From positions 1-64,000 of the forward strand of contig NZ_WMBA01000002.1 of assembly GCF_009707865.1 (NCBI RefSeq): 64,000 bases of DNA. Reading direction: 5' to 3'. The stretch comes from Amycolatopsis pithecellobii (GTDB taxonomy: Bacteria; Actinomycetota; Actinomycetes; Mycobacteriales; Pseudonocardiaceae). The notes beneath the pieces were generated by a model, which was not told the origin of the DNA, did not search any database, and saw only the letters and a list, made by a program, of their open reading frames with translations. Numbering within the stretch: the stretch's first letter is position 1; each line of letters begins with the position of its first letter. The position numbers and the translations under genes were made by a program. Positions 1 to 64,000 of the stretch are shown here, piece after piece.

Positions 1-1
1 C

Positions 2-502
2 GACCCCACCTCCCAACTCGGCCCCCTGATCGACAAAGCCGCCGTCAAACGAATCGACGGAATCGTCTCCGAAGCCGCCACCTACGGCAAAATCCTCGTC
101 CGCGGAGGCACCCCCCAGGACCCGGAACTGGCCGCAGGAGCGTTCTTCCGCCCCGTCCTGATCGAGGTGGACGACGTCAACACGCCCATCGTGCAGAACG
201 AAGTGTTCGGCCCGGTGCAAACCTTCGAGGTGTTCGACGACGAAGCCGACGCGATCCGCCGCGCCAACGCGACCGAATACGGCCTCGCCGCAGCCATCTT
301 CTCCCGCGACGAGTTCCGAGCCCGGCGCGTCGGGCGGGAACTGCGCGTAGGCAACGTATGGCTCAACACCTGGGGCCTCGGCACCCAACTCATAGCCGGC
401 GACCCAGTCAAACAAAGCGGCTACGGCACCACCTCCGGCCCCACAGCCGTCCACACCTACCAACACCTCAAGCGATACGGCACCGCCGAACCGCGCCACT
501 GA
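2..502 (+). CDS. aldehyde dehydrogenase, C-terminal part (gene cut by window start)
   Basis: Only the last 166 codons lie in the window. The reading frame is open from base 2 and closes at a TGA at 500-502. The visible part is the C-terminal half of the NAD(P)-dependent aldehyde dehydrogenase fold. It has the conserved QNEVFGPV block, which carries the family's cofactor-region glutamate, then the ATEYGLAA helix and the GNVWLNT strand typical of the end of the catalytic domain. The catalytic cysteine and the Rossmann nucleotide-binding part must lie upstream. The C-terminal tail resembles betaine-aldehyde or hydroxymuconic-semialdehyde type enzymes, but the substrate cannot be read from this fragment. 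The next gene starts 13 bp downstream on the same strand and encodes a decarboxylase-type amidohydrolase, so the two probably share an operon for catabolism of an aromatic or other aldehyde. This last point is inference. Confidence 0.9.
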   Translation, partial: DPTSQLGPLIDKAAVKRIDGIVSEAATYGKILVRGGTPQDPELAAGAFFRPVLIEVDDVNTPIVQNEVFGPVQTFEVFDDEADAIRRANATEYGLAAAIFSRDEFRARRVGRELRVGNVWLNTWGLGTQLIAGDPVKQSGYGTTSGPTAVHTYQHLKRYGTAEPRH

Positions 503-515
503 CCGAGGAGCCGTC

Positions 516-1517
516 ATGAAGATCATCTCGCTGGAAGAGCACTGGTGGAGCAAGGAGCTCTACGCGACGCTCCAGGCAAACCCGGCCGATCAACCGATCG
601 AGCTGTTCTCCCTGGCCCGCTACGCCGGCCTGAACATCGAGGAGCGTCTCGAAGATCTCGGTGAACTCCGCCTCGCCGCGATGGACGCGATGGGCGTGGA
701 CATGCAGGTCCTCTCGGTCGGCCCACCGGCCACGCAAAGCCTCCCAGCGCGCAAGGCCAAGCCGCTCGCACGTGACCTCAATGATCAGGCATTCGCCGCG
801 GTGCAGGCCCACCCTGACCGGTTCACGGCGTTCGCGACCCTGCCCACCGCGGATCCCGATGCCGCCGCGGCCGAACTGGAGCGATCGGTCACCCAACTCG
901 GCTTCGCCGGCGCACTGATCAACGGTCGCACCGGGGACAGGATGCTCGACGCGCCAGAGTTCGACGTCATCTTCGCCACGGCGGCACGGCTCGACGTCCC
1001 GATCTACCTGCATCCCCAGATACCGCCCCAGGCGGTGCGCGACGCCTACTACTCCGGATTCGACCCGTCCATCGACCTCGTCCTCGCCGCCGGCGCATGG
1101 GGCTGGCACATGGACGCCGGCATCGCCGAGCTCCGCATCATTCTGCGCGGGACATTCGACCGATACCCCGACCTCAAACTCATTCTCGGCCACTGGGGAG
1201 AAATGCTTCCCTACTGGATCGAACGAGTGGACACCATGTCACCCATGACCCACCTGCAACGACGAATCAGCGAATACCTGCGTGAAAACCTTTACGTCAC
1301 CCCATCCGGCATGTTCCACCAGAACCTCCTCCAGCGCTCACTCGACCTGCTGGGCCCCGACCACATCCTGTTCTCGGTCGACTATCCCTTTCAAAACCCG
1401 ATTGGCCTCGGCGCCCGCCAATTCCTTGAAGAAGCCGAGATAAGCAGCCAGGACAAACACCTCGTCGCCCACCAGAACGCGGAAAGGATCTTGCGCCTGG
1501 ACAGGCTCAGAAGTTGA
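516..1517 (+). CDS. amidohydrolase-2 family protein (gamma-resorcylate/o-pyrocatechuate decarboxylase-like)
   Basis: The 333-residue protein is the normal length for the TIM-barrel amidohydrolase-2 family that includes metal-dependent, non-oxidative decarboxylases of hydroxybenzoates. Visible family marks are the N-terminal LEEHW motif (Glu7/Glu8, His9), His166 in YLHPQIPP, His226 in ILGHWGE and Asp289 in FSVDYPF. Together these form the usual divalent-metal site and catalytic base. The ATG at 516 follows a GAGG-type ribosome site at about 505-508 and lies 13 bp after the aldehyde dehydrogenase stop, so translation is probably coupled. The exact substrate is unknown: related enzymes act on 2,6-dihydroxybenzoate, 2,3-dihydroxybenzoate or similar acids, and some are plain hydrolases. 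Its 3' end overlaps the convergent MDR gene by 11 bp. Confidence 0.85.
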   Translation: MKIISLEEHWWSKELYATLQANPADQPIELFSLARYAGLNIEERLEDLGELRLAAMDAMGVDMQVLSVGPPATQSLPARKAKPLARDLNDQAFAAVQAHPDRFTAFATLPTADPDAAAAELERSVTQLGFAGALINGRTGDRMLDAPEFDVIFATAARLDVPIYLHPQIPPQAVRDAYYSGFDPSIDLVLAAGAWGWHMDAGIAELRIILRGTFDRYPDLKLILGHWGEMLPYWIERVDTMSPMTHLQRRISEYLRENLYVTPSGMFHQNLLQRSLDLLGPDHILFSVDYPFQNPIGLGARQFLEEAEISSQDKHLVAHQNAERILRLDRLRS

Positions 1518-2502
1518 TCACGGTTTTCCCGAGCGTCCGCCTGCTCTCGGCCAGTTCGTGGGCTGCTCTCATCGTGTCCACGCTCAAGCCCTCGAGCACC
1601 GTCGTAGCGATGGGACGCAACCGGTTCGCGACGACATCCGCTGCCAGCTCGGCGAGGATTCTGCCCTGGCTGGCGATGTCGCCACCGGCCATGATCTTGC
1701 TGAAGACGGTTTCGGTGTGCAGCGACACGGATTTGCCGACAAGCGGTCCGAGGTCGAGAGGGCCGTCCAGATCGATGACGGCAAGGTGACCGAATGGCCG
1801 CAGGATTTCGGCGATCCAGCCGACATTGCCCGCGGTTCCCGCAGTGGACAACACCAGGTCGATCCGGTCGATACCGGCGTCACGTAGTTGAGCGGGCACG
1901 TTTCCGGTGTGATCGACGACCACATCCGCTCCCATCCTCGTGCACCACTCCCGCGATTCGGGACGCGAAGCTGTGCTCGCCACCAGTGCGGAGGTCCGGC
2001 TTTTCAACAGTTGTGTCGCCAGCGTCCCCACCCCGCCGGCGCCGCCAACGATCAGCACCCGGTCGATTCCCGCCGCCAAGCTGTCGTGGTCGCGGAACAG
2101 GGCCTCCCAGGCCGTGAGGCCACCGATGGGCAAGGACGTGGCGTCGGAAAAGGACAGCTGGTCCGGAATACTTGCCACCACACGATGGTCGACCGTGAGC
2201 CGCTCCGCCCAGGCGCCGTCCCGGGTCATGTCTCCGGTGCCCATGACGCGATCGCCGACTGCGAAGCCCGTTGCTTCCGGTCCCACGGCTTCCACCACTC
2301 CGGCGAACTCCCATCCCAGAATGATTCGTCCGCCCGGTTCTGCGCTGCGTATCTGCCGGATCAGTGCTTCACCCGGATTGATTCCCACGGCGCGGATCCC
2401 GACGAGCAGATCCGTGTCGCGCAACCGTGGTTCTGCGGCGTCGATGAGCTCGATGGCGAACGCGTCGAGCGAGTGGGCCTTTTCATAAGCGAGGGCTTTC
2501 AC
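1507..2502 (-). CDS. MDR-family NAD(P)H quinone/enone oxidoreductase
   Basis: This 331-residue protein belongs to the medium-chain dehydrogenase/reductase superfamily, close to zinc-independent quinone and enone reductases. The N-terminal GroES-like domain contains the ILGWEFAGVVEAVG motif near residue 65. The nucleotide-binding Rossmann motif VLIVGGAGGVGT follows near residue 150. The cysteine cluster of the structural-zinc lobe is absent, which argues for the quinone oxidoreductase side of the family and a one-step hydride transfer from NADPH. The GTG start at 2502 is preceded by AGGAG at about 7 bp spacing. The F420-type oxidoreductase gene ends about 38 bp upstream in the same direction, so both reductases may be co-transcribed under the divergent TetR regulator. 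The substrate is not predictable. Confidence 0.85.
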   Translation of the reverse strand: MKALAYEKAHSLDAFAIELIDAAEPRLRDTDLLVGIRAVGINPGEALIRQIRSAEPGGRIILGWEFAGVVEAVGPEATGFAVGDRVMGTGDMTRDGAWAERLTVDHRVVASIPDQLSFSDATSLPIGGLTAWEALFRDHDSLAAGIDRVLIVGGAGGVGTLATQLLKSRTSALVASTASRPESREWCTRMGADVVVDHTGNVPAQLRDAGIDRIDLVLSTAGTAGNVGWIAEILRPFGHLAVIDLDGPLDLGPLVGKSVSLHTETVFSKIMAGGDIASQGRILAELAADVVANRLRPIATTVLEGLSVDTMRAAHELAESRRTLGKTVINF

Positions 2503-2540
2503 GTAATGCTCCTGATGGGCTGGGCCACGATCTTCTTCGT

Positions 2541-3140
2541 TCAGTCCTGTTTGAGGGCGTGCAGGGCCGAGAGCGGGCCGCCGACCTGCATCAGCCGGCC
2601 GCCGTCCCGCAACGATCCGGCGTCGACCGGTGCGAAGCCGATTTCTTCGGCCACCGTACGGAAATCTGCTTTCGCGTCTGTGTTGTCCCCGGCGTAGAAG
2701 AGCAGCTGACGGCCTTCTGCGTGCCGCGGGTCGGGCACGATGTACCGGGCGTACAGCGTGTTGAACGCCTTGACCAGACGTGCGCCCGGAGCGTGGCGGG
2801 CGACGAATTCACTGCCCGTCTCCGAACCGAGGTCGACATAGTCTTCCATCGTCGAGCCGGCAATCTGATTGCTGGTGTCGACCAGGATCCGGCCGTCCCA
2901 CGAGGGCACGTCGGCCAGCGCGGCCGGGATGTCCGGCCACCCGACCGCGAGGAACACCATCTCGGCCGAGGCTGCCTCGGCGACTGTTCCGGCTGTGGCC
3001 AGCGGCCCTAGTCGCGCTACCGTTTCACTCAGTGTGTCCGGGCCGCGCCTGTTACTCAGGACGACGCGATGACCTGCCGCCACGAGATGTCCGGCGATGC
3101 CCTGCCCGATCGTGCCCGCTCCGATAGTTCCGAAGTTCAC
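2541..3140 (-). CDS. NADP oxidoreductase, coenzyme F420-dependent family (FNO-like)
   Basis: The 199-residue protein carries an N-terminal dinucleotide-binding motif GAGTIGQGIAG. It then has SNRRGPDTL, which suits recognition of the NADP 2'-phosphate, and FLAVGWPDIPAAL and ILVDTSNQ as in the F420-dependent NADP reductase family (Pfam NAD_binding F420). It lacks the C-terminal extension of true methanogen FNO, so use of F420 is possible but unproven. I chose the GTG at 3140 because a GGAGGG ribosome site sits 5-6 bp before it. An ATG 51 bp further upstream would add a lysine-rich leader unlike the family. The gene is divergent from a TetR gene and is probably its target. Confidence 0.8.
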   Translation of the reverse strand: MNFGTIGAGTIGQGIAGHLVAAGHRVVLSNRRGPDTLSETVARLGPLATAGTVAEAASAEMVFLAVGWPDIPAALADVPSWDGRILVDTSNQIAGSTMEDYVDLGSETGSEFVARHAPGARLVKAFNTLYARYIVPDPRHAEGRQLLFYAGDNTDAKADFRTVAEEIGFAPVDAGSLRDGGRLMQVGGPLSALHALKQD

Positions 3141-3291
3141 GGCGCCCTCCACAAACTTTTTGATGTCTTTCATCATCAAAACTATGATGGTCATCAGCAT
3201 TATTACTTGTCAAGGCGACGTGTGTGGACGCCTTTTTTGATGTCAGATACCATCGAAGTTGCGGTGCCGTCATGCCGAGGAGGTTTCCGGG
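3141..3291. promoter_or_regulatory. divergent promoter/operator region with a terminator-like hairpin
   Basis: This AT-richer gap between the oxidoreductase and the TetR gene holds several inverted repeats. TGATG-GT-CATCA (3185-3196) is a short perfect palindrome and a candidate TetR operator. At 3212-3234 the arms AAGGCG and CGCCTT enclose an 11-base loop and are followed by a T run. On the plus strand this resembles an intrinsic terminator or attenuator placed upstream of the TetR coding sequence. A strong GAGGAGG ribosome site follows at about 3276-3282. Which repeat the repressor binds is not known. Confidence 0.5.
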
Positions 3292-3903
3292 GTGCCACGT
3301 ATCACACAGGAGCAGAAGAAGTCCAACCGCGAAAAGATCCTGCGGGCAGCAGGCGAAGGCTTCAGGCTGCACGGCATCGACGGGTTCGGCATCGAGGAGC
3401 TGATGAAGACCGCCGGGATGACGCACGGCGGGTTCTACAACCACTTTCCTTCGAAGGAAGACCTCGCCCTCGAAGTCTATCGTCAGGGCTTCACCGACTC
3501 GCTCAACGCGCTCGCCGCCATCCGCAAGGCACATCCCCGCTCCGCCCGGGCAGCCCTGCGCGACATGGTCGACGGATACCTGACGGCGGCCCACCGTGAT
3601 CACCCGGAAACGGGCTGCGCCTCAGCCGCCCTGGCGGTTGATGCCGGACGCCACGGCGCCGCATCTCAGGCCGAGTACCGACGTGGGCTTGAGGGATACT
3701 TCAGTGCCATCACCGAGATGGTGCTCGATCGCGCGCGCCAATCCGATACCGAAATGACTGTGGCAGAAGCCCGCGAAGAGGCAGTGTCGCTGTTCTGTCA
3801 GATGGTCGGCGCACTGGTGGTCTCCCGCGCTGTCGCCGAGGCCGACCCCGGACTGTCCGACGAAATCCTGACAGTCAACCGCAAACAGCTCAGGCAGCGG
3901 TAA
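3292..3903 (+). CDS. TetR/AcrR family transcriptional regulator
   Basis: The 203-residue protein has a typical N-terminal TetR DNA-binding domain. It begins NREKILRAAGEGF and continues with GFGIEELMKTAGMTHGGFYNHFPSKEDL, the recognition helix and the family signature that follows it. The C-terminal ligand-binding domain (ETGCASAALAVDAGRHG, then a long helical part) resembles regulators of reductases that respond to electrophiles or xenobiotics. I chose GTG 3292 because GAGGAGG lies about 9 bp upstream and the protein then starts just before the HTH. It is divergent from the F420/NADP-type oxidoreductase and is probably an autoregulated repressor of that gene and the MDR gene beyond it. The inducing ligand is unknown. 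Confidence 0.9.
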   Translation: MPRITQEQKKSNREKILRAAGEGFRLHGIDGFGIEELMKTAGMTHGGFYNHFPSKEDLALEVYRQGFTDSLNALAAIRKAHPRSARAALRDMVDGYLTAAHRDHPETGCASAALAVDAGRHGAASQAEYRRGLEGYFSAITEMVLDRARQSDTEMTVAEAREEAVSLFCQMVGALVVSRAVAEADPGLSDEILTVNRKQLRQR

Positions 3904-4479
3904 AGCAGGTTTGATTTCGTCGCCGCGCGTTCCATATTTCCCTTTACGCACGACCATTTGGTCGCGCGGTGACCCGCGACTGCGCGACCTGCACAGCAAC
4001 GCGGTGGCCGTCGTCGGTTCGCTGGCGGCAAAACCCTTACGGTGAGTACCTCGCCGCGGACTGCGGGCGAGGGGCCGATGATCGAGGCAGCCCGGAGCGT
4101 GCCGGTAGGGGCCGTGCGTCGTCGTACCGGCGCTCGGCGTTGAGATCGCTATCCCGCCGAGCACGGCCCGCTGCTGTACGAGATCACCGACTCAGGCGGG
4201 GGTGGCGGTCAGTGAGTACCCGATCGGCACGGAACGCCGCCGTGTCCGCCACTGCCTGCTGAGCCGAACAGAAACCCCAGGCCAGCCTGCAAGTTGACCT
4301 CGGGTTTGAGAGTGGCCATCAGGAATCGCGATTGCAAACGATCGCTGATGCTCAAGAACGAGGGTCGTTCGCCACTGTTCAGGTTGGGATTCGGTTGGCT
4401 CGCGACGGCTGATCCTTGTTGGCCGTTTCGACAGTCCATTGCGTGGGCATATGCGTACCGAGCTGGTCACCGACGCGCT
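3904..4479. other. non-coding stretch with an orphan palindrome and possible transposase debris
   Basis: I see no intact gene in this 576-bp gap. A 22-bp palindrome at 3947-3968 (arms of 10 bp with one mismatch, core CGACCATTTGGTCG) looks like an operator for a dimeric repressor, but no gene starts next to it. At 4445-4480 one plus-strand frame reads GHMRTELVTDAL, which resembles a stretch of IS3-family transposases just before the DDE-motif aspartate region. It is only 12 residues long, so I hold it loosely. Another frame near 4165-4215 reads YEITDSGGG, as in the end of winged-helix regulators. The composition and the lack of a sustained frame suggest decayed mobile or regulatory genes. Confidence 0.35.
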
Positions 4480-5109
4480 TCAGGACAGTGCCGAGCCCAG
4501 CTGATTTGTCAGCCATCGTTCGTAGGCCGCCGGTGTCCAGCCGCAGCGCCGGACGAGCCGGTCGTACACGTCGGGCGAGGTCAGCGTCCAGACGGCGTCG
4601 ACCGCTTCGTCGAATCGGTGAGACAGCGCGCGCCCGCGTTCGGCCAGGCCGCGCAGGCTGTTGGCGTTGCCGTGCCTGCGTTCGGCATCGATCGTTGCCA
4701 CGAAGGTCTCCAGCACCGGGTCGCCGCCGGGACCATGCCCGAGCAGCACGCCGAGCAGAGGTCCGACCCGGTCGTAGATCACCCGTACCCAGGCCGCGTA
4801 AGCGGCCGCGTAGGACGTCACGTCAGTCGCGTCTGTTACCCGGCGGAATTCGGGACGGTCGCTCATGGGTGTGCTGTCCTCGTCGCCGGCCAGCACGACG
4901 TCGTATACCGCCTTGATGACCTCGGCTTTGCCGCCGATGGAGTTGTACACCGTTTGTGGGCTGACGCCGGCGGTATCGGCAAGCGCGGTGATCGTCATTC
5001 CTGCGTAGCCTCCCCCGCTGAGTAGCAGGTCGCGCGCCGTCCTCGCGATGTGTGCGCGCGTGGCCTGGGCTCGCTCGGCTCGCTGCGGGGCGCGGTACTG
5101 CCTTGCCAC
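4480..5109 (-). CDS. TetR family transcriptional regulator
   Basis: The 209-residue protein has an N-terminal TetR HTH: ATRAHIARTARDLLL, then MTITALADTAGVSPQTVYNSIGGKAEVIKAVYD. The remainder is an all-helical effector domain with no motif that names a ligand. The GTG start at 5109 is preceded by GAGAGG. The gene is divergent from a SnoaL-like protein gene with 74 bp between them, and that gap holds a good operator candidate (5132-5150). Local autoregulation and control of the neighbour are therefore likely. The 3' end abuts the debris region at 3904-4479. Confidence 0.88.
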   Translation of the reverse strand: MARQYRAPQRAERAQATRAHIARTARDLLLSGGGYAGMTITALADTAGVSPQTVYNSIGGKAEVIKAVYDVVLAGDEDSTPMSDRPEFRRVTDATDVTSYAAAYAAWVRVIYDRVGPLLGVLLGHGPGGDPVLETFVATIDAERRHGNANSLRGLAERGRALSHRFDEAVDAVWTLTSPDVYDRLVRRCGWTPAAYERWLTNQLGSALS

Positions 5110-5131
5110 GGACCTCTCATTCCATTAGATT

Positions 5132-5150
5132 CCAATTCCACTGGATTTGG
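5132..5150. promoter_or_regulatory. candidate TetR operator (19-bp palindrome)
   Basis: The 19-bp sequence CCAATTCCACTGGATTTGG is an inverted repeat with eight of nine arm pairs matching around a central C. It lies between the divergent TetR (starts 5109) and SnoaL-like (starts 5184) genes. Extra TTCCA half-sites flank it (5120-5125 and 5152-5156). Size and position suit a TetR dimer, but binding is inferred. Confidence 0.45.
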
Positions 5151-5183
5151 GTTCCAGTCAAGTTCTGAGAACGGAGCATAGCC

Positions 5184-5630
5184 GTGAACAACCGCGCACG
5201 CGCAGCCGCCCTGGCCGTATTCGACGCGATCAACACTGGAGAACTGTCTGGACTGGATGACCTGGTCACCGAGGACTTCGTCGACCACGGATCGCCGTTC
5301 CCGCTGCCGCCCGGCCCTGCGGGGTACCGTCAGGTCCTCACCTTCGTGCACCATGTGCTGGGCATCCGCTACACCATCGACGACATTTTCGACACCGACG
5401 ACCGCGTCGTAGTCCGCGCGACCGCTACGGGAGTCGGCGTCGATACGATTCACGGCCCGGGCACCGAGGGTAAGTCGTACCAAATGACCACCGTGCACAT
5501 CTACCGCACCGAAGGCTCCCTGCTCGCAGAGCACTGGGGAGTGCGCGACGAACTCGGTGCCCGAATTCAACTCGGCTCACTCCCCGCCCCCGACCCCGGC
5601 GCTTTCGCCAACGCTCCGCAAGGCGCTTGA
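5184..5630 (+). CDS. SnoaL-like (NTF2 fold) ester cyclase family protein
   Basis: The 148-residue protein has the cone-shaped NTF2/SnoaL fold pattern. A first helix (ALAVFDAINTGELSGLDDLVTEDFVDHGS) is followed by the G-PAGYRQVLTFVHHVL segment, then strands RVVVRATATGVG and YQMTTVHIYRTEGSLLAEHWGVRDELG. SnoaL relatives close polyketide rings, but most genomic members are small-molecule-binding proteins or isomerases of unknown substrate, and no polyketide genes surround this one. The GTG start at 5184 has GGAG about 6 bp upstream. It is probably controlled by the divergent TetR protein. The 3' end runs directly into a decayed transposase and integrase region. Confidence 0.8.
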   Translation: MNNRARAAALAVFDAINTGELSGLDDLVTEDFVDHGSPFPLPPGPAGYRQVLTFVHHVLGIRYTIDDIFDTDDRVVVRATATGVGVDTIHGPGTEGKSYQMTTVHIYRTEGSLLAEHWGVRDELGARIQLGSLPAPDPGAFANAPQGA

Positions 5631-5655
5631 GATCCGCCCGGCCAGCCGGGCGACC

Positions 5656-5775
5656 CACGCGGCCATCGATGGGCGGCTGGTCATACACGTCCAGGATGCG
5701 GGCCATCTTGGCGGTGAGGTCCGGGTCACGGCTGCGCTTGAGCGAAAGGCCAACCTCGCGTAGTGGCCTCGGTGA
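5656..5775 (-). pseudogene. IS630-type transposase fragment
   Basis: On the minus strand this short open stretch reads PLREVGLSLKRSRDPDLTAK followed by MARILDVYDQPPIDGRV. That matches the pattern of IS630-family transposases between the HTH and the first catalytic aspartate (a DPD-x-AK block, then LYD-PP-DGRV). The match stops abruptly at DGRV, before the DDE core, and no inverted repeats are evident. It is a relic of about 40 codons and has no function as a gene. It adjoins an integrase remnant on the other strand. Confidence 0.5.
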
Positions 5776-5871
5776 TCGCACTCGATACCGACGTGGCATC
5801 GAGGATATACAAGCGCAATCTGCCATCCCCGCTTGCTGGGCGGCTTGTGGGCTATCGACCGGTCATCACGT

Positions 5872-6020
5872 TTGCAGATCGCGGACCAGCTAGGGCACGC
5901 TCGCTCACTCAGGACGTGTACCTGGGCCGTAAGGTCGCCAACCCGGCCGCTGCGGAGGCCCTCGACCGTGACTTGGGTACGCGGCCACCGGGGAAAGAGG
6001 AGGGTTTCGGTAGGCCGTGA
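5872..6020 (+). pseudogene. tyrosine integrase C-terminal fragment, frameshifted
   Basis: Two plus-strand frames together spell the end of a tyrosine recombinase. LQIADQLGHAR lies in one frame and SLTQDVYLGRKVANPAAAEALD in the next, so a one-base frameshift separates them. QLGHA and TQDVYLGRK are the box II region and the catalytic-tyrosine neighbourhood seen in integrases of actinobacterial integrative elements. Nothing of the N-terminal and core-binding domains remains. The fragment ends 43 bp from the 3' end of tRNA-Lys, the usual place of an integrase beside its attachment site. I read it as the scar of an excised or decayed element. Confidence 0.6.
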
Positions 6021-6035
6021 TCTTGAAAGAAAAAA

Positions 6036-6057
6036 CCCCAGGTCCTACGACCTGGGG
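6036..6057 (-). terminator. intrinsic terminator of tRNA-Lys
   Basis: A perfect 9-bp stem (CCCCAGGTC paired with GACCTGGGG) with a 4-base loop is followed on the minus strand by a run of six T. It lies 6 bp beyond the tRNA-Lys 3' end, so it terminates tRNA transcription. Confidence 0.85.
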
Positions 6058-6062
6058 GAATG

Positions 6063-6135
<73 letters not shown>

Positions 6136-6269
6136 CAACCACATCTGCCTCGGGGAAGCCCCTCGGCGACGAAAAAAAGATTAGCACGGTGCCACCCAGC
6201 CCCTCACAGAGGGTCCCCGGCACCCGAACCGCGGGGATCCGGGGGCTAAACCCGCATGAAACGACGAAA

Positions 6270-6312
6270 CCCCACCGATGCGAAGCCGCGTGGGCGGCAA
6301 GCATGGTGGGGC
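6270..6312 (-). terminator. hairpin terminator downstream of tRNA-His
   Basis: The outer arms CCCCACC and GGTGGGG enclose a second GC-rich stem (GCCGC with GCGGC). On the minus strand the hairpin is followed by a T-rich stretch. It begins about 7 bp past the tRNA-His 3' end and separates the two tRNA genes. Confidence 0.65.
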
Positions 6313-6318
6313 TGTGGG

Positions 6319-6391
6319 GTGAGTGACGGGACTCGAACCCGCGACATCCTGGACCACAACCAGGTGCTCTACCATCTGAGCTACACCCACC
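6319..6391 (-). tRNA. tRNA-His (anticodon GTG)
   Basis: The gene is a cloverleaf with acceptor stem GTGGGTG paired to CACTCAC, D-arm AGCTCAGATGG, anticodon loop with GTG, and T-arm GGTTCGAGTCC. As expected for histidine tRNA, an extra G (-1) precedes the acceptor and faces the discriminator C. No CCA is encoded. It is the first of two tRNA genes in the same direction. Confidence 0.93.
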
Positions 6392-6465
6392 ACGTGAGGC
6401 GCCGGGAAGCCGGTCAACCTCAGCCGGGACATCGTATCGTGCCGCCCCCGCGGTCGTGCACGGGG

Positions 6466-7074
6466 TTATCGATCGTGGTGTAGTCGCACTTCGGCGGCCG
6501 CGGCGCGGGCCTGATCGCTGCTGGGGCCCGGCTGGGGCACGAACGCCGTCTTCCGGTAGTAGTCCAGTTCCCCGATGGACTCGCGGATGTCGGCGAGTGC
6601 GCGGTGCGCCAGGCCTTTTTCGGGCTTGGCGTAGTAGATCCGCGGGTACCAGCGCCGGACCAGTTCCTTGACGGACGACACGTCGACCATGCGGTAGTGC
6701 AGGTGCGCGTCGAGTTCGGGCATGTCACGGGCGATGAAACCACGGTCGGTCGCGATGGAGTTGCCCGCCAGCGGTGCGCTCTTCGCGTCGGGCACATGCC
6801 GGCGGATGTGAGCGAGGACTTGCCGCTCGGCGTCTTCGAGGGTGACCGTCGAGCGGCGGACCTCGTCGGTGAGGCCTGACTTGGCGTGCATCTCGCGGAC
6901 CACGTCGGGCATGGTCGCCAGCACATCGTCCTCGGCATGGATGACAAGGTCCAGACCGTCGCCGAGAACGTTGAGCTCGGCATCGGTTACCAGGACGGCG
7001 ATTTCGATCAATGCGTCTTTGGCGAGGTTGAGCCCCGTCATCTCGCAGTCGATCCAGACAAGACGGTCGGTCAC
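6466..7074 (-). CDS. orn: oligoribonuclease
   Basis: The 202-residue protein is a DEDDh 3'-5' exonuclease that turns 2-5 nt RNA fragments into mononucleotides in the cytoplasm and clears pGpG and similar dinucleotides. All catalytic residues are visible: Asp9 and Glu11 in WIDCEMTGL, Asp110 in NSIATDRGF, His157 in GLAHRAL and Asp162 in ADIRESI. The C-terminal tail of about 20 residues past the family core is Ala-rich and probably disordered. The gene starts at the ATG at 7074 and stands alone, with tRNA-His downstream and the HtrA-type gene upstream in the same direction behind a terminator. Confidence 0.96.
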
Positions 7075-7117
7075 CGAAAGACCTTAACGCGCGGCCTGCA
7101 TGGCCAGCGCACGACAC

Positions 7118-7155
7118 AGCGGGAACGGGCCGCCCCGACCACGGCCCGTTCCGCT
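7118..7155 (-). terminator. hairpin terminator after the HtrA-type gene
   Basis: The stem AGCGG(G)AACGGGCC paired with GGCCCGTTCCGCT has one bulged G and an 11-base loop. It lies 14 bp past the stop of the upstream protease gene. It has no clear U tract, as is common in high-GC actinomycetes. Confidence 0.65.
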
Positions 7156-7169
7156 GCTTTCCCCTCAGC

Positions 7170-8105
7170 TCAACCTTTTTCGAGCTGGCTCACGATGGTT
7201 TTCGCGTCGTTGATCGGGATGGCGAAGCCGATGCCGACCGATCCCGCGGACGACGAAGGGCTGTAGAGCGCGGAATTGATGCCGACGACCTGCCCGGCCA
7301 TGTTGACGAGCGCACCACCGGAGTTGCCCTGGTTGATCGCGGCGTCGGTCTGGATGGCGGTGTAGCTGGGTGAATCACTGTTGGCTGTCTGGTTGTACGG
7401 CGAGGACTGCTGCCCACCGGTCCCGATGTCCGACAGTTGCCGGTTGAGCGCGCTGACGATGCCGGACGTCACGGTGTTCTGTAATCCGGCCGGCGAGCCG
7501 ATCGCGACAACCTGCTGGCCGACGTGCAACTGGCTCGAATCACCGAGGGCGGCGGCGGTCAGACCGCTTGCGCCTTTCGCTTGCAGGACGGCGATGTCGG
7601 CGGTGGTGTCCGTGCCGAGCACGCTCGCCTGATACTTCGTGCCGTCCGAGAGGCTGACCGTGACGTTGCCGACCGCGCCCGACACCACATGCGCGTTGGT
7701 CAGGATCTTCCCGTCGGAACTGAGGATCACGCCCGAGCCGATCGCGTCACCCTGCCTGGTGGTGACGTTCACCTGTACGACGCTGGGCAGCACCTTCGCG
7801 GCGACGGAGCTGACGTCCGTGTTCGTCGACCCGGACACGGTGGTGGCTGTCGCTGTGGTGGCCGATCCCGGCGACGAACCGCCTTCCAGGCCAACGATCG
7901 CGGCGCCACCGGCGCCTCCGACCAGTGCGGCCGCGACGGCGGTCGCACTGACCAGCGCCGCGACCCGCTTGCCTTTCTTGCGAGGCTGCGCAGGCGGGAG
8001 GACTTGCGCGGCCGGCATGGGCTGCTGCCACCCGTAGTGCGGGTAGTTCGGTTGCTGCGGCTGGTGCCCGCCACCGGGGCCCGGCCGGAAGTCGTTCTCG
8101 CTCAT
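7170..8105 (-). CDS. membrane-anchored HtrA-like trypsin protease without PDZ domain
   Basis: The 311-residue protein has a cytoplasmic Pro/Gln-rich N-terminus (residues 1-40), a basic patch RKKGKR, one membrane segment (about 48-72), and an extracytoplasmic S1C trypsin-like domain. The catalytic triad is visible as His139 (TNAHVV), Asp170 (TTADIAVL) and Ser262 (GNSGGAL). HtrA/DegP proteins normally carry one or two C-terminal PDZ domains. Here the protein ends at DAKTIVSQLEKG, directly after the protease domain, so substrate sensing must differ. I chose the ATG at 8105, which opens with MSENDF. A longer frame would add 32 residues with no supporting ribosome site. The likely role is cleavage of misfolded or specific exported proteins. 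Confidence 0.9.
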   Translation of the reverse strand: MSENDFRPGPGGGHQPQQPNYPHYGWQQPMPAAQVLPPAQPRKKGKRVAALVSATAVAAALVGGAGGAAIVGLEGGSSPGSATTATATTVSGSTNTDVSSVAAKVLPSVVQVNVTTRQGDAIGSGVILSSDGKILTNAHVVSGAVGNVTVSLSDGTKYQASVLGTDTTADIAVLQAKGASGLTAAALGDSSQLHVGQQVVAIGSPAGLQNTVTSGIVSALNRQLSDIGTGGQQSSPYNQTANSDSPSYTAIQTDAAINQGNSGGALVNMAGQVVGINSALYSPSSSAGSVGIGFAIPINDAKTIVSQLEKG

Positions 8106-8311
8106 GGCATCTAGCTTCGGTGTCCTTTGTGTGAAGAACCTGTGGAACGGCCTCCGGAATAGCTGAGAAGAATTTCCTGAGAACTCGCCCGGACTGTCCA
8201 CAGTGGCCGGTCGGGTCGTCGTGTTCGCCCGACCGGTTTTCGCCGCATCCGAAATTGTCGGTGGGTGTCGCTATGGTCGGCGCATCCGAACCCGACCACG
8301 GGAGGTACCCG

Positions 8312-9214
8312 ATGACCAGCATGTTGCACCGTCCGGCCGAACTGCGCCCGGACGGCCCCTTCGACCTCGCGGCGTCCGCTCGATTCCTCGAGGCGTTCAC
8401 CCCCGCGGGCAGGATGGATGCCGCGGCCGCGCCGGGGACGCTCAGATTCGCGTTCCCGATCGAAGGGAGCTGGCAGCATGCCGGCGCTCTGATCCGGCAG
8501 CGTGCGCCAGGAGATATCGAGATTTCCGTTGCGGCAGAAGAAGAAAACGTTGAAGCGACGGTGCGCCAGGTGCGCCGGACACTGTCGCTCGATGTCGACG
8601 GCGGCGGCTTTCCCGCGATCGGGGCACGGGATCCGGTGGTGGGGCAATTGCAGGCGCGATACCCGGGATTGCGACCGGTGTTGTTTTATTCGCCGTACGA
8701 AGCCGCCTGCTGGACGATCGTCACGAACCGGATCCGGACGACCCAGGCCGCGCGGATAAAACAGCGCATAGCCGAACTCTACGGGGAAATCGTCGAGCTC
8801 GACGGCCATCGGCTCACGTCTTTCGCGGCGCCTGCGGCATTGCAGGAAATCGAGGGGCCGATCGGTCTGCCCGAGGTGAAGATCGAAAGGCTGCGTGCGG
8901 TCGCTCGCGCGGCGCAGGCAGGGTTACTCGACGCCCAACCCCTGCGCGCGCTCGAACCTGACGACGCACTGCGGTTGTTACAACGTCTGCCGGGCATCGG
9001 ACCGTTCTCCGCGCAATTGATTCTCGTCCGTGGCGCCGGTGAGCCGGATGTCTTTCCCGACAAGGACGTTCGGCTGCACGAGGAGATGCGTGAGCTCTAT
9101 GCCGTGCCGGAGGCCGGCGTGGATGACCTCGCCGTTATTGCCGAACGGTGGCGTCCGTACCGCAGCTGGGTGGGGTTGCTGTTCCGCATTCACCACGAGG
9201 CTCGCCTGGCATGA
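8312..9214 (+). CDS. HhH-GPD DNA glycosylase (AlkA-like 3-methyladenine DNA glycosylase)
   Basis: The 300-residue protein resembles E. coli AlkA, which removes alkylated bases from DNA. An N-terminal beta domain (about residues 15-110) is followed by the helical glycosylase domain. The helix-hairpin-helix is LQRLPGIGPFSAQLIL (about 224-238), and the catalytic aspartate is in FPDKDVRL, probably Asp252. The ATG at 8312 lies about 7 bp after GGGAGG and opens with MTSMLHRP. A longer upstream frame lacks such a site. It stands alone, divergent from the HtrA-type gene. No Ada-type regulator is adjacent, so its control is not evident. Confidence 0.88.
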   Translation: MTSMLHRPAELRPDGPFDLAASARFLEAFTPAGRMDAAAAPGTLRFAFPIEGSWQHAGALIRQRAPGDIEISVAAEEENVEATVRQVRRTLSLDVDGGGFPAIGARDPVVGQLQARYPGLRPVLFYSPYEAACWTIVTNRIRTTQAARIKQRIAELYGEIVELDGHRLTSFAAPAALQEIEGPIGLPEVKIERLRAVARAAQAGLLDAQPLRALEPDDALRLLQRLPGIGPFSAQLILVRGAGEPDVFPDKDVRLHEEMRELYAVPEAGVDDLAVIAERWRPYRSWVGLLFRIHHEARLA

Positions 9215-9281
9215 ATGGCGACCTGTGCACGGGAAGGGGGTGATAACAGAGGCTGGACATCCAATGTGGTGAGCTGCGCGC

Positions 9282-10013
9282 GTGCAACTCGCCGAAACAG
9301 GTGACCTCGTCTCACCGAACGGGATCTTTGACGCGCAACCGAACCCTGAGGTCTGGGTGCCGTTGGTGACCGGTGGGCTGGCCTTGGTGCTGGTGCTGTC
9401 CGGATCGCCATGGCGGCTGGCTCGCAACATCATCACGATCGTGCATGAAGCTGGACATGCGCTGATCGCGGTGCTTGCGGGCAGACGCCTGGAAGGCATC
9501 AAGCTGCACTCGGACACCTCGGGTGTGACGGTGTCGCGTGGTCGGGCGGCCGGGCCGGGGATGGTGCTGACGTCGCTGGCCGGGTATCCGGCGCCGGCGC
9601 TGCTCGGGCTGGGGTTCGCCGCGCTGGTGGCGGCTGACCGCATCACGGTGCTGCTCGCCGTCGCGGCGGTTTTGCTGCTGGGTGTGCTGGTGATGGTGCG
9701 CAATGCCTATGGCGTGCTGTCCGTCGTGCTCACAGCCGCTGGGCTGGCCGCTGTGGCGTTGGTCGCCGGGCCGCAGGTGCAGGCGTGGTTCGTGTACCTC
9801 ATCACGTGGTTCCTGTTGCTTGGCGGCCTCCGTCCGGTGTTCGAGCTGCAGAGCAAGCGGCGACGTGGCGCGGCGCGTGACTCCGACGCGGATCAGCTCG
9901 CGCGCCTGACCGGCGTGCCCGCGGGGTTGTGGGTACTGATGCTCGGCGTGATCGCCCTCGGCTGCCTGCTGGCCGGCGGCGCGTGGTTGCTGGAGCCTGC
10001 CCTGCAGCCCTGA
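9282..10013 (+). CDS. M50 family zinc metallopeptidase, integral membrane
   Basis: The 243-residue protein is almost wholly hydrophobic, with about six membrane segments. It carries the HEAGH zinc-binding motif at residues 55-59 inside a helix, as in the M50B-like family of actinobacteria. Relatives include site-2 proteases, but many members of this size are annotated only by the motif. The second metal-ligand region is not obvious. The GTG start at 9282 has only a weak ribosome site and is the least certain part. The last nine codons (WLLEPALQP) are unit zero of the degenerate 27-bp tandem array that fills the 3' flank, so the present C-terminus seems to be shaped by that repeat. Confidence 0.8.
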   Translation: MQLAETGDLVSPNGIFDAQPNPEVWVPLVTGGLALVLVLSGSPWRLARNIITIVHEAGHALIAVLAGRRLEGIKLHSDTSGVTVSRGRAAGPGMVLTSLAGYPAPALLGLGFAALVAADRITVLLAVAAVLLLGVLVMVRNAYGVLSVVLTAAGLAAVALVAGPQVQAWFVYLITWFLLLGGLRPVFELQSKRRRGAARDSDADQLARLTGVPAGLWVLMLGVIALGCLLAGGAWLLEPALQP

Positions 10014-10433
10014 TTCCGGGAGCCCGCGCCGCGGCGGTGATCCATGGGATCCGCGCTGCAGCGGTGGTTGCTGGCGTCCGCGCGGTGGCCCGTGGTTCGT
10101 GGTCGTCGCGCCGCGGCTTGATGCGAGTGGCCTGGGTTGCGGCCGTGATTCCGGGAGCCTGCGCTGCGGCCGTGATCGGGGCCCCGCTGCGGCTGTGATC
10201 CGTGGGGCCACGTGGCGGCGTGATCCGTGGGGTCCTTGTTGCGGCCGTGGTTGCCGGGTCTGTGCTGCGGTCGTTATTGGCGGAGCCTGCGCTGCGTGGT
10301 GGTTGCTGTGCGCGCGCATGCGGCCGCGATGGAGGGGGCCAGCGTGCGGCGGCGACCCGTGGGGCCCGCGCTGCAGCGATGACCCGCCGGGTCTGCGCTG
10401 CGGGGTGGTTCCTGGAGCCCGCGCTGCGGTCCT
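9985..10433. repeat. degenerate tandem array, about 26-27 bp units, some 17 copies
   Basis: The array starts inside the 3' end of the M50 gene and runs to 10433, filling the whole gap before proA. Each unit follows GATCCGTGGG-(G/A)CC-(T/C)GCGCTGCGGC-CGT with scattered substitutions and small indels. Unit zero (9985-10011, coding for the M50 tail) and the last unit (10407-10433) are nearly the same, and each is followed by TGA. In the reverse direction the array would read as a repeating ITAAARAPG-like peptide, but I see no start signal for it. It is best taken as decayed, slippage-derived DNA. No separate gene lies in the stretch. Confidence 0.8.
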
Positions 10434-10490
10434 GAGCTGGCGGTACGGCACACTGGAAACCGCGGAAGCGGCGAAGGGAAGGTGTGCGCG

Positions 10491-11726
10491 GTGTCGGACG
10501 AGGTGGCCAAAGCGGTCGAGGAATGTGCGCGGGCGGCCAAGGCGGCGGCGCCGTCACTGGCCGTGGCGGCGGGCGAGGCGATCGACGCTGCACTGACGGC
10601 GATGGCGCGCCTGTTGCTTGAGAACCGCGAGGCGGTGCTCGATGCCAACAACGCCGATGTCGCGAAGGCCCGCGAGGAAGGCATGAGCGCGGGGTTGCTC
10701 GACCGGCTGGCCATCACCGGTGAGCGGCTGACCGGGATGGCCGAGCAGTTGCGGCTGCTGGCAGGTGCACCGCACCAGGAACGGTCGATCCCGGTGTCGA
10801 CTTTGGACGGTGGGCTTCGGCTGGTGGAGCGGCGGCGGCCGGTCGGTGTGATCGGCGCGAACTACGAGGCCCGGCCCAACGTGACCGTCGATGTGGCCTC
10901 ACAGCTCGTGAAATCGCGCAACGCAGGGGTGCTGCGTACCGGTTCCGCCGCGCTCGGTTCGGCGCAACGGTTGCTGGACGTGGTCATCGCGCCCGCGCTC
11001 GCCGAGGCCGGGATCGCGTCCGACGTCATCCAGCTTGTGCCGCGTGTCGAGCGCGAGGCGGCGGCAGCTCTCGTGCAGTTGCCGAACCTGGTGCCGCTGG
11101 TGATCCTGCGCGGTAGCGGAGAAAGCACCCGCGCGCTGGCGACCGAGGCCGCGACGCACGGCGTCCGCACGCTCGCGCACGCCGACGGCGGCGGTGTGCT
11201 GTATGTCGACGTCGCGGCGGAGGCGGACAAGGTCCGGTCGCTCGTATCGGCAAGCCTGGACCGGCTGGGCGTGTGTAACCGGCTGAACCTGCTGCTGGTC
11301 CACTCGGCTGCATACGAGCAGCTGTGGCCGGTGATCTCCGAAGCGCTGGCGGAACGGAACGTCACACCGTCGCTGGCCCCGCATGAACACGCCATCGGCT
11401 ACGAATGGGCGCTGGACTCCGAGCACGAAGCCACGGTCACCGTCGCGCGGGTCGACAGCCTGACCGAAGCGGTGACGATCGCGAACGAGCAGACGTCGGG
11501 CCTGGCGGCCGGCATCGCGACCGAGGACAGCGTGGCCGCGGACGCGTTCTTCGACGGCTACACGGGCACCGGCGTGTTCTGGAACGCCCCGACGCGCCTG
11601 CTCGACGGCTTCAAGCTGCTCGGCGTCCCGGAAACCGGCATCAACCTGGACAAGGTGCCCGGCCCCCGCGGCCCCGTCACCTACACCGACCTGTACGTGC
11701 GCCAGTACGCGGTTCTGCCCGAGTAA
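10491..11726 (+). CDS. proA: glutamate-5-semialdehyde dehydrogenase (gamma-glutamyl phosphate reductase)
   Basis: The 411-residue enzyme reduces gamma-glutamyl phosphate to glutamate-5-semialdehyde with NADPH, the second step of proline synthesis. Family marks are RPVGVIGANYEARPNVTVDVA near residue 110, the catalytic cysteine Cys262 in LGVCNRLN, and the C-terminal GVFWNAPTRLLDGFKLLGVPETGI block. The middle part is rather divergent from E. coli ProA but keeps the fold order and length. I chose GTG 10491, because a GAAGGGAAGG ribosome site ends about 9 bp upstream. The GTG at 10482 would leave no spacing. proB is not adjacent. It is convergent with the cyclase gene with 12 bp between them. Confidence 0.9.
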   Translation: MSDEVAKAVEECARAAKAAAPSLAVAAGEAIDAALTAMARLLLENREAVLDANNADVAKAREEGMSAGLLDRLAITGERLTGMAEQLRLLAGAPHQERSIPVSTLDGGLRLVERRRPVGVIGANYEARPNVTVDVASQLVKSRNAGVLRTGSAALGSAQRLLDVVIAPALAEAGIASDVIQLVPRVEREAAAALVQLPNLVPLVILRGSGESTRALATEAATHGVRTLAHADGGGVLYVDVAAEADKVRSLVSASLDRLGVCNRLNLLLVHSAAYEQLWPVISEALAERNVTPSLAPHEHAIGYEWALDSEHEATVTVARVDSLTEAVTIANEQTSGLAAGIATEDSVAADAFFDGYTGTGVFWNAPTRLLDGFKLLGVPETGINLDKVPGPRGPVTYTDLYVRQYAVLPE

Positions 11727-11738
11727 CGGCCGGCCGGC

Positions 11739-12692
11739 TCACCCCCGCCGGAGGGCGTAGGGGCGCAGCCGGTTGTAGCCGCGGACCGAGACCGACCGCC
11801 GTGGCCGCACTGAATAACCCCGCGCCGTCGCCAGCTCGCGGGCAAGTTCACGGTCGACGAGGATCGTGCCCGGGTGGGCGACCGACGTCAGCCGGGCGGC
11901 CAGGTTCACCACCGACCCATACACATCGCCGAACCGGCTGAGGATGCGGCCCGCCGCCATTCCCGCCCGCACGTCCGGCGCCGCGGGATCGGCCGAGGCC
12001 TGTTCGGTCAGTGCCAACGCGATCTCCGCGGCGTCACTCGGGCTATCGGCCACGAACAGCACCTCGTCCCCGATCATCTTCACGATCCGCCCGTGGTGGT
12101 CGGCCACGACCTCGGTCGCCAGCGCTTCGAAACGGTCCAGGATCGCGCTGAGCTGCGCTTCGCCGATCCGCCTGGTCAGCCGCGTGTACCCGACCATGTC
12201 CACGAAGCCCGCGACCTCCGTGCGCGCATCCGGATTTTCCTCCGTCGACGTCAGCGCCCTCCCGGCGAACGCCGTCAGATGCCGCCGCCACACGAAGTTC
12301 TGCACCCGCTGCAGCTCCGGCACCAGCCCCTTGACCAGGAGTTCCACCTGCTTGTCATCGCGACGGAGCTCGTCGTTCTCCCTGATCAGCGTCCACAGCA
12401 TGTGCACCTGCCACTCCGCCAGGCGCGACAGATGCTGGCCGAGTGCCCTGGTCACCGCGGGCTCCAGCCGGGCGTCCAGCAGACCCGACGAAATCAGCTG
12501 GTCGGCCGTGCGCACGGCATCGACATCGGCGTCGGTGAACACGACCTCGTCGTCGCCGACGGTGGCGAAACCCAGCGCTCGCCACAACCTGGTCGCGCGC
12601 TCCAGCGGCACGCCCGTCTTCTCCACGACCTCCAGCCGTGTGTACCGGCGTTCACCGCCGAGCAGGATGCGTTCAAACCTCTCGGGATCCAC
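11739..12692 (-). CDS. class III adenylate/guanylate cyclase with N-terminal regulatory domain
   Basis: The 317-residue protein has an N-terminal helical domain of about 155 residues with a MerR-like beginning (YTRLEVVEKTGVPLERATRLWRALGF). The C-terminal class III cyclase domain follows (about 160-315). The metal aspartates sit in AGFVDMVGYTRL and GRIVKMIGDEVLF, and the RFGDVYGSVVNLAARL block near residue 265 carries the transition-state Asn/Arg region. Size and layout match mycobacterial Rv1264-type cyclases, whose N-terminal domain autoinhibits the catalytic domain in response to pH. Whether this protein shares that response is inference. It starts 10 bp downstream of the Usp gene in the same direction, so the two may form an operon. 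Confidence 0.88.
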   Translation of the reverse strand: MDPERFERILLGGERRYTRLEVVEKTGVPLERATRLWRALGFATVGDDEVVFTDADVDAVRTADQLISSGLLDARLEPAVTRALGQHLSRLAEWQVHMLWTLIRENDELRRDDKQVELLVKGLVPELQRVQNFVWRRHLTAFAGRALTSTEENPDARTEVAGFVDMVGYTRLTRRIGEAQLSAILDRFEALATEVVADHHGRIVKMIGDEVLFVADSPSDAAEIALALTEQASADPAAPDVRAGMAAGRILSRFGDVYGSVVNLAARLTSVAHPGTILVDRELARELATARGYSVRPRRSVSVRGYNRLRPYALRRG

Positions 12693-12702
12693 GCGTGATC
12701 CG

Positions 12703-13152
12703 TCAGGTCGTGTGCACGATCAGCACGTCGACCCCGGACTTGCGCGCCGCCTCCGACGGGACCGAACCCAGCAGGCGCCCGGCGAGCGTGTTCAGCCCAC
12801 GGTTACCGACGACAAGCAGGTCCGCGGATCGTTCCGACACCACTTTTCGCAGTGACTCGACCGGCTCGCCGACGACCGCGACCGTGTCGATGTCCCTCGC
12901 GCCCTGCTTCGCCGCGCGGTCGCGGGCGGACTGCAGCGTGTCCTCGGCCGGCGCCGAGCCGACCACCTGGTAGGCCTCCTCGCGCAGCACGTCCTGTGCC
13001 CTGTCGACATCGCCGCGGCTCGCCGGGTAGTAGGCGCAGACGATCACCAGCCGTGCGCCCGCGTCAGCCGCGACGACCGCCGCGCGATCGACCGCGCGGA
13101 ACGACGAATCCGAACCGTCCGTCCCTACGACAACCGTCTGGTAAGCCGCCAT
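12703..13152 (-). CDS. universal stress protein (UspA family)
   Basis: The 149-residue protein has a single Usp domain. It starts YQTVVVGTDGSDSSFRAVDRA and ends with the ATP-binding motif GNRGLNTLAGRLLGSVPSE (G-2x-G-9x-G-S/T type), so it is probably an ATP-binding member. I chose the ATG at 13152, 5-6 bp after GGAGGGA. A longer frame adds nine residues without a better site. It precedes the class III cyclase gene by 10 bp. In mycobacteria some Usp proteins bind cAMP, so a functional link with the cyclase is possible but not shown here. Confidence 0.92.
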   Translation of the reverse strand: MAAYQTVVVGTDGSDSSFRAVDRAAVVAADAGARLVIVCAYYPASRGDVDRAQDVLREEAYQVVGSAPAEDTLQSARDRAAKQGARDIDTVAVVGEPVESLRKVVSERSADLLVVGNRGLNTLAGRLLGSVPSEAARKSGVDVLIVHTT

Positions 13153-13197
13153 CCGAGTCCCTCCAGCCAGTGCGCGCAACCCGCGTGGCTGTGAAGG

Positions 13198-14307
13198 CTA
13201 CTCGTCAGTCGGTTGGCTCGCAGCCCCGTTCGGGGCGGGTTTTTCCGGGCTCGACGACGCGCGCGGCGTGGCCGGTTTCGTGGGCTGCTCCTCCGGCAAT
13301 GGTTCGACCACCGGGCCCGCTGAGCTGAGCACCGAGGTGGCCTCCGCGAGCACGGACCTCGCCGCCTTGACCTGCTCCGCGATGCCCTCGCGCAGTGACC
13401 TCAGCGCTTCGACGCGGTCCGCCGCGGCGTTGATCCGCCGGCTGGATTCCTCGGTCGCCTCACGGACCCGGCGCTGCGCCTCGTCGGTCGCTTCGGCGAG
13501 CCGGGCGTTGGCCTCCGTGATCGACGCCTGCTTGCGGCGGTTCGCGTCCTCGAGCGACTCGCGCCGGCGGCGTTGGAGCTCCTCGGTGGTCGCCTTCTCC
13601 TCAGCGGCGACCTTCGCGCGGATCGAGGCGGCTTCGTCGGTCGCCTCGCGGACCCGGCGTTCCGCCTCCGCCTTGCTCGCGGCCTCCTGCTCGGCGAGCA
13701 CCCGCATGGCCTCGGTGCGCCGGGCCGCCATCGCGATCTCGAAGTCCTCTTCGACCTTGGTGCGATGCTGCTCGGCCTCGGTGTTGAGCCGGTCGCGCTC
13801 GTCCTTGGCCTTCTGCGTGATCGACTCGGCCTCGGCGCGTGCGGTCTCGAGCACCTTGCGGTGCTCGGCCTCCATCTCCTTGCGCCGCGCGTCGAGCTCG
13901 GACAGCAGCTGCTCGTAGCGCGCACGCATGGCGCTCGCGTCCGCTTCGGCCTTCGCCCGGATGTGCCCGGCTTCGGCCTCCGCCCGCGCCCGCGTGTCGG
14001 CCGCTTCGTCTTGCGCGAGGCGAAGCATGCGCTGCAGGCGTTCGGACAGCCCTTCGACGGTGGTCGGCGGCTGGCCGAGCCGCTCGACCTGGCCGCGGAG
14101 GTTGTCGATCTCGCCGCGCGCCGCTTCCAGCTGCCGCGCCAGATCGCCCGCCTGCGTGATCGCGGCGTCGCGGTCGGCGGCGAGCATTTTCAGGTCGCCG
14201 TCGAGTCGCTCCAGGTGTTCGTCGACCTGGTGCCGGTCATAACCGCGTTTCGCCAGGTCAAAGCCGGCGCCCAGCGGTACAAGCTCCCGTTCCTCGCCAA
14301 GGCTCAT
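13198..14307 (-). CDS. DivIVA-like long coiled-coil protein
   Basis: The 369-residue protein begins with a DivIVA-type membrane-targeting segment (GFDLAKRGYDRHQVDEHLERL, about residues 15-35). A nearly continuous coiled coil rich in Ala, Glu, Arg and Lys runs to about residue 320, and a Pro-rich disordered tail ends the protein. A short break with GLSERLQRMLRLAQDEA (about 85-100) is shared with the protein at 47723-48586, so the two are paralogues. Actinobacterial relatives (Wag31, Scy, FilP types) organise polar growth or the cytoskeleton. I chose the ATG at 14307 because it opens with MSLGEERELVPL next to the domain. It lies about 45 bp upstream of the Usp gene in the same direction. Confidence 0.8.
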   Translation of the reverse strand: MSLGEERELVPLGAGFDLAKRGYDRHQVDEHLERLDGDLKMLAADRDAAITQAGDLARQLEAARGEIDNLRGQVERLGQPPTTVEGLSERLQRMLRLAQDEAADTRARAEAEAGHIRAKAEADASAMRARYEQLLSELDARRKEMEAEHRKVLETARAEAESITQKAKDERDRLNTEAEQHRTKVEEDFEIAMAARRTEAMRVLAEQEAASKAEAERRVREATDEAASIRAKVAAEEKATTEELQRRRRESLEDANRRKQASITEANARLAEATDEAQRRVREATEESSRRINAAADRVEALRSLREGIAEQVKAARSVLAEATSVLSSAGPVVEPLPEEQPTKPATPRASSSPEKPAPNGAASQPTDE

Positions 14308-14429
14308 GACGTAGAGCCTAGCTATCGATCGCGGCGCGTGGTGATTCGGCCGATTCATATTTGACCGGCCGGCCAATCAAGGCGCATTATCAGGGCGAAG
14401 GCAATGGCGCTTTCCAGGAGGTGATCACG

Positions 14430-14801
14430 ATGGCGGAAACCTCGACTCGTGCATGGACTCGTCCGCACGACTGGGCCGAGGTAGTGCTCGGGGTGGTAGC
14501 GGTGCTGTCGTTCCTATGGGTCGACACCAACAACACCGCGATGTGGACAATGATCGTGCTGGGCGCGGTAATCGCGCTTGATGGCCTGATGTCGCTGGCG
14601 ATGCCGGGGCTGGTCTACGGCGAGGGAATCCAGATCGTGCTCGGCGCGCTGCTGTTCATTTCGCCATGGGTGATGAGCTACACCGACCTGACCGCCGCAT
14701 CGTGGTCCGCCTGGATCATCGGCGGCTTGACCGTGCTCGCCGGCGCCGCGGCACTGCCGGTCGCGAACGCCGAACACGGCCGGATGGCGGGGCAGCACTG
14801 A
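14430..14801 (+). CDS. SPW repeat membrane protein
   Basis: The 123-residue protein has four predicted membrane helices arranged as two SPW-type repeats. The first repeat begins HDWAEVVLGVVAVLSFLWV, and the second contains the diagnostic ISPWVMSY. Such proteins are common in actinobacteria and their function is unknown. The ATG at 14430 follows AGGAGGT at about 8 bp. The stop overlaps the start of the TetR gene by 4 bp (CTGA), so the two are translationally coupled and the TetR protein probably controls this membrane protein. Confidence 0.85.
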   Translation: MAETSTRAWTRPHDWAEVVLGVVAVLSFLWVDTNNTAMWTMIVLGAVIALDGLMSLAMPGLVYGEGIQIVLGALLFISPWVMSYTDLTAASWSAWIIGGLTVLAGAAALPVANAEHGRMAGQH

Positions 14802-15370
14802 AACGAGAAGAAGTCCCGGCGAAGGAGCGCATTCTCGTCGCGGCGGAGGAGTTGTTCGCCGAATCGGGTTTCGACGCAACCCCGACGTCACGGATCGCGG
14901 AACACGCGAATGTGCCGAAAGGACTGGTGCATTACTACTTCCGGCGCAAGGCCGACCTGTTGGGCGCGTTGATCAAACGGCTGCCCGACGAGCAGATCGA
15001 CCCGGCGCTGGTGGTGGTGCCGGGAGATATCGCGGAGAGCCTGCGGCGTCTGGTTTCCGAACTGGACGCCCGGCTCGCCCGCTCGCGCATGCTGTCACAC
15101 CTGTTGTGGCGCGAGGCCGACACGCATCGCGCGATACGCCGCGCCCTCGACGACCGATTCCAGCGGCTGGTGCGGCAGGTGCGGGCGGTGATCCTCACAG
15201 CGGGGGAGGGTGGTGTCGCGGTCGACGACGTCGACAGTGCGGCGGGCCTGCTCGCGCTTGCCCTGAGCTACCGCCATTCCGTTGCCCGGCACAAGGATGA
15301 CCCGGCCGGGCTGATGGAGCCGGAGTTGAATTTCATCGCCGGTGCGCTGATGCCGCGCCCAGCTACTTAG
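14798..15370 (+). CDS. TetR family regulator, probably with a CTG start
   Basis: The 190-residue protein has a canonical Tet[51 protein letters not shown]. The frame has no ATG, GTG or TTG in a sensible place before the HTH. The nearest is an ATG at 14666, inside the SPW gene, which would add 44 unlikely Arg-rich residues. CTG 14798 overlaps the SPW stop as CTGA, giving the peptide start [12 protein letters not shown], and the GGCGGGG just before it can act as a ribosome site. I therefore propose a coupled CTG start. The 3' end overlaps the convergent epimerase gene by 8 bp. Confidence 0.75.
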
Positions 15371-15800
15371 CCGGTTCGACGAGTTCCACCAGTACGCCGC
15401 CGGCGTCCTTCGGGTGCACGAAGTTGACCTTGCTGTCCGCGGTACCGCGCTTCGCCTTGTCATACAGCAGGCGCAAACCCTTGGCGCGCAACGTTTCCGC
15501 GGCCGCTTCCACGTCATCGACGCGGTAGGCGACCTGCTGCAGGCCAGCACCCTTGGTGTCGAGGAACTTCGCGATCGTGGAGTCCGGGCGCAGTGGCGCG
15601 AGCAGCTGGACGGCCGGGCCGGACTCGTCGCCGGGCGCGTGCAGCATCGCCTCGCGAACACCCTGCTCCTCGTTGACTTCCGTGTGGGTGGCGCGCAGGC
15701 CGAATGTGTCGGCGTAGAAGGCGATCGCGGCATCGAGATCGGGCACGGCGATGCCGACATGATCGACGGTGGTCACGACCTTTTTCAGCGCCTCATCCAT
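15363..15800 (-). CDS. methylmalonyl-CoA epimerase
   Basis: The 145-residue protein has the vicinal-oxygen-chelate (glyoxalase-like) double beta-alpha-beta fold of methylmalonyl-CoA epimerase, which interconverts the 2R and 2S forms between propionyl-CoA carboxylase and mutase. Visible marks are [11 protein letters not shown] with metal-ligand His14, VQLLAPL with Gln65, [11 protein letters not shown] near residue 90, and the final [10 protein letters not shown] with Glu139. The GLQQVAY position has Gln where many glyoxalase-family members have a His ligand, but related epimerases vary here. I chose the ATG at 15800 (MDEALKKVV). A longer frame upstream runs antisense through the thiolase gene. 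It is divergent from the thiolase gene, a CoA-pathway neighbour. Confidence 0.88.
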
Positions 15801-15917
15801 GATTCGCAGCATAGAGCCCGGTTCGCGGGCACACCCGTGCCGCGGCTCACACCTGTACTCGACCGTCTCGCCCGGTATCGTCGAATCGACCGTCGTAGTT
15901 CGTGTTTGGAGGCTGCC

Positions 15918-17105
15918 GTGTCCGGTTCGGTGATCCTGGGTGCTGCTCGCACCCCGATCGGTCGATTGCTGGGTTCGCTCAAGGACTTTTCCGGAGCTCA
16001 GCTGGGCGGGGTGGCCATCAAGGCCGCGCTCGAGCGCGCGGGTGTCGCACCCGAGGCCGTCGAGTACACGATCATGGGGCAGGTGCTGACCGCCGGCGCG
16101 GGGCAGATCCCGGCGCGGCAGGCCGCGGTCGCCGCGGGCATCCCGATGGATGTGCCCGCGCTGACGATCAACAAGGTGTGCCTGTCCGGTCTCGACGCGA
16201 TCGCGCTGGCTGACCAGCTGATTCGCGCCGGCGAGTTCGACCTGGTCGTCGCGGGTGGTCAGGAGTCCATGACGCAGGCGCCCCACCTGCTACCGAAGTC
16301 GCGCTCGGGCTTCAAGTACGGCGACACGACCCTGGTCGACCACATGGCGTACGACGGGTTGTTCTGCGCGTTCGATCAGGTGGCGATGGGCTCTTCCACG
16401 GAGAAGTACAACTCCCGCTACGGCATCACGCGCGCGCAGCAGGACGAGTTCTCCGCGCGCTCGCATCAGCGCGCGGCCGCGGCGATCGCGGGCGGGGTGT
16501 TCAAGGAGGAAATCGCCCCCGTCACGATCCCGCAACGCAAGGGCGAACCGGTCGTGTTCGACACCGACGAAGGCGTGCGTGGTGACACGACGGTCGAGGG
16601 GCTGGGGAAGCTGCGCCCCGCGTTCGCGTCGGACGGCACGATCACCGCGGGCTCGTCGTCGCAGATTTCCGATGGTGCGGCGGCGGTTGTGGTGGCCAGC
16701 CGGGCGAAGGCGGAGGAACTGGGCATCACGCCGCTGGCCGAGATCGGTGCGCACGGCGTGGTCGCCGGCCCTGACGCGAGCTTGCACGAGCAGCCGTCGA
16801 ACGCGATCAAGAAGGCGCTGGCGAAGGCGAAGCTCGACGTGAGCGCGCTCGATCTGGTCGAGATCAACGAGGCTTTCGCCGCAGTCGGTGTCGTCTCCAC
16901 CGACAAGCTGGGGCTGGACCCGGAGAAGGTCAACGTCAACGGCGGTGCCATCGCGCTCGGCCACCCGATCGGCGCGTCGGGCGCGCGGCTGGCCGTGCAC
17001 CTGATCCACGAGCTGCGCCGTCGTGGTGGCGGGCTCGGTGCGGCGGCGTTGTGCGGCGGCGGTGGTCAGGGCGACGCGCTGCTGCTGCGGGTTCCTGGCG
17101 CGTAG
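15918..17105 (+). CDS. acetyl-CoA C-acetyltransferase (thiolase)
   Basis: The 395-residue protein is a biosynthetic-type thiolase, which condenses or cleaves acetyl-CoA and acetoacetyl-CoA. The acylated cysteine is Cys88 in INKVCLSG, the active-site histidine is His349 in [16 protein letters not shown], and the deprotonating cysteine is Cys379 in [11 protein letters not shown]. The NEAF motif is also present ([11 protein letters not shown]). The GTG start at 15918 follows GGAGG at about 6 bp. The NAD kinase gene starts 41 bp downstream in the same direction. The divergent methylmalonyl-CoA epimerase makes a small acyl-CoA neighbourhood. Whether it serves acetoacetyl-CoA breakdown or PHB-type synthesis cannot be told from the sequence. 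Confidence 0.95.
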
Positions 17106-17146
17106 CCGGCGCTGCCCGACTTGTTCGGAGCCGGACAATAGGGAGC

Positions 17147-18202
17147 ATGGTGCCAGTCGAGCGGGTCGGGCTTGTCGTCCACGGCGGCAAGGAAACGGCA
17201 CACGCGGCGGCTCGTGTCGTACGCCGCTGGGCCGCCGTGCACGAGGTCCCGTGCATCGATATCGACGTGTGGGACGAACTCGACGGGCACCGGCTCAACG
17301 CGCGTGAAGAGGCGGCCCGCGCGGGAAATCCCGATCTCATCGTGACGGTCGGTGGGGACGGGACTTTCCTGCGCGGCGTGCGCGTGGCCGGGCCGATCGG
17401 CGCGCTGGTGCTCGGGGTGAACGTCGGGCGAGTCGGATTCCTGACCGAAGTCGGCACGCATGACCTGACCACGGCGCTGGATGCGGTGCACCGCGGCGAG
17501 ATGACGGTCGACCCGCGCATGATGTTGACGATGCGTTCGTCGAGGCCGCTGGAAATCCCGAAGGGCATGGAAGCGGTGCTGCGCTACGGGCGTGGGCCGA
17601 TGCTGCCGCCGCCGCATGTCCGGCCAGGGCTGAAAAGTGAGGCCGGCTGGGGTGTGCCGCTGGATGTGCTGGCGCTCAACGACGTTGTGGTGGAAAAACT
17701 CGCGCGCGACCGCCAAGCGAGCCTCGCGGTGTATGTCGGCGGGAAGCTTTTCGCCTCGTATTCGGCCGATGCGCTGATCGTCGCTTCGTCAACGGGGTCG
17801 ACCGCCTACAGTTTCTCGGCGGGCGGACCGATCGTGTCACCGCACCTGGACGCGCTGGTGTTCACGCCGGTGGCCGCGCACATGGTGTTCAACCGCAGTG
17901 TCGTGCTCGACAGTTCACAGCAGGTGGGCATCCTGGTGCTCGAGCATTCCGGCCAGGTCGCGATCAGCGTGGACGGGCAACTGCGTGGTGTGCTGGGGCC
18001 GGGCGACTGGATCAGCGTGTACGGCGCGCCGAAACGCTCGAAGCTCGTGCGGCTGTCGGCCCCGGATTTCCTCGGCAAGGTGCGGGACCGGTTCGGTTTG
18101 GTCGATTCGGCGGCCGCGCTCGCGGACGGGCACCCGCCCGCGTACGCGCCGAACAAACCAATGCCGCCCGATCTGGCTCATCCTGGGCCGGTGGAGGAAT
18201 AG
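17147..18202 (+). CDS. NAD kinase-like protein (ATP-NAD kinase family)
   Basis: The 351-residue protein carries the NAD kinase signature GGDGT at residues 69-73 (IVTVGGDGTFLRG). It also has GVNVGRVGFLTEV, the catalytic-domain LNDVVVE motif and the SSTGSTAYSFSAGGPI block that binds NAD. It is longer than typical NadK (about 290-310) because of an insertion around residues 135-165 (MRSSRPLEIPKGMEAVLRYG and a Pro-rich loop) and a C-terminal tail of about 40 residues. I chose ATG 17147, although GTG 17150 has better spacing to GGGAG. Actinobacteria often have a second NAD kinase-like gene with recN next to the main one. Here no recN is adjacent, so this may be the accessory copy. Confidence 0.85.
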   Translation: MVPVERVGLVVHGGKETAHAAARVVRRWAAVHEVPCIDIDVWDELDGHRLNAREEAARAGNPDLIVTVGGDGTFLRGVRVAGPIGALVLGVNVGRVGFLTEVGTHDLTTALDAVHRGEMTVDPRMMLTMRSSRPLEIPKGMEAVLRYGRGPMLPPPHVRPGLKSEAGWGVPLDVLALNDVVVEKLARDRQASLAVYVGGKLFASYSADALIVASSTGSTAYSFSAGGPIVSPHLDALVFTPVAAHMVFNRSVVLDSSQQVGILVLEHSGQVAISVDGQLRGVLGPGDWISVYGAPKRSKLVRLSAPDFLGKVRDRFGLVDSAAALADGHPPAYAPNKPMPPDLAHPGPVEE

Positions 18203-18203
18203 C

Positions 18204-18307
18204 TCATCGTCCGTAGTAGTACCGGCAGGTCGCGATGCGGATCTCGCCCTCGACGATCTTGTAGGCGAGGCGGTGCTCGTCAGTGATCCGGCGAGACCAG
18301 TATCCCT
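18204..18307 (-). pseudogene. YoeB toxin, C-terminal remnant
   Basis: The minus strand reads FQGYWSRRITDEHRLAYKIV, then EGEIRIATCRYYYGR and a stop. This is the C-terminal third of a YoeB/RelE-fold ribosome-dependent mRNA endonuclease, including the catalytic-end His and Tyr residues of the family. The N-terminal two thirds and any start codon are missing. The open frame fuses directly onto the truncated YefM gene in a different frame, so the two were joined by a deletion of a few hundred bases. It cannot make an active toxin. Confidence 0.7.
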
Positions 18308-18450
18308 GGAAGCTCGTAATCGTCGAGCGAGACGATGACGACAGGTTCGTGACCGGTACGTGTGATCACGATTTCTTCTCGGTCGTTGACTACGGAGTCA
18401 AGGGTTTCGGCGTATTTGGCTGGTGACTCCGAGAAGGTCATCGTCTTCAT
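18280..18450 (-). pseudogene. truncated YefM/Phd-type antitoxin
   Basis: From ATG 18450 (GGAG upstream), the first 46 residues match the DNA-binding N-terminal half of YefM/Phd antitoxins (MKTMTFSESPAKYAETLDSV to EEIVITRTGHEPVVIVSLDD). The usual toxin-neutralising tail after SLDDYE is gone. Instead the frame runs ten more codons (LPGILVSPDH) through what was toxin DNA and stops. The product might still bind its old operator but cannot neutralise a toxin. It lies 36 bp downstream of the sugar-binding lipoprotein gene on the same strand. Confidence 0.7.
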
Positions 18451-18485
18451 GAGGTGGCTCCCATCCGTGTACAAGATATTGCCAC

Positions 18486-19463
18486 TCAGCACTGTTGCTT
18501 GTAGAAGTACTGCGCGTTGGCGTCCATAGTGGACTTCGTGATCGAGTGCAGGCCCGCGGTGAGGGTTTTCGTCACCGGTTTGCCTTCCAGCGCCGCGGCG
18601 GCCTGGTCCACGCCCTGTTGCCCGATCGCGGCCGGGTCCTGTGCGATGAGCGCCTGGTACTCGCCGGTGCGCAAACCGTCCACTTCGGACGGACTCGCGT
18701 CGAAGCCGATGAGGTTGACCTGACCGATCTTTCCCGCGTTACGCAGACCGGTCGCGGCGCCTTCGCCGGTGTTGAGGTTGGTCGCGAAGATGCCAACCAG
18801 GTCCGGTGTGGACGCGAGCGCCGCGGTGACCTTCGCCGCCGCCTGTTCCGGTTCGTTCTGGGTGAACTGGATGCCGATCGACTTGAGGTTCGGATGGTTT
18901 TTCAGCTCAGCACTGAAACCCTGGGCACGCGCCGCGGTGGTCGAGGTGCCGGCGATGGTGTCGAGCACCAGCACCGAACCGGATTTGCCGCCCACGAGTT
19001 GCGCGAGCGTCTGCGCGGCGAGCTTTCCGCCCTCGGTGTTGTCCGAAGAGAACGACGAAACCGCGACACTCGAATCCTTCAACGCCGTGTCCACCTGGAC
19101 GATTTTCGTGCCGCGGTTGGCGACCTGCTGGATCGGCGCGAGCATCGCGGTGTCGTCGGTGGGCGCGATCAGCAGCGCCGCCGGTGGGTTCGAGCCAAGC
19201 GCGTTGACCTTTTCGGTCTGCAACGCCGCATCGAACTTCTGCGGTGCGGACGTGTTGATCGTGTAGCCGAGCTTCTTCGCCTCGGCTTCGGCACCGCACT
19301 GCATCGAGATATAGAACGGCTCCGCCTGCACCCCCGGGATCAGCGCGAGCTGTTTGCTGTTCTGGACACCGCCGCCGCCGGACCCGCCGACCTGACCCGA
19401 GCCACAGGCGGCGAGCAGGACCGCCGCCGCGAACGTCGAACCGGCGGCGAGGACTTTCTTCAT
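18486..19463 (-). CDS. sugar ABC transporter substrate-binding lipoprotein (RbsB-like)
   Basis: The 325-residue protein starts with a lipoprotein signal peptide whose lipobox is LLAAC (Cys20), followed by a Gly/Ser linker. The mature part is a type I periplasmic binding fold like ribose-binding protein: QLALIPGVQAEPFYISMQCG, AALLIAPTD, KIVQVDTALKD, GIFATNLNTGEGAATGL and LIGFDASPSEVDGLR. It would capture a sugar outside the membrane for the permease and ATPase encoded just upstream. With mannose-6-phosphate isomerase and GH92 mannosidases in the locus, mannose or a manno-oligosaccharide is the likely ligand (inference). It is the last gene of the five-gene minus-strand operon. Confidence 0.9.
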   Translation of the reverse strand: MKKVLAAGSTFAAAVLLAACGSGQVGGSGGGGVQNSKQLALIPGVQAEPFYISMQCGAEAEAKKLGYTINTSAPQKFDAALQTEKVNALGSNPPAALLIAPTDDTAMLAPIQQVANRGTKIVQVDTALKDSSVAVSSFSSDNTEGGKLAAQTLAQLVGGKSGSVLVLDTIAGTSTTAARAQGFSAELKNHPNLKSIGIQFTQNEPEQAAAKVTAALASTPDLVGIFATNLNTGEGAATGLRNAGKIGQVNLIGFDASPSEVDGLRTGEYQALIAQDPAAIGQQGVDQAAAALEGKPVTKTLTAGLHSITKSTMDANAQYFYKQQC

Positions 19464-19485
19464 GCCACGAACTCCTTCGTTGTAG

Positions 19486-20529
19486 TCACCGGGAATTGCG
19501 TTGCCTGCGACGGCGCTGGTCGAACCACACCGCGGCGATCAGCACCGCGCCGACCGCGATCATCTGCCAGAAGTCCGGCACCTGCGTGATGTTGAAACCC
19601 TTCTTCAGCACGGCGGGAATGAAAACCCCGATGACCGTGCCGAGCACCGAGCCCACGCCGCCGAACAGGCTCGTCCCACCCATCACGGTCGCCGCGATCG
19701 CGTTGAGATTGTCGGTGGTGTGCGCGGTGATCGTCGTCGAGGCGTAGTAGGCCAGCGACATGAACCCCGCGACACCGGCGAGGAAACCGGTCAGCAGATA
19801 CACCTTGAGCAGATGCGCGGTGACCCCGATACCGGACCGGCGGGCGGCCTCGGCGCTGGAGCCGACGGCGTAGCTGTAGCGGCCGAACTTGGTGGTGTGC
19901 AACAGCCAGGCGCCGACCAGCGTGATGACCACCGCCACCAGCACCAGATTCGGGACCCCGCCGAACGACGTGCCGTAGCCGAGGGTCTTGTTCAGCACCG
20001 TCGGCACGCTGCGCACGTCCGAGCCGTTGTTGAGCAGGTATGCCGCGCCGAGCGCCGCACCCATCGTGCCGAGTGTGACGATGAGCGGTGGGATCTTGGC
20101 CACCGCGATGAGGAAACCGTTGAGCAGGCCCCAGATCGTGCCCGACGCGATGGCCGCCAGCAGGCCGATGCCGATCACACCCCAACCGGCCGTGCTCGCG
20201 TTGCCGCCGGGAGAAAGCGCTTCCATCGTCTTGCCGCACACCATGCCGGCGAAGATCAGCACCGAGCCGACAGACAGGTCGATGCCGGACGTGATGATCA
20301 CGAACGTCATCCCGACCGAGAGCACCAGCAGCACCGACGTCTCGATCAGCAATGTCTGGAAGGTGAACAAGGTCGCGAACTGGCCCGGTTTGAGCACGGT
20401 GAACACGGCGATGAGCGCGATCAGCACGAGCGCGATCCAGAACGTGTTCGCGCCCACCAGCCGCTGACCAACCGAACGCTTCCCGAACCCTTCGTCCACA
20501 GTGGACTGGATTTCGCCGGTGACCGTCAT
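19486..20529 (-). CDS. sugar ABC transporter permease (RbsC/AraH family)
   Basis: The 347-residue protein has about ten membrane helices of the branched-chain/ribose permease family. It contains the motif TSGIDLSVGSVLIFAGMVCG, the loop FGRYSYAVGSSAEAARRSGI that contacts the ATPase, and TVMGGTSLFGGVGSVLGTVIG. Its ATG at 20529 overlaps the stop of the ATPase gene by four bases (ATGA), so the two are coupled. A much longer frame upstream is antisense-like and has no start signal. It forms the membrane channel of the LacI-controlled sugar importer and probably homodimerises. Confidence 0.92.
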   Translation of the reverse strand: MTVTGEIQSTVDEGFGKRSVGQRLVGANTFWIALVLIALIAVFTVLKPGQFATLFTFQTLLIETSVLLVLSVGMTFVIITSGIDLSVGSVLIFAGMVCGKTMEALSPGGNASTAGWGVIGIGLLAAIASGTIWGLLNGFLIAVAKIPPLIVTLGTMGAALGAAYLLNNGSDVRSVPTVLNKTLGYGTSFGGVPNLVLVAVVITLVGAWLLHTTKFGRYSYAVGSSAEAARRSGIGVTAHLLKVYLLTGFLAGVAGFMSLAYYASTTITAHTTDNLNAIAATVMGGTSLFGGVGSVLGTVIGVFIPAVLKKGFNITQVPDFWQMIAVGAVLIAAVWFDQRRRRQRNSR

Positions 20530-21293
20530 GCAGGCTCCTCGTGCGTCAACGCGCCGGTCATCGCCGCGACCAGGTCCTCCAGTTTCGTGTCCGCGGCCTG
20601 GAACCGGGCCACTCGCGAACCCAGTCGTAGCACCTCGATCCGGTCGGACACCGACAACACCTCGGGCATGTTGTGACTGATCAGCACGACCGCGATGCCC
20701 TGGTCGCGGACCCGGCGGATCACATCGAGCACGCGTTCTCGTTGCACCACACCGAGAGCGGCGGTTGGCTCGTCCATGAACACGACCTTGCTCGCCCACA
20801 CCACAGACCGCGCCACCGCGACACTCTGCCGCTGCCCGCCGGACAGTGAACCGATGGGCACGTCGGTGCTCTGTAGCGTCACGCCGAGTCGTCTGAACTC
20901 CTCGACCGCCTGCCTGCGCATCTCCGCCTTGTCGAGCATCCCGAGCTTGCCGAGGATGCCGCGGCGATGGATCTCCCGGCCGAGGAACAGGTTCGCGGCC
21001 GGATCCAGCTCGGGTGCGACCGCGAGGTCCTGGTAGACGGTCTCGATACCGAGCCGCCGTGCGGTGGTCGGCGCGTCGAGCCGCACTTCCTTGCCGTCCA
21101 CCAGGATTTCACCCGACGTGGGTTGCTCGGCCCCGGACAGGCATTTGACCAGCGTCGACTTCCCGGCGCCGTTGTCCCCGATCAGTGCGGTGACCTCGCC
21201 CGCTCTCGCCTGGAACGAGGCGCCGCGCAGCGCCTCGACCGAACCGTAGTGCTTCACGATGTTCCGGGCGTCCAGCAGGACGGCGTCGCTCAT
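20526..21293 (-). CDS. sugar ABC transporter ATP-binding protein (single-domain)
   Basis: The 255-residue ATPase has Walker A GDNGAGKST (39-47), signature LSGGQ (150-154), Walker B VVFMDEP (170-176) and switch His207. In ribose-type importers RbsA normally holds two fused ATPase domains (about 500 residues). This one has a single domain, so it probably works as a homodimer, as in a known subset of actinobacterial carbohydrate importers. It follows manA by one base and overlaps the permease gene by four bases, so it is a middle gene of the operon. Confidence 0.92.
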   Translation of the reverse strand: MSDAVLLDARNIVKHYGSVEALRGASFQARAGEVTALIGDNGAGKSTLVKCLSGAEQPTSGEILVDGKEVRLDAPTTARRLGIETVYQDLAVAPELDPAANLFLGREIHRRGILGKLGMLDKAEMRRQAVEEFRRLGVTLQSTDVPIGSLSGGQRQSVAVARSVVWASKVVFMDEPTAALGVVQRERVLDVIRRVRDQGIAVVLISHNMPEVLSVSDRIEVLRLGSRVARFQAADTKLEDLVAAMTGALTHEEPA

Positions 21294-21294
21294 C

Positions 21295-22308
21295 TCAGGC
21301 TCCCGCCGCCGGCGGACGGCAGCGGATCAGGGTCAGCTCACCGGAGATCTCGGTCTGTCCCACGCCATACGGCAGCACCACGGTGTCCCCTTTGGACAGT
21401 GCGAGCTCGCCACCGCGCTCGGTTTTCAGCAAGCCATGGCCGTCGAGGGCCACGAGCACGGTGAACGACGGGTCCAGCGCCAGTGTCGGTTGTGGACGGA
21501 GCCTGTCAGCGCGGAAGAACTGTGCGGTGCCGGGTACCAGAAGATCCACAATGGACTCGTCTGCGTCGCCGGTGTGCTTGATGAGCGATTCCGGATCGTG
21601 CGCCGAGGTGTCCAATGCCTGCAATGCCGCGTCGAACCCGATGCCGAGATGCCCCTTTTCCGGGCTGCCAAGGAAATCCCGCCACTCCATGGTCAGCGAG
21701 AAGTCCGTCGGCTGCTGCAGTTCGACGACGAACACGCCCTCGCCGATCGCATGGGGCAGACCGGCTGGGATGTACACGTTGTCCCCGGGCACGACGGGCA
21801 CGCTGTTGAGGGCACCCAGCATCGCCCCGATGTCCTGCTCGCGCACCCATTCGGCGACCGTCGCCGGGTTCACGCTCTCGCGAAAGCCGGGGTAGACACG
21901 CGGATCATCGCCGCTCGTGCCCACCACGATCCACGCCTCGGTCTTGCCGAAATGCGAGTCGAAATGCTTCTGTGCAAAGGAGTTCGACGGGTGGAAGTGC
22001 ACCGGCAGCCGCTGTCCCGCGTCCAGCAGCTTGACCAGCAACGCGGTCGAGTCCGCGAAAGCCGACACGTGCGGGGCGCCCAGCCAGGCTTCGGGGTCGG
22101 CACGCACGGCGTCGCGTAGCCACGGGCCGTCGGGCAGCCTGCTCAGCCCGGTCTCCTCCTTGCCGAACATCGGCGTGGTCGAGGCAACCCAGTCTTCGGG
22201 GCCGAAGTCCTTGCCGGAGCCGGCGCCGCGGAGGGCAGCGATGGCCGCGCCGCCGCGGTAGAACTGCGGTGGCTGGTTCGCGGGCAGCTTGCTGGGGGAG
22301 GCGGTCAC
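21295..22308 (-). CDS. manA: mannose-6-phosphate isomerase, class I
   Basis: The 337-residue cupin enzyme interconverts mannose 6-phosphate and fructose 6-phosphate, feeding mannose into glycolysis. The zinc-site region is visible: QRLPVHFHPSNSFAQKHFDS and FGKTEAWIVV. It is followed by VVPGDNVYIPAGLPHAIGEGVFVVELQQPTDFS, with further metal ligands. The GTG start at 22308 overlaps the LacI stop (GTGA), which couples translation. The enzyme in this operon is the main reason to assign mannose as the transported sugar. No dedicated mannokinase is present in the window. Confidence 0.9.
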   Translation of the reverse strand: MTASPSKLPANQPPQFYRGGAAIAALRGAGSGKDFGPEDWVASTTPMFGKEETGLSRLPDGPWLRDAVRADPEAWLGAPHVSAFADSTALLVKLLDAGQRLPVHFHPSNSFAQKHFDSHFGKTEAWIVVGTSGDDPRVYPGFRESVNPATVAEWVREQDIGAMLGALNSVPVVPGDNVYIPAGLPHAIGEGVFVVELQQPTDFSLTMEWRDFLGSPEKGHLGIGFDAALQALDTSAHDPESLIKHTGDADESIVDLLVPGTAQFFRADRLRPQPTLALDPSFTVLVALDGHGLLKTERGGELALSKGDTVVLPYGVGQTEISGELTLIRCRPPAAGA

Positions 22309-23342
22309 GCGGTGACCTCACCGGAGCCGCGTGGTACGAGATGCACAGGCAGAACTACCTTTCTCGGCGGGGAAACCTCGCCGTGGATGCGGGCGAACAG
22401 CAGTTCGGCCGCCGCCTTGCCGAGGCGGCCGACGTCATGGGCGACCACGGTGACCGGCGGATCGAGCAGATCGGCCAGTTCGAAGTCGTCGAAGCTCACC
22501 ACCGCGGGGCGGGGCGTGACATGGGTCAGCGCACGCAACAGGTGCACGGCGACCCGGTTGTTGCCGGCGATGACGGCGGTGGCGCGGCCGGGCCCGGTCA
22601 GCAGCCGGTTCACCGCGTCGATCACGTTCTCGCGGGTCGGGGCGCGCAGCTCGGCCAGCCGCTCGTCGTAGCGCAGGCCGGCGCGCACACACCCTTCCCG
22701 GAAACCCCGTAGCCGCTCCGTCGCCGTGAAGATGTCGGGACGGTCGCCGAGGAACGCGATGCGGCGATGGCCGTGGCGGGCCAGATGCGCGACCGCCTCG
22801 ATGGTCCCGCCGAGGTTGTCCACCAGCACCGTGTCGGCGACCAGGTCACCGGCCGGACGGTCGAGGAACACCATCGGCGTGCCCGCGCGCATCTCCGGCA
22901 CCAGGTAATGGTGCTGCGCGCCGGCGGGCACGATCAGCAGCCCGTCCACCCGGCGCGCGCAGAATTCCAGTGCCAGCTCGCGCTCCCGGTCCGAGTCCTC
23001 GTCCGAGGAACCGGTCAGCACCTGCCTTCCGTAGGTGACCGCGATCTTCTCCACGGCGCGATTGAGTTCGGAGTAGAAGGGGTTGCCGACGTCCTCCACG
23101 ACCAGACCGATCGTGCCGGTCGTGGAGCCACGGCGCAGGTTGCGCGCGCCGAGGTTGCGCCGGAACCCGAGCTGCTCGATGGCGGCCACGACCCGGCGCG
23201 CGGTCTCGGGGTGCACCGCGGGCTCGTCGTTGACGACGCGCGACACGGTCTTGATGCTGACGCCCGCCAACCGGGCGACATCGTTCATCGTGGCGCGTTT
23301 TGCCGCGCCCGGTCTGCGCGTGTCATTAGACAACGTTGTCAT
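22305..23342 (-). CDS. LacI family transcriptional regulator of the mannoside locus
   Basis: The protein has the LacI HTH ATMNDVARLAGVSIKTVSRVVN followed by the periplasmic-binding-like effector domain (GTIGLVVEDVGNPFYSELNRAVE, RRIAFLGDRP, PAVVSFDDFELADLLDPPVTVVAHD). The start is uncertain. ATG 23342 gives 345 residues and places the operator GACAACGTTGTC over codons 1-5. TTG 23333 is an alternative. ATG 23288 (MNDVARLAG) would cut away the usual basic KRAT lead. The first is preferred. The gene heads the operon with manA and the ABC transporter and is divergent from the two GH92 genes, so it is a probable repressor of both arms with mannose or a mannobiose as inducer. Confidence 0.9.
   Translation of the reverse strand: MTTLSNDTRRPGAAKRATMNDVARLAGVSIKTVSRVVNDEPAVHPETARRVVAAIEQLGFRRNLGARNLRRGSTTGTIGLVVEDVGNPFYSELNRAVEKIAVTYGRQVLTGSSDEDSDRERELALEFCARRVDGLLIVPAGAQHHYLVPEMRAGTPMVFLDRPAGDLVADTVLVDNLGGTIEAVAHLARHGHRRIAFLGDRPDIFTATERLRGFREGCVRAGLRYDERLAELRAPTRENVIDAVNRLLTGPGRATAVIAGNNRVAVHLLRALTHVTPRPAVVSFDDFELADLLDPPVTVVAHDVGRLGKAAAELLFARIHGEVSPPRKVVLPVHLVPRGSGEVTA
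23329..23340. promoter_or_regulatory. LacI-type operator 1 (perfect palindrome)
   Basis: GACAACGTTGTC is a perfect 12-bp palindrome of the LacI-family type with central CG. It overlaps the first codons of the lacI gene, so repressor bound here would block its own operon. It matches operator 2 at 23506-23517 in 11 of 12 positions. Confidence 0.65.
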
Positions 23343-23505
23343 AATGCTGCGGATTGCACACCCGAGGGCGCCCGGTTGTCAATGGTCTGAACGTTAGGTG
23401 AGCGGTATCCCTTGGGACGTATGGAGTAGCGCTTGTCCGGAACGAGACAGAATTCGCCCTGATTCTTGACCTGCTTGTCAGCCGGTAACAACAGTGAGGC
23501 GCCAC

Positions 23506-23517
23506 GACAAGGTTGTC
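23506..23517. promoter_or_regulatory. LacI-type operator 2, next to the GH92 ribosome site
   Basis: GACAAGGTTGTC differs from operator 1 by one base. It ends immediately before the AGGAGG ribosome site (23517-23522) of the first GH92 gene. Repressor here would block transcription into the mannosidase genes. The 177-bp spacing between operators would allow looping. Confidence 0.6.
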
Positions 23518-23528
23518 AGGAGGGGCTG

Positions 23529-26500
23529 ATGGGGCTTTCGCAGGTTACCAAGCCGACCGGAAGCAGGCGGATACGCATCCGCAGCCGACCTGCTCGTAGG
23601 AACTATTTCCGCCGTGGCTGTAGTCGGATTGGTCACGAACGGCGCAGCAGACGGGGGCTGGCGCTGGTCGCCGGCCTCATGGTTACCTCTGGTGTCGTGC
23701 CGACCGTGCAGGCGGCTGCGGCGCCGGCGCCGCAGGATCTGGCGAAGTGGGTCAACCCCTTCGTCGGGACCCGTCCTGGCGGCGCGGACCACGGCACTGG
23801 CGGCGGCGCCGGCAACACGTTCCCCGGCGCGGTGGTGCCGTTCGGGATGATGCAGTGGAGTCCCGACACCGTCACCGAGCAGCAGGGCGGCTACTTCTAC
23901 GACAGCACCGCGCTCAAGGGCTTCAGCCTGACGCACCTTTCCGGCGCCGGCTGCGACACCTATGAGGACATCCCATTCATTCCGTACGCGGGCGAGGTCA
24001 CCACTTCGCCCGCGACCGATCCCGGCCGGTACACGATGCCGTTCTCGCACGCGAATGAGCAGGCGACGGCCGGCAAGTACGCCGTCAAACTGGACAGCGG
24101 CGTGAACGTCGAGCTGACCGCGACCCAGCGCACCGGCTCCGGCCGGTTCTCCTATCCACAGAACAGCCCCGCGACTCTGCTGATCAACAGCTCGGGCTCG
24201 ATCACGGGCACCGACGACGCGCAGATCACGATCGGGCGCGACAGCGTCAGCGGCTGGGCCGCCAGCGGCCGCTTCTGTGGCACCGACTCCCATTACCGCG
24301 TGTACTTCTACGCGAAGTTCGACCAGCCCTTCGCATCGATCGGAACTTGGCGCAACGGCACCGTCACCCCGGGCAAGACCACCGAAAACGGTGGCGCACA
24401 GGCGAAAATCGCCCCGCAGACGATGATGGCGCGCTCGCAGTCGAGGCCGCCGACGAACACGACGGTGAGCGGACCCGGCAGTGGCGGTTACGTCACGTTC
24501 GCGCCGGGCGCCTCCGTGAACGTCCAAGTAGGACTGTCCTTTGTGTCCACCGATGGGGCGCAGGCGAACGTGCGCGCGGAGAACAACCACCGCTCGTTCG
24601 ACGACGTCGCCGCCGCGGCCCGCAAGGCGTGGAACGACCGGCTCAACCAGGTTCAGGTGACGGGCGGCTCGCGCGCCGACAAGACGACGTTCTACACCGC
24701 GCTCTATCACTCGCTGATCCAGCCGAACGTCTTCTCCGACGCCGACGGCAGGTACACCGGATTCGACGGCCGGGTGCACACGGCCGACCGCGGCCACGCG
24801 ATGTACACCAACTTCTCCGGCTGGGATATCTATCGCTCGGAAATCCAGCTGCTGGCTTTGCTGGCGCCCAAGGAGACTTCCGATATCGCGCGGTCGATGA
24901 TCGCCTACGCGGCGCAGGGCGGGTCGTGGGACCGCTGGACGGTGGCGAACGACTACACCGGCGTGATGAACGGCGACCCGTACCACATCATCGTCTCCAG
25001 TGCGTATGCCTTCGGCGCCAAGGACTTCGACGCGAACACCGCCTTGCTGTCGATGGTCCGTGGCGCCACCCAGCCCACCACGCAGGGCTATACCGAGCGC
25101 CCGGGACTGGCGGACTATCAGACGCTCGGGTACGTGCCGGGTGCCGGTGCGGACACTCTGGAGTACACGAGCGCGGACTTCTCCATCGCCCAGCTCGCGC
25201 AGCGGCTGGGAGACAGCTCGACGTATCAGAGCTTCATGAAACGGGCTCAGTACTGGCAAAACCTGTACAACCCTGCGACCGGCTACCTCCAGCCGCGTCA
25301 GGCCGATGGCACGTTCAGTACGCCGTACAACCCGGCCGGCTCGTCCGGCTGGGTTGAAGGAAATGGCGCGCAGTACAGCTGGATGGTGCCGTACAATGCG
25401 GCCGGACTGGTCACCGCCTATGGCGGGAACCAGCCGACTCAGTCGCGTTTGGACGAATTCTTCACCGAACTCAACGCCGGGACCCAGGATCCGCATGCCT
25501 TTCTTGGCAACGAACCCAACGCGAACGCCCCGTGGCTGTACGACTTCGCCGGAGCGCCGTACAAGACGCAGGCGCTCGTGCGGCGGGCGATGACCCAGCT
25601 GTACAACCCGAACCCGGAAGGCATCGTCGGAAACGACGACCTCGGGCAGATGTCCTCGTGGTACGTCTGGTCGGCCCTCGGTATGTACCCGGAGATCCCT
25701 GGCCGCGCCGAACTCGTGCTCGGCTCGCCGTCGTTCTCGAACGTCGTGCTGACCACCGGGCTCGGCAAGAAGATCACGATCAACGCCACGGGCAGCGGTC
25801 AGTATGTGACAGGGTTGAAGGTCAACGGCGTCACCACGACGAAACCGTGGCTGCCCGAGGCATTCGTCGCCAACGGCGGCACGCTCGACTTCGCACTGTC
25901 CGGCACGCCAGACACGTCGTGGGGTGCCGCCGCGGCCGACGCGCCACCGTCCTTCCGGGATGGTGAGACACCTGCTGTGTCCTTTGTGGACCCATCAGGT
26001 CTGGTGGTGCCGAGCGGCACCAGCGGCACCGCGTCGATCGGCGCGCAGGACCTGTCCGGTACCACCCGGACCTGGCACTGGACCGCCGCGCCACCGGCGG
26101 GGATCACGGTCACCCCGTCTTCCGGTGATCTCGTCCTTCCTGCCGGCGGCAAGGCTCAGGCGACCGTGACGGTGAGCGTCGCGGGCGGAACGGCCGACGG
26201 GCGCTATCAGGTGCCGATCACGTTGAGCGGTGCCGGTCAGCTGTCGGCCACGCTCGGTGTGCTTGTCGCGCAACCGGGGAGCTGGCTCGCCACGGTGAAC
26301 AACGCCGGAATTTCGCCGGACGCCAAGCCGGCCGCAGGGAACTTCGATGGTGGCGGTTGGAGCTACTCCGCCGACGCGCTGGCCGCCGCCGGTGCGAAGG
26401 CGGGCAGCACGGTCAACGTGGGTGGGCTGTCCTACAGCTGGCCCGGTTTTCCGGCCGGTTCGCCGGACAACGCGATCGCACAGGGGCAGCGGGTGACCGT

Positions 26501-26840
26501 GTCCGGCAGTGGGCGGCTCGCGTTCCTCGGCGCCGGTGCCAACGGCAACGCCTCGGGCACGGTGACGATCACCTACACCGACGGCAGCACCACCACGGCG
26601 AACCTGGGCTTCTCCGACTGGACGCTCGGCGGTGGCGGCGCGCAACCGGCGTTCGGCAACCAGATCGCTTTCACCACGCCGTATCGCAACAGCGGTGGCG
26701 GAAACCCGCAGCAGATCAACACCTACGTGTTCGCCAGCGCGCCGATCGCACTGGCCGCCGGCAAGACCGTCCAAAGTGTCACGTTGCCGCAGAACGTCTC
26801 AGGTGGACAGTTGCATGTCTTCGCGATCGGAGTTGGCTGA
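23529..26840 (+). CDS. secreted GH92 alpha-mannosidase with C-terminal beta-sandwich modules
   Basis: The 1103-residue protein starts at ATG 23529, 6 bp after AGGAGG. An unusually long basic leader (about 45 residues, rich in Arg) precedes the hydrophobic core RGLALVAGLMVTSGVVPTVQA and a likely signal cleavage site. The GH92 body (about 75-800) has WVNPFVGTRPGG, the proposed acid Glu610 in GWVEGNGAQYSW and the base pair Asp703/Asp704 in GNDDLGQMSSWYVWSALG. GH92 enzymes are calcium-dependent exo-alpha-mannosidases of fungal mannans or N-glycans. Two further domains follow: an alpha-galactosidase NEW3-like module (about 820-910) and a beta-sandwich of unknown type (TWLATV- to IGVG-like end). 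The basic leader codons 5-37 lie in a copy of the dispersed 96-bp element. Confidence 0.9.
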   Translation: MGLSQVTKPTGSRRIRIRSRPARRNYFRRGCSRIGHERRSRRGLALVAGLMVTSGVVPTVQAAAAPAPQDLAKWVNPFVGTRPGGADHGTGGGAGNTFPGAVVPFGMMQWSPDTVTEQQGGYFYDSTALKGFSLTHLSGAGCDTYEDIPFIPYAGEVTTSPATDPGRYTMPFSHANEQATAGKYAVKLDSGVNVELTATQRTGSGRFSYPQNSPATLLINSSGSITGTDDAQITIGRDSVSGWAASGRFCGTDSHYRVYFYAKFDQPFASIGTWRNGTVTPGKTTENGGAQAKIAPQTMMARSQSRPPTNTTVSGPGSGGYVTFAPGASVNVQVGLSFVSTDGAQANVRAENNHRSFDDVAAAARKAWNDRLNQVQVTGGSRADKTTFYTALYHSLIQPNVFSDADGRYTGFDGRVHTADRGHAMYTNFSGWDIYRSEIQLLALLAPKETSDIARSMIAYAAQGGSWDRWTVANDYTGVMNGDPYHIIVSSAYAFGAKDFDANTALLSMVRGATQPTTQGYTERPGLADYQTLGYVPGAGADTLEYTSADFSIAQLAQRLGDSSTYQSFMKRAQYWQNLYNPATGYLQPRQADGTFSTPYNPAGSSGWVEGNGAQYSWMVPYNAAGLVTAYGGNQPTQSRLDEFFTELNAGTQDPHAFLGNEPNANAPWLYDFAGAPYKTQALVRRAMTQLYNPNPEGIVGNDDLGQMSSWYVWSALGMYPEIPGRAELVLGSPSFSNVVLTTGLGKKITINATGSGQYVTGLKVNGVTTTKPWLPEAFVANGGTLDFALSGTPDTSWGAAAADAPPSFRDGETPAVSFVDPSGLVVPSGTSGTASIGAQDLSGTTRTWHWTAAPPAGITVTPSSGDLVLPAGGKAQATVTVSVAGGTADGRYQVPITLSGAGQLSATLGVLVAQPGSWLATVNNAGISPDAKPAAGNFDGGGWSYSADALAAAGAKAGSTVNVGGLSYSWPGFPAGSPDNAIAQGQRVTVSGSGRLAFLGAGANGNASGTVTITYTDGSTTTANLGFSDWTLGGGGAQPAFGNQIAFTTPYRNSGGGNPQQINTYVFASAPIALAAGKTVQSVTLPQNVSGGQLHVFAIGVG
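23543..23640 (-). repeat. dispersed TIR element, copy C (inside GH92 coding sequence)
   Basis: In minus-strand orientation this copy begins GTTCGTGACCAATCCGACTA and ends with CGGTCGGCTTGGTAACC. Its ends match those of copies A (61582) and B (41762), while the middle is more diverged. The terminal inverted repeats are GTGACCAATCCGAC and GTTACCAAGCCGAC. Read on the plus strand it encodes part of the basic N-terminal leader of the first GH92 protein, so it seems to have become coding DNA. Confidence 0.65.
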
Positions 26841-26843
26841 GGT

Positions 26844-29201
26844 ATGAAGAGAGTTCTCGCGATCGTGGCGCTGCTTCCGGTGGCCACCATCGCCCCGGTG
26901 GCCACGGCCGCGCCGGGTGACGTGCTCGATTCGGTCAACACGTTCATCGGGACGCAGGACGAAGGCAACACTTTCCCCGGTGCCTCCGCGCCGTTCGGGA
27001 TGACGCAGGTGAGTCCCATCGGTTCGCACTACGCCGGCTACCAGTACACCGACACCGCGATCCGCGGCTTCGGGCACTTCTTCCTGTCCGGCGCGGGGTG
27101 CTGGGAGCAGGGCGGGCTGGTCTCGACCCTGCCCACCACCGGCACCTTCGACCCGGCGAAACCGTCCACTTTCGACCAGAAGGTGTATGCCTCGCCGTAC
27201 ACGCACGACGGTGAGGTGGGCAAACCCGGTTACTACAAGGTGCATCTGACTGGATCCGGCGGGATCGACGTCGAAACCACGGCGACGACGCACACCGGCG
27301 TCGAGCGCTACACCTTCGACAAGTCCGGTCCTGCCAACGTGTTCGTCAACACCGGGCAGGCCGATGACAAGGAACCCGTGAGCGGCAGCAGCGTCCGGAT
27401 CGTCGACGACCGCACCGTCGAGGGCACGGTCGAGTCGCAGGCGTTCTGCGGTGGCAAGCCGTACACGACCTACTTCCGCACGACCTTCGACAAGCCGTTC
27501 ACGAGCTATGGCACGTGGTCGCCGACCGGCGGCACCCCGGGCAGCAAGGAATCGGCGGGCGGTGCCGGGTTGCGCGGTGCCTGGCTCACCTTCGCCGACC
27601 CCAAGTCTGTCACGGCCACCACGGCGATCTCCTATGTGGACGCCGATGGTGCCCGGCGCAATCTCGAAGCCGAAGGAAATCGTGACTTCGACCGGGTCAA
27701 GGCAGCCACGCAGCGAACCTGGCGGCAGGAACTGTCCAGTGTGGACATCAGGAGTGGTAGCGCGGACAACCGGACGGTGTTCTACACCTCGCTGTACCAC
27801 ACGCTCCTGCAACCGTTGACCGGTAACGATGCCGACGGCCGTTATCGCGGTTTCGACAACCAGGTCCACCGCGCCGTCGGCTGGACGTACTACCAGTACT
27901 TCTCGTTGTGGGACACCTATCGTTCGCAGAACCAGTTGCTGGCCCTGCTGCGCCCGAGCCGGGCCCGCGACATCGCGCGAAGCGTGCTGGCGATCCACGA
28001 CCAGGGTGGCTGGCTGCCGCGGTGGGCGTACGCGAACCAGGAAACGAACACGATGAGCGGTGACCCGGTCACTCCATTCCTGGTGGACCTGTGGCGGTTC
28101 GGCGCGTTGAGCGGGCAGGAAATGCAGGCCTACCAAGCACTTCTGCAGAACTCGACGCAAATCCCGCCGGCGAGCTCGCCGTTCCAGGGCCGCGCGGGCA
28201 ACGGGAACTACCAGGCCAACGGGTTCGTCCAGTACGACCCGAACTTCCCGAAGAAGGGGCAGGACACCGACCCGGCGCATGGTGCCTCGGCGACCCTGGA
28301 GTACGCGCTGGCCGACTGTTCGCTGTCGATCATGGCGAAGAGTCTCGGCAGGACGGACGACGCGGCGGCGCTCGCGCAGAAGGGCCGCAGCTACCAGAAC
28401 CTTTGGGACGCCGGCGTTTCCGATCGCGGGTTCACCGGGTTCCCGCGTCCCAAGGTCACCGGTGGCGACTGGTTCACCCCGGCGTCCGGCCCGTTCACCC
28501 CGCAGGGACAGGACGGGTTCCACGAGGGCACGGCGTGGCAGTACCAGTGGCTGGTCCAGCAGGACATCCCCGGCCTGGTGCAGCGGATGGGTGGTGCGGG
28601 CCAGGCGGCCGCGCGGCTCGACGATTTCTTCGCCTATAACGATCTCCTTGCCGACCCGGCGGGCACGGTGCGCGACGAATGGGTCACCGGGCCGTACAAC
28701 TACTACAACCAGTTCCGGTACAACCCGAACAACGAACCGGATCTGCACGCGCCCTGGATGTACACGCTCGTGGGGCAGCCGTGGAAGACTTCCGCGGTGC
28801 TCCGGGCGGCGCACACGTTGTTCACCAACGCGCCCAACGGGGTCACTGGCAACGACGATCTCGGCGAGATGTCCGCTTGGTACGTGTTCAGCTCGCTCGG
28901 GCTCTACCCGGCGGTGCCCGGCACGGGACAGTTCGTGCTGAGCGCGCCGTCGTTCGGCAAAGCCGTGGTGCACTTGGAGAACGGCCGGGACATCGTGCTC
29001 AAATCGGACGGTGCGGACGCGTCACGGATCCAGTACGTCCAAGGGCTGCGCGTCAACGGCGTCTTGAGTGACCATGCTTACGTCGGGCTCGAGCAGCTGA
29101 CCCGAGGGTCCACCTTGGACTTCCGGCTCACCACCGACGCCGCGAATGCCACGTGGGCCAGCGGTTCCGGCGGTGCGCCGCCTTCGCCCTGCGCGAGCTG
29201 A
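26844..29201 (+). CDS. secreted GH92 alpha-mannosidase
   Basis: The 785-residue protein has a classic signal peptide (MKRVLAIVALLPVATIAPVATA, then APGDVL) and a single GH92 catalytic region. Marks are SVNTFIGTQDEGNTFPGASAPFGMTQ, the proposed acid Glu561 in HEGTAWQYQW, and the base aspartates Asp671/Asp672 in GNDDLGEMSAWYVFSSLGLYP. It lacks the extra C-terminal modules of the upstream paralogue. The ATG lies 3 bp after the stop of that gene, so the two are co-transcribed under operator 2. The pair probably attacks different alpha-mannosidic linkages outside the cell and supplies mannose to the divergently encoded importer. Confidence 0.93.
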   Translation: MKRVLAIVALLPVATIAPVATAAPGDVLDSVNTFIGTQDEGNTFPGASAPFGMTQVSPIGSHYAGYQYTDTAIRGFGHFFLSGAGCWEQGGLVSTLPTTGTFDPAKPSTFDQKVYASPYTHDGEVGKPGYYKVHLTGSGGIDVETTATTHTGVERYTFDKSGPANVFVNTGQADDKEPVSGSSVRIVDDRTVEGTVESQAFCGGKPYTTYFRTTFDKPFTSYGTWSPTGGTPGSKESAGGAGLRGAWLTFADPKSVTATTAISYVDADGARRNLEAEGNRDFDRVKAATQRTWRQELSSVDIRSGSADNRTVFYTSLYHTLLQPLTGNDADGRYRGFDNQVHRAVGWTYYQYFSLWDTYRSQNQLLALLRPSRARDIARSVLAIHDQGGWLPRWAYANQETNTMSGDPVTPFLVDLWRFGALSGQEMQAYQALLQNSTQIPPASSPFQGRAGNGNYQANGFVQYDPNFPKKGQDTDPAHGASATLEYALADCSLSIMAKSLGRTDDAAALAQKGRSYQNLWDAGVSDRGFTGFPRPKVTGGDWFTPASGPFTPQGQDGFHEGTAWQYQWLVQQDIPGLVQRMGGAGQAAARLDDFFAYNDLLADPAGTVRDEWVTGPYNYYNQFRYNPNNEPDLHAPWMYTLVGQPWKTSAVLRAAHTLFTNAPNGVTGNDDLGEMSAWYVFSSLGLYPAVPGTGQFVLSAPSFGKAVVHLENGRDIVLKSDGADASRIQYVQGLRVNGVLSDHAYVGLEQLTRGSTLDFRLTTDAANATWASGSGGAPPSPCAS

Positions 29202-29207
29202 CAGGCC

Positions 29208-29251
29208 GCACACCGGGGGGTCGTGACGATGATCACGACCCCCCGGTGTGC
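29208..29251 (+). terminator. terminator of the GH92 operon
   Basis: A perfect 19-bp stem (left arm 29208-29226, right arm 29233-29251, core ACCGGGGGGTCGTGA) with a 6-base loop follows the second GH92 stop by 6 bp. No T tract follows, but the stem is very stable. Confidence 0.85.
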
Positions 29252-29352
29252 TGGTGAGCGGCGTCACGGAGCACACTTGGTACTTGAAACGTCCGACATC
29301 GTGGTTGACATGTTGTCGGGCTTTTTTGTGTTTATCCATTGAGGAGGAAGAA

Positions 29353-29721
29353 GTGTCCAGCAAGGCCGCTCTCGTGTTCCGCGTGGCCGCCGTCGCCGAG
29401 GCGTTCTCCTGGGCCGGCTTGGTGATCGGGATGATCCTGAAGTACGGCTTCTCCGCGTCCCATGAGGGAGGCGTGCCGGTGCTGGGCATGGTCCACGGGG
29501 TGATCTTCATCTGCTACGTGCTGGTGACGCTCGCCGTGTTCCGCCCCCTCGGCTGGAAGCCGAAGACCCTCGTGCTCGCGTTGCTCGCCAGCATCCCGCC
29601 GCTGTTCACGTGGTGGTTCGAGAAGTGGGCGCTGCGCACCGGCAGGCTCGACGGCCCGGAGCGCCTCACCTCTGGCGGCACCGGATTGTTCGTCCGCGAA
29701 GCGGAAACCGCCGCCGCCTGA
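29353..29721 (+). CDS. DUF3817 family small membrane protein
   Basis: The 122-residue protein has three membrane helices: ALVFRVAAVAEAFSWAGLVIGM, VLGMVHGVIFICYVLVTLAVF and TLVLALLASIPPLFTWWFEKW. The pattern with conserved E, H and W residues matches the DUF3817 family, often named YdzA-like. Its function is unknown. The GTG at 29353 follows GAGGAGG at about 6 bp, which decides the start over earlier codons. The upstream region has a T-rich stretch (29321-29327). A strong hairpin shared with the convergent MarR gene follows. Confidence 0.85.
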   Translation: MSSKAALVFRVAAVAEAFSWAGLVIGMILKYGFSASHEGGVPVLGMVHGVIFICYVLVTLAVFRPLGWKPKTLVLALLASIPPLFTWWFEKWALRTGRLDGPERLTSGGTGLFVREAETAAA

Positions 29722-29726
29722 TCTTC

Positions 29727-29762
29727 GAAGAAGCCCCCGCCCATCCCGGCGGGGGCTTCTTC
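29727..29762. terminator. bidirectional terminator
   Basis: The arms GAAGAAGCCCCCGCC and GGCGGGGGCTTCTTC form a perfect 15-bp stem with a 6-base loop. It sits between the convergent DUF3817 and MarR genes and serves both. Confidence 0.85.
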
Positions 29763-29764
29763 GT

Positions 29765-30265
29765 TCAGTCCACGAAGTCGCCGGTGGCCTTGCGGATCTT
29801 GGTGAGCAGGTCGGTGAGCTGAACGGTCTGGTTGGGGGTCAGGCCGACCAGACCGAAATCGATTTCGGTGACCGCCTTGGTCGCTTCCGCGTGCCGGGCC
29901 CGTCCGTCGTCGGTGATCTCCACGAGCGTGGTGCGCCGGTCGGTCGGGTGTGGGACCCGCTTGACGAGACCGTCGCGCTCGAGACGGTCCACAATGTTCG
30001 TCACGCTCGTCGGGTGCAGTTGCAGGCGTTCGCCCATCACCCGCATCGGCAGGCTGGAGCGGCGGGCGAAGGTGAGCAACACGAGCGCCTCGTAGCGGGC
30101 GAACGTGAGCCCGTGGGGTTTCAGTGCGCCGTCCACAGCGGACTGGATGATCTGCTGGACGCGCATCAACCCCGTGACCGCGGCCATCGTGCCGGACGGG
30201 CCGATCCGCTCTTCCCACAACTCGGCGGCGCGGGCGATCGGGTCAAACGGCAATGCGCGGTTCAT
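29765..30265 (-). CDS. MarR family transcriptional regulator
   Basis: The 166-residue protein has the winged-helix MarR domain: LTFARYEALVLLTFARRSSLPMRVMGERL, the recognition helix HPTSVTNIVDRLERDGLV, and the wing KRVPHPTDRRTTLVEITDDGRA. The start at ATG 30265 fits the family length. It is divergent from the small thiamine-binding-like gene with 76 bp between. That gap has no perfect palindrome, so the target is uncertain. The 3' end shares a terminator with the DUF3817 gene. Confidence 0.9.
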   Translation of the reverse strand: MNRALPFDPIARAAELWEERIGPSGTMAAVTGLMRVQQIIQSAVDGALKPHGLTFARYEALVLLTFARRSSLPMRVMGERLQLHPTSVTNIVDRLERDGLVKRVPHPTDRRTTLVEITDDGRARHAEATKAVTEIDFGLVGLTPNQTVQLTDLLTKIRKATGDFVD

Positions 30266-30341
30266 GACCAGGGAAGCTACCAGCGGGTACCGGGTCGATG
30301 GGGCAGGGTGGGGGCTGAGAAGGCAAGAGAGAGGAATGCCG

Positions 30342-30638
30342 ATGCTGGTCGCTTTCAGTGTGAGTCCGTCGGGTGGCGACCCCGAGGGAGGAGTCAGCGA
30401 GGCCGTCGCGCGGGCGGTGAAGGTGGTCCGCGATTCGGGCTTGCCGAATTCCACGAACGCGATGTTCACCAACGTCGAGGGTGAGTGGGACGAAGTCATG
30501 GAGGTCGTGAAACGGGCGGTCGAAGCCGCCGGCGAGGGCTCCGCGCGGGTGTCGCTGGTGCTGAAGGCCGACATCCGGCCCGGCTACACCGGTCAGCTCG
30601 AAGCGAAGGTCGAACGGGTGGAACAGCACCTGCGGTGA
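30342..30638 (+). CDS. MTH1187/YkoF-type thiamine-binding family protein
   Basis: The 98-residue protein has the ferredoxin-like fold pattern of the MTH1187 (UPF0045) family: [56 protein letters not shown] and [13 protein letters not shown]. Members bind thiamine-like ligands and form tetramers, but their cellular role is not settled. I preferred ATG 30342 to ATG 30336 because the GAGAGAGG ribosome site gives better spacing. The thioredoxin-like gene follows 31 bp later in the same direction. Confidence 0.85.
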
Positions 30639-30669
30639 TTCTTGTGAGTTGGCGTGCCAGGATGGAAGT

Positions 30670-31623
30670 GTGACGAATCCACGCGGATCAGCGAACTCAG
30701 CAGCCATGTCGGCTGCGCTGTCGGGCGCGGTTGATCTGTCCGCGCTCAAGGCACGTGCGGACGCCTCGCGCCAGCAGCCGGCAGCACCGTCGCCGGGCGG
30801 CCCCCAGCCACAGGCGCCGACCGGCGCCGTCTTCGAGGTCACCGAGGCTTCCTTCCAGGCCGATGTCGTCGAACGGTCCCTGCAGCAGCTGGTGATCGTG
30901 GACCTGTGGGCGGACTGGTGCGGGCCGTGCAAGCAGCTCAGCCCGGTGCTGGAGCGCCTGGCCGGCCAGGCCGGTGGTGCCTGGGTACTGGCGAAGGTCG
31001 ATGTCGACGCGAACCCGCGGATCGCGCAGCTGTTCGGTGCGCAGTCGATCCCCACGGTCGTGGCGATCGCCGGTGGCCAGCCGGTCGACGCCTTCGCGGG
31101 CGCCCTGCCGGAGCCGGAGGTCAAGAAGTGGCTCAACGCGTTGCTGGATGCGCTCAAGGACAAGCTGCCCAGCATCCGGGACGCGCAGCCCGCCGCCGAG
31201 GCCGAGGTGCCGGAGGACCCGCGTTTCACCGAGGCCGAGGACGCTTTCGAGCGCGGTGACTACAGCGCGGCGGAGGCGGCGTACCAGCGCATTCTCGACA
31301 CGGAACCGGCGAACGAGCTGGCGAAGGCGGCGCTGACCCAGGTCCGGTTCGCCGCCAGGGCCGAGCAGGCGGACCCGTCAGCCGTGGCCCGCGCCGACGC
31401 CGACCCGGCCGACCTGCACGCCCAACTCGCGGCGGCGGACTTCGAGGTGGCGCAGAACAAGATCGAGGACGCCTTCGCCCGCCTGATCAGCACGATCCGC
31501 CGAACCTTCGGCGACGACCGCAACCGGGTGCGCGAACACCTGGTGGGTCTGTTCGAGCTGTTCGACCCAGCAGACGAGCGAGTGGCCAAAGCAAGGCGAG
31601 ACCTGGCTTCGGCGTTGTTCTAA
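30670..31623 (+). CDS. thioredoxin domain co-chaperone with TPR tail (CnoX/YbbN-like)
   Basis: The 317-residue protein has a disordered Pro/Ala N-terminus of about 45 residues. A thioredoxin domain follows (about 50-160) with the intact redox motif [11 protein letters not shown] and the cis-proline SIPTVVA. The C-terminal half is helical and TPR-like ([43 protein letters not shown]). This is the layout of YbbN/CnoX, a holdase that protects proteins from over-oxidation and hands them to chaperones. E. coli YbbN has lost the CxxC redox pair, while this protein keeps CGPC. I chose GTG 30670 with GGATGGAAG just before it. Confidence 0.88.
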
Positions 31624-31639
31624 GGGGTCGGGTCGAGTG

Positions 31640-31672
31640 CGCTGTGACCGCCTGGGCCGGGCGGTCACAGCG
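31640..31672. terminator. hairpin between convergent genes
   Basis: The arms CGCTGTGACCGCC and GGCGGTCACAGCG pair perfectly over 13 bp with a 7-base loop. The hairpin lies 16 bp after the thioredoxin-like gene and 15 bp before the end of the minus-strand reductase, so it probably terminates both. Confidence 0.75.
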
Positions 31673-31686
31673 AGCAAGCCGGGACG

Positions 31687-32550
31687 CTAGCGCCGGCTGA
31701 CGGCTGCCTCCAGGACCGAACGAAGCGGTGTGGCTGGGCGCTGGAGGAGGTTCTCGAGTTCTCCTCCGGTGGTGGCGAACTCCCCGCGGCGTGCTGCCTG
31801 GAACATGTCGAGCAGGATGGCCGCCTGGTCTGCGGGCATACCGTGTCCGATCAAACTGGCCGTCCACTCGGAGTCGTCGGCAACGATGCGGCGGATCGTG
31901 CGTCCGGTGAGTTCGGTGAGGATATCGGCGATGTCGCTGAAGTCGAGCGCGTCTGGTGCGGTCAGCGGCGGTGTCGGCCCATCGAACCGGCCCTCGTCGG
32001 CGAGGGTGATCGCCGTCGCTTCGGCGAGGTCGGCATGCGTGGTCCACGAGACGGGTCCGTCGGCCGGCACGACGAGCTCACCGGTCTCCAGCGCCTGACC
32101 GAGCAGGAGTGGGACGGTGCTGGCGTAGAACCCGTTGCGCAGTGCGGTGAACGGTGTGCTCGTCTGCACCAGGTAGCGCTCGGTGGCGGCATGGTTGGGC
32201 ATCGGAGGGAAGACCGACTTGTCGGCAGCGCCCTGGTGGCTCGTGTAGAGGATTCGTCTGACGCCGGCATCGCGCGCGGCGTCGATCGCCGCCATATGCT
32301 GGGTGATCGCTGCCTCGCCGATCTGGTTCGTCGAGACGATGAGTACCTGCGTTGCGCCCTCGAACGCCTCGGCGAGGGAGTACGTGTCCGTGAAATCGCC
32401 CCGCCGGACGCGTACCCCGCGTGCGGCCAGGTCGCCGGCACGACTGGTGTCGCGAACACTCACGCCGACCCGATCGGCCGGAACTCGCTTGAGCAGCCGA
32501 TCGACGATCTGGGCGCCGAGCGTGCCGGTGCCGCCGGTAATGATGATCAT
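31687..32550 (-). CDS. NmrA-like NAD(P)H-binding oxidoreductase (QOR2/YtfG type)
   Basis: The 287-residue protein belongs to the atypical SDR/NmrA group. It has the N-terminal nucleotide motif MIIITGGTGTLGAQIVDRLL, then VLIVSTNQIGE, RILYTSHQGAAD and the later FTALRNGFYAS block. Relatives include NADPH:quinone oxidoreductase 2 and redox-sensing regulators. The SDR catalytic Tyr-x3-Lys is not in its usual form, as in the rest of the group. I chose ATG 32550, preceded by GGGATGGGA. It is divergent from a TetR gene with 79 bp between, so it is probably repressed by that protein. Confidence 0.85.
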   Translation of the reverse strand: MIIITGGTGTLGAQIVDRLLKRVPADRVGVSVRDTSRAGDLAARGVRVRRGDFTDTYSLAEAFEGATQVLIVSTNQIGEAAITQHMAAIDAARDAGVRRILYTSHQGAADKSVFPPMPNHAATERYLVQTSTPFTALRNGFYASTVPLLLGQALETGELVVPADGPVSWTTHADLAEATAITLADEGRFDGPTPPLTAPDALDFSDIADILTELTGRTIRRIVADDSEWTASLIGHGMPADQAAILLDMFQAARRGEFATTGGELENLLQRPATPLRSVLEAAVSRR

Positions 32551-32629
32551 TTTACATCCCATCCCTGGTGTGAACACTGATGCTATCGATGTTAGCAACA
32601 AGGATATTAACAGCGGTTATGATGAGGGC

Positions 32630-33388
32630 ATGGCGGAGACGAAACCGGTGAACACGAGCAGACAGCAGACGCGAGAACGCATCGTGGAGGTTGCGGCGCG
32701 GCTGCTGCGTGAAAAGGGCCCGCATGCGGTCACCACCCGCGCGGTCGCGCAGGCGGCCGACATGCAGGCGCCGACCATCTACCGGTTCTTCGACGACAAA
32801 GACGCATTGCTCGACGCCGTCGCAGAGCACGTCTTGGCCACCTACGTCGCCGGGAAGACGCTCGCCGAAGACAACGGCGACCCGGTGGCGGATCTTCGGG
32901 CCGGGTGGGACACGCACATCGGCTTCGGGCTGGCCAACCCGGCGGTGTTCGGCCTGCTCACCGACCCCGGCCGCGGGGGTTCCTCACCGGCAACGGCCGC
33001 CGGCCTGGAGGTGCTGCGCGCCCGGGTGCGCCGTGTTGCAGCAGCCGGCAGGCTTCGTGTCGCCGAACGTCGCGCCGTCGAAATCATCCATGCCGCCGGC
33101 GTCGGCGTCGTGCTTACCCTGTTGTCCGCCCCATCGGAAGACCGGCACCTCGACCTTGCCGACGCGATGTACGACGCGGTGACGCGATCGATCCTGACCG
33201 ATCAGCCGCCGCTCCCCGAAGACGGCACGACCGCGGCAGCGCTCGCCTTCCGGGCCCTGGCGCCGAAGCTGCCGATGCTCTCCGACGCCGAACGTGCCCT
33301 CCTGTCCGAGTGGCTCGATCGAGCCGGCGGCAACGTCAGCCCGGCGGCGAGGACATCCTCTGATCTTGAGACCGCAAAACCGAATTGA
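32630..33388 (+). CDS. TetR family transcriptional regulator
   Basis: The 252-residue protein has the TetR HTH (TRERIVEVAARLLREKGPHAVTTRAVAQAADMQAPTIYRFFDDKDALL) and a TetR-type C-terminal domain. The AT-rich gap between it and the divergent NmrA-like gene contains the inverted repeat TGTTA-N13-TTAACA-like pair (32590-32612), a weak operator candidate. The 3' end runs 53 bp into the 3' end of the convergent ECF42 sigma gene, so the last 17 codons of each gene lie over the other, and the tail is poorly conserved-looking. Confidence 0.88.
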   Translation: MAETKPVNTSRQQTRERIVEVAARLLREKGPHAVTTRAVAQAADMQAPTIYRFFDDKDALLDAVAEHVLATYVAGKTLAEDNGDPVADLRAGWDTHIGFGLANPAVFGLLTDPGRGGSSPATAAGLEVLRARVRRVAAAGRLRVAERRAVEIIHAAGVGVVLTLLSAPSEDRHLDLADAMYDAVTRSILTDQPPLPEDGTTAAALAFRALAPKLPMLSDAERALLSEWLDRAGGNVSPAARTSSDLETAKPN

Positions 33389-34511
33389 CCCGAGCCGCCT
33401 GCCGGGTCAAATGATCGCGCTCAGCCAGATTGAGCGCCTTCCGCGCCGCCTCCCCATACAGCCGAGCCGCCACCGAGAGATCCCCGTCGCGCTCGTGCAG
33501 ATAGGCAGCCACCGCCGAATACCGCGGCAGTGACTCGTCAAGACCCGCGAGCTCCGCCAACCCCGCCCGTGCGCCGTCGGCTTCCCCGACGGCCACGGCG
33601 CGGTTGAGGCGGACGACGGGGCTGTCAGTCAGGCGGACCAGCTCGTCGTACCACTCGACGATCTGCACCCAGTCGGTCTCCTCGGCAGTGGGCGCGTCCG
33701 CGTGCAGCGCCGCGATCGCGGCCTGCGCCTGGAACTCGCCCAGCTGGTCGCGGGCGAGTGCGGCCTGCAGGATTTCGACCCCCTCGGCGATCGACGCGGT
33801 GTCCCAGCGGGACCGGTCTTGCGACGCGAGCGGGACGAGACTGCCGTCGGGTGCGGTCCGGCTGGCGCGCCGGGCGTGGTGCAGCAGCATGAGCGCGAGC
33901 AGCCCGGCCACTTCGGGGTGGTCGATCGCGGCCGCGAGCTGCCGGGTGAGCCGGATAGCCTCGGCGGCGAGGTCGACATCGCCGGAGTAGCCCTCGTTGA
34001 ACACCAGATACAAGACGCGAAGCACGGTCGCGACGTCGCCGGGCTGGTCGAACCGCACGCCGGAGACGGTGCGCTTGGCCCGGCTGATGCGTTGCGCCAT
34101 GGTCGCCTCGGGCACCAGGTAGGCCTGGGCGATCTGGCGGGTGGTCAGCCCGCCCACGGCACGCAGTGTGAGCGCGACCGCGGACGCCGGCGTCAGCGAC
34201 GGGTGGGCGCACAGGAAGTACAACTGGAGGGTGTCATCCACCGCGGGCACCGGCGCCGGTTCGGCGTCGTAGTCGACGCGGTCCTCACGCCGGCGGCGGG
34301 CGGTGTCCGCTCTCGTCGCGTCGATGAACCGGTGCCAGGCCGCGGTGACCAGCCACCCCTTCGGGTCCCGCGGCGGGTCGGCCTGCCAGGTTTCCAGCGC
34401 CCGGATCAGAGCTTCCTGCACGGCGTCCTCGGCCGACGCGAAATCCGCTCCGCGCCGGACGAGGACACCGATCACCGCAGGCACCAGTTCCCGGAGCAGT
34501 GCCTCGTTCAC
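33336..34511 (-). CDS. ECF42-group RNA polymerase sigma factor with C-terminal TPR-like domain
   Basis: The 391-residue protein starts with sigma region 2 (LVRRGADFASAEDAVQEALIRALETW, PKGWLVTAAWHRFIDATRAD) and region 4 (LTLRAVGGLTTRQIAQAYLVPEATMAQRISRAKR). A long C-terminal extension of about 200 residues (LYLVFNEGYSG, helical TPR-like repeats, LPRYSAVAAYLHERDGDLSVAARLYGEA) follows. This layout defines the ECF42 group, which lacks an anti-sigma factor and is encoded with DGPF proteins. The GTG start at 34511 overlaps the DGPF gene stop by four bases (GTGA). The extension is thought to control sigma activity. The stimulus is unknown. Confidence 0.92.
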   Translation of the reverse strand: MNEALLRELVPAVIGVLVRRGADFASAEDAVQEALIRALETWQADPPRDPKGWLVTAAWHRFIDATRADTARRRREDRVDYDAEPAPVPAVDDTLQLYFLCAHPSLTPASAVALTLRAVGGLTTRQIAQAYLVPEATMAQRISRAKRTVSGVRFDQPGDVATVLRVLYLVFNEGYSGDVDLAAEAIRLTRQLAAAIDHPEVAGLLALMLLHHARRASRTAPDGSLVPLASQDRSRWDTASIAEGVEILQAALARDQLGEFQAQAAIAALHADAPTAEETDWVQIVEWYDELVRLTDSPVVRLNRAVAVGEADGARAGLAELAGLDESLPRYSAVAAYLHERDGDLSVAARLYGEAARKALNLAERDHLTRQAARVNSVLRSQDQRMSSPPG

Positions 34512-34915
34512 TCGGTCACCATGTGCTCGGCGCCGAGGAACGGGCGCACCTCGAGCCATTCGTGGATCGGCTTGCCGCCCGCCCCGGGTGCGGCCGAGAG
34601 CTCGCCGGCCAGCTCGACGGCGCGCTCGTAGCTGTCGACGTCGATCACCATCCAGCCGGCGATGAGGTCCTTCGTCTCCGCGAACGGGCCGTCGGTGACC
34701 GGCGGGCGACCCTCACCGTCGTACCGCACCCACGCGCCCTCGGGGGCCAGCGCCTGACCGTCGACGAACTCGCCGGTCCCTTCGAGCCGGGCCGCGAAGT
34801 CGTTCATGTACTTCACGTGGTCCGAGATCTCCTCGGGCGTCCACTGGTCCATCGGGATGTTGTTGACCGCTGCCGGGGCGCCGCGGTAGTGCTTGAGCAG
34901 CAGGTACTTGGCCAT
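34508..34915 (-). CDS. DGPF (YCII-related) domain protein, ECF42 partner
   Basis: The 135-residue protein is a YCII/DGPF-domain protein with the family signature VTDGPFAETKDLIAGWMVIDVDS (about 68-90) on a dimeric alpha-beta ferredoxin-like fold. DGPF proteins are the conserved neighbours and predicted targets of ECF42 sigma factors. Their biochemical role is not known. I chose ATG 34915, 6 bp after AGGAGAGA, which starts at MAKYLLLKHYRG. It is the first gene of the two-gene operon and overlaps the sigma gene by 4 bp. A matching ECF promoter lies upstream. Confidence 0.9.
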   Translation of the reverse strand: MAKYLLLKHYRGAPAAVNNIPMDQWTPEEISDHVKYMNDFAARLEGTGEFVDGQALAPEGAWVRYDGEGRPPVTDGPFAETKDLIAGWMVIDVDSYERAVELAGELSAAPGAGGKPIHEWLEVRPFLGAEHMVTE

Positions 34916-34966
34916 GATGTCTCTCCTCGGTTCCGTGCGACCCATTGTGGTCACATTCAACCCGGG

Positions 34967-34993
34967 GACGGGGCCGCTCACCGGATCTCGACA
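34967..34993 (-). promoter_or_regulatory. candidate ECF42-dependent autoregulatory promoter
   Basis: On the minus strand TGTCGA (34988-34993) and CGTC (34967-34970) are separated by 17 bp, about 50 bp upstream of the DGPF start codon. The reported ECF42 target motif has TGTCGA at -35 and CG(A/T)C at -10, so this is probably the autoregulated promoter of the DGPF-sigma operon. Confidence 0.6.
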
Positions 34994-35019
34994 TCACGGC
35001 CAAAACTTTTTTCCGGCTG

Positions 35020-36441
35020 CTATCCGTATTCCTTCGAGCACGGGCTCGAACCCTGCAGGAAGCCCATCCGCATGGCCTCGACGCGGTTGAAACCGGCGTC
35101 CACTCGCTTGCCGTTGACGTCGGCGGCCACGAGGCTGTCCGGGCGCAGCAGGTCCGAGATCGCCTCGTCGAGGTCGCCGGCGGACAGGCGCAGTTTCGTG
35201 TCGGTCAGGTTGTTCGCCGCGGCGGCCCAGGCGCCGACAAGGCACGCTGTCCGCAGGCCTGCGTTGGCGTTGTCCAGGGACGCGCCGACACCCTTCTGGA
35301 TCGCCAGCGCGTACCGCGAGGCGATCTCCGACAGCGCCGCGAAGTCGCCGCGCCCGCCGTCCGTCCGGCCCCGGAATTCCGCGCCCTGGTCCACCGGCCG
35401 GCCCAGCTTCGCCAGCGCCCGCAGATCGATGTTGACGGTGTTGTTCGCCGGGCAGTACGACGCCGGCGGGGTGGCGGGCCCGCCCTTGCAGGCGCCCGTG
35501 CCGTCGACGATCTTCGGTGCGGGGGCCTTGGCCCCGGCGAACGCCGCGTCGAGACTTTCCTTCAACAAGCCGACAGTCTGGTCGTCGATGTCGATGGTGC
35601 CCCCGTTGACGTCCTCGGGGTCGAAGGGGCGTTCCGTCAGGCGCGGCTGGAGGTTCTGCATGTTGATCCCCGCGCATTCCTTCGGCCCCTTCTCGAAACC
35701 GAGCTGGAAAGCGAAGATCCGGTCGAACGCCGTGCCGTGCGCCTGCCTGTCCTGCGCCGAGGTGCCCGCACTGTCGCGCACCAGGAACAGCGAAGACAGC
35801 GCCGCGTTCAGACCCTCAGCGGTGGAAACGGTGAAGTACCTGCTGTTCCCTTCGACGACCCACCGGTAGTAGCTGCCCGCGAAACAGTCCGCCTGCTGCT
35901 CCTTGACGATCGTCGGTGTCGTGCGGGTGATGCCGGCCTTGGCCTGCAACCGGAACTGCACCGCGTGCCCGAATTCGTGCGCCAGCACCGTCACCACCGA
36001 CAACGGGCCGAACTGCTTGATCATCGTCGGCAGCAGCACACCCCGGTCCCAAGCGACCGAATCGTCCGCGCCGCAGTAGAACGCGTTGACGTTCTTTTGC
36101 GTGTTCCCACAGCCGTTCTGCTGGTTGGCGCCGTTCGAATCGTACGAAAGGAGCGAACTCACCGGCTGGAAGCCGACACCGAAGTCATCGGGCAGCTGTT
36201 TGGACCAGTAATCCTCGACATCGGCGATCGTCGCGGTCGCGATCCGGTCTGCCTCATTGTCGCTCACATTTTGCACGTCAAGGCTCGGCGTCGGGGCATC
36301 GGAGCGCAGCCCGCTCTGGAAATGGGTGACCGGTAAACCCGCGACCGAGCCGGCCGCGCCCCCGTCAGTGGTCCCACTACAGGCCATCAGCCCAGCTAAC
36401 AACACCGAGGTCACGCAGGCGACCAACGTCCGTGCGCGCAT
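35020..36441 (-). CDS. lipoprotein zinc metallopeptidase (neutral zinc metallopeptidase, YpfJ-like)
   Basis: The 473-residue protein has a lipoprotein signal ending LAGLMAC (Cys21) and the zinc motif HEFGH (155-159) in SVVTVLAHEFGHAVQFR, followed by EQQADCFAGSYYRWV, where the Glu acts as the third ligand. This matches the putative neutral zinc metallopeptidase family (KPN_00809/YpfJ), common and uncharacterised in actinobacteria. Unlike most, it has a long C-terminal half with several Cys and helical segments. Start ATG 36441 is about 9 bp after AGGAAG; GTG 36447 is possible. It is divergent from glycogen phosphorylase with 59 bp between. Confidence 0.85.
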   Translation of the reverse strand: MRARTLVACVTSVLLAGLMACSGTTDGGAAGSVAGLPVTHFQSGLRSDAPTPSLDVQNVSDNEADRIATATIADVEDYWSKQLPDDFGVGFQPVSSLLSYDSNGANQQNGCGNTQKNVNAFYCGADDSVAWDRGVLLPTMIKQFGPLSVVTVLAHEFGHAVQFRLQAKAGITRTTPTIVKEQQADCFAGSYYRWVVEGNSRYFTVSTAEGLNAALSSLFLVRDSAGTSAQDRQAHGTAFDRIFAFQLGFEKGPKECAGINMQNLQPRLTERPFDPEDVNGGTIDIDDQTVGLLKESLDAAFAGAKAPAPKIVDGTGACKGGPATPPASYCPANNTVNIDLRALAKLGRPVDQGAEFRGRTDGGRGDFAALSEIASRYALAIQKGVGASLDNANAGLRTACLVGAWAAAANNLTDTKLRLSAGDLDEAISDLLRPDSLVAADVNGKRVDAGFNRVEAMRMGFLQGSSPCSKEYG

Positions 36442-36500
36442 CCTCACCCGCTTCCTGATCAGCTTCGGACACCGGACAGTAACCGATATTCTCAATTTCC

Positions 36501-39029
36501 ATGAGAGCAATCCGCCGCTTCACCGTGCGCGCGAGCCTGCCGGAATCACTGGCCGGTCTGCGGGCGCTGGCGACCAATCTGCGCTGGACGTGGCACCCGC
36601 CGACCCGCGATCTGTTCGCGTCGATGGACGACGAACTCTTCCGCCGTGTCCGGGACCCGCTGCGGATGCTGCTCGCCGTTTCCCCCAGTCGTCTCGCGCA
36701 ACTGGCGGGTGACGAGGATTTCCTGGCCAGGGCCAACGCGGTGACGGAGGATCTCGAGCGCTACCTCACCGAGGACCGCTGGTATCAGCAGCAACAGGCC
36801 GACGGGCCGGCGGCGATCGCGTACTTCTGCATGGAGTTCGGGGTGCACGAGGCGCTGCCGAACTACTCCGGTGGCCTCGGCGTGCTCGCGGGTGATCATC
36901 TCAAGGCCGCGTCCGATCTGGGTGTGCCGATGATCGGAGTCGGCCCGCTGTACCGCTCCGGCTACTTCCGGCAGGGGCTCTCACTCGACGGCTGGCAGCT
37001 CGAGCACTACCCGGTGATCGACCCCAACGGGCTGCCGCTGGAACTGCTCACCGACGAGGCCGGCTCGCCGGTGCTGGTCGACGTCGCGATGCCGGGCGGG
37101 CGTGATCTGTACGCGCAGGTGTGGCAGGCGCACGTCGGCCGGGTGCCGTTGCTGCTGCTGGACACCGACGTGGACGCCAACGACGAGGACCTTCGCCGCG
37201 TCACCGACCGGCTTTACGGCGGTGATGCCGATCACCGCATCCGGCAGGAGATCCTGGCCGGGATCGGCGGGATGCGCGCGGTGCGGCGGTACTGCGAGCT
37301 GATGGGGCATCCGCAGCCGGAGGTGTTCCACACCAACGAAGGCCACGCCGGTTTCCTCGGTCTGGAACGAACTCGCGAGATCATCACCGAGCACGGTCTC
37401 GGGTTCGACGAGGTGCTCTCCGCGGTGCGCGCCGGCACGGTGTTCACCACGCACACCCCGGTGCCCGCCGGGATCGACCGGTTCCCGGTGGACCTCGTTC
37501 AGCACTACTTCGGCGACGGCCGCCTGCTGCCGGGGATCGAGACGCGGCGCGTGCTGGCGCTGGGTGCCGAGGACAACCCGGGCATGTTCAACATGGCGCA
37601 TATGGGACTGCGCCTCGCCCAGCGCGCGAACGGGGTGTCGCAGCTGCACGGCAGGGTGTCCCGGCGGATGTTCGCGCGGCTGTGGTCGGGTTTCGACGAG
37701 GACGAGGTGCCGATCACCTCGGTCACCAACGGCGTCCACGGCCCGACCTGGGTCGCCCGCGAGCTCACGGCGCTGCTCGGCGGCAAGCACAAGGCGTGGG
37801 GACACAACGGCCAACTTCCCAGCCAGCAGGGCGTTTCCGACGAAGAACTGTGGGCGCTGCGGCGGGATCTGCGGCAGAAACTGGTGGCCGAGGTCAGGCG
37901 CCGGGTTCGTGATTCGTGGTTGCAGCGCGGCGCGTCCGCGCTCGAACTGGGCTGGATCACCACGGTGTTCGACCCGGATGTGCTCACCGTCGGCTTCGCG
38001 CGCCGCGTTCCCACGTACAAGCGGCTGACGTTGATGCTGCGTGACCCGGAACGGTTGCGTGCGCTGCTGCTCGACGAGGACCGGCCGATCCAGATTGTGG
38101 TGGCGGGAAAATCGCATCCGGCCGACGAGGGTGGCAAGCAGCTTATCCAGCAGATCGTGCGGTTCGCCGATGACGCTGCGATCCGTCGACACTTGGTCTT
38201 CCTGCCCGACTACGACATGTCGATGGCCCGCTATCTCTACCGCGGTTGCGATGTGTGGCTGAACAATCCGACGCGGCCCTTGGAGGCCTGCGGGACGTCG
38301 GGGATGAAGTCGGCGCTCAACGGTGGGCTCAATCTGTCCATTCGGGACGGTTGGTGGGACGAGTGTTACGACGGCAGCAACGGCTGGGCGATTCCCACCG
38401 CCGACGGCATCCGGGACCCGTTGCGCCGCGACGAACTGGAGTCGGCCGCGTTGTACGACCTGCTGGGGCAGCAGGTGGCACCGCTGTTCTACGACCGTGA
38501 CGAGCGCGGGGTGGCGGCGGGCTGGATGTCGATGGTGTGGCACACGCTCGATACGCTGGGCCCGCGCGTGCAGGCGTCGCGGATGGTGCGTGAGTACGTG
38601 GAAACCTGCTACCACCCGGCCGCGACGGCGGTCGAGGCCGCGGTGCGGAATTCCTTCGCGGGCGCGCGATCGCTGTCGGACTACCGGAAGCGGATCGACA
38701 CGGTGTGGCCGCAGGTGAAAATCTTCGACAGCGAGCTGACCGCGGACGGACTCGTCGTCGGCAGTGAGGTGCGTGTCGAAGCCCGGGTGGAACTCGCCGG
38801 CCTCGATGCGTCCGAAGTGGACGTTCAGGCGGTGGTCGGCCGGGTGGGTGACACCGACGAGCTGTCCGAACCGGTGACGGTACCGATGCACCCCGCCGGC
38901 GGTGGCCTGTTCACGGCGACGCTGCGCCTTCCGCACGCCGGCTCGATCGGGTACACGGTGCGTGTCCTGCCGAGGCACCCCCTGCTGGCTACGCCCGCGG
39001 AGCTGGGGAAGGTGGTGCTGGCTTCGTGA
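36501..39029 (+). CDS. glgP: alpha-glucan (glycogen) phosphorylase
   Basis: The 842-residue protein is a GT35 phosphorylase of the shorter actinobacterial/archaeal type with an N-terminal DUF3417 domain (LPESLAGLRALATNLRWTWHP). It releases glucose 1-phosphate from alpha-1,4-glucans. Key marks are AYFCMEFGVHEALPNYSGGLGVLAGDHLKAASDLG, TNEGHAGFLGLER, RVPTYKR, and the pyridoxal-phosphate lysine Lys603 in ACGTSGMKSALNGG. Family members usually have EASGTSGMKAA; here it is EACGTSGMKSA, a conservative change. No other glycogen gene is in the window. It is convergent with the AraC gene with three bases between. Confidence 0.93.
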   Translation: MRAIRRFTVRASLPESLAGLRALATNLRWTWHPPTRDLFASMDDELFRRVRDPLRMLLAVSPSRLAQLAGDEDFLARANAVTEDLERYLTEDRWYQQQQADGPAAIAYFCMEFGVHEALPNYSGGLGVLAGDHLKAASDLGVPMIGVGPLYRSGYFRQGLSLDGWQLEHYPVIDPNGLPLELLTDEAGSPVLVDVAMPGGRDLYAQVWQAHVGRVPLLLLDTDVDANDEDLRRVTDRLYGGDADHRIRQEILAGIGGMRAVRRYCELMGHPQPEVFHTNEGHAGFLGLERTREIITEHGLGFDEVLSAVRAGTVFTTHTPVPAGIDRFPVDLVQHYFGDGRLLPGIETRRVLALGAEDNPGMFNMAHMGLRLAQRANGVSQLHGRVSRRMFARLWSGFDEDEVPITSVTNGVHGPTWVARELTALLGGKHKAWGHNGQLPSQQGVSDEELWALRRDLRQKLVAEVRRRVRDSWLQRGASALELGWITTVFDPDVLTVGFARRVPTYKRLTLMLRDPERLRALLLDEDRPIQIVVAGKSHPADEGGKQLIQQIVRFADDAAIRRHLVFLPDYDMSMARYLYRGCDVWLNNPTRPLEACGTSGMKSALNGGLNLSIRDGWWDECYDGSNGWAIPTADGIRDPLRRDELESAALYDLLGQQVAPLFYDRDERGVAAGWMSMVWHTLDTLGPRVQASRMVREYVETCYHPAATAVEAAVRNSFAGARSLSDYRKRIDTVWPQVKIFDSELTADGLVVGSEVRVEARVELAGLDASEVDVQAVVGRVGDTDELSEPVTVPMHPAGGGLFTATLRLPHAGSIGYTVRVLPRHPLLATPAELGKVVLAS

Positions 39030-39032
39030 GAC

Positions 39033-39965
39033 TCAGCTCGCCAGCACCGCGTCGCTTCCGGTGCGGGCGTCGGAGCGGTAGCGGCCGGGGGCCTGGCCGC
39101 GTGCCCGCCGGAAGGCGCGGCTGAACGCGTAGACGGACGTGTAGCCGACGGCCCGTGCGACGGATTCGAGTGTGTCGTCGGTGTCGCGGAGCCGGACCGC
39201 GGCGAGGTCCATGCGCCACTTCGTCAGGTAGCTCCCGGGCGTTTCCCCTGCCACCGCAAGGAATCGGCGCGACAGTGTGGCCCGGGAGACGGCCAGTTCC
39301 GCGGCGAGACTCTCCGTGGTCCAGGCCCGCGCCGGGGCCTCGTGCAGCTTCGCCATCGCGACACCGACCAGCGGATCGTTGAGGACACCGAGCCACGTCC
39401 CGTTCGCCTCGGCCGGAACCTTCGCCAGCCACACCCGCAGCAGCTGGATGAGCAGGATGTCGACGAGCCGGTCCAGCACGACCGTCGTCGCCAGCTGCGG
39501 ATGCGACAGCTCCCGCGCCAGCAGCCGGACCGCATCGTCGAGCGAAGTGGCGCCGCTGTCCGCGCGGATGTGCACGATGTCCGGCAGCAACGTGATGACC
39601 TGCGTCGAAACCGCCGGGTCGTAGTCATACGTGGCGCCGAGGATGTGCGTCTTGCTTTCACCCGAACCGAACCGCAGCACGCCGTCGGGGTCGGGCAGCG
39701 TCTCGTGGCACGACCTCGTCGCGACACCCGGCCCGCTGCTGAGCGTGTGCGCGGTCCCGGTGGGCAGCAGCACCACATCACCCGGCATCAGCCGCACCGG
39801 CTCGTGGCCGGGCACACCGAGCCACGCCGTGCCGGAAGTGACGGCGTAGAACACCGCGCCCGGGATCTCGCTCCAGGAGAAACCCCAGGTGTCCCCGAGT
39901 TCGAGCCGGGCGGCGACGGTGCCGCGGACGCCGCCCACGGCCAGCACATCGGCAAGAAGATCCAT
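39033..39965 (-). CDS. AraC family regulator with cupin-6 sensor domain
   Basis: The 310-residue protein has an N-terminal cupin (AraC-binding-like, Cupin_6 type) sensor: GFSWSEIPGAVFYAVTSGTAWL, RLMPGDVVLLPTGTAHTL. The C-terminal double HTH follows: TTESLAAELAVSRATLSRRFLAVAGETPGSYLTKWRMDLAAVRLR and TLESVARAVGYTSVYAFSRAFRRARGQAPGRYR. It is divergent from an SDR gene with 136 bp between. This pairing (AraC with cupin-6 beside a dehydrogenase) is frequent in actinobacteria, so control of the SDR is likely. The ligand is unknown. Confidence 0.9.
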   Translation of the reverse strand: MDLLADVLAVGGVRGTVAARLELGDTWGFSWSEIPGAVFYAVTSGTAWLGVPGHEPVRLMPGDVVLLPTGTAHTLSSGPGVATRSCHETLPDPDGVLRFGSGESKTHILGATYDYDPAVSTQVITLLPDIVHIRADSGATSLDDAVRLLARELSHPQLATTVVLDRLVDILLIQLLRVWLAKVPAEANGTWLGVLNDPLVGVAMAKLHEAPARAWTTESLAAELAVSRATLSRRFLAVAGETPGSYLTKWRMDLAAVRLRDTDDTLESVARAVGYTSVYAFSRAFRRARGQAPGRYRSDARTGSDAVLAS

Positions 39966-40101
39966 GCCCTCACGGTACCGACTGAACGCACAGACCGACC
40001 GCGTTGCGACAGACGGATATCTTCCTGCTCATTTCGATCATCGACCGGCTGCACGGGTGCTCCATACGGTTGTGGTATCCCGCTCAGATGGAGGAGAGAA
40101 C

Positions 40102-40803
40102 ATGAAGATCGCCGACTCGGTCGCACTCGTCACCGGCTCGAACCGCGGCATGGGCAAGCAGTTCGCCCAGCAGCTGCTGGCGCGCGGCGCCGCGAAGGTC
40201 TATGCCACCGCCAGGAACCCGGAAAGCATCGACATCCCCGGCGTCGAGGCGCTGCGGCTCGACATCACCGACCCGGCCTCGGTCGCGGAGGTCGCGGCCG
40301 TCGCACAGGACGTGACGCTGCTGATCAACAACGCCGGCATCAACACCACGAGCAACCTCGTCACCGGTGAGCTGGACAAGATCCGCCTGGACATGGAGAC
40401 ACACTTCTTCGGCACGCTCAACGTCGTCCGCGCCTTCGCGCCGATCCTGGGTGCGAACGGCGGCGGCGCGATCCTCAACAACGTTTCCGCGTTGTCCTGG
40501 TTCGCCTTCAACGGTGTCAACGCCTACGGTGCCGCGAAATCGGCCGAGTGGGCGCTGACCAACGGCATCCGGCTGGAGCTCGCCGAGCAGGGCACCCTCG
40601 TCACGGCTGTGCACGCGGGGTCCGTGGACACCGACATGATGGCCGGCTACGACGTGCCGAAAACCGACCCGGCCGAGGTCGTGCGCCTCGCGCTCGACGG
40701 TATCGAGAACGGCAAACTCGAGGTGCTGGCCGACGAATGGAGCGCCTACGTCAAGGCTTCGCTGGCGAACGACCCCGCGGAGTTCTACCAGCAGCAGGTG
40801 TAG
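40102..40803 (+). CDS. short-chain dehydrogenase/reductase (SDR)
   Basis: The 233-residue SDR has the nucleotide motif VTGSNRGMGKQFAQ, the NNAG motif in LLINNAGINTTS, and the catalytic region NNVSALSWFAFNGVNAYGAAKSAEW with Ser, Tyr and Lys in place. It uses NAD(P)H, but the substrate is unknown. The ATG at 40102 follows GGAGGAGA by about 5 bp. Its stop touches the stop of the convergent rhodanese gene with no base between them. Confidence 0.9.
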   Translation: MKIADSVALVTGSNRGMGKQFAQQLLARGAAKVYATARNPESIDIPGVEALRLDITDPASVAEVAAVAQDVTLLINNAGINTTSNLVTGELDKIRLDMETHFFGTLNVVRAFAPILGANGGGAILNNVSALSWFAFNGVNAYGAAKSAEWALTNGIRLELAEQGTLVTAVHAGSVDTDMMAGYDVPKTDPAEVVRLALDGIENGKLEVLADEWSAYVKASLANDPAEFYQQQV

Positions 40804-41193
40804 TCAGGGCACCGCCGGTGTGGGGCCTTCCCGCACCGGTAGCCCGGCCGCGCGCCACGCCCGGAAGCCGCCGTCGAGATCCGTCGCCCGCACACCGAGG
40901 CGCTGCAGATCCGCCGCGGCGAGGCTGGACGCGTAACCCTCGTTGCACACCACCACAACCGGCCGATCGGCACGCACCTCGGGCAGCCGGTGCGCGCTCG
41001 CCGGATCGAGGCGCCATTCCAGGTGGATGCGTTCGATCGGCACCGAGCCGGGAATCTCGCCTTCCGCGGCCCGGTTCGAAAACGGCCGGATGTCCACGAT
41101 CAGCGCGCCCTGGTCCTGCAGAGCCCGCGCGCCCGCCGGGTCGACCCGGTCCAGCCGGGACCGGGCCTCGGCGAGCATCTCATCGATCGTCAT
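40804..41193 (-). CDS. rhodanese-like sulfurtransferase
   Basis: The 129-residue single-domain rhodanese has the active cysteine Cys83 in VVVCNEGYASS, with loop CNEGYA, and conserved blocks ALIVDIRPFSNRAAEGEIPGSV and LDGGFRAWRAAGLPV. It transfers sulfane sulfur, for example from thiosulfate. Its ATG overlaps the stop of the cysteine dioxygenase gene (ATGA), so both are made together. Cysteine dioxygenase yields cysteine sulfinate and sulfite, so this rhodanese probably handles sulfur released on that route (inference). Confidence 0.92.
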   Translation of the reverse strand: MTIDEMLAEARSRLDRVDPAGARALQDQGALIVDIRPFSNRAAEGEIPGSVPIERIHLEWRLDPASAHRLPEVRADRPVVVVCNEGYASSLAAADLQRLGVRATDLDGGFRAWRAAGLPVREGPTPAVP

Positions 41194-41729
41194 CGGGGCA
41201 ATATTGGCGCAAGCGGCGGGATTTCGCTCGGCACGTCGGCCAGCGACGCGTAGGCGCGAGTCGGCACGAGCGGCGGCGAGTACGCGTGCACGCTGGCCGA
41301 CGGCGCGGTTCCGGCGCCGGTCACCTGGTGCGCGCGCCCCGCGCCGAAGCCGAGGCCGTCACCGGCCTTGTGCGTGCGCGTGCGGATCGGGCCGCCGGGA
41401 TAGCGGTATTCCTCGGTGAGTTCTCCCTGCAGCACGGTGAACGAACCAGACGCGCCACCGTGGTCATGCGGCTGGGTGTGCTGGCCCGGCAGCCACGCCA
41501 GCAGCCACAGCTCGAGCCCGTCGGTCAGCGCGAGACGGGCCCACCAGCGCCGCTCGGCGTCGAAGTGCAGGATCTCACGAAGTGGACCGGCCAGCTCGCG
41601 CGTGACCTTGCCGGTCAGGTCGGCCAGCTGCGCGGGTGTCCACAGTAGACGCGACGGGGCGAGGGCATCGGGGGCGAGCGCGCCGGTCAGGTGCGGGTGG
41701 ATCTCGATGTCAAGAAGGGACTGGGTCAA
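41190..41729 (-). CDS. cysteine dioxygenase (type I)
   Basis: The 179-residue cupin oxidises cysteine to cysteine sulfinic acid with Fe(II) and O2. The iron ligands are His88, His90 (HTQPHDHGGASGSF) and His134 (GAGRAHQV). The second-sphere Ser-His-Tyr triad is SVHAY (Ser146, His148, Tyr150). The bacterial type lacks the Cys-Tyr crosslink, here Gly92 (HDHGG). The start is a TTG at 41727-41729 with CAGGAG about 7 bp upstream, and no nearer ATG or GTG exists. It is the first gene of a two-gene operon with the rhodanese. Confidence 0.92.
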   Translation of the reverse strand: MTQSLLDIEIHPHLTGALAPDALAPSRLLWTPAQLADLTGKVTRELAGPLREILHFDAERRWWARLALTDGLELWLLAWLPGQHTQPHDHGGASGSFTVLQGELTEEYRYPGGPIRTRTHKAGDGLGFGAGRAHQVTGAGTAPSASVHAYSPPLVPTRAYASLADVPSEIPPLAPILPR

Positions 41730-41761
41730 CAGAGACTCCTGTGTGGTCTGGGTACTGCGCT

Positions 41762-41857
41762 GTTCGTTCTAGTCCGACCACAGTCACGGCCATCCGGCTT
41801 GCGCAGGAACGGTTACCTGCTGCTGGGGGTCCTGCCTGCTTTTGGTCGGACTAGTAA
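41762..41857 (+). repeat. dispersed TIR element, copy B
   Basis: This 96-bp copy lies between the divergent cysteine dioxygenase and ABC ATPase genes. The ends are inverted repeats: GTTCTAGTCCGACCA on the left and TGGTCGGACTAGTAAC on the right, with a perfect core of TAGTCCGACCA. It is about 85% identical to copy A over its whole length by eye, including the inner block GGTTACCTGCTGCT. The rest of the 41730-42067 gap shows no gene. Confidence 0.75.
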
Positions 41858-42067
41858 CCGGACACGGTGAACGAACCGGTACAGCCACACGAGGCCACGA
41901 GGAGCAGATCGACGGTGCGGTCACGCCAGAGGCGCCCGGCAGGCGGGAAGGTCAGGGACGTGTGCACAGAGCGATGGTGCCACGGTTTCGGCTACCCCAG
42001 GTGACGTCTCACGTTCTGGTACGGGGCCGCTGCCGGGAGACCGCCCGGCGACCACCACAATGGGCGC

Positions 42068-42865
42068 GTGAGCGACAACCTTGACGACCTCGTGGTGCGG
42101 ATGTCGGCCGTAGGGGTCCGCCGCCACCGCAACGACCTGCTCGCCGACCTCGACTGGGCGGTTGAGCTGGACGAACGATGGGTCGTACTCGGCCCGAACG
42201 GTGCGGGCAAGACGACGTTGCTGCGCCTTGCCGCCGCCGAGTTGCACCCCACGACCGGCACCATCGATCTCCTCGGCGAGCGGATCGGCAAGGTCAACAT
42301 CTTCGAACTGCGGCCCCGGATCGGCTTCACCTCCGCGGCGCTCGCGGCCAGGGTCCCCGGCGACGAAATGGTCAAGGATGTCGTGGTCAGCGCCGGTTAT
42401 GCGGTCATCGGCCGGTGGCGCGAGGAGTACGAGAGCCTCGATCTGAACCGGGCGATGGAGCTGCTCGCCGCATTGGGTGTGACACATCTCGCGGAGCGCA
42501 CTTTCGGCACCCTGTCCGAGGGCGAGCGCAAGCGCGTCCTGATCGCCCGCGCGCTGATGACCGACCCCGAGATGCTGCTGCTCGACGAGCCGGCCGCGGG
42601 CCTCGACCTCGGTGGCCGCGAGGATCTGGTGGCGCGGTTGTCCACGCTTGCGCTGGACCCGGACGCGCCTGCGACGGTGTTGGTGACCCACCATGTCGAG
42701 GAGATCCCGCCCGGGTTCACGCACGCGTTGCTGCTGCGTGAGGGCCGCGCCGTGGTCTCTGGGTTGATCGACGAGGTGCTGACGGCGGAGAACCTGTCCA
42801 AGACGTTCGACCAGGACCTGCTGCTGGAGCGTTCGGGCGACCGGTTTTTCGCACGGCGGCGGTAG
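42068..42865 (+). CDS. ABC transporter ATP-binding protein, stand-alone
   Basis: The 265-residue ATPase has Walker A GPNGAGKTT (42-50), Walker B MLLLDEPAAGLDLG and a degenerate signature TLSEGERKRV in place of LSGGQ. The closing H-motif is VTHHVEEI. No permease or binding protein is next to it, and the order of its genes suggests it is not a standard importer. Similar stand-alone ATPases are often named iron or molybdenum transporters by automatic tools without evidence. The GTG start at 42068 has no strong ribosome site. The enoyl-CoA hydratase gene follows 39 bp downstream. Confidence 0.85.
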   Translation: MSDNLDDLVVRMSAVGVRRHRNDLLADLDWAVELDERWVVLGPNGAGKTTLLRLAAAELHPTTGTIDLLGERIGKVNIFELRPRIGFTSAALAARVPGDEMVKDVVVSAGYAVIGRWREEYESLDLNRAMELLAALGVTHLAERTFGTLSEGERKRVLIARALMTDPEMLLLDEPAAGLDLGGREDLVARLSTLALDPDAPATVLVTHHVEEIPPGFTHALLLREGRAVVSGLIDEVLTAENLSKTFDQDLLLERSGDRFFARRR

Positions 42866-42904
42866 GGTACCGGTCAGTAACCGGTTGGGAGAGAGGGTGC
42901 CAGC

Positions 42905-43684
42905 GTGGGCGAGTTCGTACGGCTCGAGGTTGACGGCGGGATCGGCACGATCCGGTTGGAACGGCCACCGGTCAACGCCATCAACAACCAGGTCCAGCAG
43001 GAGCTGGGGCAGGTGGCTCGTGAGGCGACGGAGCGGGACGACGTCCGCGCGGTGATCCTCTACGGCGGCGAGAAGACGTTCTGCGGTGGCGCCGACGTCA
43101 AGGAGATGGCCGCCCGGTCGTATGCGCAGATGCAGTCCTTCGGTGCCGCGCTGCAGAACACGGTCGCCTCGGTCGCCGCGATCCCGAAGCCGGTCGTCGC
43201 CGCGATCACCGGGTACGCCCTCGGCGGCGGGCTGGAGCTGGCGCTGGCCGCGGACCGGCGGATCGCCGGGGACAACGTGCGGGTCGGCCAGCCCGAGATC
43301 CTGCTCGGCGTCATCCCCGGTGCCGGTGGCACGCAACGGCTCGCCCGGCTGGTCGGCGCGAGCAAGGCCAAGGACCTCGTGTTCACCGGACGGTTCGCCG
43401 GTGCCGAAGAAGCGCTGAGCCTGGGCATCGTGGATGAACTGGTCGCGCCCGACGACGTCTACAAAACCGCGCACCAGTGGGCGGCGCGGTTCGCCGAGGG
43501 GCCCGCGATCGCGCTGGCGCACGCGAAGGCGGCGATCGACGGCGGCCTCGAAGTCGATCTCGCCAGCGCGCTCAAACTCGAGACGCACCTGTTCACTTCG
43601 TTGTGGGCCACCGAAGATCAGCAGAACGGCATGCGCTCGTTCATCGAGAACGGTCCGGGCAAGGCCACCTTCGAAGGGAGGTAG
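42905..43684 (+). CDS. enoyl-CoA hydratase/isomerase family protein
   Basis: The 259-residue crotonase-fold protein hydrates 2-enoyl-CoA in fatty-acid-like oxidation. The oxyanion hole comes from CGGADVKEM, the first glutamate lies in GGGLELALAADRRI, and the second is Glu131 in QPEILLGVIPGAGGTQRLARLVG, so both catalytic glutamates are kept. The GTG at 42905 follows GGGAGAGAGGG. The methyltransferase gene starts two bases after its stop, and its ribosome site (GGGAGG) lies inside the 3' end of this gene. Confidence 0.92.
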   Translation: MGEFVRLEVDGGIGTIRLERPPVNAINNQVQQELGQVAREATERDDVRAVILYGGEKTFCGGADVKEMAARSYAQMQSFGAALQNTVASVAAIPKPVVAAITGYALGGGLELALAADRRIAGDNVRVGQPEILLGVIPGAGGTQRLARLVGASKAKDLVFTGRFAGAEEALSLGIVDELVAPDDVYKTAHQWAARFAEGPAIALAHAKAAIDGGLEVDLASALKLETHLFTSLWATEDQQNGMRSFIENGPGKATFEGR

Positions 43685-43686
43685 AC

Positions 43687-44652
43687 GTGTCCGATGCTGT
43701 AGTTGATCCGCCGCCGAACCCGCATGCGACCGCCGAGCAGGTCAAGGCGGCCTACGCGGACCCGAAGCTGGCCAACGTCCTCTACCACGACTGGGAGGCC
43801 GGCACCTACGACGAGAAGTGGTCGATCTCCTACGACGAGCGCTGCATCTCCTACGCCACCGACGTGTTCGACGCCGTCGCCGGTGAGGACGGCCAGCCCT
43901 ATCCCACGGCGATGGAGCTGGGCAGCGGCACCGGATTCTTCCTGCTGAACCTGATGCAGGGCGGGGTGATCAAGAAGGGCTCGGTCACCGATCTGTCGCC
44001 GGGCATGGTGCGGGTCGCGCTGCGCAACGCGGAGAAGCTGGGCCTCGACGTCGACGGCCGGGTCGCCGACGCCGAGCGGATCCCGTACCCGGACAACACG
44101 TTCGACCTGGTCGTCGGGCACGCGGTGCTGCACCACATCCCGGACGTGCCGGCCGCGCTGCGCGAGGTGCTGCGGGTGCTCAAGCCGGGCGGGCGGTTCG
44201 TGTTCGCGGGCGAGCCGACGAAGATCGGCGACTTCTACGCCCGCAAGCTCGGCCAGCTCACGTGGTGGCTCACCACGAACGTGACGAAGTTCGGCCCACT
44301 GTCGGCCTGGCGGCGCCCGCAGGAGGAACTGGACGAGTCCTCGCGCGCCGCCGCGCTGGAAGCTGTCGTCGACATCCACACGTTCGACCCCGGTGACCTG
44401 GAGCGGATGGCGCGCGGCGCGGGCGCAACGGAGGTCCGCGCGGTGACCGAGGAGTTCGCGGCGGCACTGGCGGGCTGGCCGATCCGTACGTTCGAAGCGG
44501 CCGTGCCCGCCGAGAAACTGACCGTGCGCTGGCGGTTGTTCGCCTACCACCTGTGGCTGCGGCTTTCCGCACTGGACAAGAAGATCCTGGCCAGGGTGCT
44601 GCCGCGGCAACTGTTCTACAACGTGATGATCACCGGCGTGAAGCGGCCGTAG
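43687..44652 (+). CDS. class I SAM-dependent methyltransferase
   Basis: The 321-residue protein has a SAM-binding Rossmann fold: motif I AMELGSGTGFFLLNLM, motif II LSPGMVRVALRNAEKLG, and DLVVGHAVLHHIPDVPAALREVLRVLKPGGRF, as in the UbiE/MenG and sterol-type superfamily. The C-terminal 130 residues, rich in Trp and Arg, probably shape the substrate pocket. Substrate and product are unknown. GTG 43687 follows GGGAGGTAGAC. The gene is second in a three-gene run (hydratase, this, THUMP-like protein) with 2- and 0-bp gaps, which suggests tight co-expression. Confidence 0.9.
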   Translation: MSDAVVDPPPNPHATAEQVKAAYADPKLANVLYHDWEAGTYDEKWSISYDERCISYATDVFDAVAGEDGQPYPTAMELGSGTGFFLLNLMQGGVIKKGSVTDLSPGMVRVALRNAEKLGLDVDGRVADAERIPYPDNTFDLVVGHAVLHHIPDVPAALREVLRVLKPGGRFVFAGEPTKIGDFYARKLGQLTWWLTTNVTKFGPLSAWRRPQEELDESSRAAALEAVVDIHTFDPGDLERMARGAGATEVRAVTEEFAAALAGWPIRTFEAAVPAEKLTVRWRLFAYHLWLRLSALDKKILARVLPRQLFYNVMITGVKRP

Positions 44653-45786
44653 TTGGCGTACGCGTTCTCACTCGACGACGTCGCGTTCCTGCGCTCGGCC
44701 GAGCGTGTCCTCAGCGAGTGCGCCGAGTTGGACCCCACGCGGATTCCCGACGTCGAGGCCGCGCGGCGGATCGCAGGGGAGCGCGCGGCGGCGGTGCTGG
44801 AAACCGTGGCGCTGCGGCGGAAGGCACGCGCGAAACTCGACGTCAGGGGCTGGCTGTTCACCGGCGACGCGCTCCAGCAGGCGAGCGCGTCCGCCGTGGC
44901 CCGGCATCGCGCGGCCCGGCTCCAAGGCCGTGACGTGCACGACGTGACCTGCTCGATCGGCGCCGACCTCGTCGAGCTGGCGAAGGTCGCAGACCGGGTC
45001 GTGGGGTCCGATGTGGACAGTGTTCGGCTGGCGATGGCCCGGCACAACTGCCCCGACGTGCCTCTCGTGCGGGCCGACGCGCTGCACCCGGTGAGCCGGG
45101 GCACGGTCATCGTCGCCGACCCGGCGCGCCGGGACGCGCGGGGCCGGCGCTGGCGGCCGGAGGATTTCGCTCCGCCGTTGGACCGGCTGGCCGAGGTGTA
45201 TGCCGGGCGGGAGCTGGCGGTCAAGGTGTCTCCCGGGCTCGATTTCACCGCGCTGACCTGGGCGGACGAGGTCGAGTTGGTGTCGCTGGACGGGCAGGTG
45301 CGGGAGGCGTGCCTGTGGACGGGCGGGCTCGCCTCGACCGGCCGACGGGCAACGGTACTGCGCAGCGATGGTCCACAGTGGACGATCACGTCGGACGAGG
45401 CGGACGACATCGGTGCCGGTGCGCCCGGCGAGTGGATCATCGATCCGGACGGCGCCGTGGTCCGGGCGGGCCTGGTCAAGCACTACGGCGCGCGGCACGG
45501 CCTGTGGCAGCTCGACGAGCGCATCGCCTACCTGACCGGGGACGAGCCCCCGCCGGGGGTGCGTGCGTTCCGGATTTTCGAGCACGGCCCGTACCAGGAA
45601 AAGGCGCTGCGTGTCGCGCTGAAACGGCATGACATCGGCAGGCTGGAGATCCTCGTCCGCGGCCTCGACATCGACCCGGACGCACTGCGCAAACGGCTCA
45701 AACTCCGGGGAACCGGTGCGGCGACCGCGGTGCTGACCAGGATCGGCCGGTCCCCGGTCGCCTTCCTCTGCACGGCCGCGGCTTAA
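44653..45786 (+). CDS. class I SAM methyltransferase with THUMP-like domain
   Basis: The 377-residue protein has a degenerate SAM-type Rossmann domain in the middle (DVTCSIGADLVELAKVADRVVGSDVDSVRLAMARHN, then IVADPARRDARGRRW). A THUMP-like (PG_1098 ferredoxin-type) C-terminal domain holds GVRAFRIFEHGPYQEKALRVALKRHDIGRLEILVRG. Such proteins are uncharacterised and probably act on RNA. The start is a TTG at 44653 directly after the stop of the methyltransferase gene, with no other start near the first helix. The 3' end borders the 22-bp repeat array. Confidence 0.85.
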   Translation: MAYAFSLDDVAFLRSAERVLSECAELDPTRIPDVEAARRIAGERAAAVLETVALRRKARAKLDVRGWLFTGDALQQASASAVARHRAARLQGRDVHDVTCSIGADLVELAKVADRVVGSDVDSVRLAMARHNCPDVPLVRADALHPVSRGTVIVADPARRDARGRRWRPEDFAPPLDRLAEVYAGRELAVKVSPGLDFTALTWADEVELVSLDGQVREACLWTGGLASTGRRATVLRSDGPQWTITSDEADDIGAGAPGEWIIDPDGAVVRAGLVKHYGARHGLWQLDERIAYLTGDEPPPGVRAFRIFEHGPYQEKALRVALKRHDIGRLEILVRGLDIDPDALRKRLKLRGTGAATAVLTRIGRSPVAFLCTAAA

Positions 45787-45788
45787 CC

Positions 45789-46074
45789 CGCGAGTTGCGC
45801 GTTGCGCACCCGCGAGTTGAGCGTTGGGGACCCGCGAGTTGAGCGTTGGGGAGGTGCGAGTTGAGCGTTGGGGAGGTGCGAGTTGAGCGTTGGGGACCCG
45901 CGAGTTGAGCGTTGCGGACGGGCGAGTTGAGCGTTGCGGAGGTGCGAGTTGAGCGTTGGGGAGGCCGTGAACGTTCAACTCGCGTGCCGTGAACGTTCGA
46001 CTCGCGCACCGTGAACGCGCAACTCGCGTGCCACGAACGTTCGACTCGCGCGCCGTGAACGCTCAACTCGCGCG
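45789..46074. repeat. 22-bp phased array: eight direct and five inverted units
   Basis: Eight head-to-tail units of exactly 22 bp (45789-45964) share the core GCGAGTTGAGCGTT. Five more units of 22 bp (45965-46074) carry its complement, AACGTTCAACTCGC and variants. The whole therefore forms a mirror-image array that can fold into a long hairpin from either strand. It fills the gap between two convergent genes (ending 45786 and 46079), so read-through from either side enters it. Unit length is about two helical turns. No gene, ribosome site or CRISPR-type spacer is present. Confidence 0.9.
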
Positions 46075-46078
46075 GGTT

Positions 46079-47440
46079 CTAGACGGAGTCGGAGTCGATC
46101 AGGAGCTGGCCGTTGACCGTGATCAGGCTGAGCCGGTGCAGCTCGTGGAAGTGCCTGCCGTTCTGCACGAATTCGAGCTCAGACTCGACGGTGTTCGGCC
46201 CGGTCTGGTGTGGCGCCGTGGTGACCTCGAACTTCGACATGCCGCCCCAATAGCGCAGGTAGTAGTCGTGCCCGACGCGCTCCTGCATGGCCGGGCTCAA
46301 CTTGGTCCAGCCCACCGCGGTCCCGCCGGGCATCATCGCGTAGTAGTCCCGGACGAACTGCGCGGGATCGGTCGTCGCGGGCGGTGGTGGCGCGGGTGGT
46401 GGGACCGCTGAGGACGAGGGCGCCTGGCTCGACGTCGAGCTGGGCGCGGGCTGGGGCGCGGAGGTCGGCGGCTGCTGGGACACCGATGCCGGTGGCGCGG
46501 CATTCTGCCCGTCCGAACCCTTGTTGACCAGCAGCAGCGCGGTGACGGCCGCCGCCACGAGCACCGCCGCGCCGGCCCCGGACCAGATCAGTGCCCCGCC
46601 GCGCCGCCGTTTCTCCTCGGCCGGTGTGGCGAGCTGCTCCAGCTCAGCGGCGACCTCGGCCATGCTGGGGCGTTCCTCGGGCGCGAACCGCATCATCCGC
46701 TCCAGCGGTGCGGTCAGCGGTCCTGCCTGCTTCGGCGGAGCGAATCGCCCGGCGGCCGCGGCGTACAGCAGCGCCATCTGGTTTTCGTTTTCCCCGTAAG
46801 GAAAACGACCTTCGACGATGGCGTACAGGGTGGCACCGAGGGAGAAGACGTCCGAAGCCGCCGTCGGCTTCTCCCCGCGTGCGGCCTCGGGGGACAGGAA
46901 CGCGGGCGTACCGGCGAAGCGGCCGCTGCCGGTGAGGGTGCCGTCGTCGGCCGCGCGGGAGATGCCGAAGTCGGTGATCTTCGCCGTGCCGTCCTCGCTG
47001 AGCAGGATGTTTCCCGGCTTCACGTCACGGTGCACGATCCCGGCGGCATGGGCGGCGGCGAGTGCGGAGGCGGCGTGCGCGCCGATCCGCGCGACCTCGG
47101 ACGGCGGCAGCGGGCCCCGCGCGGCGAGCACCTCGGCGAGGCTTTGCGACGGCAGGTATTCCAGGACCAGCACAGGCATCCCGTCTTCGTCGTCCGCGAC
47201 GTCGAAGACCGTGATGGCATGCCGGTGTTGCAGCCGGGCGGCCAGCCGCGCCTCACGTGACGAGCGTTTGCGCGCCTCCTCGGCATCCTTCTTGCTCAAC
47301 CCGACGGTGAGCAGAAGTTGTTTCAGTGCAACGGTTCGGTCGAGCAGCTCGTCTTTCGCCAACCACACGACGCCCATCGCACCGCCGCCGAGGCGGCGCT
47401 CCAGCCGGTAGCGGCCGGCGATCAGGCGCCCCTCGTCCAT
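46079..47440 (-). CDS. membrane Ser/Thr protein kinase (PknB-type)
   Basis: The 453-residue protein has a Hanks-type kinase domain (about 10-265) with GGGAMG loop, Lys40 (VALK), catalytic Asp139 in HRDVKPGN, DFG (157-159) and the APE-like SPEA. A juxtamembrane stretch, one membrane helix (about 279-300), a Pro/Ser/Gln-rich linker and a C-terminal extracellular domain of about 100 residues (FVRDYYAMMPGGTAVGWTKLSPAMQERVG) follow, in place of PASTA repeats. The external domain resembles the NTF2-like or Ser/Thr-kinase sensor folds of other actinobacteria. I chose ATG 47440 (MDEGRLIAGRY) with GGAG just upstream. A GTG 18 bp further upstream lacks one. It is divergent from the DivIVA-like gene. 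Confidence 0.93.
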   Translation of the reverse strand: MDEGRLIAGRYRLERRLGGGAMGVVWLAKDELLDRTVALKQLLLTVGLSKKDAEEARKRSSREARLAARLQHRHAITVFDVADDEDGMPVLVLEYLPSQSLAEVLAARGPLPPSEVARIGAHAASALAAAHAAGIVHRDVKPGNILLSEDGTAKITDFGISRAADDGTLTGSGRFAGTPAFLSPEAARGEKPTAASDVFSLGATLYAIVEGRFPYGENENQMALLYAAAAGRFAPPKQAGPLTAPLERMMRFAPEERPSMAEVAAELEQLATPAEEKRRRGGALIWSGAGAAVLVAAAVTALLLVNKGSDGQNAAPPASVSQQPPTSAPQPAPSSTSSQAPSSSAVPPPAPPPPATTDPAQFVRDYYAMMPGGTAVGWTKLSPAMQERVGHDYYLRYWGGMSKFEVTTAPHQTGPNTVESELEFVQNGRHFHELHRLSLITVNGQLLIDSDSV

Positions 47441-47722
47441 GGTCTCCGTCCCGGTCACCCGGTCAGGCTACGGCGTCGGCCGAAGGCCCGACACGGCGAG
47501 CTACCCTGTGTGTCGTCCGAGTCTGTCCCGCGGTTACCCCGAACGCGGAAATCCATGTAGGACAGCGGAAATCTGTGCCCAGTGGCACGATCGCGGATGT
47601 CATACCGGGAAATTACGCCGGAACGGGCAAGCTGGTAGACGAAACGCCCCGGAAAGAGGATGCTCGGCAGTACGGGGTTTCGGCTCACAGTCCATTAAGG
47701 ACTGTCGCTTCGGGAGGTGCTG

Positions 47723-48586
47723 ATGGCCGGCGTTGACTCTCGACAGGATCAGGCTCCATCACGCCCGGAATTCCGTCGATCTTGGGGTGTGTACAGCGCC
47801 CGCCAGGTCCGGGAGTACGTGCGGCGGATCGAAGCGGAACTGGAAATGGTGATCGCGGACCGGGACGCGGCGGTCGCGAGCGCGGAGAATTTGGCGCGGC
47901 GGCTGGAAGAACTCCGCAGCGAGAACGACCGGCTGCACGCGAAGATCGACCGGATCAGCCGGTCTCCGATCGAGGCCGACGGGCTGAGCGACCGGTTGTT
48001 CCGGATGATCGAGCTGGCGCAGGAGGAGTCGACGGAGATCACCGAGCGGGCGCGCGCCGCGGCCGAACGCAGCTGGGCGGCGACTGAGCGTGCGGCGCAA
48101 CGGTTGCGGGAGCGGCACCTGGCCGTGGTCGCGGAGGCGGACGCGCAGCGGCGTGCCGTGGCGGAGGATCACCAGCGGCAACTGGAGCGGACGCGGACGG
48201 AGATCGCCGCGCTTTCCGAGCAGGCCGCAAAGGAGCGCCAGAAGCTGGACGAAGAGGCGGCGCAGCGGCGGCAAGAGGTGGAGAAGGACTTCGACGAGGC
48301 GATGCGTGCCCGCCGGGCGGCGGCCGTCGCCGAGATCGAAGCGCAGGTCCAGGAGGCGGCGCAAGAACGCGCCCGGCTGCTCGCCGAGACCCAGGAACGG
48401 GCGCGGAAGCTGCTCGATCACGCGCAGGGGCAGGCCGGCACCGTCGAGGCACAGCGAAATCGCACGATTGCCGAGCTGCACGCGATCCAGAAACTGCTCG
48501 CCGAGGCAACCCCGATGCTCCAGGTAGAACCCCCGGACGGGGCGGTGCCCGCACCCCGGAAGGAACCAGCCAACGCGCAGAGCTGA
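47723..48586 (+). CDS. DivIVA-like coiled-coil protein (second copy)
   Basis: The 287-residue protein begins with a short DivIVA-type segment (FRRSWGVYSARQVREYVRRIEAELEMVIADRD, about 20-50), then continuous coiled coil with a break at GLSDRLFRMIELAQEES (about 90-106). The shared order with the protein at 13198-14307 marks the two as paralogues. The C-terminus is short and Pro-rich. Such proteins localise to membranes with negative curvature and organise growth or signalling. I chose ATG 47723 after GGGAGG. It lies beside the Ser/Thr kinase (divergent, 283 bp apart), and DivIVA proteins are known kinase substrates in actinobacteria, but a link here is inference. Confidence 0.8.
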   Translation: MAGVDSRQDQAPSRPEFRRSWGVYSARQVREYVRRIEAELEMVIADRDAAVASAENLARRLEELRSENDRLHAKIDRISRSPIEADGLSDRLFRMIELAQEESTEITERARAAAERSWAATERAAQRLRERHLAVVAEADAQRRAVAEDHQRQLERTRTEIAALSEQAAKERQKLDEEAAQRRQEVEKDFDEAMRARRAAAVAEIEAQVQEAAQERARLLAETQERARKLLDHAQGQAGTVEAQRNRTIAELHAIQKLLAEATPMLQVEPPDGAVPAPRKEPANAQS

Positions 48587-48674
48587 GGGGGCCGGCCGTC
48601 GATCGGTGAGCCGGTGCTCTGAGTGGCGGCGGTCAACGCTGGCCAAGTGATCCACCGCCAGTCAAGCTGATCAC

Positions 48675-49931
48675 ATGGAGACAGCACTGTGGCACCCGTT
48701 CTCGGACATGGCGGTGGTGCGCGACAGCGAGTTCGTGCTCGAGCGCGGTGAGGATGTCTGGGTGTATGACACCGACGGCAACCGGTACCTCGACGCCGCC
48801 GCCAGCCTCTGGTATGTCAACGTCGGCCACGGCCGCACGGAGATCGCCGACGCCGCGGCCGAACAGATGCGCAAGCTCGCCGGCTACTCGATCTTCGCCG
48901 ATTTCACCAACGAACCCGCCCGCGCGCTCGCCGCACGGCTCGCGGAGCTGGCGCCGCTGCCTGACGCGAAGGTCTTCTTCACCGGAGGCGGCGGCGAGGC
49001 AGTCGACTCCGCGGTGAAAATCGCCCGCCGCTACCACGCCGCGCAGGGCGAACCCAGCCGCGTGCACGTGATCAGCCGCGAGAATTCCTACCACGGCACC
49101 AACGGGATCGGCACCGGCGTCGCGGGGATCGAGGCCAACCGCACCGGGTTCGGCGAGATCCTGCCTTCGTCGTCGCGCGTCCCGTTCGACTCGGTGGACG
49201 CGTTGCGGGCGGAGATTCTGCGCGTAGGCCCGGAGAACGTCGCGGCGTTCCTGTTCGAGCCGGTGATCGGGGCCGGCGGGCTGCTACCGCCACCCGAGGG
49301 TTACGTGCGCGGCGTGATCGACGTCTGCCACGAGTACGGCGTGCTCGCCATCGCCGACGCGGTGATCTGCGGGTTCGGCAGGCTCGGCACCTGGTTCGCC
49401 GTCGAGCGCTGGGACGCGGAACCCGATTTGATCACCTTCGCCAAGGGCGTGACGAGCGGGTACCTGCCGCTCGGCGGGGTCGTCGCGCACGGCCGGGTCG
49501 CCGAGCCGTTCTGGTCGCGGCCCGGCAACACGCTGCGCCACGGTTCGACGTATGCCGGTCATCCGGCCGCCTGCGCGGCGGGACTGGTCAACATCGACCT
49601 GCTGGAACGCGAGAGGCTGATTGAGCGCGGGCAGGCCTTGGAAGGGACACTGGCCGGCGCGCTGAACCCGCTCGCGTCGCACGAACTGGTCGCGGACGTC
49701 CGTGCCGGCCTCGGCCTGCTGGGCGCGGTGGAGCTGACCCCGGATGTGCTGGAGTGTCTGCCTTCCGCGGTGACCGACCTGCATCTGCTGGTGCGGCAGC
49801 ACGGCGTGGTGACGCGGACGCTCGGCAAGGCCGTCGCCGTGTCCCCGCCGCTGACCATCGAACCCGAGCAGATCCACCAGATCGGCGCCGCGCTCGCCGC
49901 CGGCCTCGACGAACTGGCGCTCAAGCTGTGA
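48675..49931 (+). CDS. class III aminotransferase (omega-aminotransferase type)
   Basis: The 418-residue pyridoxal-phosphate enzyme transfers amino groups from diamines or beta-amino substrates. The Schiff-base lysine is Lys257 (LITFAKGVTSGYLPLGG). The pyridine-N ligand is the Asp in LAIADAVICGFGR, where most of the family has ADEVI: here Glu is replaced by Ala. The N-terminus LWHPFSDM and KIARRYHAAQGEPSRVHVISRENSYHG are typical. The ATG at 48675 has no strong ribosome site. It stands alone. The 3' end meets the convergent NAD(P)-binding protein gene, with a GTCCACAGTGGAC palindrome in the gap. Confidence 0.9.
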   Translation: METALWHPFSDMAVVRDSEFVLERGEDVWVYDTDGNRYLDAAASLWYVNVGHGRTEIADAAAEQMRKLAGYSIFADFTNEPARALAARLAELAPLPDAKVFFTGGGGEAVDSAVKIARRYHAAQGEPSRVHVISRENSYHGTNGIGTGVAGIEANRTGFGEILPSSSRVPFDSVDALRAEILRVGPENVAAFLFEPVIGAGGLLPPPEGYVRGVIDVCHEYGVLAIADAVICGFGRLGTWFAVERWDAEPDLITFAKGVTSGYLPLGGVVAHGRVAEPFWSRPGNTLRHGSTYAGHPAACAAGLVNIDLLERERLIERGQALEGTLAGALNPLASHELVADVRAGLGLLGAVELTPDVLECLPSAVTDLHLLVRQHGVVTRTLGKAVAVSPPLTIEPEQIHQIGAALAAGLDELALKL

Positions 49932-49959
49932 CCGTCCACAGTGGACGATCGGCCGAGCC

Positions 49960-50586
49960 CTAGGCGTGCGCGGCTTCGGGATCCGGGCTCAGCGCGGCGA
50001 AAACCGTTGTCCACTCCGCTTTCTCGGACTCAGGGTCGTCGTAGAGCTCGAAGGTCTTGCCTGACGCCGACGGGTCGAACAGTGCGGCGACGGCGGCGGC
50101 CGCCACCGTGTCGCGGCTGACCCGGCCTTCGCCGGTGTCGCCCTGCTCGACGCGGACGCCTGTGGTCGGCAGGTCGTGCAGCCAGCTCGGCCGGACGATG
50201 GTGTATTGCGCGCCGCTGTCCCGCAACGACTGCTCGCCACGCGCCCGCGCCTCGATCCTGGCGGCCATCTCCGGATGCTCCGCCGCGCGCGTGACGTAGA
50301 TCTGCGACACCAGCACCACCGGGATGTCCTCCCGCGCGGCGATGGCCGCTGCCCCGGCGACCCCTTCGTGCATCACCGCCTCGGCGCCCGGCGCGTCCTT
50401 GGGTGGCTCGACACACAGCACGATGCCGTCAGCGCCCGCGAAGACGGCCGGGTCCGGCGCGGCGAGATCCAGTTTCCGCGCGCCGCCCCTGCTGGCCACC
50501 ACGACATCGTGTCCGCCGTCGGTGAGCAGGCCGACGATCCGGCGCCCGGTCCGCCCAGTACCGCCGACCACCACGAAGCTGCTCAT
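49960..50586 (-). CDS. NmrA/SDR-like NAD(P)-binding protein
   Basis: The 208-residue protein has the Rossmann motif SSFVVVGGTGRTGRRIVGLLTDGGHDVVVASR and, later, QYTIVRPSWLHDLPTTGVRV, typical of atypical SDR proteins of the YwnB/NmrA group. The catalytic Tyr-x3-Lys pair is not evident, so it may be a redox sensor or reductase of unknown substrate. I chose ATG 50586, after GGGAGG. Its upstream gap to the next same-strand gene is about 87 bp. Confidence 0.85.
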   Translation of the reverse strand: MSSFVVVGGTGRTGRRIVGLLTDGGHDVVVASRGGARKLDLAAPDPAVFAGADGIVLCVEPPKDAPGAEAVMHEGVAGAAAIAAREDIPVVLVSQIYVTRAAEHPEMAARIEARARGEQSLRDSGAQYTIVRPSWLHDLPTTGVRVEQGDTGEGRVSRDTVAAAAVAALFDPSASGKTFELYDDPESEKAEWTTVFAALSPDPEAAHA

Positions 50587-50673
50587 CGCAACCTCCCCGA
50601 TTTGCTTTGTGCACAACAGGATGGCCGTACCGGAGCCCCCGGTCAATGCCTGGCGCAGCGTCCACTTAGGACG

Positions 50674-51096
50674 TCAGCGGACGCGCTTGCGGATTTCCGC
50701 CGTGGCAGGGCGGAGTACGGCGGCCACCCGGCTGAGCTTGGGGCCGTGCGGTTCGGCCGCCGCCAGCCGGAAGCACGCCAGCAGGCGCAGCCCCGTCCAT
50801 TCCTCGGGTGTCCACCCGGACACGTCGGCAGGCGGGGCCCAGCCCTTCTTCTCGGCCGCCGTCCACACGTCATGCGCATGGGACGCGATCAGCACGAGGT
50901 TGGTCACCGGTTCCTGGCGCTGCACCTGCTCCTCTTCGACCCGGACGGCATCGACGACCGAGGAGAGGTGACGCTCGTAGGCGGGCCAGAGCGCGGGATA
51001 CGCCGACAGTGCCGACCAACCGGGCTCGAGCGGCCCGGCGATCTCGCGAAACCATCGCCGGGCAGATCGATCCGCCAGATTGTCGGCCCAGCCCAT
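50674..51096 (-). CDS. hypothetical protein, actinobacterial type
   Basis: The 140-residue protein is mainly helical and Trp-rich, with no signal peptide and no membrane segment. Recognisable stretches are NLADRSARRWFREIAGPLEP, YERHLSSVVDAVRVEEEQVQRQ and WTPEEWTGLRLLACFRLAAAE. I do not recognise a domain with confidence. The ATG at 51096 is preferred over a GTG six bases upstream. Codon usage is like that of its neighbours, so the gene is probably real. It lies in a same-strand pair with the NAD(P)-binding protein, about 90 bp apart. Confidence 0.65.
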   Translation of the reverse strand: MGWADNLADRSARRWFREIAGPLEPGWSALSAYPALWPAYERHLSSVVDAVRVEEEQVQRQEPVTNLVLIASHAHDVWTAAEKKGWAPPADVSGWTPEEWTGLRLLACFRLAAAEPHGPKLSRVAAVLRPATAEIRKRVR

Positions 51097-51212
51097 GCCC
51101 ACGATGATGAGCCGATGTACGCCTCGACGCCACCTGGATGTCTATTCTTCCGCCGAATTGGCGCGTAACACCCGAATTTTCGCTGACGGACAGTAGGCAA
51201 CAACCCGGGTGA

Positions 51213-53588
51213 TCAGCGTCCGTAACCGGCTCGGCGTAGTGCGTCGGCGAGCGCGCCACCTGCCGCATTACCCGAATCGCGCCGGTTGCGTGCCTGCCCG
51301 CCGCCGCCCTTGCGCTGTCCCTGCCGCTCGTTCTTCTCCCGCGGCTGCTTCGGGCCGCCGACCTCGTCGTCGAGACGCAACGTGAGAGAGATCCGCTTCC
51401 GGGGGATGTCGACGTCGAGCACCTTCACCTTGACGATGTCGCCGGGCTTGACCACGTCCCGCGGGTCCTTCACGAAGTTCTTCGACAGCGCCGAGACGTG
51501 CGCCAGCCCGTCCTGGTGCACGCCGATGTCGATGAACGCGCCGAACGCCGCGACGTTCGTCACCACACCCTCCAGGCGCATGCCCGGCTTGAGGTCCGCG
51601 ATCTTCTCCACGCCCTCGGCGAAGGTCGCGGTCTTGAACGCCGGTCGCGGGTCACGACCCGGTTTTTCCAGCTCCGACAGGATGTCCGTGACGGTGGGCA
51701 GGCCGACCGTGTCGTCGACGAACTGGTCGGGCCGCACCGTTTTCAGCACCCGCTCGTTGCCGATCAGCTCGCGCAGCTCCTTGCCGGTGGTGGACAGGAT
51801 CCGCCGCACCACGGGGTATGACTCGGGGTGCACGCTGGAGAAGTCCAGCGGGTCGTCCCCGCCGCGGATCCGCAGGAAGCCCGCGCACTGCTCGAACGCC
51901 TTCGGGCCCAGTCGCGGCACCTGCTTGAGCACCTCACGTGAGCTGAACGGGCCGTTGCTGTCGCGGTGGCTGACGATGTTCTCGGCGAGTGAGGCGGTGA
52001 TCCCGGAAACGCGGGTCAGCAGCGGTGCGGACGCGGTGTTGACATCCACCCCGACCGCGTTCACACAGTCCTCGACCACCGCGTCGAGTGAGCGCGAAAG
52101 CGACACCTCGGACACATCGTGCTGGTACTGGCCGACCCCGATCGACTTCGGGTCGATCTTGACCAGCTCCGCCAGCGGATCCTGCAGGCGGCGGGCGATG
52201 GAAACCGCACCACGCAAGGAAACGTCCATGCCGGGCAGCTCCTGCGCGGCGAACGCGGACGCCGAGTACACCGACGCACCGGCCTCCGACACGACCGCCT
52301 TGGTGAGCTTGAGCTCTGGGTGTTTCTTGATCAGTTCGAGCGCCAGCTTGTCGGTTTCCCGCGACGCGGTGCCGTTGCCGATCGCGATCAGCTCGACCTT
52401 GTGCTCGGCAGCGAGCTTGGCCAGCTGCGCGATCGACTCGTCCCAGCGGTTCGCCGGCTGGTGCGGGTAGATCGTCGAGGTCGCGACGACCTTGCCGGTC
52501 GCGTCCACCACGGCGACCTTGACCCCGGTGCGGAACCCCGGGTCGAGGCCCATCGTCGCGCGGGTGCCGGCGGGCGCGGCCAGCAGCAGGTCACGCAGGT
52601 TCGCCGCGAACACCCGCACGGCGTCGTCCTCGGCGGCCTGCCGCAGGCGCAACCGCAGGTCGATGCCGAGGTGCAGCAGGATCTTCGTGCGCCAGGCCCA
52701 GCGGACCGTGTCCATCAGCCACTTGTCGCCGGGACGGCCCTTGTTCGCGACGCCGAACCGCTGCGCGATCCGCTGCTCGTACTCGCTCGGCCCGGTGCGC
52801 GGTTCTTCGCTCGGTTCCTCGGGCTCGATCGTGAGGTCGAGGACTTCTTCCTTCTCACCACGGAACATCGCCAGCACGCGGTGCGACGGCATCTTCGTGA
52901 ACGGCTCGGAGAAGTCGAAGTAGTCCGAGAACTTCGCGCCGTCGGTTTCCTTGCCCGAACGGACCTTCGAGGACAGCCGCCCCTGCGTCCACATCTTTTC
53001 GCGCAGCTCGCCGAGCAGATCGGCGTCCTCACCGAAGCGCTCGACCAGGATGGCCCGCGCACCGTCCAGCGCCGCCTGCGCGTCGGCCACGCCCTTCTCG
53101 GCGTCCACGAAGACCGCGGCCGCGGCCTGCGGGTCGGTCGACGGGTCGTTCAGCAGGCCGTCGGCGAGCGGTTCGAGACCGGCCTCGCGCGCGATCTGCG
53201 CCTTGGTGCGCCGCTTCGGCTTGTACGGCAGGTAGATGTCCTCGAGGCGGGCCTTCGTCTCGGCGCCTTTGATCTGCTCTTCCAGCTCCGGCGTCAGCTT
53301 GCCCTGGGTGCGGATCGAGTCGAGCACGGCCTCGCGCCGCTCGTCCAGCTCCCGCAGATACCGCAGCCGCTCCTCCAGCGTGCGCAGCTGGGTGTCGTCG
53401 AGCATGCCGGTGACTTCCTTGCGGTACCGCGCGATGAACGGCACCGTCGACCCGCCGTCGAGGAGGTCGACGGCCGCCTTGACCTGTCCCTCGCGGACGC
53501 CGAGCTCCTCGGCGATCCGGTGCTCGATCGACTGCACCACGCTGGGCAAGCTGCCTGTCACGTTCCTGATCCACTCCCTGGTCGACAT
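51213..53588 (-). CDS. tex: Tex-family transcription accessory/RNA-binding protein
   Basis: The 791-residue protein has the Tex order. An N-terminal helical region ([26 protein letters not shown]) comes first, then a YqgF-homologous domain ([21 protein letters not shown]) and helix-hairpin-helix segments ([34 protein letters not shown]). A C-terminal S1 domain ([33 protein letters not shown]) and a basic Gly/Arg-rich tail of about 50 residues complete it. Tex binds nucleic acid and affects transcription and stress tolerance. The start is uncertain: ATG 53588 lacks a good ribosome site, and GTG 53561 ([11 protein letters not shown]) has a weak AGGA. A small hairpin (53593-53610) lies upstream. 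Confidence 0.93.
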
Positions 53589-53731
53589 CCGGCTGTGTCC
53601 GGCGGGACACCCACGCCCGAGGCATTGTGCCCGGACGTGGTTGCCGGGAGCGAGGGGGCCGCCCAGTAACAAAGGCCCGTGCCACGCGACTGTCGGGTAT
53701 CGATCGCCCGCAAGTTCCCCGGTAGGTGCCT

Positions 53732-53971
53732 ATGTCCGAACGGGCGGTACACGTCGCGGTGCAGCTGCGGCAGGTCACCGTCGACGCCGGGGACAGAGAG
53801 GTTTCCCTGTCGTATCCCGGGATCCTGCTGACCGGGTACGAGGACGGGGAGCAGGTCTGGGAGCGCTGGGTGCCCTTCGGTGAGGACCCGTCCGAGGAGG
53901 ACGACGAGCGGCTGATCGAGGAGCTGCACCGGGCGTTGCTGTGGCGCCAGGGCCAGGCACCGCCGCCCTAG
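53732..53971 (+). CDS. small acidic hypothetical protein
   Basis: The 79-residue protein is acidic and has no membrane segment. The sequence VHVAVQLRQVTVDAGDREVS and LTGYEDGEQVWERWVPFGEDPSEEDDERLIEELHRAL suggests a small beta-alpha domain. I do not recognise its family. The GTG six bases upstream of ATG 53732 is an alternative start. It is divergent from tex, and its stop overlaps the stop of the convergent MarR gene by four bases. Confidence 0.6.
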   Translation: MSERAVHVAVQLRQVTVDAGDREVSLSYPGILLTGYEDGEQVWERWVPFGEDPSEEDDERLIEELHRALLWRQGQAPPP

Positions 53972-54435
53972 CACTCGTTGAGCGTCTCGGCGTAGTTCGG
54001 TGCGCAGCCGACCGCCTGCTGGAGCAGGACGTAGAGCTGCTCACGTTGGTCTTTGCCGAGGTTCGTGAGCACCTCGTCCTCGACCGCCGCCAGTTCCGAC
54101 TCGGCCTTCTCGAGCGTCAAGCGGCCGATTTCGGTGAGTTCCACGACGTGCCGACGCCGGTCCTGCGCGGCCCGCCGGCGCTCGATCAGGCCCCTTCCCT
54201 CCAGCTCGTTGAGCAGGCCGACGACATTCGTTCCGTCCATCTCCAGCGTGGTCGCAAGCGCTTGCTGGGTGGTGCCACCGGACTCGCGCAGCACGGAGAG
54301 CGCGATGAGATGCCGTGGACGCAGGCCGATCGGGCCGAGCAGGGTCTCCGAACGCACCCTGATGGCGCGCGAGACCCGGGACAGCAGCGACCCCACACGG
54401 GGCGGCGGCTGGTTGAGGGCCGGCGACGAGGTCAT
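53968..54435 (-). CDS. MarR family transcriptional regulator
   Basis: The 155-residue protein has a MarR winged helix: LRPRHLIALSVLRESGGTTQQALATTLEMDGTNVVGLLNELEGRGLIERRRAAQDRRRHVVELTEIG. The first 25 residues are a Pro-rich lead. It is divergent from an FMN-dependent azoreductase gene with a MarR-type inverted repeat between them, a common pairing that senses quinones or thiol-reactive compounds. The protein has Cys near its C-terminus (GCAPNYAETLNEC), which could act in redox sensing, but this is inference. Confidence 0.9.
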   Translation of the reverse strand: MTSSPALNQPPPRVGSLLSRVSRAIRVRSETLLGPIGLRPRHLIALSVLRESGGTTQQALATTLEMDGTNVVGLLNELEGRGLIERRRAAQDRRRHVVELTEIGRLTLEKAESELAAVEDEVLTNLGKDQREQLYVLLQQAVGCAPNYAETLNEC

Positions 54436-54479
54436 GGCCACAGTCTACCCATCGGCCATGGCATACGTGCTATTAATGG

Positions 54480-54494
54480 TTTGTCCTACACAAA
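54480..54494. promoter_or_regulatory. candidate MarR operator
   Basis: TTTGT-CCTAC-ACAAA is an inverted repeat of two 5-bp arms with a 5-bp centre. It lies 23 bp before the azoreductase start and 45 bp from the MarR start, in an AT-rich stretch, so bound regulator would cover both promoters. Confidence 0.5.
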
Positions 54495-54516
54495 TCATAT
54501 TCGAAGGGGAAGTTAG

Positions 54517-55161
54517 ATGGCACACCTGCTGCACATCGACTCGAGCATCCAGAGCAAGGACACGTCCGTGACCCGCCAGCTCACCGCCAGGGCGGCGGAG
54601 GCGTGGCATGCGGCTCATCCCGGCGGCACGGTGACCTACCGCGACCTGGCGGCCGAGGCGCTGCCGCATCTCGACGCGGCCGGCTTCCTCGCGCGCGCCG
54701 TCCCGCCGGCCGAGCACACACCGGAGCAGGCGGCCGCTTGGGCGCTCAGCACGGAGCTGGTCAACGAGGTCAAGCAGGCGGACACCGTCCTACTCGGGCT
54801 GCCGGTGTACAACTACGCCTCGCCGAGCAGCGTGAAGGCCTGGGTGGACCATCTGGTGATCCCGGGGGTGACCTTCGACATCGCGACCCAGGCCGGGCTG
54901 CTGGGCGGGCGCCAGTTCGTGGTGCTCGCCGCGCGCGGTGGCGGATACGGTGAGGGCACCCCACGGCACGGCTGGGACCACTCCGAGGCGTGGCTGCCGC
55001 ACGGGGTGTCGATGATCGGGCTGGAGCCACGGTTCATCACCGCCGAGCTCACCATGACCGCGACGAACCCCGCGATGGCCGAACTGCGGCCGCTGGCGGA
55101 GCAGAGCCGCGCGGCGGCCGAGCGCGAGATCGACGACCTGTGGGCGCCGGCGCTCGCTTGA
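54517..55161 (+). CDS. azoR: FMN-dependent NADH-azoreductase
   Basis: The 214-residue flavoprotein of the AzoR/AcpD family reduces quinones and azo compounds with NADH. Marks are the phosphate-binding start LLHIDSSIQSKDTSVTRQL, LGLPVYNYASPSSVKAWVDHLVIPGVTF (FMN-binding loop) and VLAARGGGYGEGTPRHGWDH. The ATG at 54517 follows GGGGAAG at about 6-7 bp. It is divergent from the MarR gene and is probably induced when that repressor meets quinones or disulfide stress. Confidence 0.93.
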   Translation: MAHLLHIDSSIQSKDTSVTRQLTARAAEAWHAAHPGGTVTYRDLAAEALPHLDAAGFLARAVPPAEHTPEQAAAWALSTELVNEVKQADTVLLGLPVYNYASPSSVKAWVDHLVIPGVTFDIATQAGLLGGRQFVVLAARGGGYGEGTPRHGWDHSEAWLPHGVSMIGLEPRFITAELTMTATNPAMAELRPLAEQSRAAAEREIDDLWAPALA

Positions 55162-55256
55162 GTGTGGGCGGTCCTTACAAACCCCGAACAAAGCGGCCAC
55201 TTTCCTCGAATGCTCGTCCTCCATAGTCAACGCGCAGTACCGACGAAGGAGGAGAA

Positions 55257-55658
55257 ATGCACACCAGCGTTCGGACGGTGATCGTGGGGGGCAGCGTGCT
55301 GGCCGCGCTCGCCATCGGCGTCCCCGCCGCGTCAGCCCAGACCACGGCTCCGCCGCCGCCCAGCTACGGCCAGGTGACGTTGAGTCCCGAGGAATCCCAG
55401 CAGTTGTGCGCGGATCGGTTGCCGCGGTTGATCGACCGGAAGAACAAGCTGATCGCGCGGATCAACGGTGACGCCAACACGAAGGGTTCCGTCGCGTGGC
55501 TGCGGGCCCGCGCGGACAAGCAGCGAGCCGCCGGGCACGCGAAAATCGCGGATCAGCTCACGCAGCGCGCGGACCGGCGCGCCGGACGGGTTGATGACTT
55601 GAAGTCCATCGAGGACAGGCTCACGAAGTTCAAGGATTCCCATTGCGTAGCCAAATGA
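55257..55658 (+). CDS. secreted helical protein, accessory to a two-component system
   Basis: The 133-residue protein has a signal peptide (VRTVIVGGSVLAALAIGVPAASA, cleavage before QTTAPPPPSYG). The mature part of about 105 residues is a basic helical bundle with two Cys near its ends (QQLCADRLP and DSHCVAK), which could form a disulfide. I recognise no domain. The ATG at 55257 follows GGAGGAG. The next gene, a tiny lipoprotein, overlaps its stop by four bases (ATGA). The response regulator and sensor kinase follow, so this protein may report envelope stress to them, as CpxP/Spy do in other bacteria. That is by analogy of position only. Confidence 0.75.
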   Translation: MHTSVRTVIVGGSVLAALAIGVPAASAQTTAPPPPSYGQVTLSPEESQQLCADRLPRLIDRKNKLIARINGDANTKGSVAWLRARADKQRAAGHAKIADQLTQRADRRAGRVDDLKSIEDRLTKFKDSHCVAK

Positions 55659-55822
55659 GAGGCGTCGCGATCGGGTTGGTGCTGGTCGCGCTGACACTCG
55701 GCTGCGCGGGCTGCCGTGATAATGCGACGCCGAGTTCACCGCGGCCGCAGGACGAACTGAGCCAGATCCAGACTACGCTGGACGCGATCGATTCGGAGGT
55801 GGCGGGCGACGGCTCGCCGTGA
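55655..55822 (+). CDS. small lipoprotein (55 aa)
   Basis: The gene is very short but well supported: ATG 55655 overlaps the upstream stop (ATGA), and TGA 55820-55822 overlaps the possible GTG start of the response regulator. The product begins MRGVAIGLVLVALTLGC, a lipoprotein signal with a lipobox LTLGC (Cys17). A short mature part follows (AGCRDNATPSSPRPQDELSQ, then IQTTLDAIDSEVAGDGSP) with one helix. I do not know its function. It is probably on the outer face of the membrane in the same operon as the two-component system. Confidence 0.75.
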   Translation: MRGVAIGLVLVALTLGCAGCRDNATPSSPRPQDELSQIQTTLDAIDSEVAGDGSP

Positions 55823-55836
55823 GCCCGGGAGAGCCC

Positions 55837-56517
55837 ATGACCGCACCCGGCCGTGGTCTCGTGCTGGTCGTCGAGGACGAGGCGGCGATCGCCGAACTCA
55901 TCGCGCTCTACCTGCGACGCGACGGATTCGGTGTGCACGTGGAGTCCAATGGGGACGCCGCGCTGGCCGCCGTGCGGCGGCTGCGGCCGGTCGCCATGGT
56001 GCTCGACATTGGACTGTCCGGTATGGACGGTGTGGAGGTCTGCCGGACCATGCGTGCGGCCGGTGACTGGACACCCGTGTTGTTCGTGACGGCGCGTGAC
56101 GACGAGGTCGACCGGTTACTCGGGCTGGAACTCGGCGCGGACGACTACGTGACGAAACCGTTCAGCCCGCGGGAACTCGCCGCGCGGGTCCGGACGGTGC
56201 TGCGCCGCGGCGCAGCCCCACCGGCGGAAGTGCTGACGGCGGGGGAGGTTCGGCTGGACGTCACGCGGCGGCGGGCCTGGGCCGGGGACCGGGAGGTCAC
56301 GCTGACTTCGACCGAGTTCGACCTGCTCGCGCAGTTGTTGCGGCAACCGGGCCGGGTGTTCGAACGCGGCCAGTTGCTCAGTTCCGTCTGGGGCTACTCG
56401 GCGTCGGCCGGCACGCGAACCGTGGACGTGCATATCGCGCAGCTGCGGGCGAAACTCGGCGAGGACAGTCCGATTAGGACAGTTCGGGGCGTCGGGTACG
56501 CGGCGGACGGTGTGTGA
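55837..56517 (+). CDS. OmpR-family response regulator
   Basis: The 226-residue protein has a receiver domain (Asp14-Glu15 region VVEDEAAIAE, phospho-acceptor Asp57 in VLDIGL, Thr in LFVTARDDE, Lys in YVTKPFSP) and a winged-helix DNA-binding domain (TSTEFDLLAQLLRQPGRVFERGQLLSSVWGYSA, RTVDVHIAQLRAKLGEDSPIRTVRGVGYA). I preferred ATG 55837 with GGGAGA upstream, though GTG 55819, overlapping the lipoprotein stop, is possible. It overlaps the sensor kinase start by one base. It probably acts on its own operon and unknown targets. Confidence 0.94.
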   Translation: MTAPGRGLVLVVEDEAAIAELIALYLRRDGFGVHVESNGDAALAAVRRLRPVAMVLDIGLSGMDGVEVCRTMRAAGDWTPVLFVTARDDEVDRLLGLELGADDYVTKPFSPRELAARVRTVLRRGAAPPAEVLTAGEVRLDVTRRRAWAGDREVTLTSTEFDLLAQLLRQPGRVFERGQLLSSVWGYSASAGTRTVDVHIAQLRAKLGEDSPIRTVRGVGYAADGV

Positions 56518-57875
56518 TGCGCCGTTCTCTGGCCTTCCGGATCACCGTGGTGTGTCTCGCGGTCGCGGGGATCGCGGTGCTGGTGGCCGGTCTGGTCGCG
56601 GCGGGTCTGGTGCGGCGGACCGGGACGGACGTGTTGCGCAGTTCCCTTGCGGCACAGGCGGATGTGGTCGCGAGCCAGGTGGACGAGGCCGTTCTCGGCT
56701 CACGGCTCGGGCTCGGAAAGGCCGTCGATGTCCTTCGGGGGCAAGGGATTCTGGTGGTGACGGCACGGCCGCGTGCGGTGACGGGTGATCCGCTCGCGGT
56801 CCGGGCCGCCACCGAGGCCGGTCTGCAGGGAATCGCCGCGGACCGGTCGATCTCGGCAACGCGGACGGTGGCGGGACAGGAGTACCTCGTCGAGGCGCGC
56901 GGAGTCGCTGCGGGGGCGGGGTTCGCGCTCGTGGAACCGGTCCGGATGGCCGTGTCCACGCAGCGCGCGGTGGTGCGCAACATCTTGTTCGCGCTCGGCG
57001 CGGGATTGCTCGTCGCGGCCGTCGCGGGACTTGGCCTCGGCCGCTTGCTGGCGCGGCCATTGCGCCGGACCGCGGATGTCGCGACGACGATGCGGCAGGG
57101 GCGGCGTGATCTTCGGGCACCCGTGCAGGGACCGGCCGAAGTCGCGGAGGTGGCGACGGCGGTCAATGAGCTTTCCTCGGCGCTGCAACAAAGTGAGTCG
57201 CGGCAACGGGAATTCCTGCTGTCGGTTTCCCATGAGCTGCGGACGCCGTTGACCGCGGTGCACGGTTTCGCGGAGTCGGTGGCGGACGGCGTTGTGACGG
57301 GGGAGGATGCGCGGCGGGCGGGCCAGACGATCCAGCGGGAGTCGCAGCGTTTGGAGCGTTTGGTGAGCGACTTGCTTGACCTGGCCCGGCTTGGCGCGGA
57401 TGAGTTCCAGCTGGATCTCGCGGAGGTCGACCTGACCGACACGGTGGCCCGGTGCGCGGACGTGTGGCGCGTGCGGTGCGAGCGGGCGGGGGTGGTGTTC
57501 CGGCTGGAGACCCCGCCGCATCCGGTGTTCGCGATCGTCGACGCCCGGCGCTTGCGGCAGGTACTGGACGGCCTGGCGGAAAACGCGCTGCGGGTGGCGC
57601 CGACGCTGACGTTGTCGTTGACGGACACCGGGATACTGCAGGTGCGCGACGGCGGGCCGGGTCTGGCACCGGAGGACTACGCGATGGCCTTCGAACGCGG
57701 CGCCCTCAACGCCAAATACCGCGGCCGCCGCCCAGTCGGTTCGGGCATCGGGCTGGCACTGGCCCACGGGCTGGTGAACCGCATGGGTGGCACGATCTCA
57801 GCGGGCCCAGCCCCGGAAGGCGGCGCGGCGTTCACGATCACGCTGCCACTGTCGCGGTCATCCGCCTACGCTTGA
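56517..57875 (+). CDS. sensor histidine kinase
   Basis: The 452-residue membrane kinase has a first helix (about 8-30), an extracellular loop of about 110 residues, a second helix (about 153-175), a HAMP domain (RLLARPLRRTADVATTMRQGRRDLRAPV), a dimerisation domain with His239 in SVSHELRTPLTAVHGF and a catalytic ATPase domain with QVLDGLAENAL, DGGPGLAPED and GSGIGLALAHGLV. The extracellular loop has no known domain. The secreted protein and the lipoprotein upstream are candidates to bind it. ATG 56517 overlaps the response regulator stop (TGATG). Confidence 0.94.
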   Translation: MRRSLAFRITVVCLAVAGIAVLVAGLVAAGLVRRTGTDVLRSSLAAQADVVASQVDEAVLGSRLGLGKAVDVLRGQGILVVTARPRAVTGDPLAVRAATEAGLQGIAADRSISATRTVAGQEYLVEARGVAAGAGFALVEPVRMAVSTQRAVVRNILFALGAGLLVAAVAGLGLGRLLARPLRRTADVATTMRQGRRDLRAPVQGPAEVAEVATAVNELSSALQQSESRQREFLLSVSHELRTPLTAVHGFAESVADGVVTGEDARRAGQTIQRESQRLERLVSDLLDLARLGADEFQLDLAEVDLTDTVARCADVWRVRCERAGVVFRLETPPHPVFAIVDARRLRQVLDGLAENALRVAPTLTLSLTDTGILQVRDGGPGLAPEDYAMAFERGALNAKYRGRRPVGSGIGLALAHGLVNRMGGTISAGPAPEGGAAFTITLPLSRSSAYA

Positions 57876-57932
57876 CCGCGTGAGCGCACGGTTCAGCGGC
57901 CGGGGCGTTCTGCCTCTGGGGCCGCGGTTGAC

Positions 57933-60900
57933 TCATTCCCCTTCGAGGTCGCCTTCCGTCTGGAGGTAGACCTCGCGTAGCCGGTCCAGCAGGTCCGGGT
58001 CCGGCTCGGCCCACAGGCCGCGGTCCGCGGCTTCCGTGAGGCGTTCGATGATGCCGCGGAGCGCCCAGGGGTTCGACTTCGTCAGAAAGTCCTGGTTCTG
58101 CTTGTCCAGAACGTACGACTCGGACAGTTTCTCGTACATCCAGTCGTCCACCACACCGGCCGTCGCGTCGAAACCGAACAGGTAGTCGACTGTCGCGGCG
58201 AGTTCGAAGGCGCCTTTGTAGCCGTGCTTGCGCATCGCGGCCAGCCAGCGTGGATTCACCACCCTGGCACGGAAAACCCGCGCTGTCTCCTCATGCAGCG
58301 AACGCGTGCGCACCAGGTCCGGGCTCGTCGAGTCGCCGATGTAGGAAGCCGGTGCCTCGCCGGTCAACGCGCGGGTGAACGCGATCATGCCGCCGTGGTA
58401 CTGGAAATAGTCGTCGGAATCGGCGATGTCGTGCTCGCGGGTGTCGGTGTTCTTGGCGGCGACAACGATCCGGCGGTACGAGCTTTCCATGTCCTCGCGG
58501 GCCGGTTTCCCATCCAGCTCCCGGCCGTACGCGTAACCACCCCACGTCGCGTACACCTCGGCCAGGTCGGCGTCGTCACGCCAGTTGCCGGAGTCCATCA
58601 GCGGCAGCAGGCCCGCGCCGTAGGCGCCCGGCTTCGAACCGAAAATCCTCGTGGTGGCGCGACGTTCGTCACCATGACTGTCCAGATCGGACAGATAGTG
58701 GGCGCGGACGTAGTTCTCCTCGGGAGACTCGTCCAAGGCCGCGACGAGCCGCACGGCATCGTCGAGAAGGTCGGTCACGTGCGGAAACGCGTCGCGGAAG
58801 AAGCCCGAAATCCGCACCGTCACGTCGATCCGCGGGCGGCCGAGCTCGGCGAGCGGGACCGCCTCCAAGCCGGTGACCCGCCGGGACGCCTCGTCCCAGC
58901 TGGGCTGAACCCCAAGCAGTGCAAGCACTTCCGCGGCGTCATCGCCGGACGTGCGCATCGCCGAGGTGCCCCACACCGAAAGCCCGACCGACCGTGGCCA
59001 GTCCCCGGTGTCCTCCCGGTACCGTTTCACCAGCGAATCCGCCAGTGCCTGGCCGGTTTCCCACGCCAGCCGGCTCGGGATGGCCTTCGGGTCCACGGTG
59101 TAGAAGTTGCGGCCCGTCGGCAGGACGTTCACCAAGCCCCGCAAGGGAGAACCGCTCGGCCCGGCCGGAATGTACCCGCCGTCCAAGGCATGCAGCACCG
59201 CGTCGAGCTCGCCCGCCGTGCCCGCGAGCCGCGGCACGATCTCCGTCGCGGCGAACCGCAACACCGAGGCCACCGGCTCCTCGGCGGTGATCGCGTCCAC
59301 CGACCAGTTCGCGGCCTCCAGCTCTTCCACGAGGGCGCGTGCGGTCTGCTCGACAGAGTCCACATCGGACAGTGGGGCGTCGTCCTTGAGACCCAGCGCG
59401 GATCGCAGACCCGGGACCGCACCTGCCTTGCCACCCCACATCTGCTGCGCGCGCAGCATCGCCAGTACCAGGTTCACCCTGGCTTCCCCGGTCGGCGCTT
59501 CGCCCAGGATGTGCAGGCCGTCGCGGATCTGCGCGTCCTTCACCTCACACAGCCAGCCGTCGATGTGCAGCAGGAAGTCGTCGAACTCCACGTCATGCGG
59601 CCGTTCCGACACACCGAGATCGTGATCGAGCTTCGCCGCCTGGATCAGCGTCCAGATCTGTGCGCGGATCGCGGGCAGTTTCGCCGGGTCCATCGCCGCG
59701 ATGTTCGCGTGCTCGTCGAGCAACTGTTCCAGCCGCGCGAGGTCACCGTAACTCTCGGCGCGCGCCATCGGCGGGATGAGGTGGTCCACGATCGTCGCGT
59801 GTGCACGGCGCTTGGCCTGTGCGCCCTCACCGGGATCGTTGATCAGGAACGGGTAGATCAACGGCAGATTACCGAGCACGGCGTCCGGCGCGCACGACGC
59901 CGACAGGCCTGCCGTCTTACCCGGCAGCCATTCCAGTGAGCCGTGCTTTCCCAAGTGGACGATCGCGTGTGCGCCGAATTCTTCTTCCAGCCAGCGGTAC
60001 GCCGCAAGATAATGGTGGCTCGGCGGCAGATCCGGGTTGTGGTAGATCGCCACCGGGTTCTCGCCGAACCCGCGCGGCGGCTGAATCATCAGCACGACGT
60101 TGCCGGCCTGCAGTGACGCCAGCACGATGTCCCCGTTGTCCACATAAAGCTCACCGGGCGGCGGGCCCCAGTGCTGTTCCATCTCCGCACGCAAGTCCTC
60201 GGGCAGTGCGGCGAACCACTCGCGATACCGCTCGGCCGGGACGCGGATCGGGTTACCGGCCAGCTGTTCCTCGGTCAGCCACTCGGGATCCTGGCCACCG
60301 GCGGCGATGAGCGCGTGGATCAGCTCGTCCCCGTTGCCGGACTCGACACCGGGGAACGGCTCGGCGCCGAGGTCGTAACCCCCGGAAATCATGCGGCGCA
60401 ACAACTTCACCGCCGACGCCGGCGTGTCGAGGCCGACCGCGTTGCCCACCCGCGAATGTTTGGTGGGATAGGCGGACAGCATCAGCGCGACGCGGCGCTG
60501 GGGCGGTGGCGTATGCCGCAACCGCGCGTGTGCCAGCGCTATCCGGGCCACCCGGGACGCACGCTCGGCGTCGGGCGTATAACGCGGCAGGCCGTCCTCG
60601 TCGAGTTCCTTGAAGGAGAAGGGAACCGTGATGATCCGGCCGTCGAACTCCGGCACCGCCATCTGGTTCCCGGCGTCCAAAGGCGACAGTCCCTCATCGC
60701 TCGCCGCCCAGGTTTCACGGTCACTGGTGAGGCAGAGCGCCTGCAGGATCGGGATGTCGAGCGCGGCCAGCTCTGCGACGTCCCACGCTTCGTCGTCACC
60801 ACCGGCACCGACCGCGGAGGGCCTGGTGCCACCCGCGGCGAGCACGGTGACCAGCAACGCGTCGGCCTTGCCCAGCTCCGCCATCATTTCCGGCTCGCGC

Positions 60901-61475
60901 GTACGCAGGGACGCGCAGTGGATCGGCAAGGCCTGGCCACCGGCGTCCTCGACCGCGCTCGCCAGTGCCTCGACGAACGCGGTGTTGCCTGACAAGTGAT
61001 GGGCGCGGTAATAGAGGATCGCGACGACCGGCCCCTCGGTGCGGCGCGGCTTCCGGTCCAGCACACCCCACATCGGCTGCGGTGCGGGCGGTTCGAACCC
61101 GTCACCGGTCAGCAGCAGCGTGTCGGACAGGAACCGGTGGAGCTGGGTGAGGTTCTCCGGGCCGCCCTGCGCCAGATACCTGTGCGCCTCGGTCGCGATA
61201 CCGGCGGGCACCGTGGACAGCTCCATCAGCTCCGCGTCCGGCGCCTGCTCGCCGCCCAGCACCACGACATGCGCACCGCTGGCGCGTACCGCGTCCAAGC
61301 CCTCCTGCCACGTACGCGCCGACCCGAGAATGCGCACCACGACGATCCGCACGCCATCCAGCAACGCGGGCAATTCGCCGAGGTCGAGCCGGGCGGGGTT
61401 TGCCAGCCGGTAGCCAGCCGCGCACGCACGCGCACTCAGCAGGTCTGTGTCCGAAGTGGACAGCAACAGGATCAC
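57933..61475 (-). CDS. cobN: cobaltochelatase subunit CobN
   Basis: The 1180-residue protein is the large subunit of the ATP-dependent cobaltochelatase, which inserts Co(II) into hydrogenobyrinic acid a,c-diamide in the aerobic cobalamin route. Marks are the N-terminal ILLLSTSDTDLL and the conserved AYPTKHSRVGNAVGLDTPAS, HLGKHGSLEWLPGKT, LIYPFLINDPGEGAQAKRR and GSKPGAYGAGLLPLMDSGNW blocks. It works with CobS/CobT or a ChlI/ChlD-type AAA pair, which are not in the window. GTG 61475 follows GGGAGG, which decides the start over the longer frame. It is divergent from cobG, with copy A of the TIR element in the gap. Confidence 0.96.
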   Translation of the reverse strand: MILLLSTSDTDLLSARACAAGYRLANPARLDLGELPALLDGVRIVVVRILGSARTWQEGLDAVRASGAHVVVLGGEQAPDAELMELSTVPAGIATEAHRYLAQGGPENLTQLHRFLSDTLLLTGDGFEPPAPQPMWGVLDRKPRRTEGPVVAILYYRAHHLSGNTAFVEALASAVEDAGGQALPIHCASLRTREPEMMAELGKADALLVTVLAAGGTRPSAVGAGGDDEAWDVAELAALDIPILQALCLTSDRETWAASDEGLSPLDAGNQMAVPEFDGRIITVPFSFKELDEDGLPRYTPDAERASRVARIALAHARLRHTPPPQRRVALMLSAYPTKHSRVGNAVGLDTPASAVKLLRRMISGGYDLGAEPFPGVESGNGDELIHALIAAGGQDPEWLTEEQLAGNPIRVPAERYREWFAALPEDLRAEMEQHWGPPPGELYVDNGDIVLASLQAGNVVLMIQPPRGFGENPVAIYHNPDLPPSHHYLAAYRWLEEEFGAHAIVHLGKHGSLEWLPGKTAGLSASCAPDAVLGNLPLIYPFLINDPGEGAQAKRRAHATIVDHLIPPMARAESYGDLARLEQLLDEHANIAAMDPAKLPAIRAQIWTLIQAAKLDHDLGVSERPHDVEFDDFLLHIDGWLCEVKDAQIRDGLHILGEAPTGEARVNLVLAMLRAQQMWGGKAGAVPGLRSALGLKDDAPLSDVDSVEQTARALVEELEAANWSVDAITAEEPVASVLRFAATEIVPRLAGTAGELDAVLHALDGGYIPAGPSGSPLRGLVNVLPTGRNFYTVDPKAIPSRLAWETGQALADSLVKRYREDTGDWPRSVGLSVWGTSAMRTSGDDAAEVLALLGVQPSWDEASRRVTGLEAVPLAELGRPRIDVTVRISGFFRDAFPHVTDLLDDAVRLVAALDESPEENYVRAHYLSDLDSHGDERRATTRIFGSKPGAYGAGLLPLMDSGNWRDDADLAEVYATWGGYAYGRELDGKPAREDMESSYRRIVVAAKNTDTREHDIADSDDYFQYHGGMIAFTRALTGEAPASYIGDSTSPDLVRTRSLHEETARVFRARVVNPRWLAAMRKHGYKGAFELAATVDYLFGFDATAGVVDDWMYEKLSESYVLDKQNQDFLTKSNPWALRGIIERLTEAADRGLWAEPDPDLLDRLREVYLQTEGDLEGE

Positions 61476-61581
61476 GCGGGGCCTCCCTGGTTCTCGCCTT
61501 CTCACTCTCCGGGGGCGGACGGCTCCGCGTCAAGCGGATCGCTCGCCGGGCCGAGGGAACCGCTGAGTGGAGTACTGTGCC

Positions 61582-61677
61582 GTTCGTTACCAATCCGACC
61601 ACAGTCACGGCTATCCGGCTTGTGTGGCAAGGGTTACCTGCTGCTCGGGGTCTGCCTACTTTTGATCGGATTAGTAA
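61582..61677 (+). repeat. dispersed TIR element, copy A (cobN-cobG gap)
   Basis: This 96-bp copy lies between divergent cobN (start 61475) and cobG (start 61755). Its left end TTACCAATCCGACCA and right end TGATCGGATTAGTAA are inverted repeats with 13 of 15 matches. The inner sequence (CACAGTCACGGC, ATCCGGCTTG, GGTTACCTGCTGCT) is shared with copy B. It takes the place where a cobalamin riboswitch might be expected; I see no B12-box-like motif here. It can fold with a 15-bp outer stem. Confidence 0.75.
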
Positions 61678-61754
61678 ATCACCTCCAGGCCCGCCGCTCG
61701 ACCTGGTGTGCCCCGTTCACGACTGTCAGCTGGTCCAGGAGTTACCGTTGGACC

Positions 61755-62810
61755 ATGTCCGTCCGAGTCCGGCCCGATGCGTGCCCCGGTGTGTTCGCGA
61801 CGCACGACGCTGCGGACGGGGCGCTGGCCAGGGTCCGGCTGCCCGGCGGCCGGGTGTCCGCGGCCCAGCTGGAGGTGCTCGCGGGCTGCGCGGACGAGCT
61901 CGGTGACGGTTCGGTGCACTTGACCTCGCGCGGGAATGTCCAGTTGCGCGGGCTTGCCCCGGACACGGGGGAGCTGGTGGGCCGGCTGGCCGACGCCGGC
62001 CTGCTGCCCGCGCCTTCGCACGAGCGGGTGCGCAACTTCCTCGCGTCGCCGCTGAGCGGGCTCGCGGGAGGTGCGGTGGACGTGCGGCCGCTGGTCGCCG
62101 AGCTGGACGCGGCCGTGTGCGCGGAGCCGGCGCTGGCCGGGCTGCCGGGGCGGTTCCTGTTCGCGCTCGACGACGGTCGTGGTGATGTCGCTGCCGAGGA
62201 CGCCGACCTGTGCTGGCAGGCGCTCGACGCGCGGACCGGGGTGGTCTTGCGTGCGGGGCAGCCCGGTCCGGCGGTTCCGCTCGGTGAAGCCGTCGCGGTG
62301 CTGGTGCGGGAAGCGTTGCGGTTCCTCGATATCCGGGGCAGTGCGTGGCGGATGCGGGAACTGCCAGGCTTTTCCGGCTCGCCCGGCCGCCCGCGGCCGG
62401 TGTCGCCCGGTGCCTTCGCACGGGATGACGGCGGACAGGGGATATGCGTGGCACCGTTGTTCGGTGAATTGACCGCCTCGCAGGTGAGGTCGTTCGGTGG
62501 TGACGTGGTGGTGACGCCGTGGCGCAGCGTTGTGGTGCCGCAGTTCCGGGCGGACCTGCTGGAGCTGTCGAGCGACACCATGGTGAGCGCCTGCATCGGC
62601 CGGCCGGGCTGCGCCAAGTCACGCGCGGACGTGCGGGCCGACGCGCGGCGGGTGTCGGCGCGGGCGCACTTCTCCGGCTGTGAACGGCGGTGCGGTAAGC
62701 CGCGTGACGCGGTGGACGTGGTGGCCGCCGACGGGGGTTACCTGGTCGACGGCGCGGTGGTGCCGGTCGACGCGCTGGTGGATGTGTTGGCACAGAAGGG
62801 AAACCGGTGA
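61755..62810 (+). CDS. cobG: precorrin-3B synthase
   Basis: The 351-residue protein is a siroheme/nitrite-reductase-like Fe-S monooxygenase that makes precorrin-3B, a step specific to the aerobic route. Marks are the nitrite reductase ferredoxin-like half domains ([39 protein letters not shown]) and the C-terminal cluster motif [15 protein letters not shown], with two later cysteines [11 protein letters not shown] for the 4Fe-4S centre. The ATG at 61755 has a weak ribosome site, with GGAG about 14 bp away. The stop overlaps the cobH start by four bases (GTGA). The AT-poor gap upstream holds copy A of the TIR element. Confidence 0.93.
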
Positions 62811-63430
62811 TCGACTACTTGAAGGACGGGCCGGAGATCTACCGTCGCTCGTTCGCCACGATCCGCGACGAGGCCGATGTCGCGATCCTGCCGGAGGACC
62901 TCGAACCCGTTGCGGTGCGCATGATCCACTCGTGTGGCATGGTCGATCTGGTCGACGATCTGGCCTACTCGCTGGAGGTGGTCGAGTCGGCGCGCGACGC
63001 GTTGCGGGCGGGCGCGCCCGTGTTGTGCGATGCGCACATGATCGCCAGCGGTATCACGCGTCGCCGGTTGCCTGCGGACAATGAGATCGTGTGCACCCTT
63101 TCCGAACCGCAGGTGCCCGCGCTCGCCGAACGCATGGGCACGACCCGTTCGGCGGCGGCGCTCGAACTGTGGCGGGACCGGCTGGCAGGTTCCGTTGTCG
63201 CGATCGGCAATGCGCCCACCGCGTTGTTCCGGTTGCTGGAAATGCTCGACGAGGGCGCCGGGGTACCGGCCGCGATCATCGGGGTGCCGGTCGGGTTCGT
63301 CGGTGCCGCTGAGTCCAAAGTGGAATTGGCGAAGCGGGCTCCGGCGCCGTACCTTGTGGTGCACGGGCGGCGAGGCGGCAGCGCGATGGCCGTCGCCGCG
63401 GTGAACGCGCTCGCGAGCGAGGCCGAATGA
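62807..63430 (+). CDS. cobH: precorrin-8X methylmutase
   Basis: The 207-residue enzyme moves the C-11 methyl group of precorrin-8X to C-12, making hydrogenobyrinate. The catalytic histidine is His41 in RMIHSCGM. The rest fits the family: [39 protein letters not shown] and [16 protein letters not shown]. The GTG start at 62807 overlaps the cobG stop. The cobI start overlaps its own stop (ATGA), so the three genes form one operon. Confidence 0.96.
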
Positions 63431-64000
63431 CCGGCAAACTCTGGGGCGTCGGCCTCGGTCCCGGTGACCCGGAACTGCTGACGGTCAAGGCGGCGCGGCT
63501 GATCAGCGATGCGCAGGTGATCGCCTACCACAGTGCACGGCACGGCCGGAGCATCGCGCGTTCGGTCGCCGAGCCCTACCTTCGTGAGGGGCAGATCGAG
63601 GAGCGACTGGTCTATCCGGTGACCACTGAGACCACCGATCATCCCGGCGGTTACGAAGGTGCGATCGCGGAATTCTATGAGCTGAGCGCGAAACGGCTGG
63701 CCGAGCATCTCGATGCCGGGCGTGACGTGGTGGTCCTGTGCGAGGGTGACCCGTTCTTCTACGGCTCGTACATGTATATGCATGAACGGCTTTGTGACCG
63801 TTACGATGCGGAAGCGGTGCCCGGCGTGACTTCGGTCAGCGCGGCTGCGGCCGTGCTGGGGCGTCCGCTCGTGCAACGGGACGAGGTGCTCACGGTGTTG
63901 CCGGGCACACTGCCGGCGCCGGAACTGGCGCGGCGCCTCGCCGACACGGAGGCGGCGGCGGTGCTGAAATTGGGGCGCACGTTCGGTTCCGTGCGCGAGG
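63427..64000 (+). CDS. cobI: precorrin-2 C20-methyltransferase (cut by window end)
   Basis: Only the first 191 codons are visible. They belong to the tetrapyrrole methylase family: [45 protein letters not shown] and [18 protein letters not shown]. This order fits CobI, which methylates precorrin-2 at C-20 with SAM. In actinobacteria CobI is often fused to CobJ (C17-methyltransferase). The window ends before this can be decided. The ATG overlaps the cobH stop (ATGA). Confidence 0.93.

Follow-up and report, generated by a model that had tools for sequence, protein, structure and literature searches.

The window analysed here, a stretch of 64,000 nucleotides from the genome of Amycolatopsis pithecellobii, contains three short sequences with similar ends that can pair with each other, and they raise the question of what kind of element is dispersed in this soil bacterium and by what means it spread. 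A first-pass annotation had described three related elements; all of them (copies A, B, and C) were recovered at the same places, and a profile built from the three detects just these in the 64-kb window (E values of 1.5e-29, 2.9e-27, and 2.2e-26, each copy itself being part of the profile). Their kinship is far beyond chance, given the at least 91 family matches that a covariance model built from 30 copies finds in this genome at E ≤ 1e-6. The copies, and the arms of copy A as placed by alignment, are as follows.

Copy A, 61573..61678, forward strand: 106-bp match, consisting of a mobile unit at 61575-61676 (102 bp) and 2 target bases per side
Copy A left inverted arm GTTACCAATCCGACC, 61586..61600, forward strand: set 11 bp inward of the left insertion point
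Copy A right inverted arm, 61664..61678, forward strand: extends to the right insertion point and into the flank by 2 bases
Copy B, 41753..41858, forward strand: 106-bp match, mobile unit at 41755-41856
Copy C, 23544..23649, reverse strand: 106-bp match with a different interior (subfamily B), mobile unit at 23546-23647

In aligned copies, conservation sets in sharply at TACTGTGCCGTTC, continues into the arm GTTACYAATCCGACC, and ends with GGTCGGATTRGTAAC. The 106-bp match comprises a 102-bp mobile unit and 4 target bases, and the 102-bp length was reached by three routes, namely, the period of tandem copies, empty sites in relatives, and an insert in the GH92 protein. Copy A had been drawn from position 61582, but the conserved stretches of the three copies extend about 9 bp farther on the left side of the element. 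Likewise, the terminal inverted repeats of 15 to 16 bp proved to be 15-bp arms that are terminal at the right end, but the left arm lies 11 bp inside the insertion point. Because the unit begins 11 bp outside its left arm, the left end looks shifted relative to an ordinary terminal repeat.

The search of the whole genome and of relatives that the annotation had proposed revealed further copies both here and in other genomes of the genus. Copy A as a BLAST query matched at least 40 places in this genome, including itself (40 of 104 candidates were scored), and the covariance model gave at least 96 matches at E ≤ 1e-3 among the best 150 of 7,079 candidates, at least two of those 150 being the opposite strand of a listed copy. 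We gathered 204 distinct copies from Amycolatopsis, 184 of which measure 104 to 107 bp when aligned to the 106-bp model. Shorter than 500 bp, dispersed, present in many copies, and without a transposase gene, the 102-bp unit has the makeup of a type II miniature inverted-repeat transposable element (MITE).

Incomplete copies also occur. There are 72 left-end matches in this genome, and the 11 that fall outside the covariance-model list look like truncated copies, one or two of which may be chance matches; among the right-end matches listed (of 161), the 12 right-end-only places inspected are fragments. The left-end-only (L256-L265) and right-end-only (L266-L276) fragments of this genome are 20 to 60 bp long, and some of the latter lie close behind an apparent stop codon. 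Near position 2300 of locus L267 (G000:C78:105284) is a 41-bp copy with an internal deletion that retains barely more than the two ends. Truncation in one direction is unsupported, since both kinds of fragment occur. None of the left-end matches inspected in this genome belongs to an autonomous element of greater length that shares this end; on contig C80, two fragments, a left end and a right end separated by 740 bp, flank a tetR-like gene (function assigned by eye).

The arms form a hairpin whose pairing is conserved beyond its sequence. Pairing counts were compared with shuffles over 175 copies, a comparison that related rows inflate. The three inner arm pairs are nearly invariant and hence uninformative for covariation, and each of the next seven shows Watson-Crick pairing far above shuffles (0/5,000 each). 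Even the outermost two pairs, which reach into the flank, are Watson-Crick more often than in shuffles (151/175 versus 120.5, and 101/175 versus 89.7, P = 0.0008). Such strong compensatory changes in every variable arm pair, together with conserved internal-loop bases, are what would be expected of a dispersed regulatory or structural RNA family, its hairpin being kept for a function of the transcript in the cell. We nevertheless regard this reading as very unlikely. Hairpin conservation is usual among bacterial MITEs as PMC2229807 describes them, and Rfam holds no match to the element: the whole window at gathering scores yields two tRNAs only, and the region around copy A (61540-61720) yields nothing at E ≤ 10. 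Above all, empty sites, tandem copies, and in-frame copies in unrelated genes speak for mobility without a shared context.

Empty sites were sought by searching the joined flanks of 19 and of 16 copies against 19 genomes of the genus, and alignments were made for 30 loci (two of them being occupied own sites) and for 50 further loci. The net insertion at empty sites in relatives is 102 bp, at a TA-like dinucleotide that is usually followed by A, and locus L232 against L295 gives one such pair. Relatives are continuous through the junction at C67:217637 (three of four relatives cleanly), C72:30682, C71:6654, and C111:163595 and likewise at L299 (15 relatives), L304 (4), L349 (3), and L358 (6). 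At C133:123610 and C69:68029, relatives run through the junction with a gap of one to three bases nearby, and gapped or one-sided matches were obtained at C99, C63, C77, C11, C57:74642, C57:3890, L310, L365, and C14. The remaining joined sites had no aligned relative among the loci aligned, and L011 gave no clean empty site, the region being too changed. Occupied and empty states of orthologous sites, as looked for in type II MITEs, are thus both present. Tandem copies recur with a 102-bp period, three at C82 (G000:C82:16665-16974) and two at C100 (G000:C100:177579-177785). These arrays are head to tail and joined at TA. Elsewhere, two identical copies lie 170 bp apart with the same flanks (L281:1501-1775, G004:C26), apparently a local duplication of a copy plus its flank. 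Together with the in-frame copies in unrelated genes, the empty sites and tandem copies show that the element is mobile and has no shared context; the first-pass annotation had named compensatory stem changes or empty sites, in dozens of copies, as the support to look for, and both were found.

The genes at and around the window copies are as follows.

GH92 alpha-mannosidase-like gene, 23529..26840, forward strand: ATG at 23529 after GGAGG; PF17678 and PF07971; copy C near its start
cobG-like gene, neighbor of copy A, 61755..62810, forward strand: PF03460
CobN-like open reading frame, divergent from the cobG-like gene, 57933-61505, reverse strand: CobN assigned by eye
ABC transporter ATPase gene, neighbor of copy B, 42068..42865, forward strand: PF00005
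Cysteine dioxygenase-like gene, on the other side of copy B, 41190-41729, reverse strand: PF05995

All three copies had been placed at the 5' side of genes, and this holds for A and B, which lie between divergent genes, but copy C is within the 5' coding part of the GH92 gene, as an exact in-frame insert of 34 codons near its start; homologues do without the 34 residues. The nearest Amycolatopsis GH92 homologue starts MGLSRVRRGLALAAGL, and the protein encoded in the window reads MGLSQV, 34 extra residues, and RRGLALVAGL. The insert apparently led gene prediction astray: the database protein (P0001, 1,053 amino acids) begins at a later ATG, downstream of the insert, and lacks most of the signal peptide, so that the start of this secreted mannosidase gene is corrected here. 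Other genes harbor in-frame copies as well. A hydantoinase B and a thiolase each show two stretches of their domain (PF02538 and PF00108, respectively), the better one starting right after the insert; in an MMPL transporter, PF03176 ends right before the insert, and in an ECF sigma factor gene, the PF04542 match stops at it. Scanning 202 copies yielded 5 clear in-frame cases with coding sequence on both sides, the scan having looked for open frames only and therefore giving cases rather than a rate. Such genes amount to natural 34-residue insertion experiments in conserved enzymes.

Target preference was analyzed in 175 of the 204 copies, 29 having been dropped with an arm off its standard column or a length outside 101 to 109. 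The left dinucleotide is TA in 119 and the right in 141 of the 175, the next base is A in 142, and the left and right dinucleotides are the same in 104. Where the left dinucleotide differs from TA (56 copies), it recurs on the right in 4 copies, and TA stands there in 41. From these counts, any target duplication spans no more than 2 bp and is frequently inexact; the check for duplications of 2 to 9 bp that had been suggested yields a dinucleotide TA at most, and none is longer. In the flanks of 89 copies, the left dinucleotide and the right A(C) are followed outward by no clear consensus, and no longer duplication is seen. TA is not strictly required at several pre-sites; where the relatives have another dinucleotide, the left dinucleotide of the occupied site equals theirs at C133, L358, and C57:3890 and is TA at C72, C11, L299, and C71. 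Later substitution or repair of mismatched dinucleotides would explain both outcomes.

The element carries an internal GTTA, the complement of the preferred target TAAC, and one could suppose that the element moves as a folded single strand that pairs with its target, a recombinase other than an IS630 transposase joining the unit within the short duplex. Consistent with this, the two outermost stem pairs use flank bases, which are target derived, and still covary, yet some of the copies represent the same old insertion in several species. Copies with G at arm position 14 have C as their flank base in 10 of 11 cases, compared with 7 of 146 for those with T at this position, although some of these G14 copies with flank C likewise appear to be one old insertion across several species. 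The pre-site of C67:217637, whose copy has A at position 14, carries the matching T in three relatives. Against these agreements, the arm and the left target dinucleotide pair no more often than in shuffles (P = 0.09 and 0.17; 175 copies), and the base is A at C14:2633, also a G14 copy. At L299, the occupied copy has C opposite G14, but all 15 relatives have A there, which means that arm and flank can come to match once the element is in place. Such a match could be created without selection by template switching from one imperfect arm to the other. We therefore consider movement by hairpin-target pairing improbable.

Evidence on the mobilizing enzyme comes from another Amycolatopsis genome (G012), which has two insertion sequence (IS) copies of 1.14 kb that are 93.7% identical and end in GTTACTAATGAGTTCGGAAGTAGGTC and GTTACTAAGGAGTTCGTAAGTAAGTC; they were the best of ten IS630-like loci, from a DDE_3 search, whose ends were inspected. 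Between the repeats lies a gene for a 350-amino-acid IS630-family transposase (NF033545, E = 9.5e-67). The repeat ends share GTTACTAA-N9-AAGTAGG with the element, and the consensus of the element's right end agrees in register with the IS ends at 17 to 18 of 25 positions for one end and at 16 to 17 of 25 for the other, with at most 1 in 20,000 shuffles being as good. The left 11 bp outside the arm are unlike the IS ends, and unanchored alignment of the element with the whole IS is not above shuffles. A related autonomous IS end is thus found for the right end only, in G012, outside the carrier genomes. A scan of 19 genomes for the pattern GTTACYAA-N8-10-AAGTAGG gives hits in 6, namely, five carriers and G012 (20 in G000, 12 in G007, 8 in G004, 2 in G009, 1 in G006, and 2 in G012), and the reversed-pattern control gives 0. 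Many hits in carriers coincide with listed copies, and the two in G012 are the ends of its two IS copies. In addition, a single element in another genus (G021) has the same left extension, and both its arms match the IS ends (19 to 22 of 29 positions).

DDE_3 matches occur in 6 of the 7 carriers, the exception being G009 with its 33 copies, and in 3 of the 12 noncarriers. The noncarrier G012 has 17 DDE_3 matches, far above any other of the 19 genus genomes, and no element copy at E ≤ 1e-6. DDE_3 loci fetched from G000, G004, G006, G007, and G010 gave no match to the G012 transposase at E ≤ 1e-3, and the one from G018 is 22% identical to it. Annotated transposases 86 to 87% like that of G012 exist in A. 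rubida, itself a carrier of the element, and under “MULTISPECIES” Amycolatopsis. A hairpin of about 100 bp without a long target duplication would also fit a REPIN-like element moved by a RAYT (Y1 HUH) transposase. We rejected this reading, whose probability appears close to negligible: PF01797 is missing from all 7 carriers and present in 1 of the 19 genus genomes (G012), and the element ends match an IS630 repeat instead.

The family is unevenly distributed. Copies at E ≤ 1e-6 were found in 7 of 19 genus genomes, this one with at least 91 and six more: A. alkalitolerans (G004) with 47, A. acidicola (G009) with 33, Amycolatopsis sp. GM8 (G007) with 31, G018 with 6, G006 with 5, and G010 with 2. 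Copy A as a DNA query matched 8 of 61 relatives at E ≤ 1e-3, including one (G021) from a different genus of the host's family; the 24 genomes from other families gave no match. A pattern scan gave at least 107 loci; of the 80 run through the covariance model, the 42 from Amycolatopsis, representing 17 named species or strains, all match, and the other 38 do not. Carriage by plasmids or phages was rejected, copy A having no match in PLSDB or in a phage collection. As at least two insertions are common to this genome and A. alkalitolerans, part of the family is old. Three loci from A. circi, A. orientalis, and A. nivea (L104, L109, and L167) have the same left flank and a similar right flank, suggesting one old shared insertion, and L064 and L127 look like another. 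Copies A and B had been judged very similar, their spread being recent or maintained by selection. At 85% identity (BLAST), this pair gives no evidence of recent spread, but the best other matches to copy A are 93 to 95% identical.

Overall, the suggestion that the elements carry no transposase and resemble MITEs is borne out by copy number, empty sites, a fixed 102-bp insertion, a TA-like target, and IS630-family end similarity. We consider it likely that the element is a miniature nonautonomous DNA transposon (type II MITE) with a TA target, IS630/Tc1-like and moved by an IS630-type transposase. A full-length relative would make an IS630-family transposase; the enzyme would recognize the ends by the motif GTTACYAA-N9-AAGTAGG, which is best preserved on the right, and would insert the 102-bp unit at TA-like dinucleotides, as a rule with A as the next base. 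Within genes, the unit adds 34 codons and can survive as a protein insert. From the sequence comparisons, we infer that an IS630 lineage of the G012 type may be the present or past mobilizer and that the chemistry of the step is probably of this type. The element is a new family of a known kind with an atypical left end that has 11 extra bp. One possible extension, which we hold to be rather unlikely, is that the right arm serves the transposase as an ordinary IS630 end and the left cut falls 11 bp outside the arm, that the folded arms pair with flanking target bases so that targets are chosen partly by hairpin-target complementarity, and that the 34-codon unit is a recurrent source of in-frame inserts.

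A literature search on MITEs or repeats of Amycolatopsis, Pseudonocardiaceae, or actinobacteria, covering titles and the beginnings of abstracts, revealed no such family. For the genus, this adds a short mobile family whose boundaries are exact, together with its empty sites and a candidate mobilizing transposase; the shared and private insertions of the family can serve as markers of strain history, and its shifted left end offers a way to test which end rules IS630-type transposases follow. Among known systems, Rickettsia palindromic elements are likewise found in frame inside unrelated protein genes (PMC10969869), but, as described there, they measure about 150 bp and lie mostly inside genes, whereas the Amycolatopsis element gave 5 clear in-frame cases among 202 copies. 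ERIC of enterobacteria (about 127 bp) shares the palindrome, the TA termini, and a copy number that is very variable between species (PMC2229807, PMC10969869); the excerpts of these two sources used here name no mobilizing element for ERIC, whereas the Amycolatopsis element has an IS630-family candidate. The Correia/NEMIS elements of Neisseria are also small palindromes with TA ends, a 107-bp form having empty sites that give 105 bp, and they also form in-frame gene fusions (PMC2229807); in the account given there, 24-bp terminal repeats stand at both ends, whereas one end is shifted in Amycolatopsis. RUP, the repeat unit of pneumococcus, is a gene-free element of 107 bp with about 100 copies, a TA target, and IS630-Spn1 as its proposed mobilizer (PMC2229807). 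The present family differs from it in its host, in a left arm that is subterminal by 11 bp, and in a candidate IS that resides in another species of the genus, with none in the carriers searched, but it resembles RUP, as portrayed in that source, in size, copy number, TA target, IS630-family-like ends, and the lack of a gene of its own.
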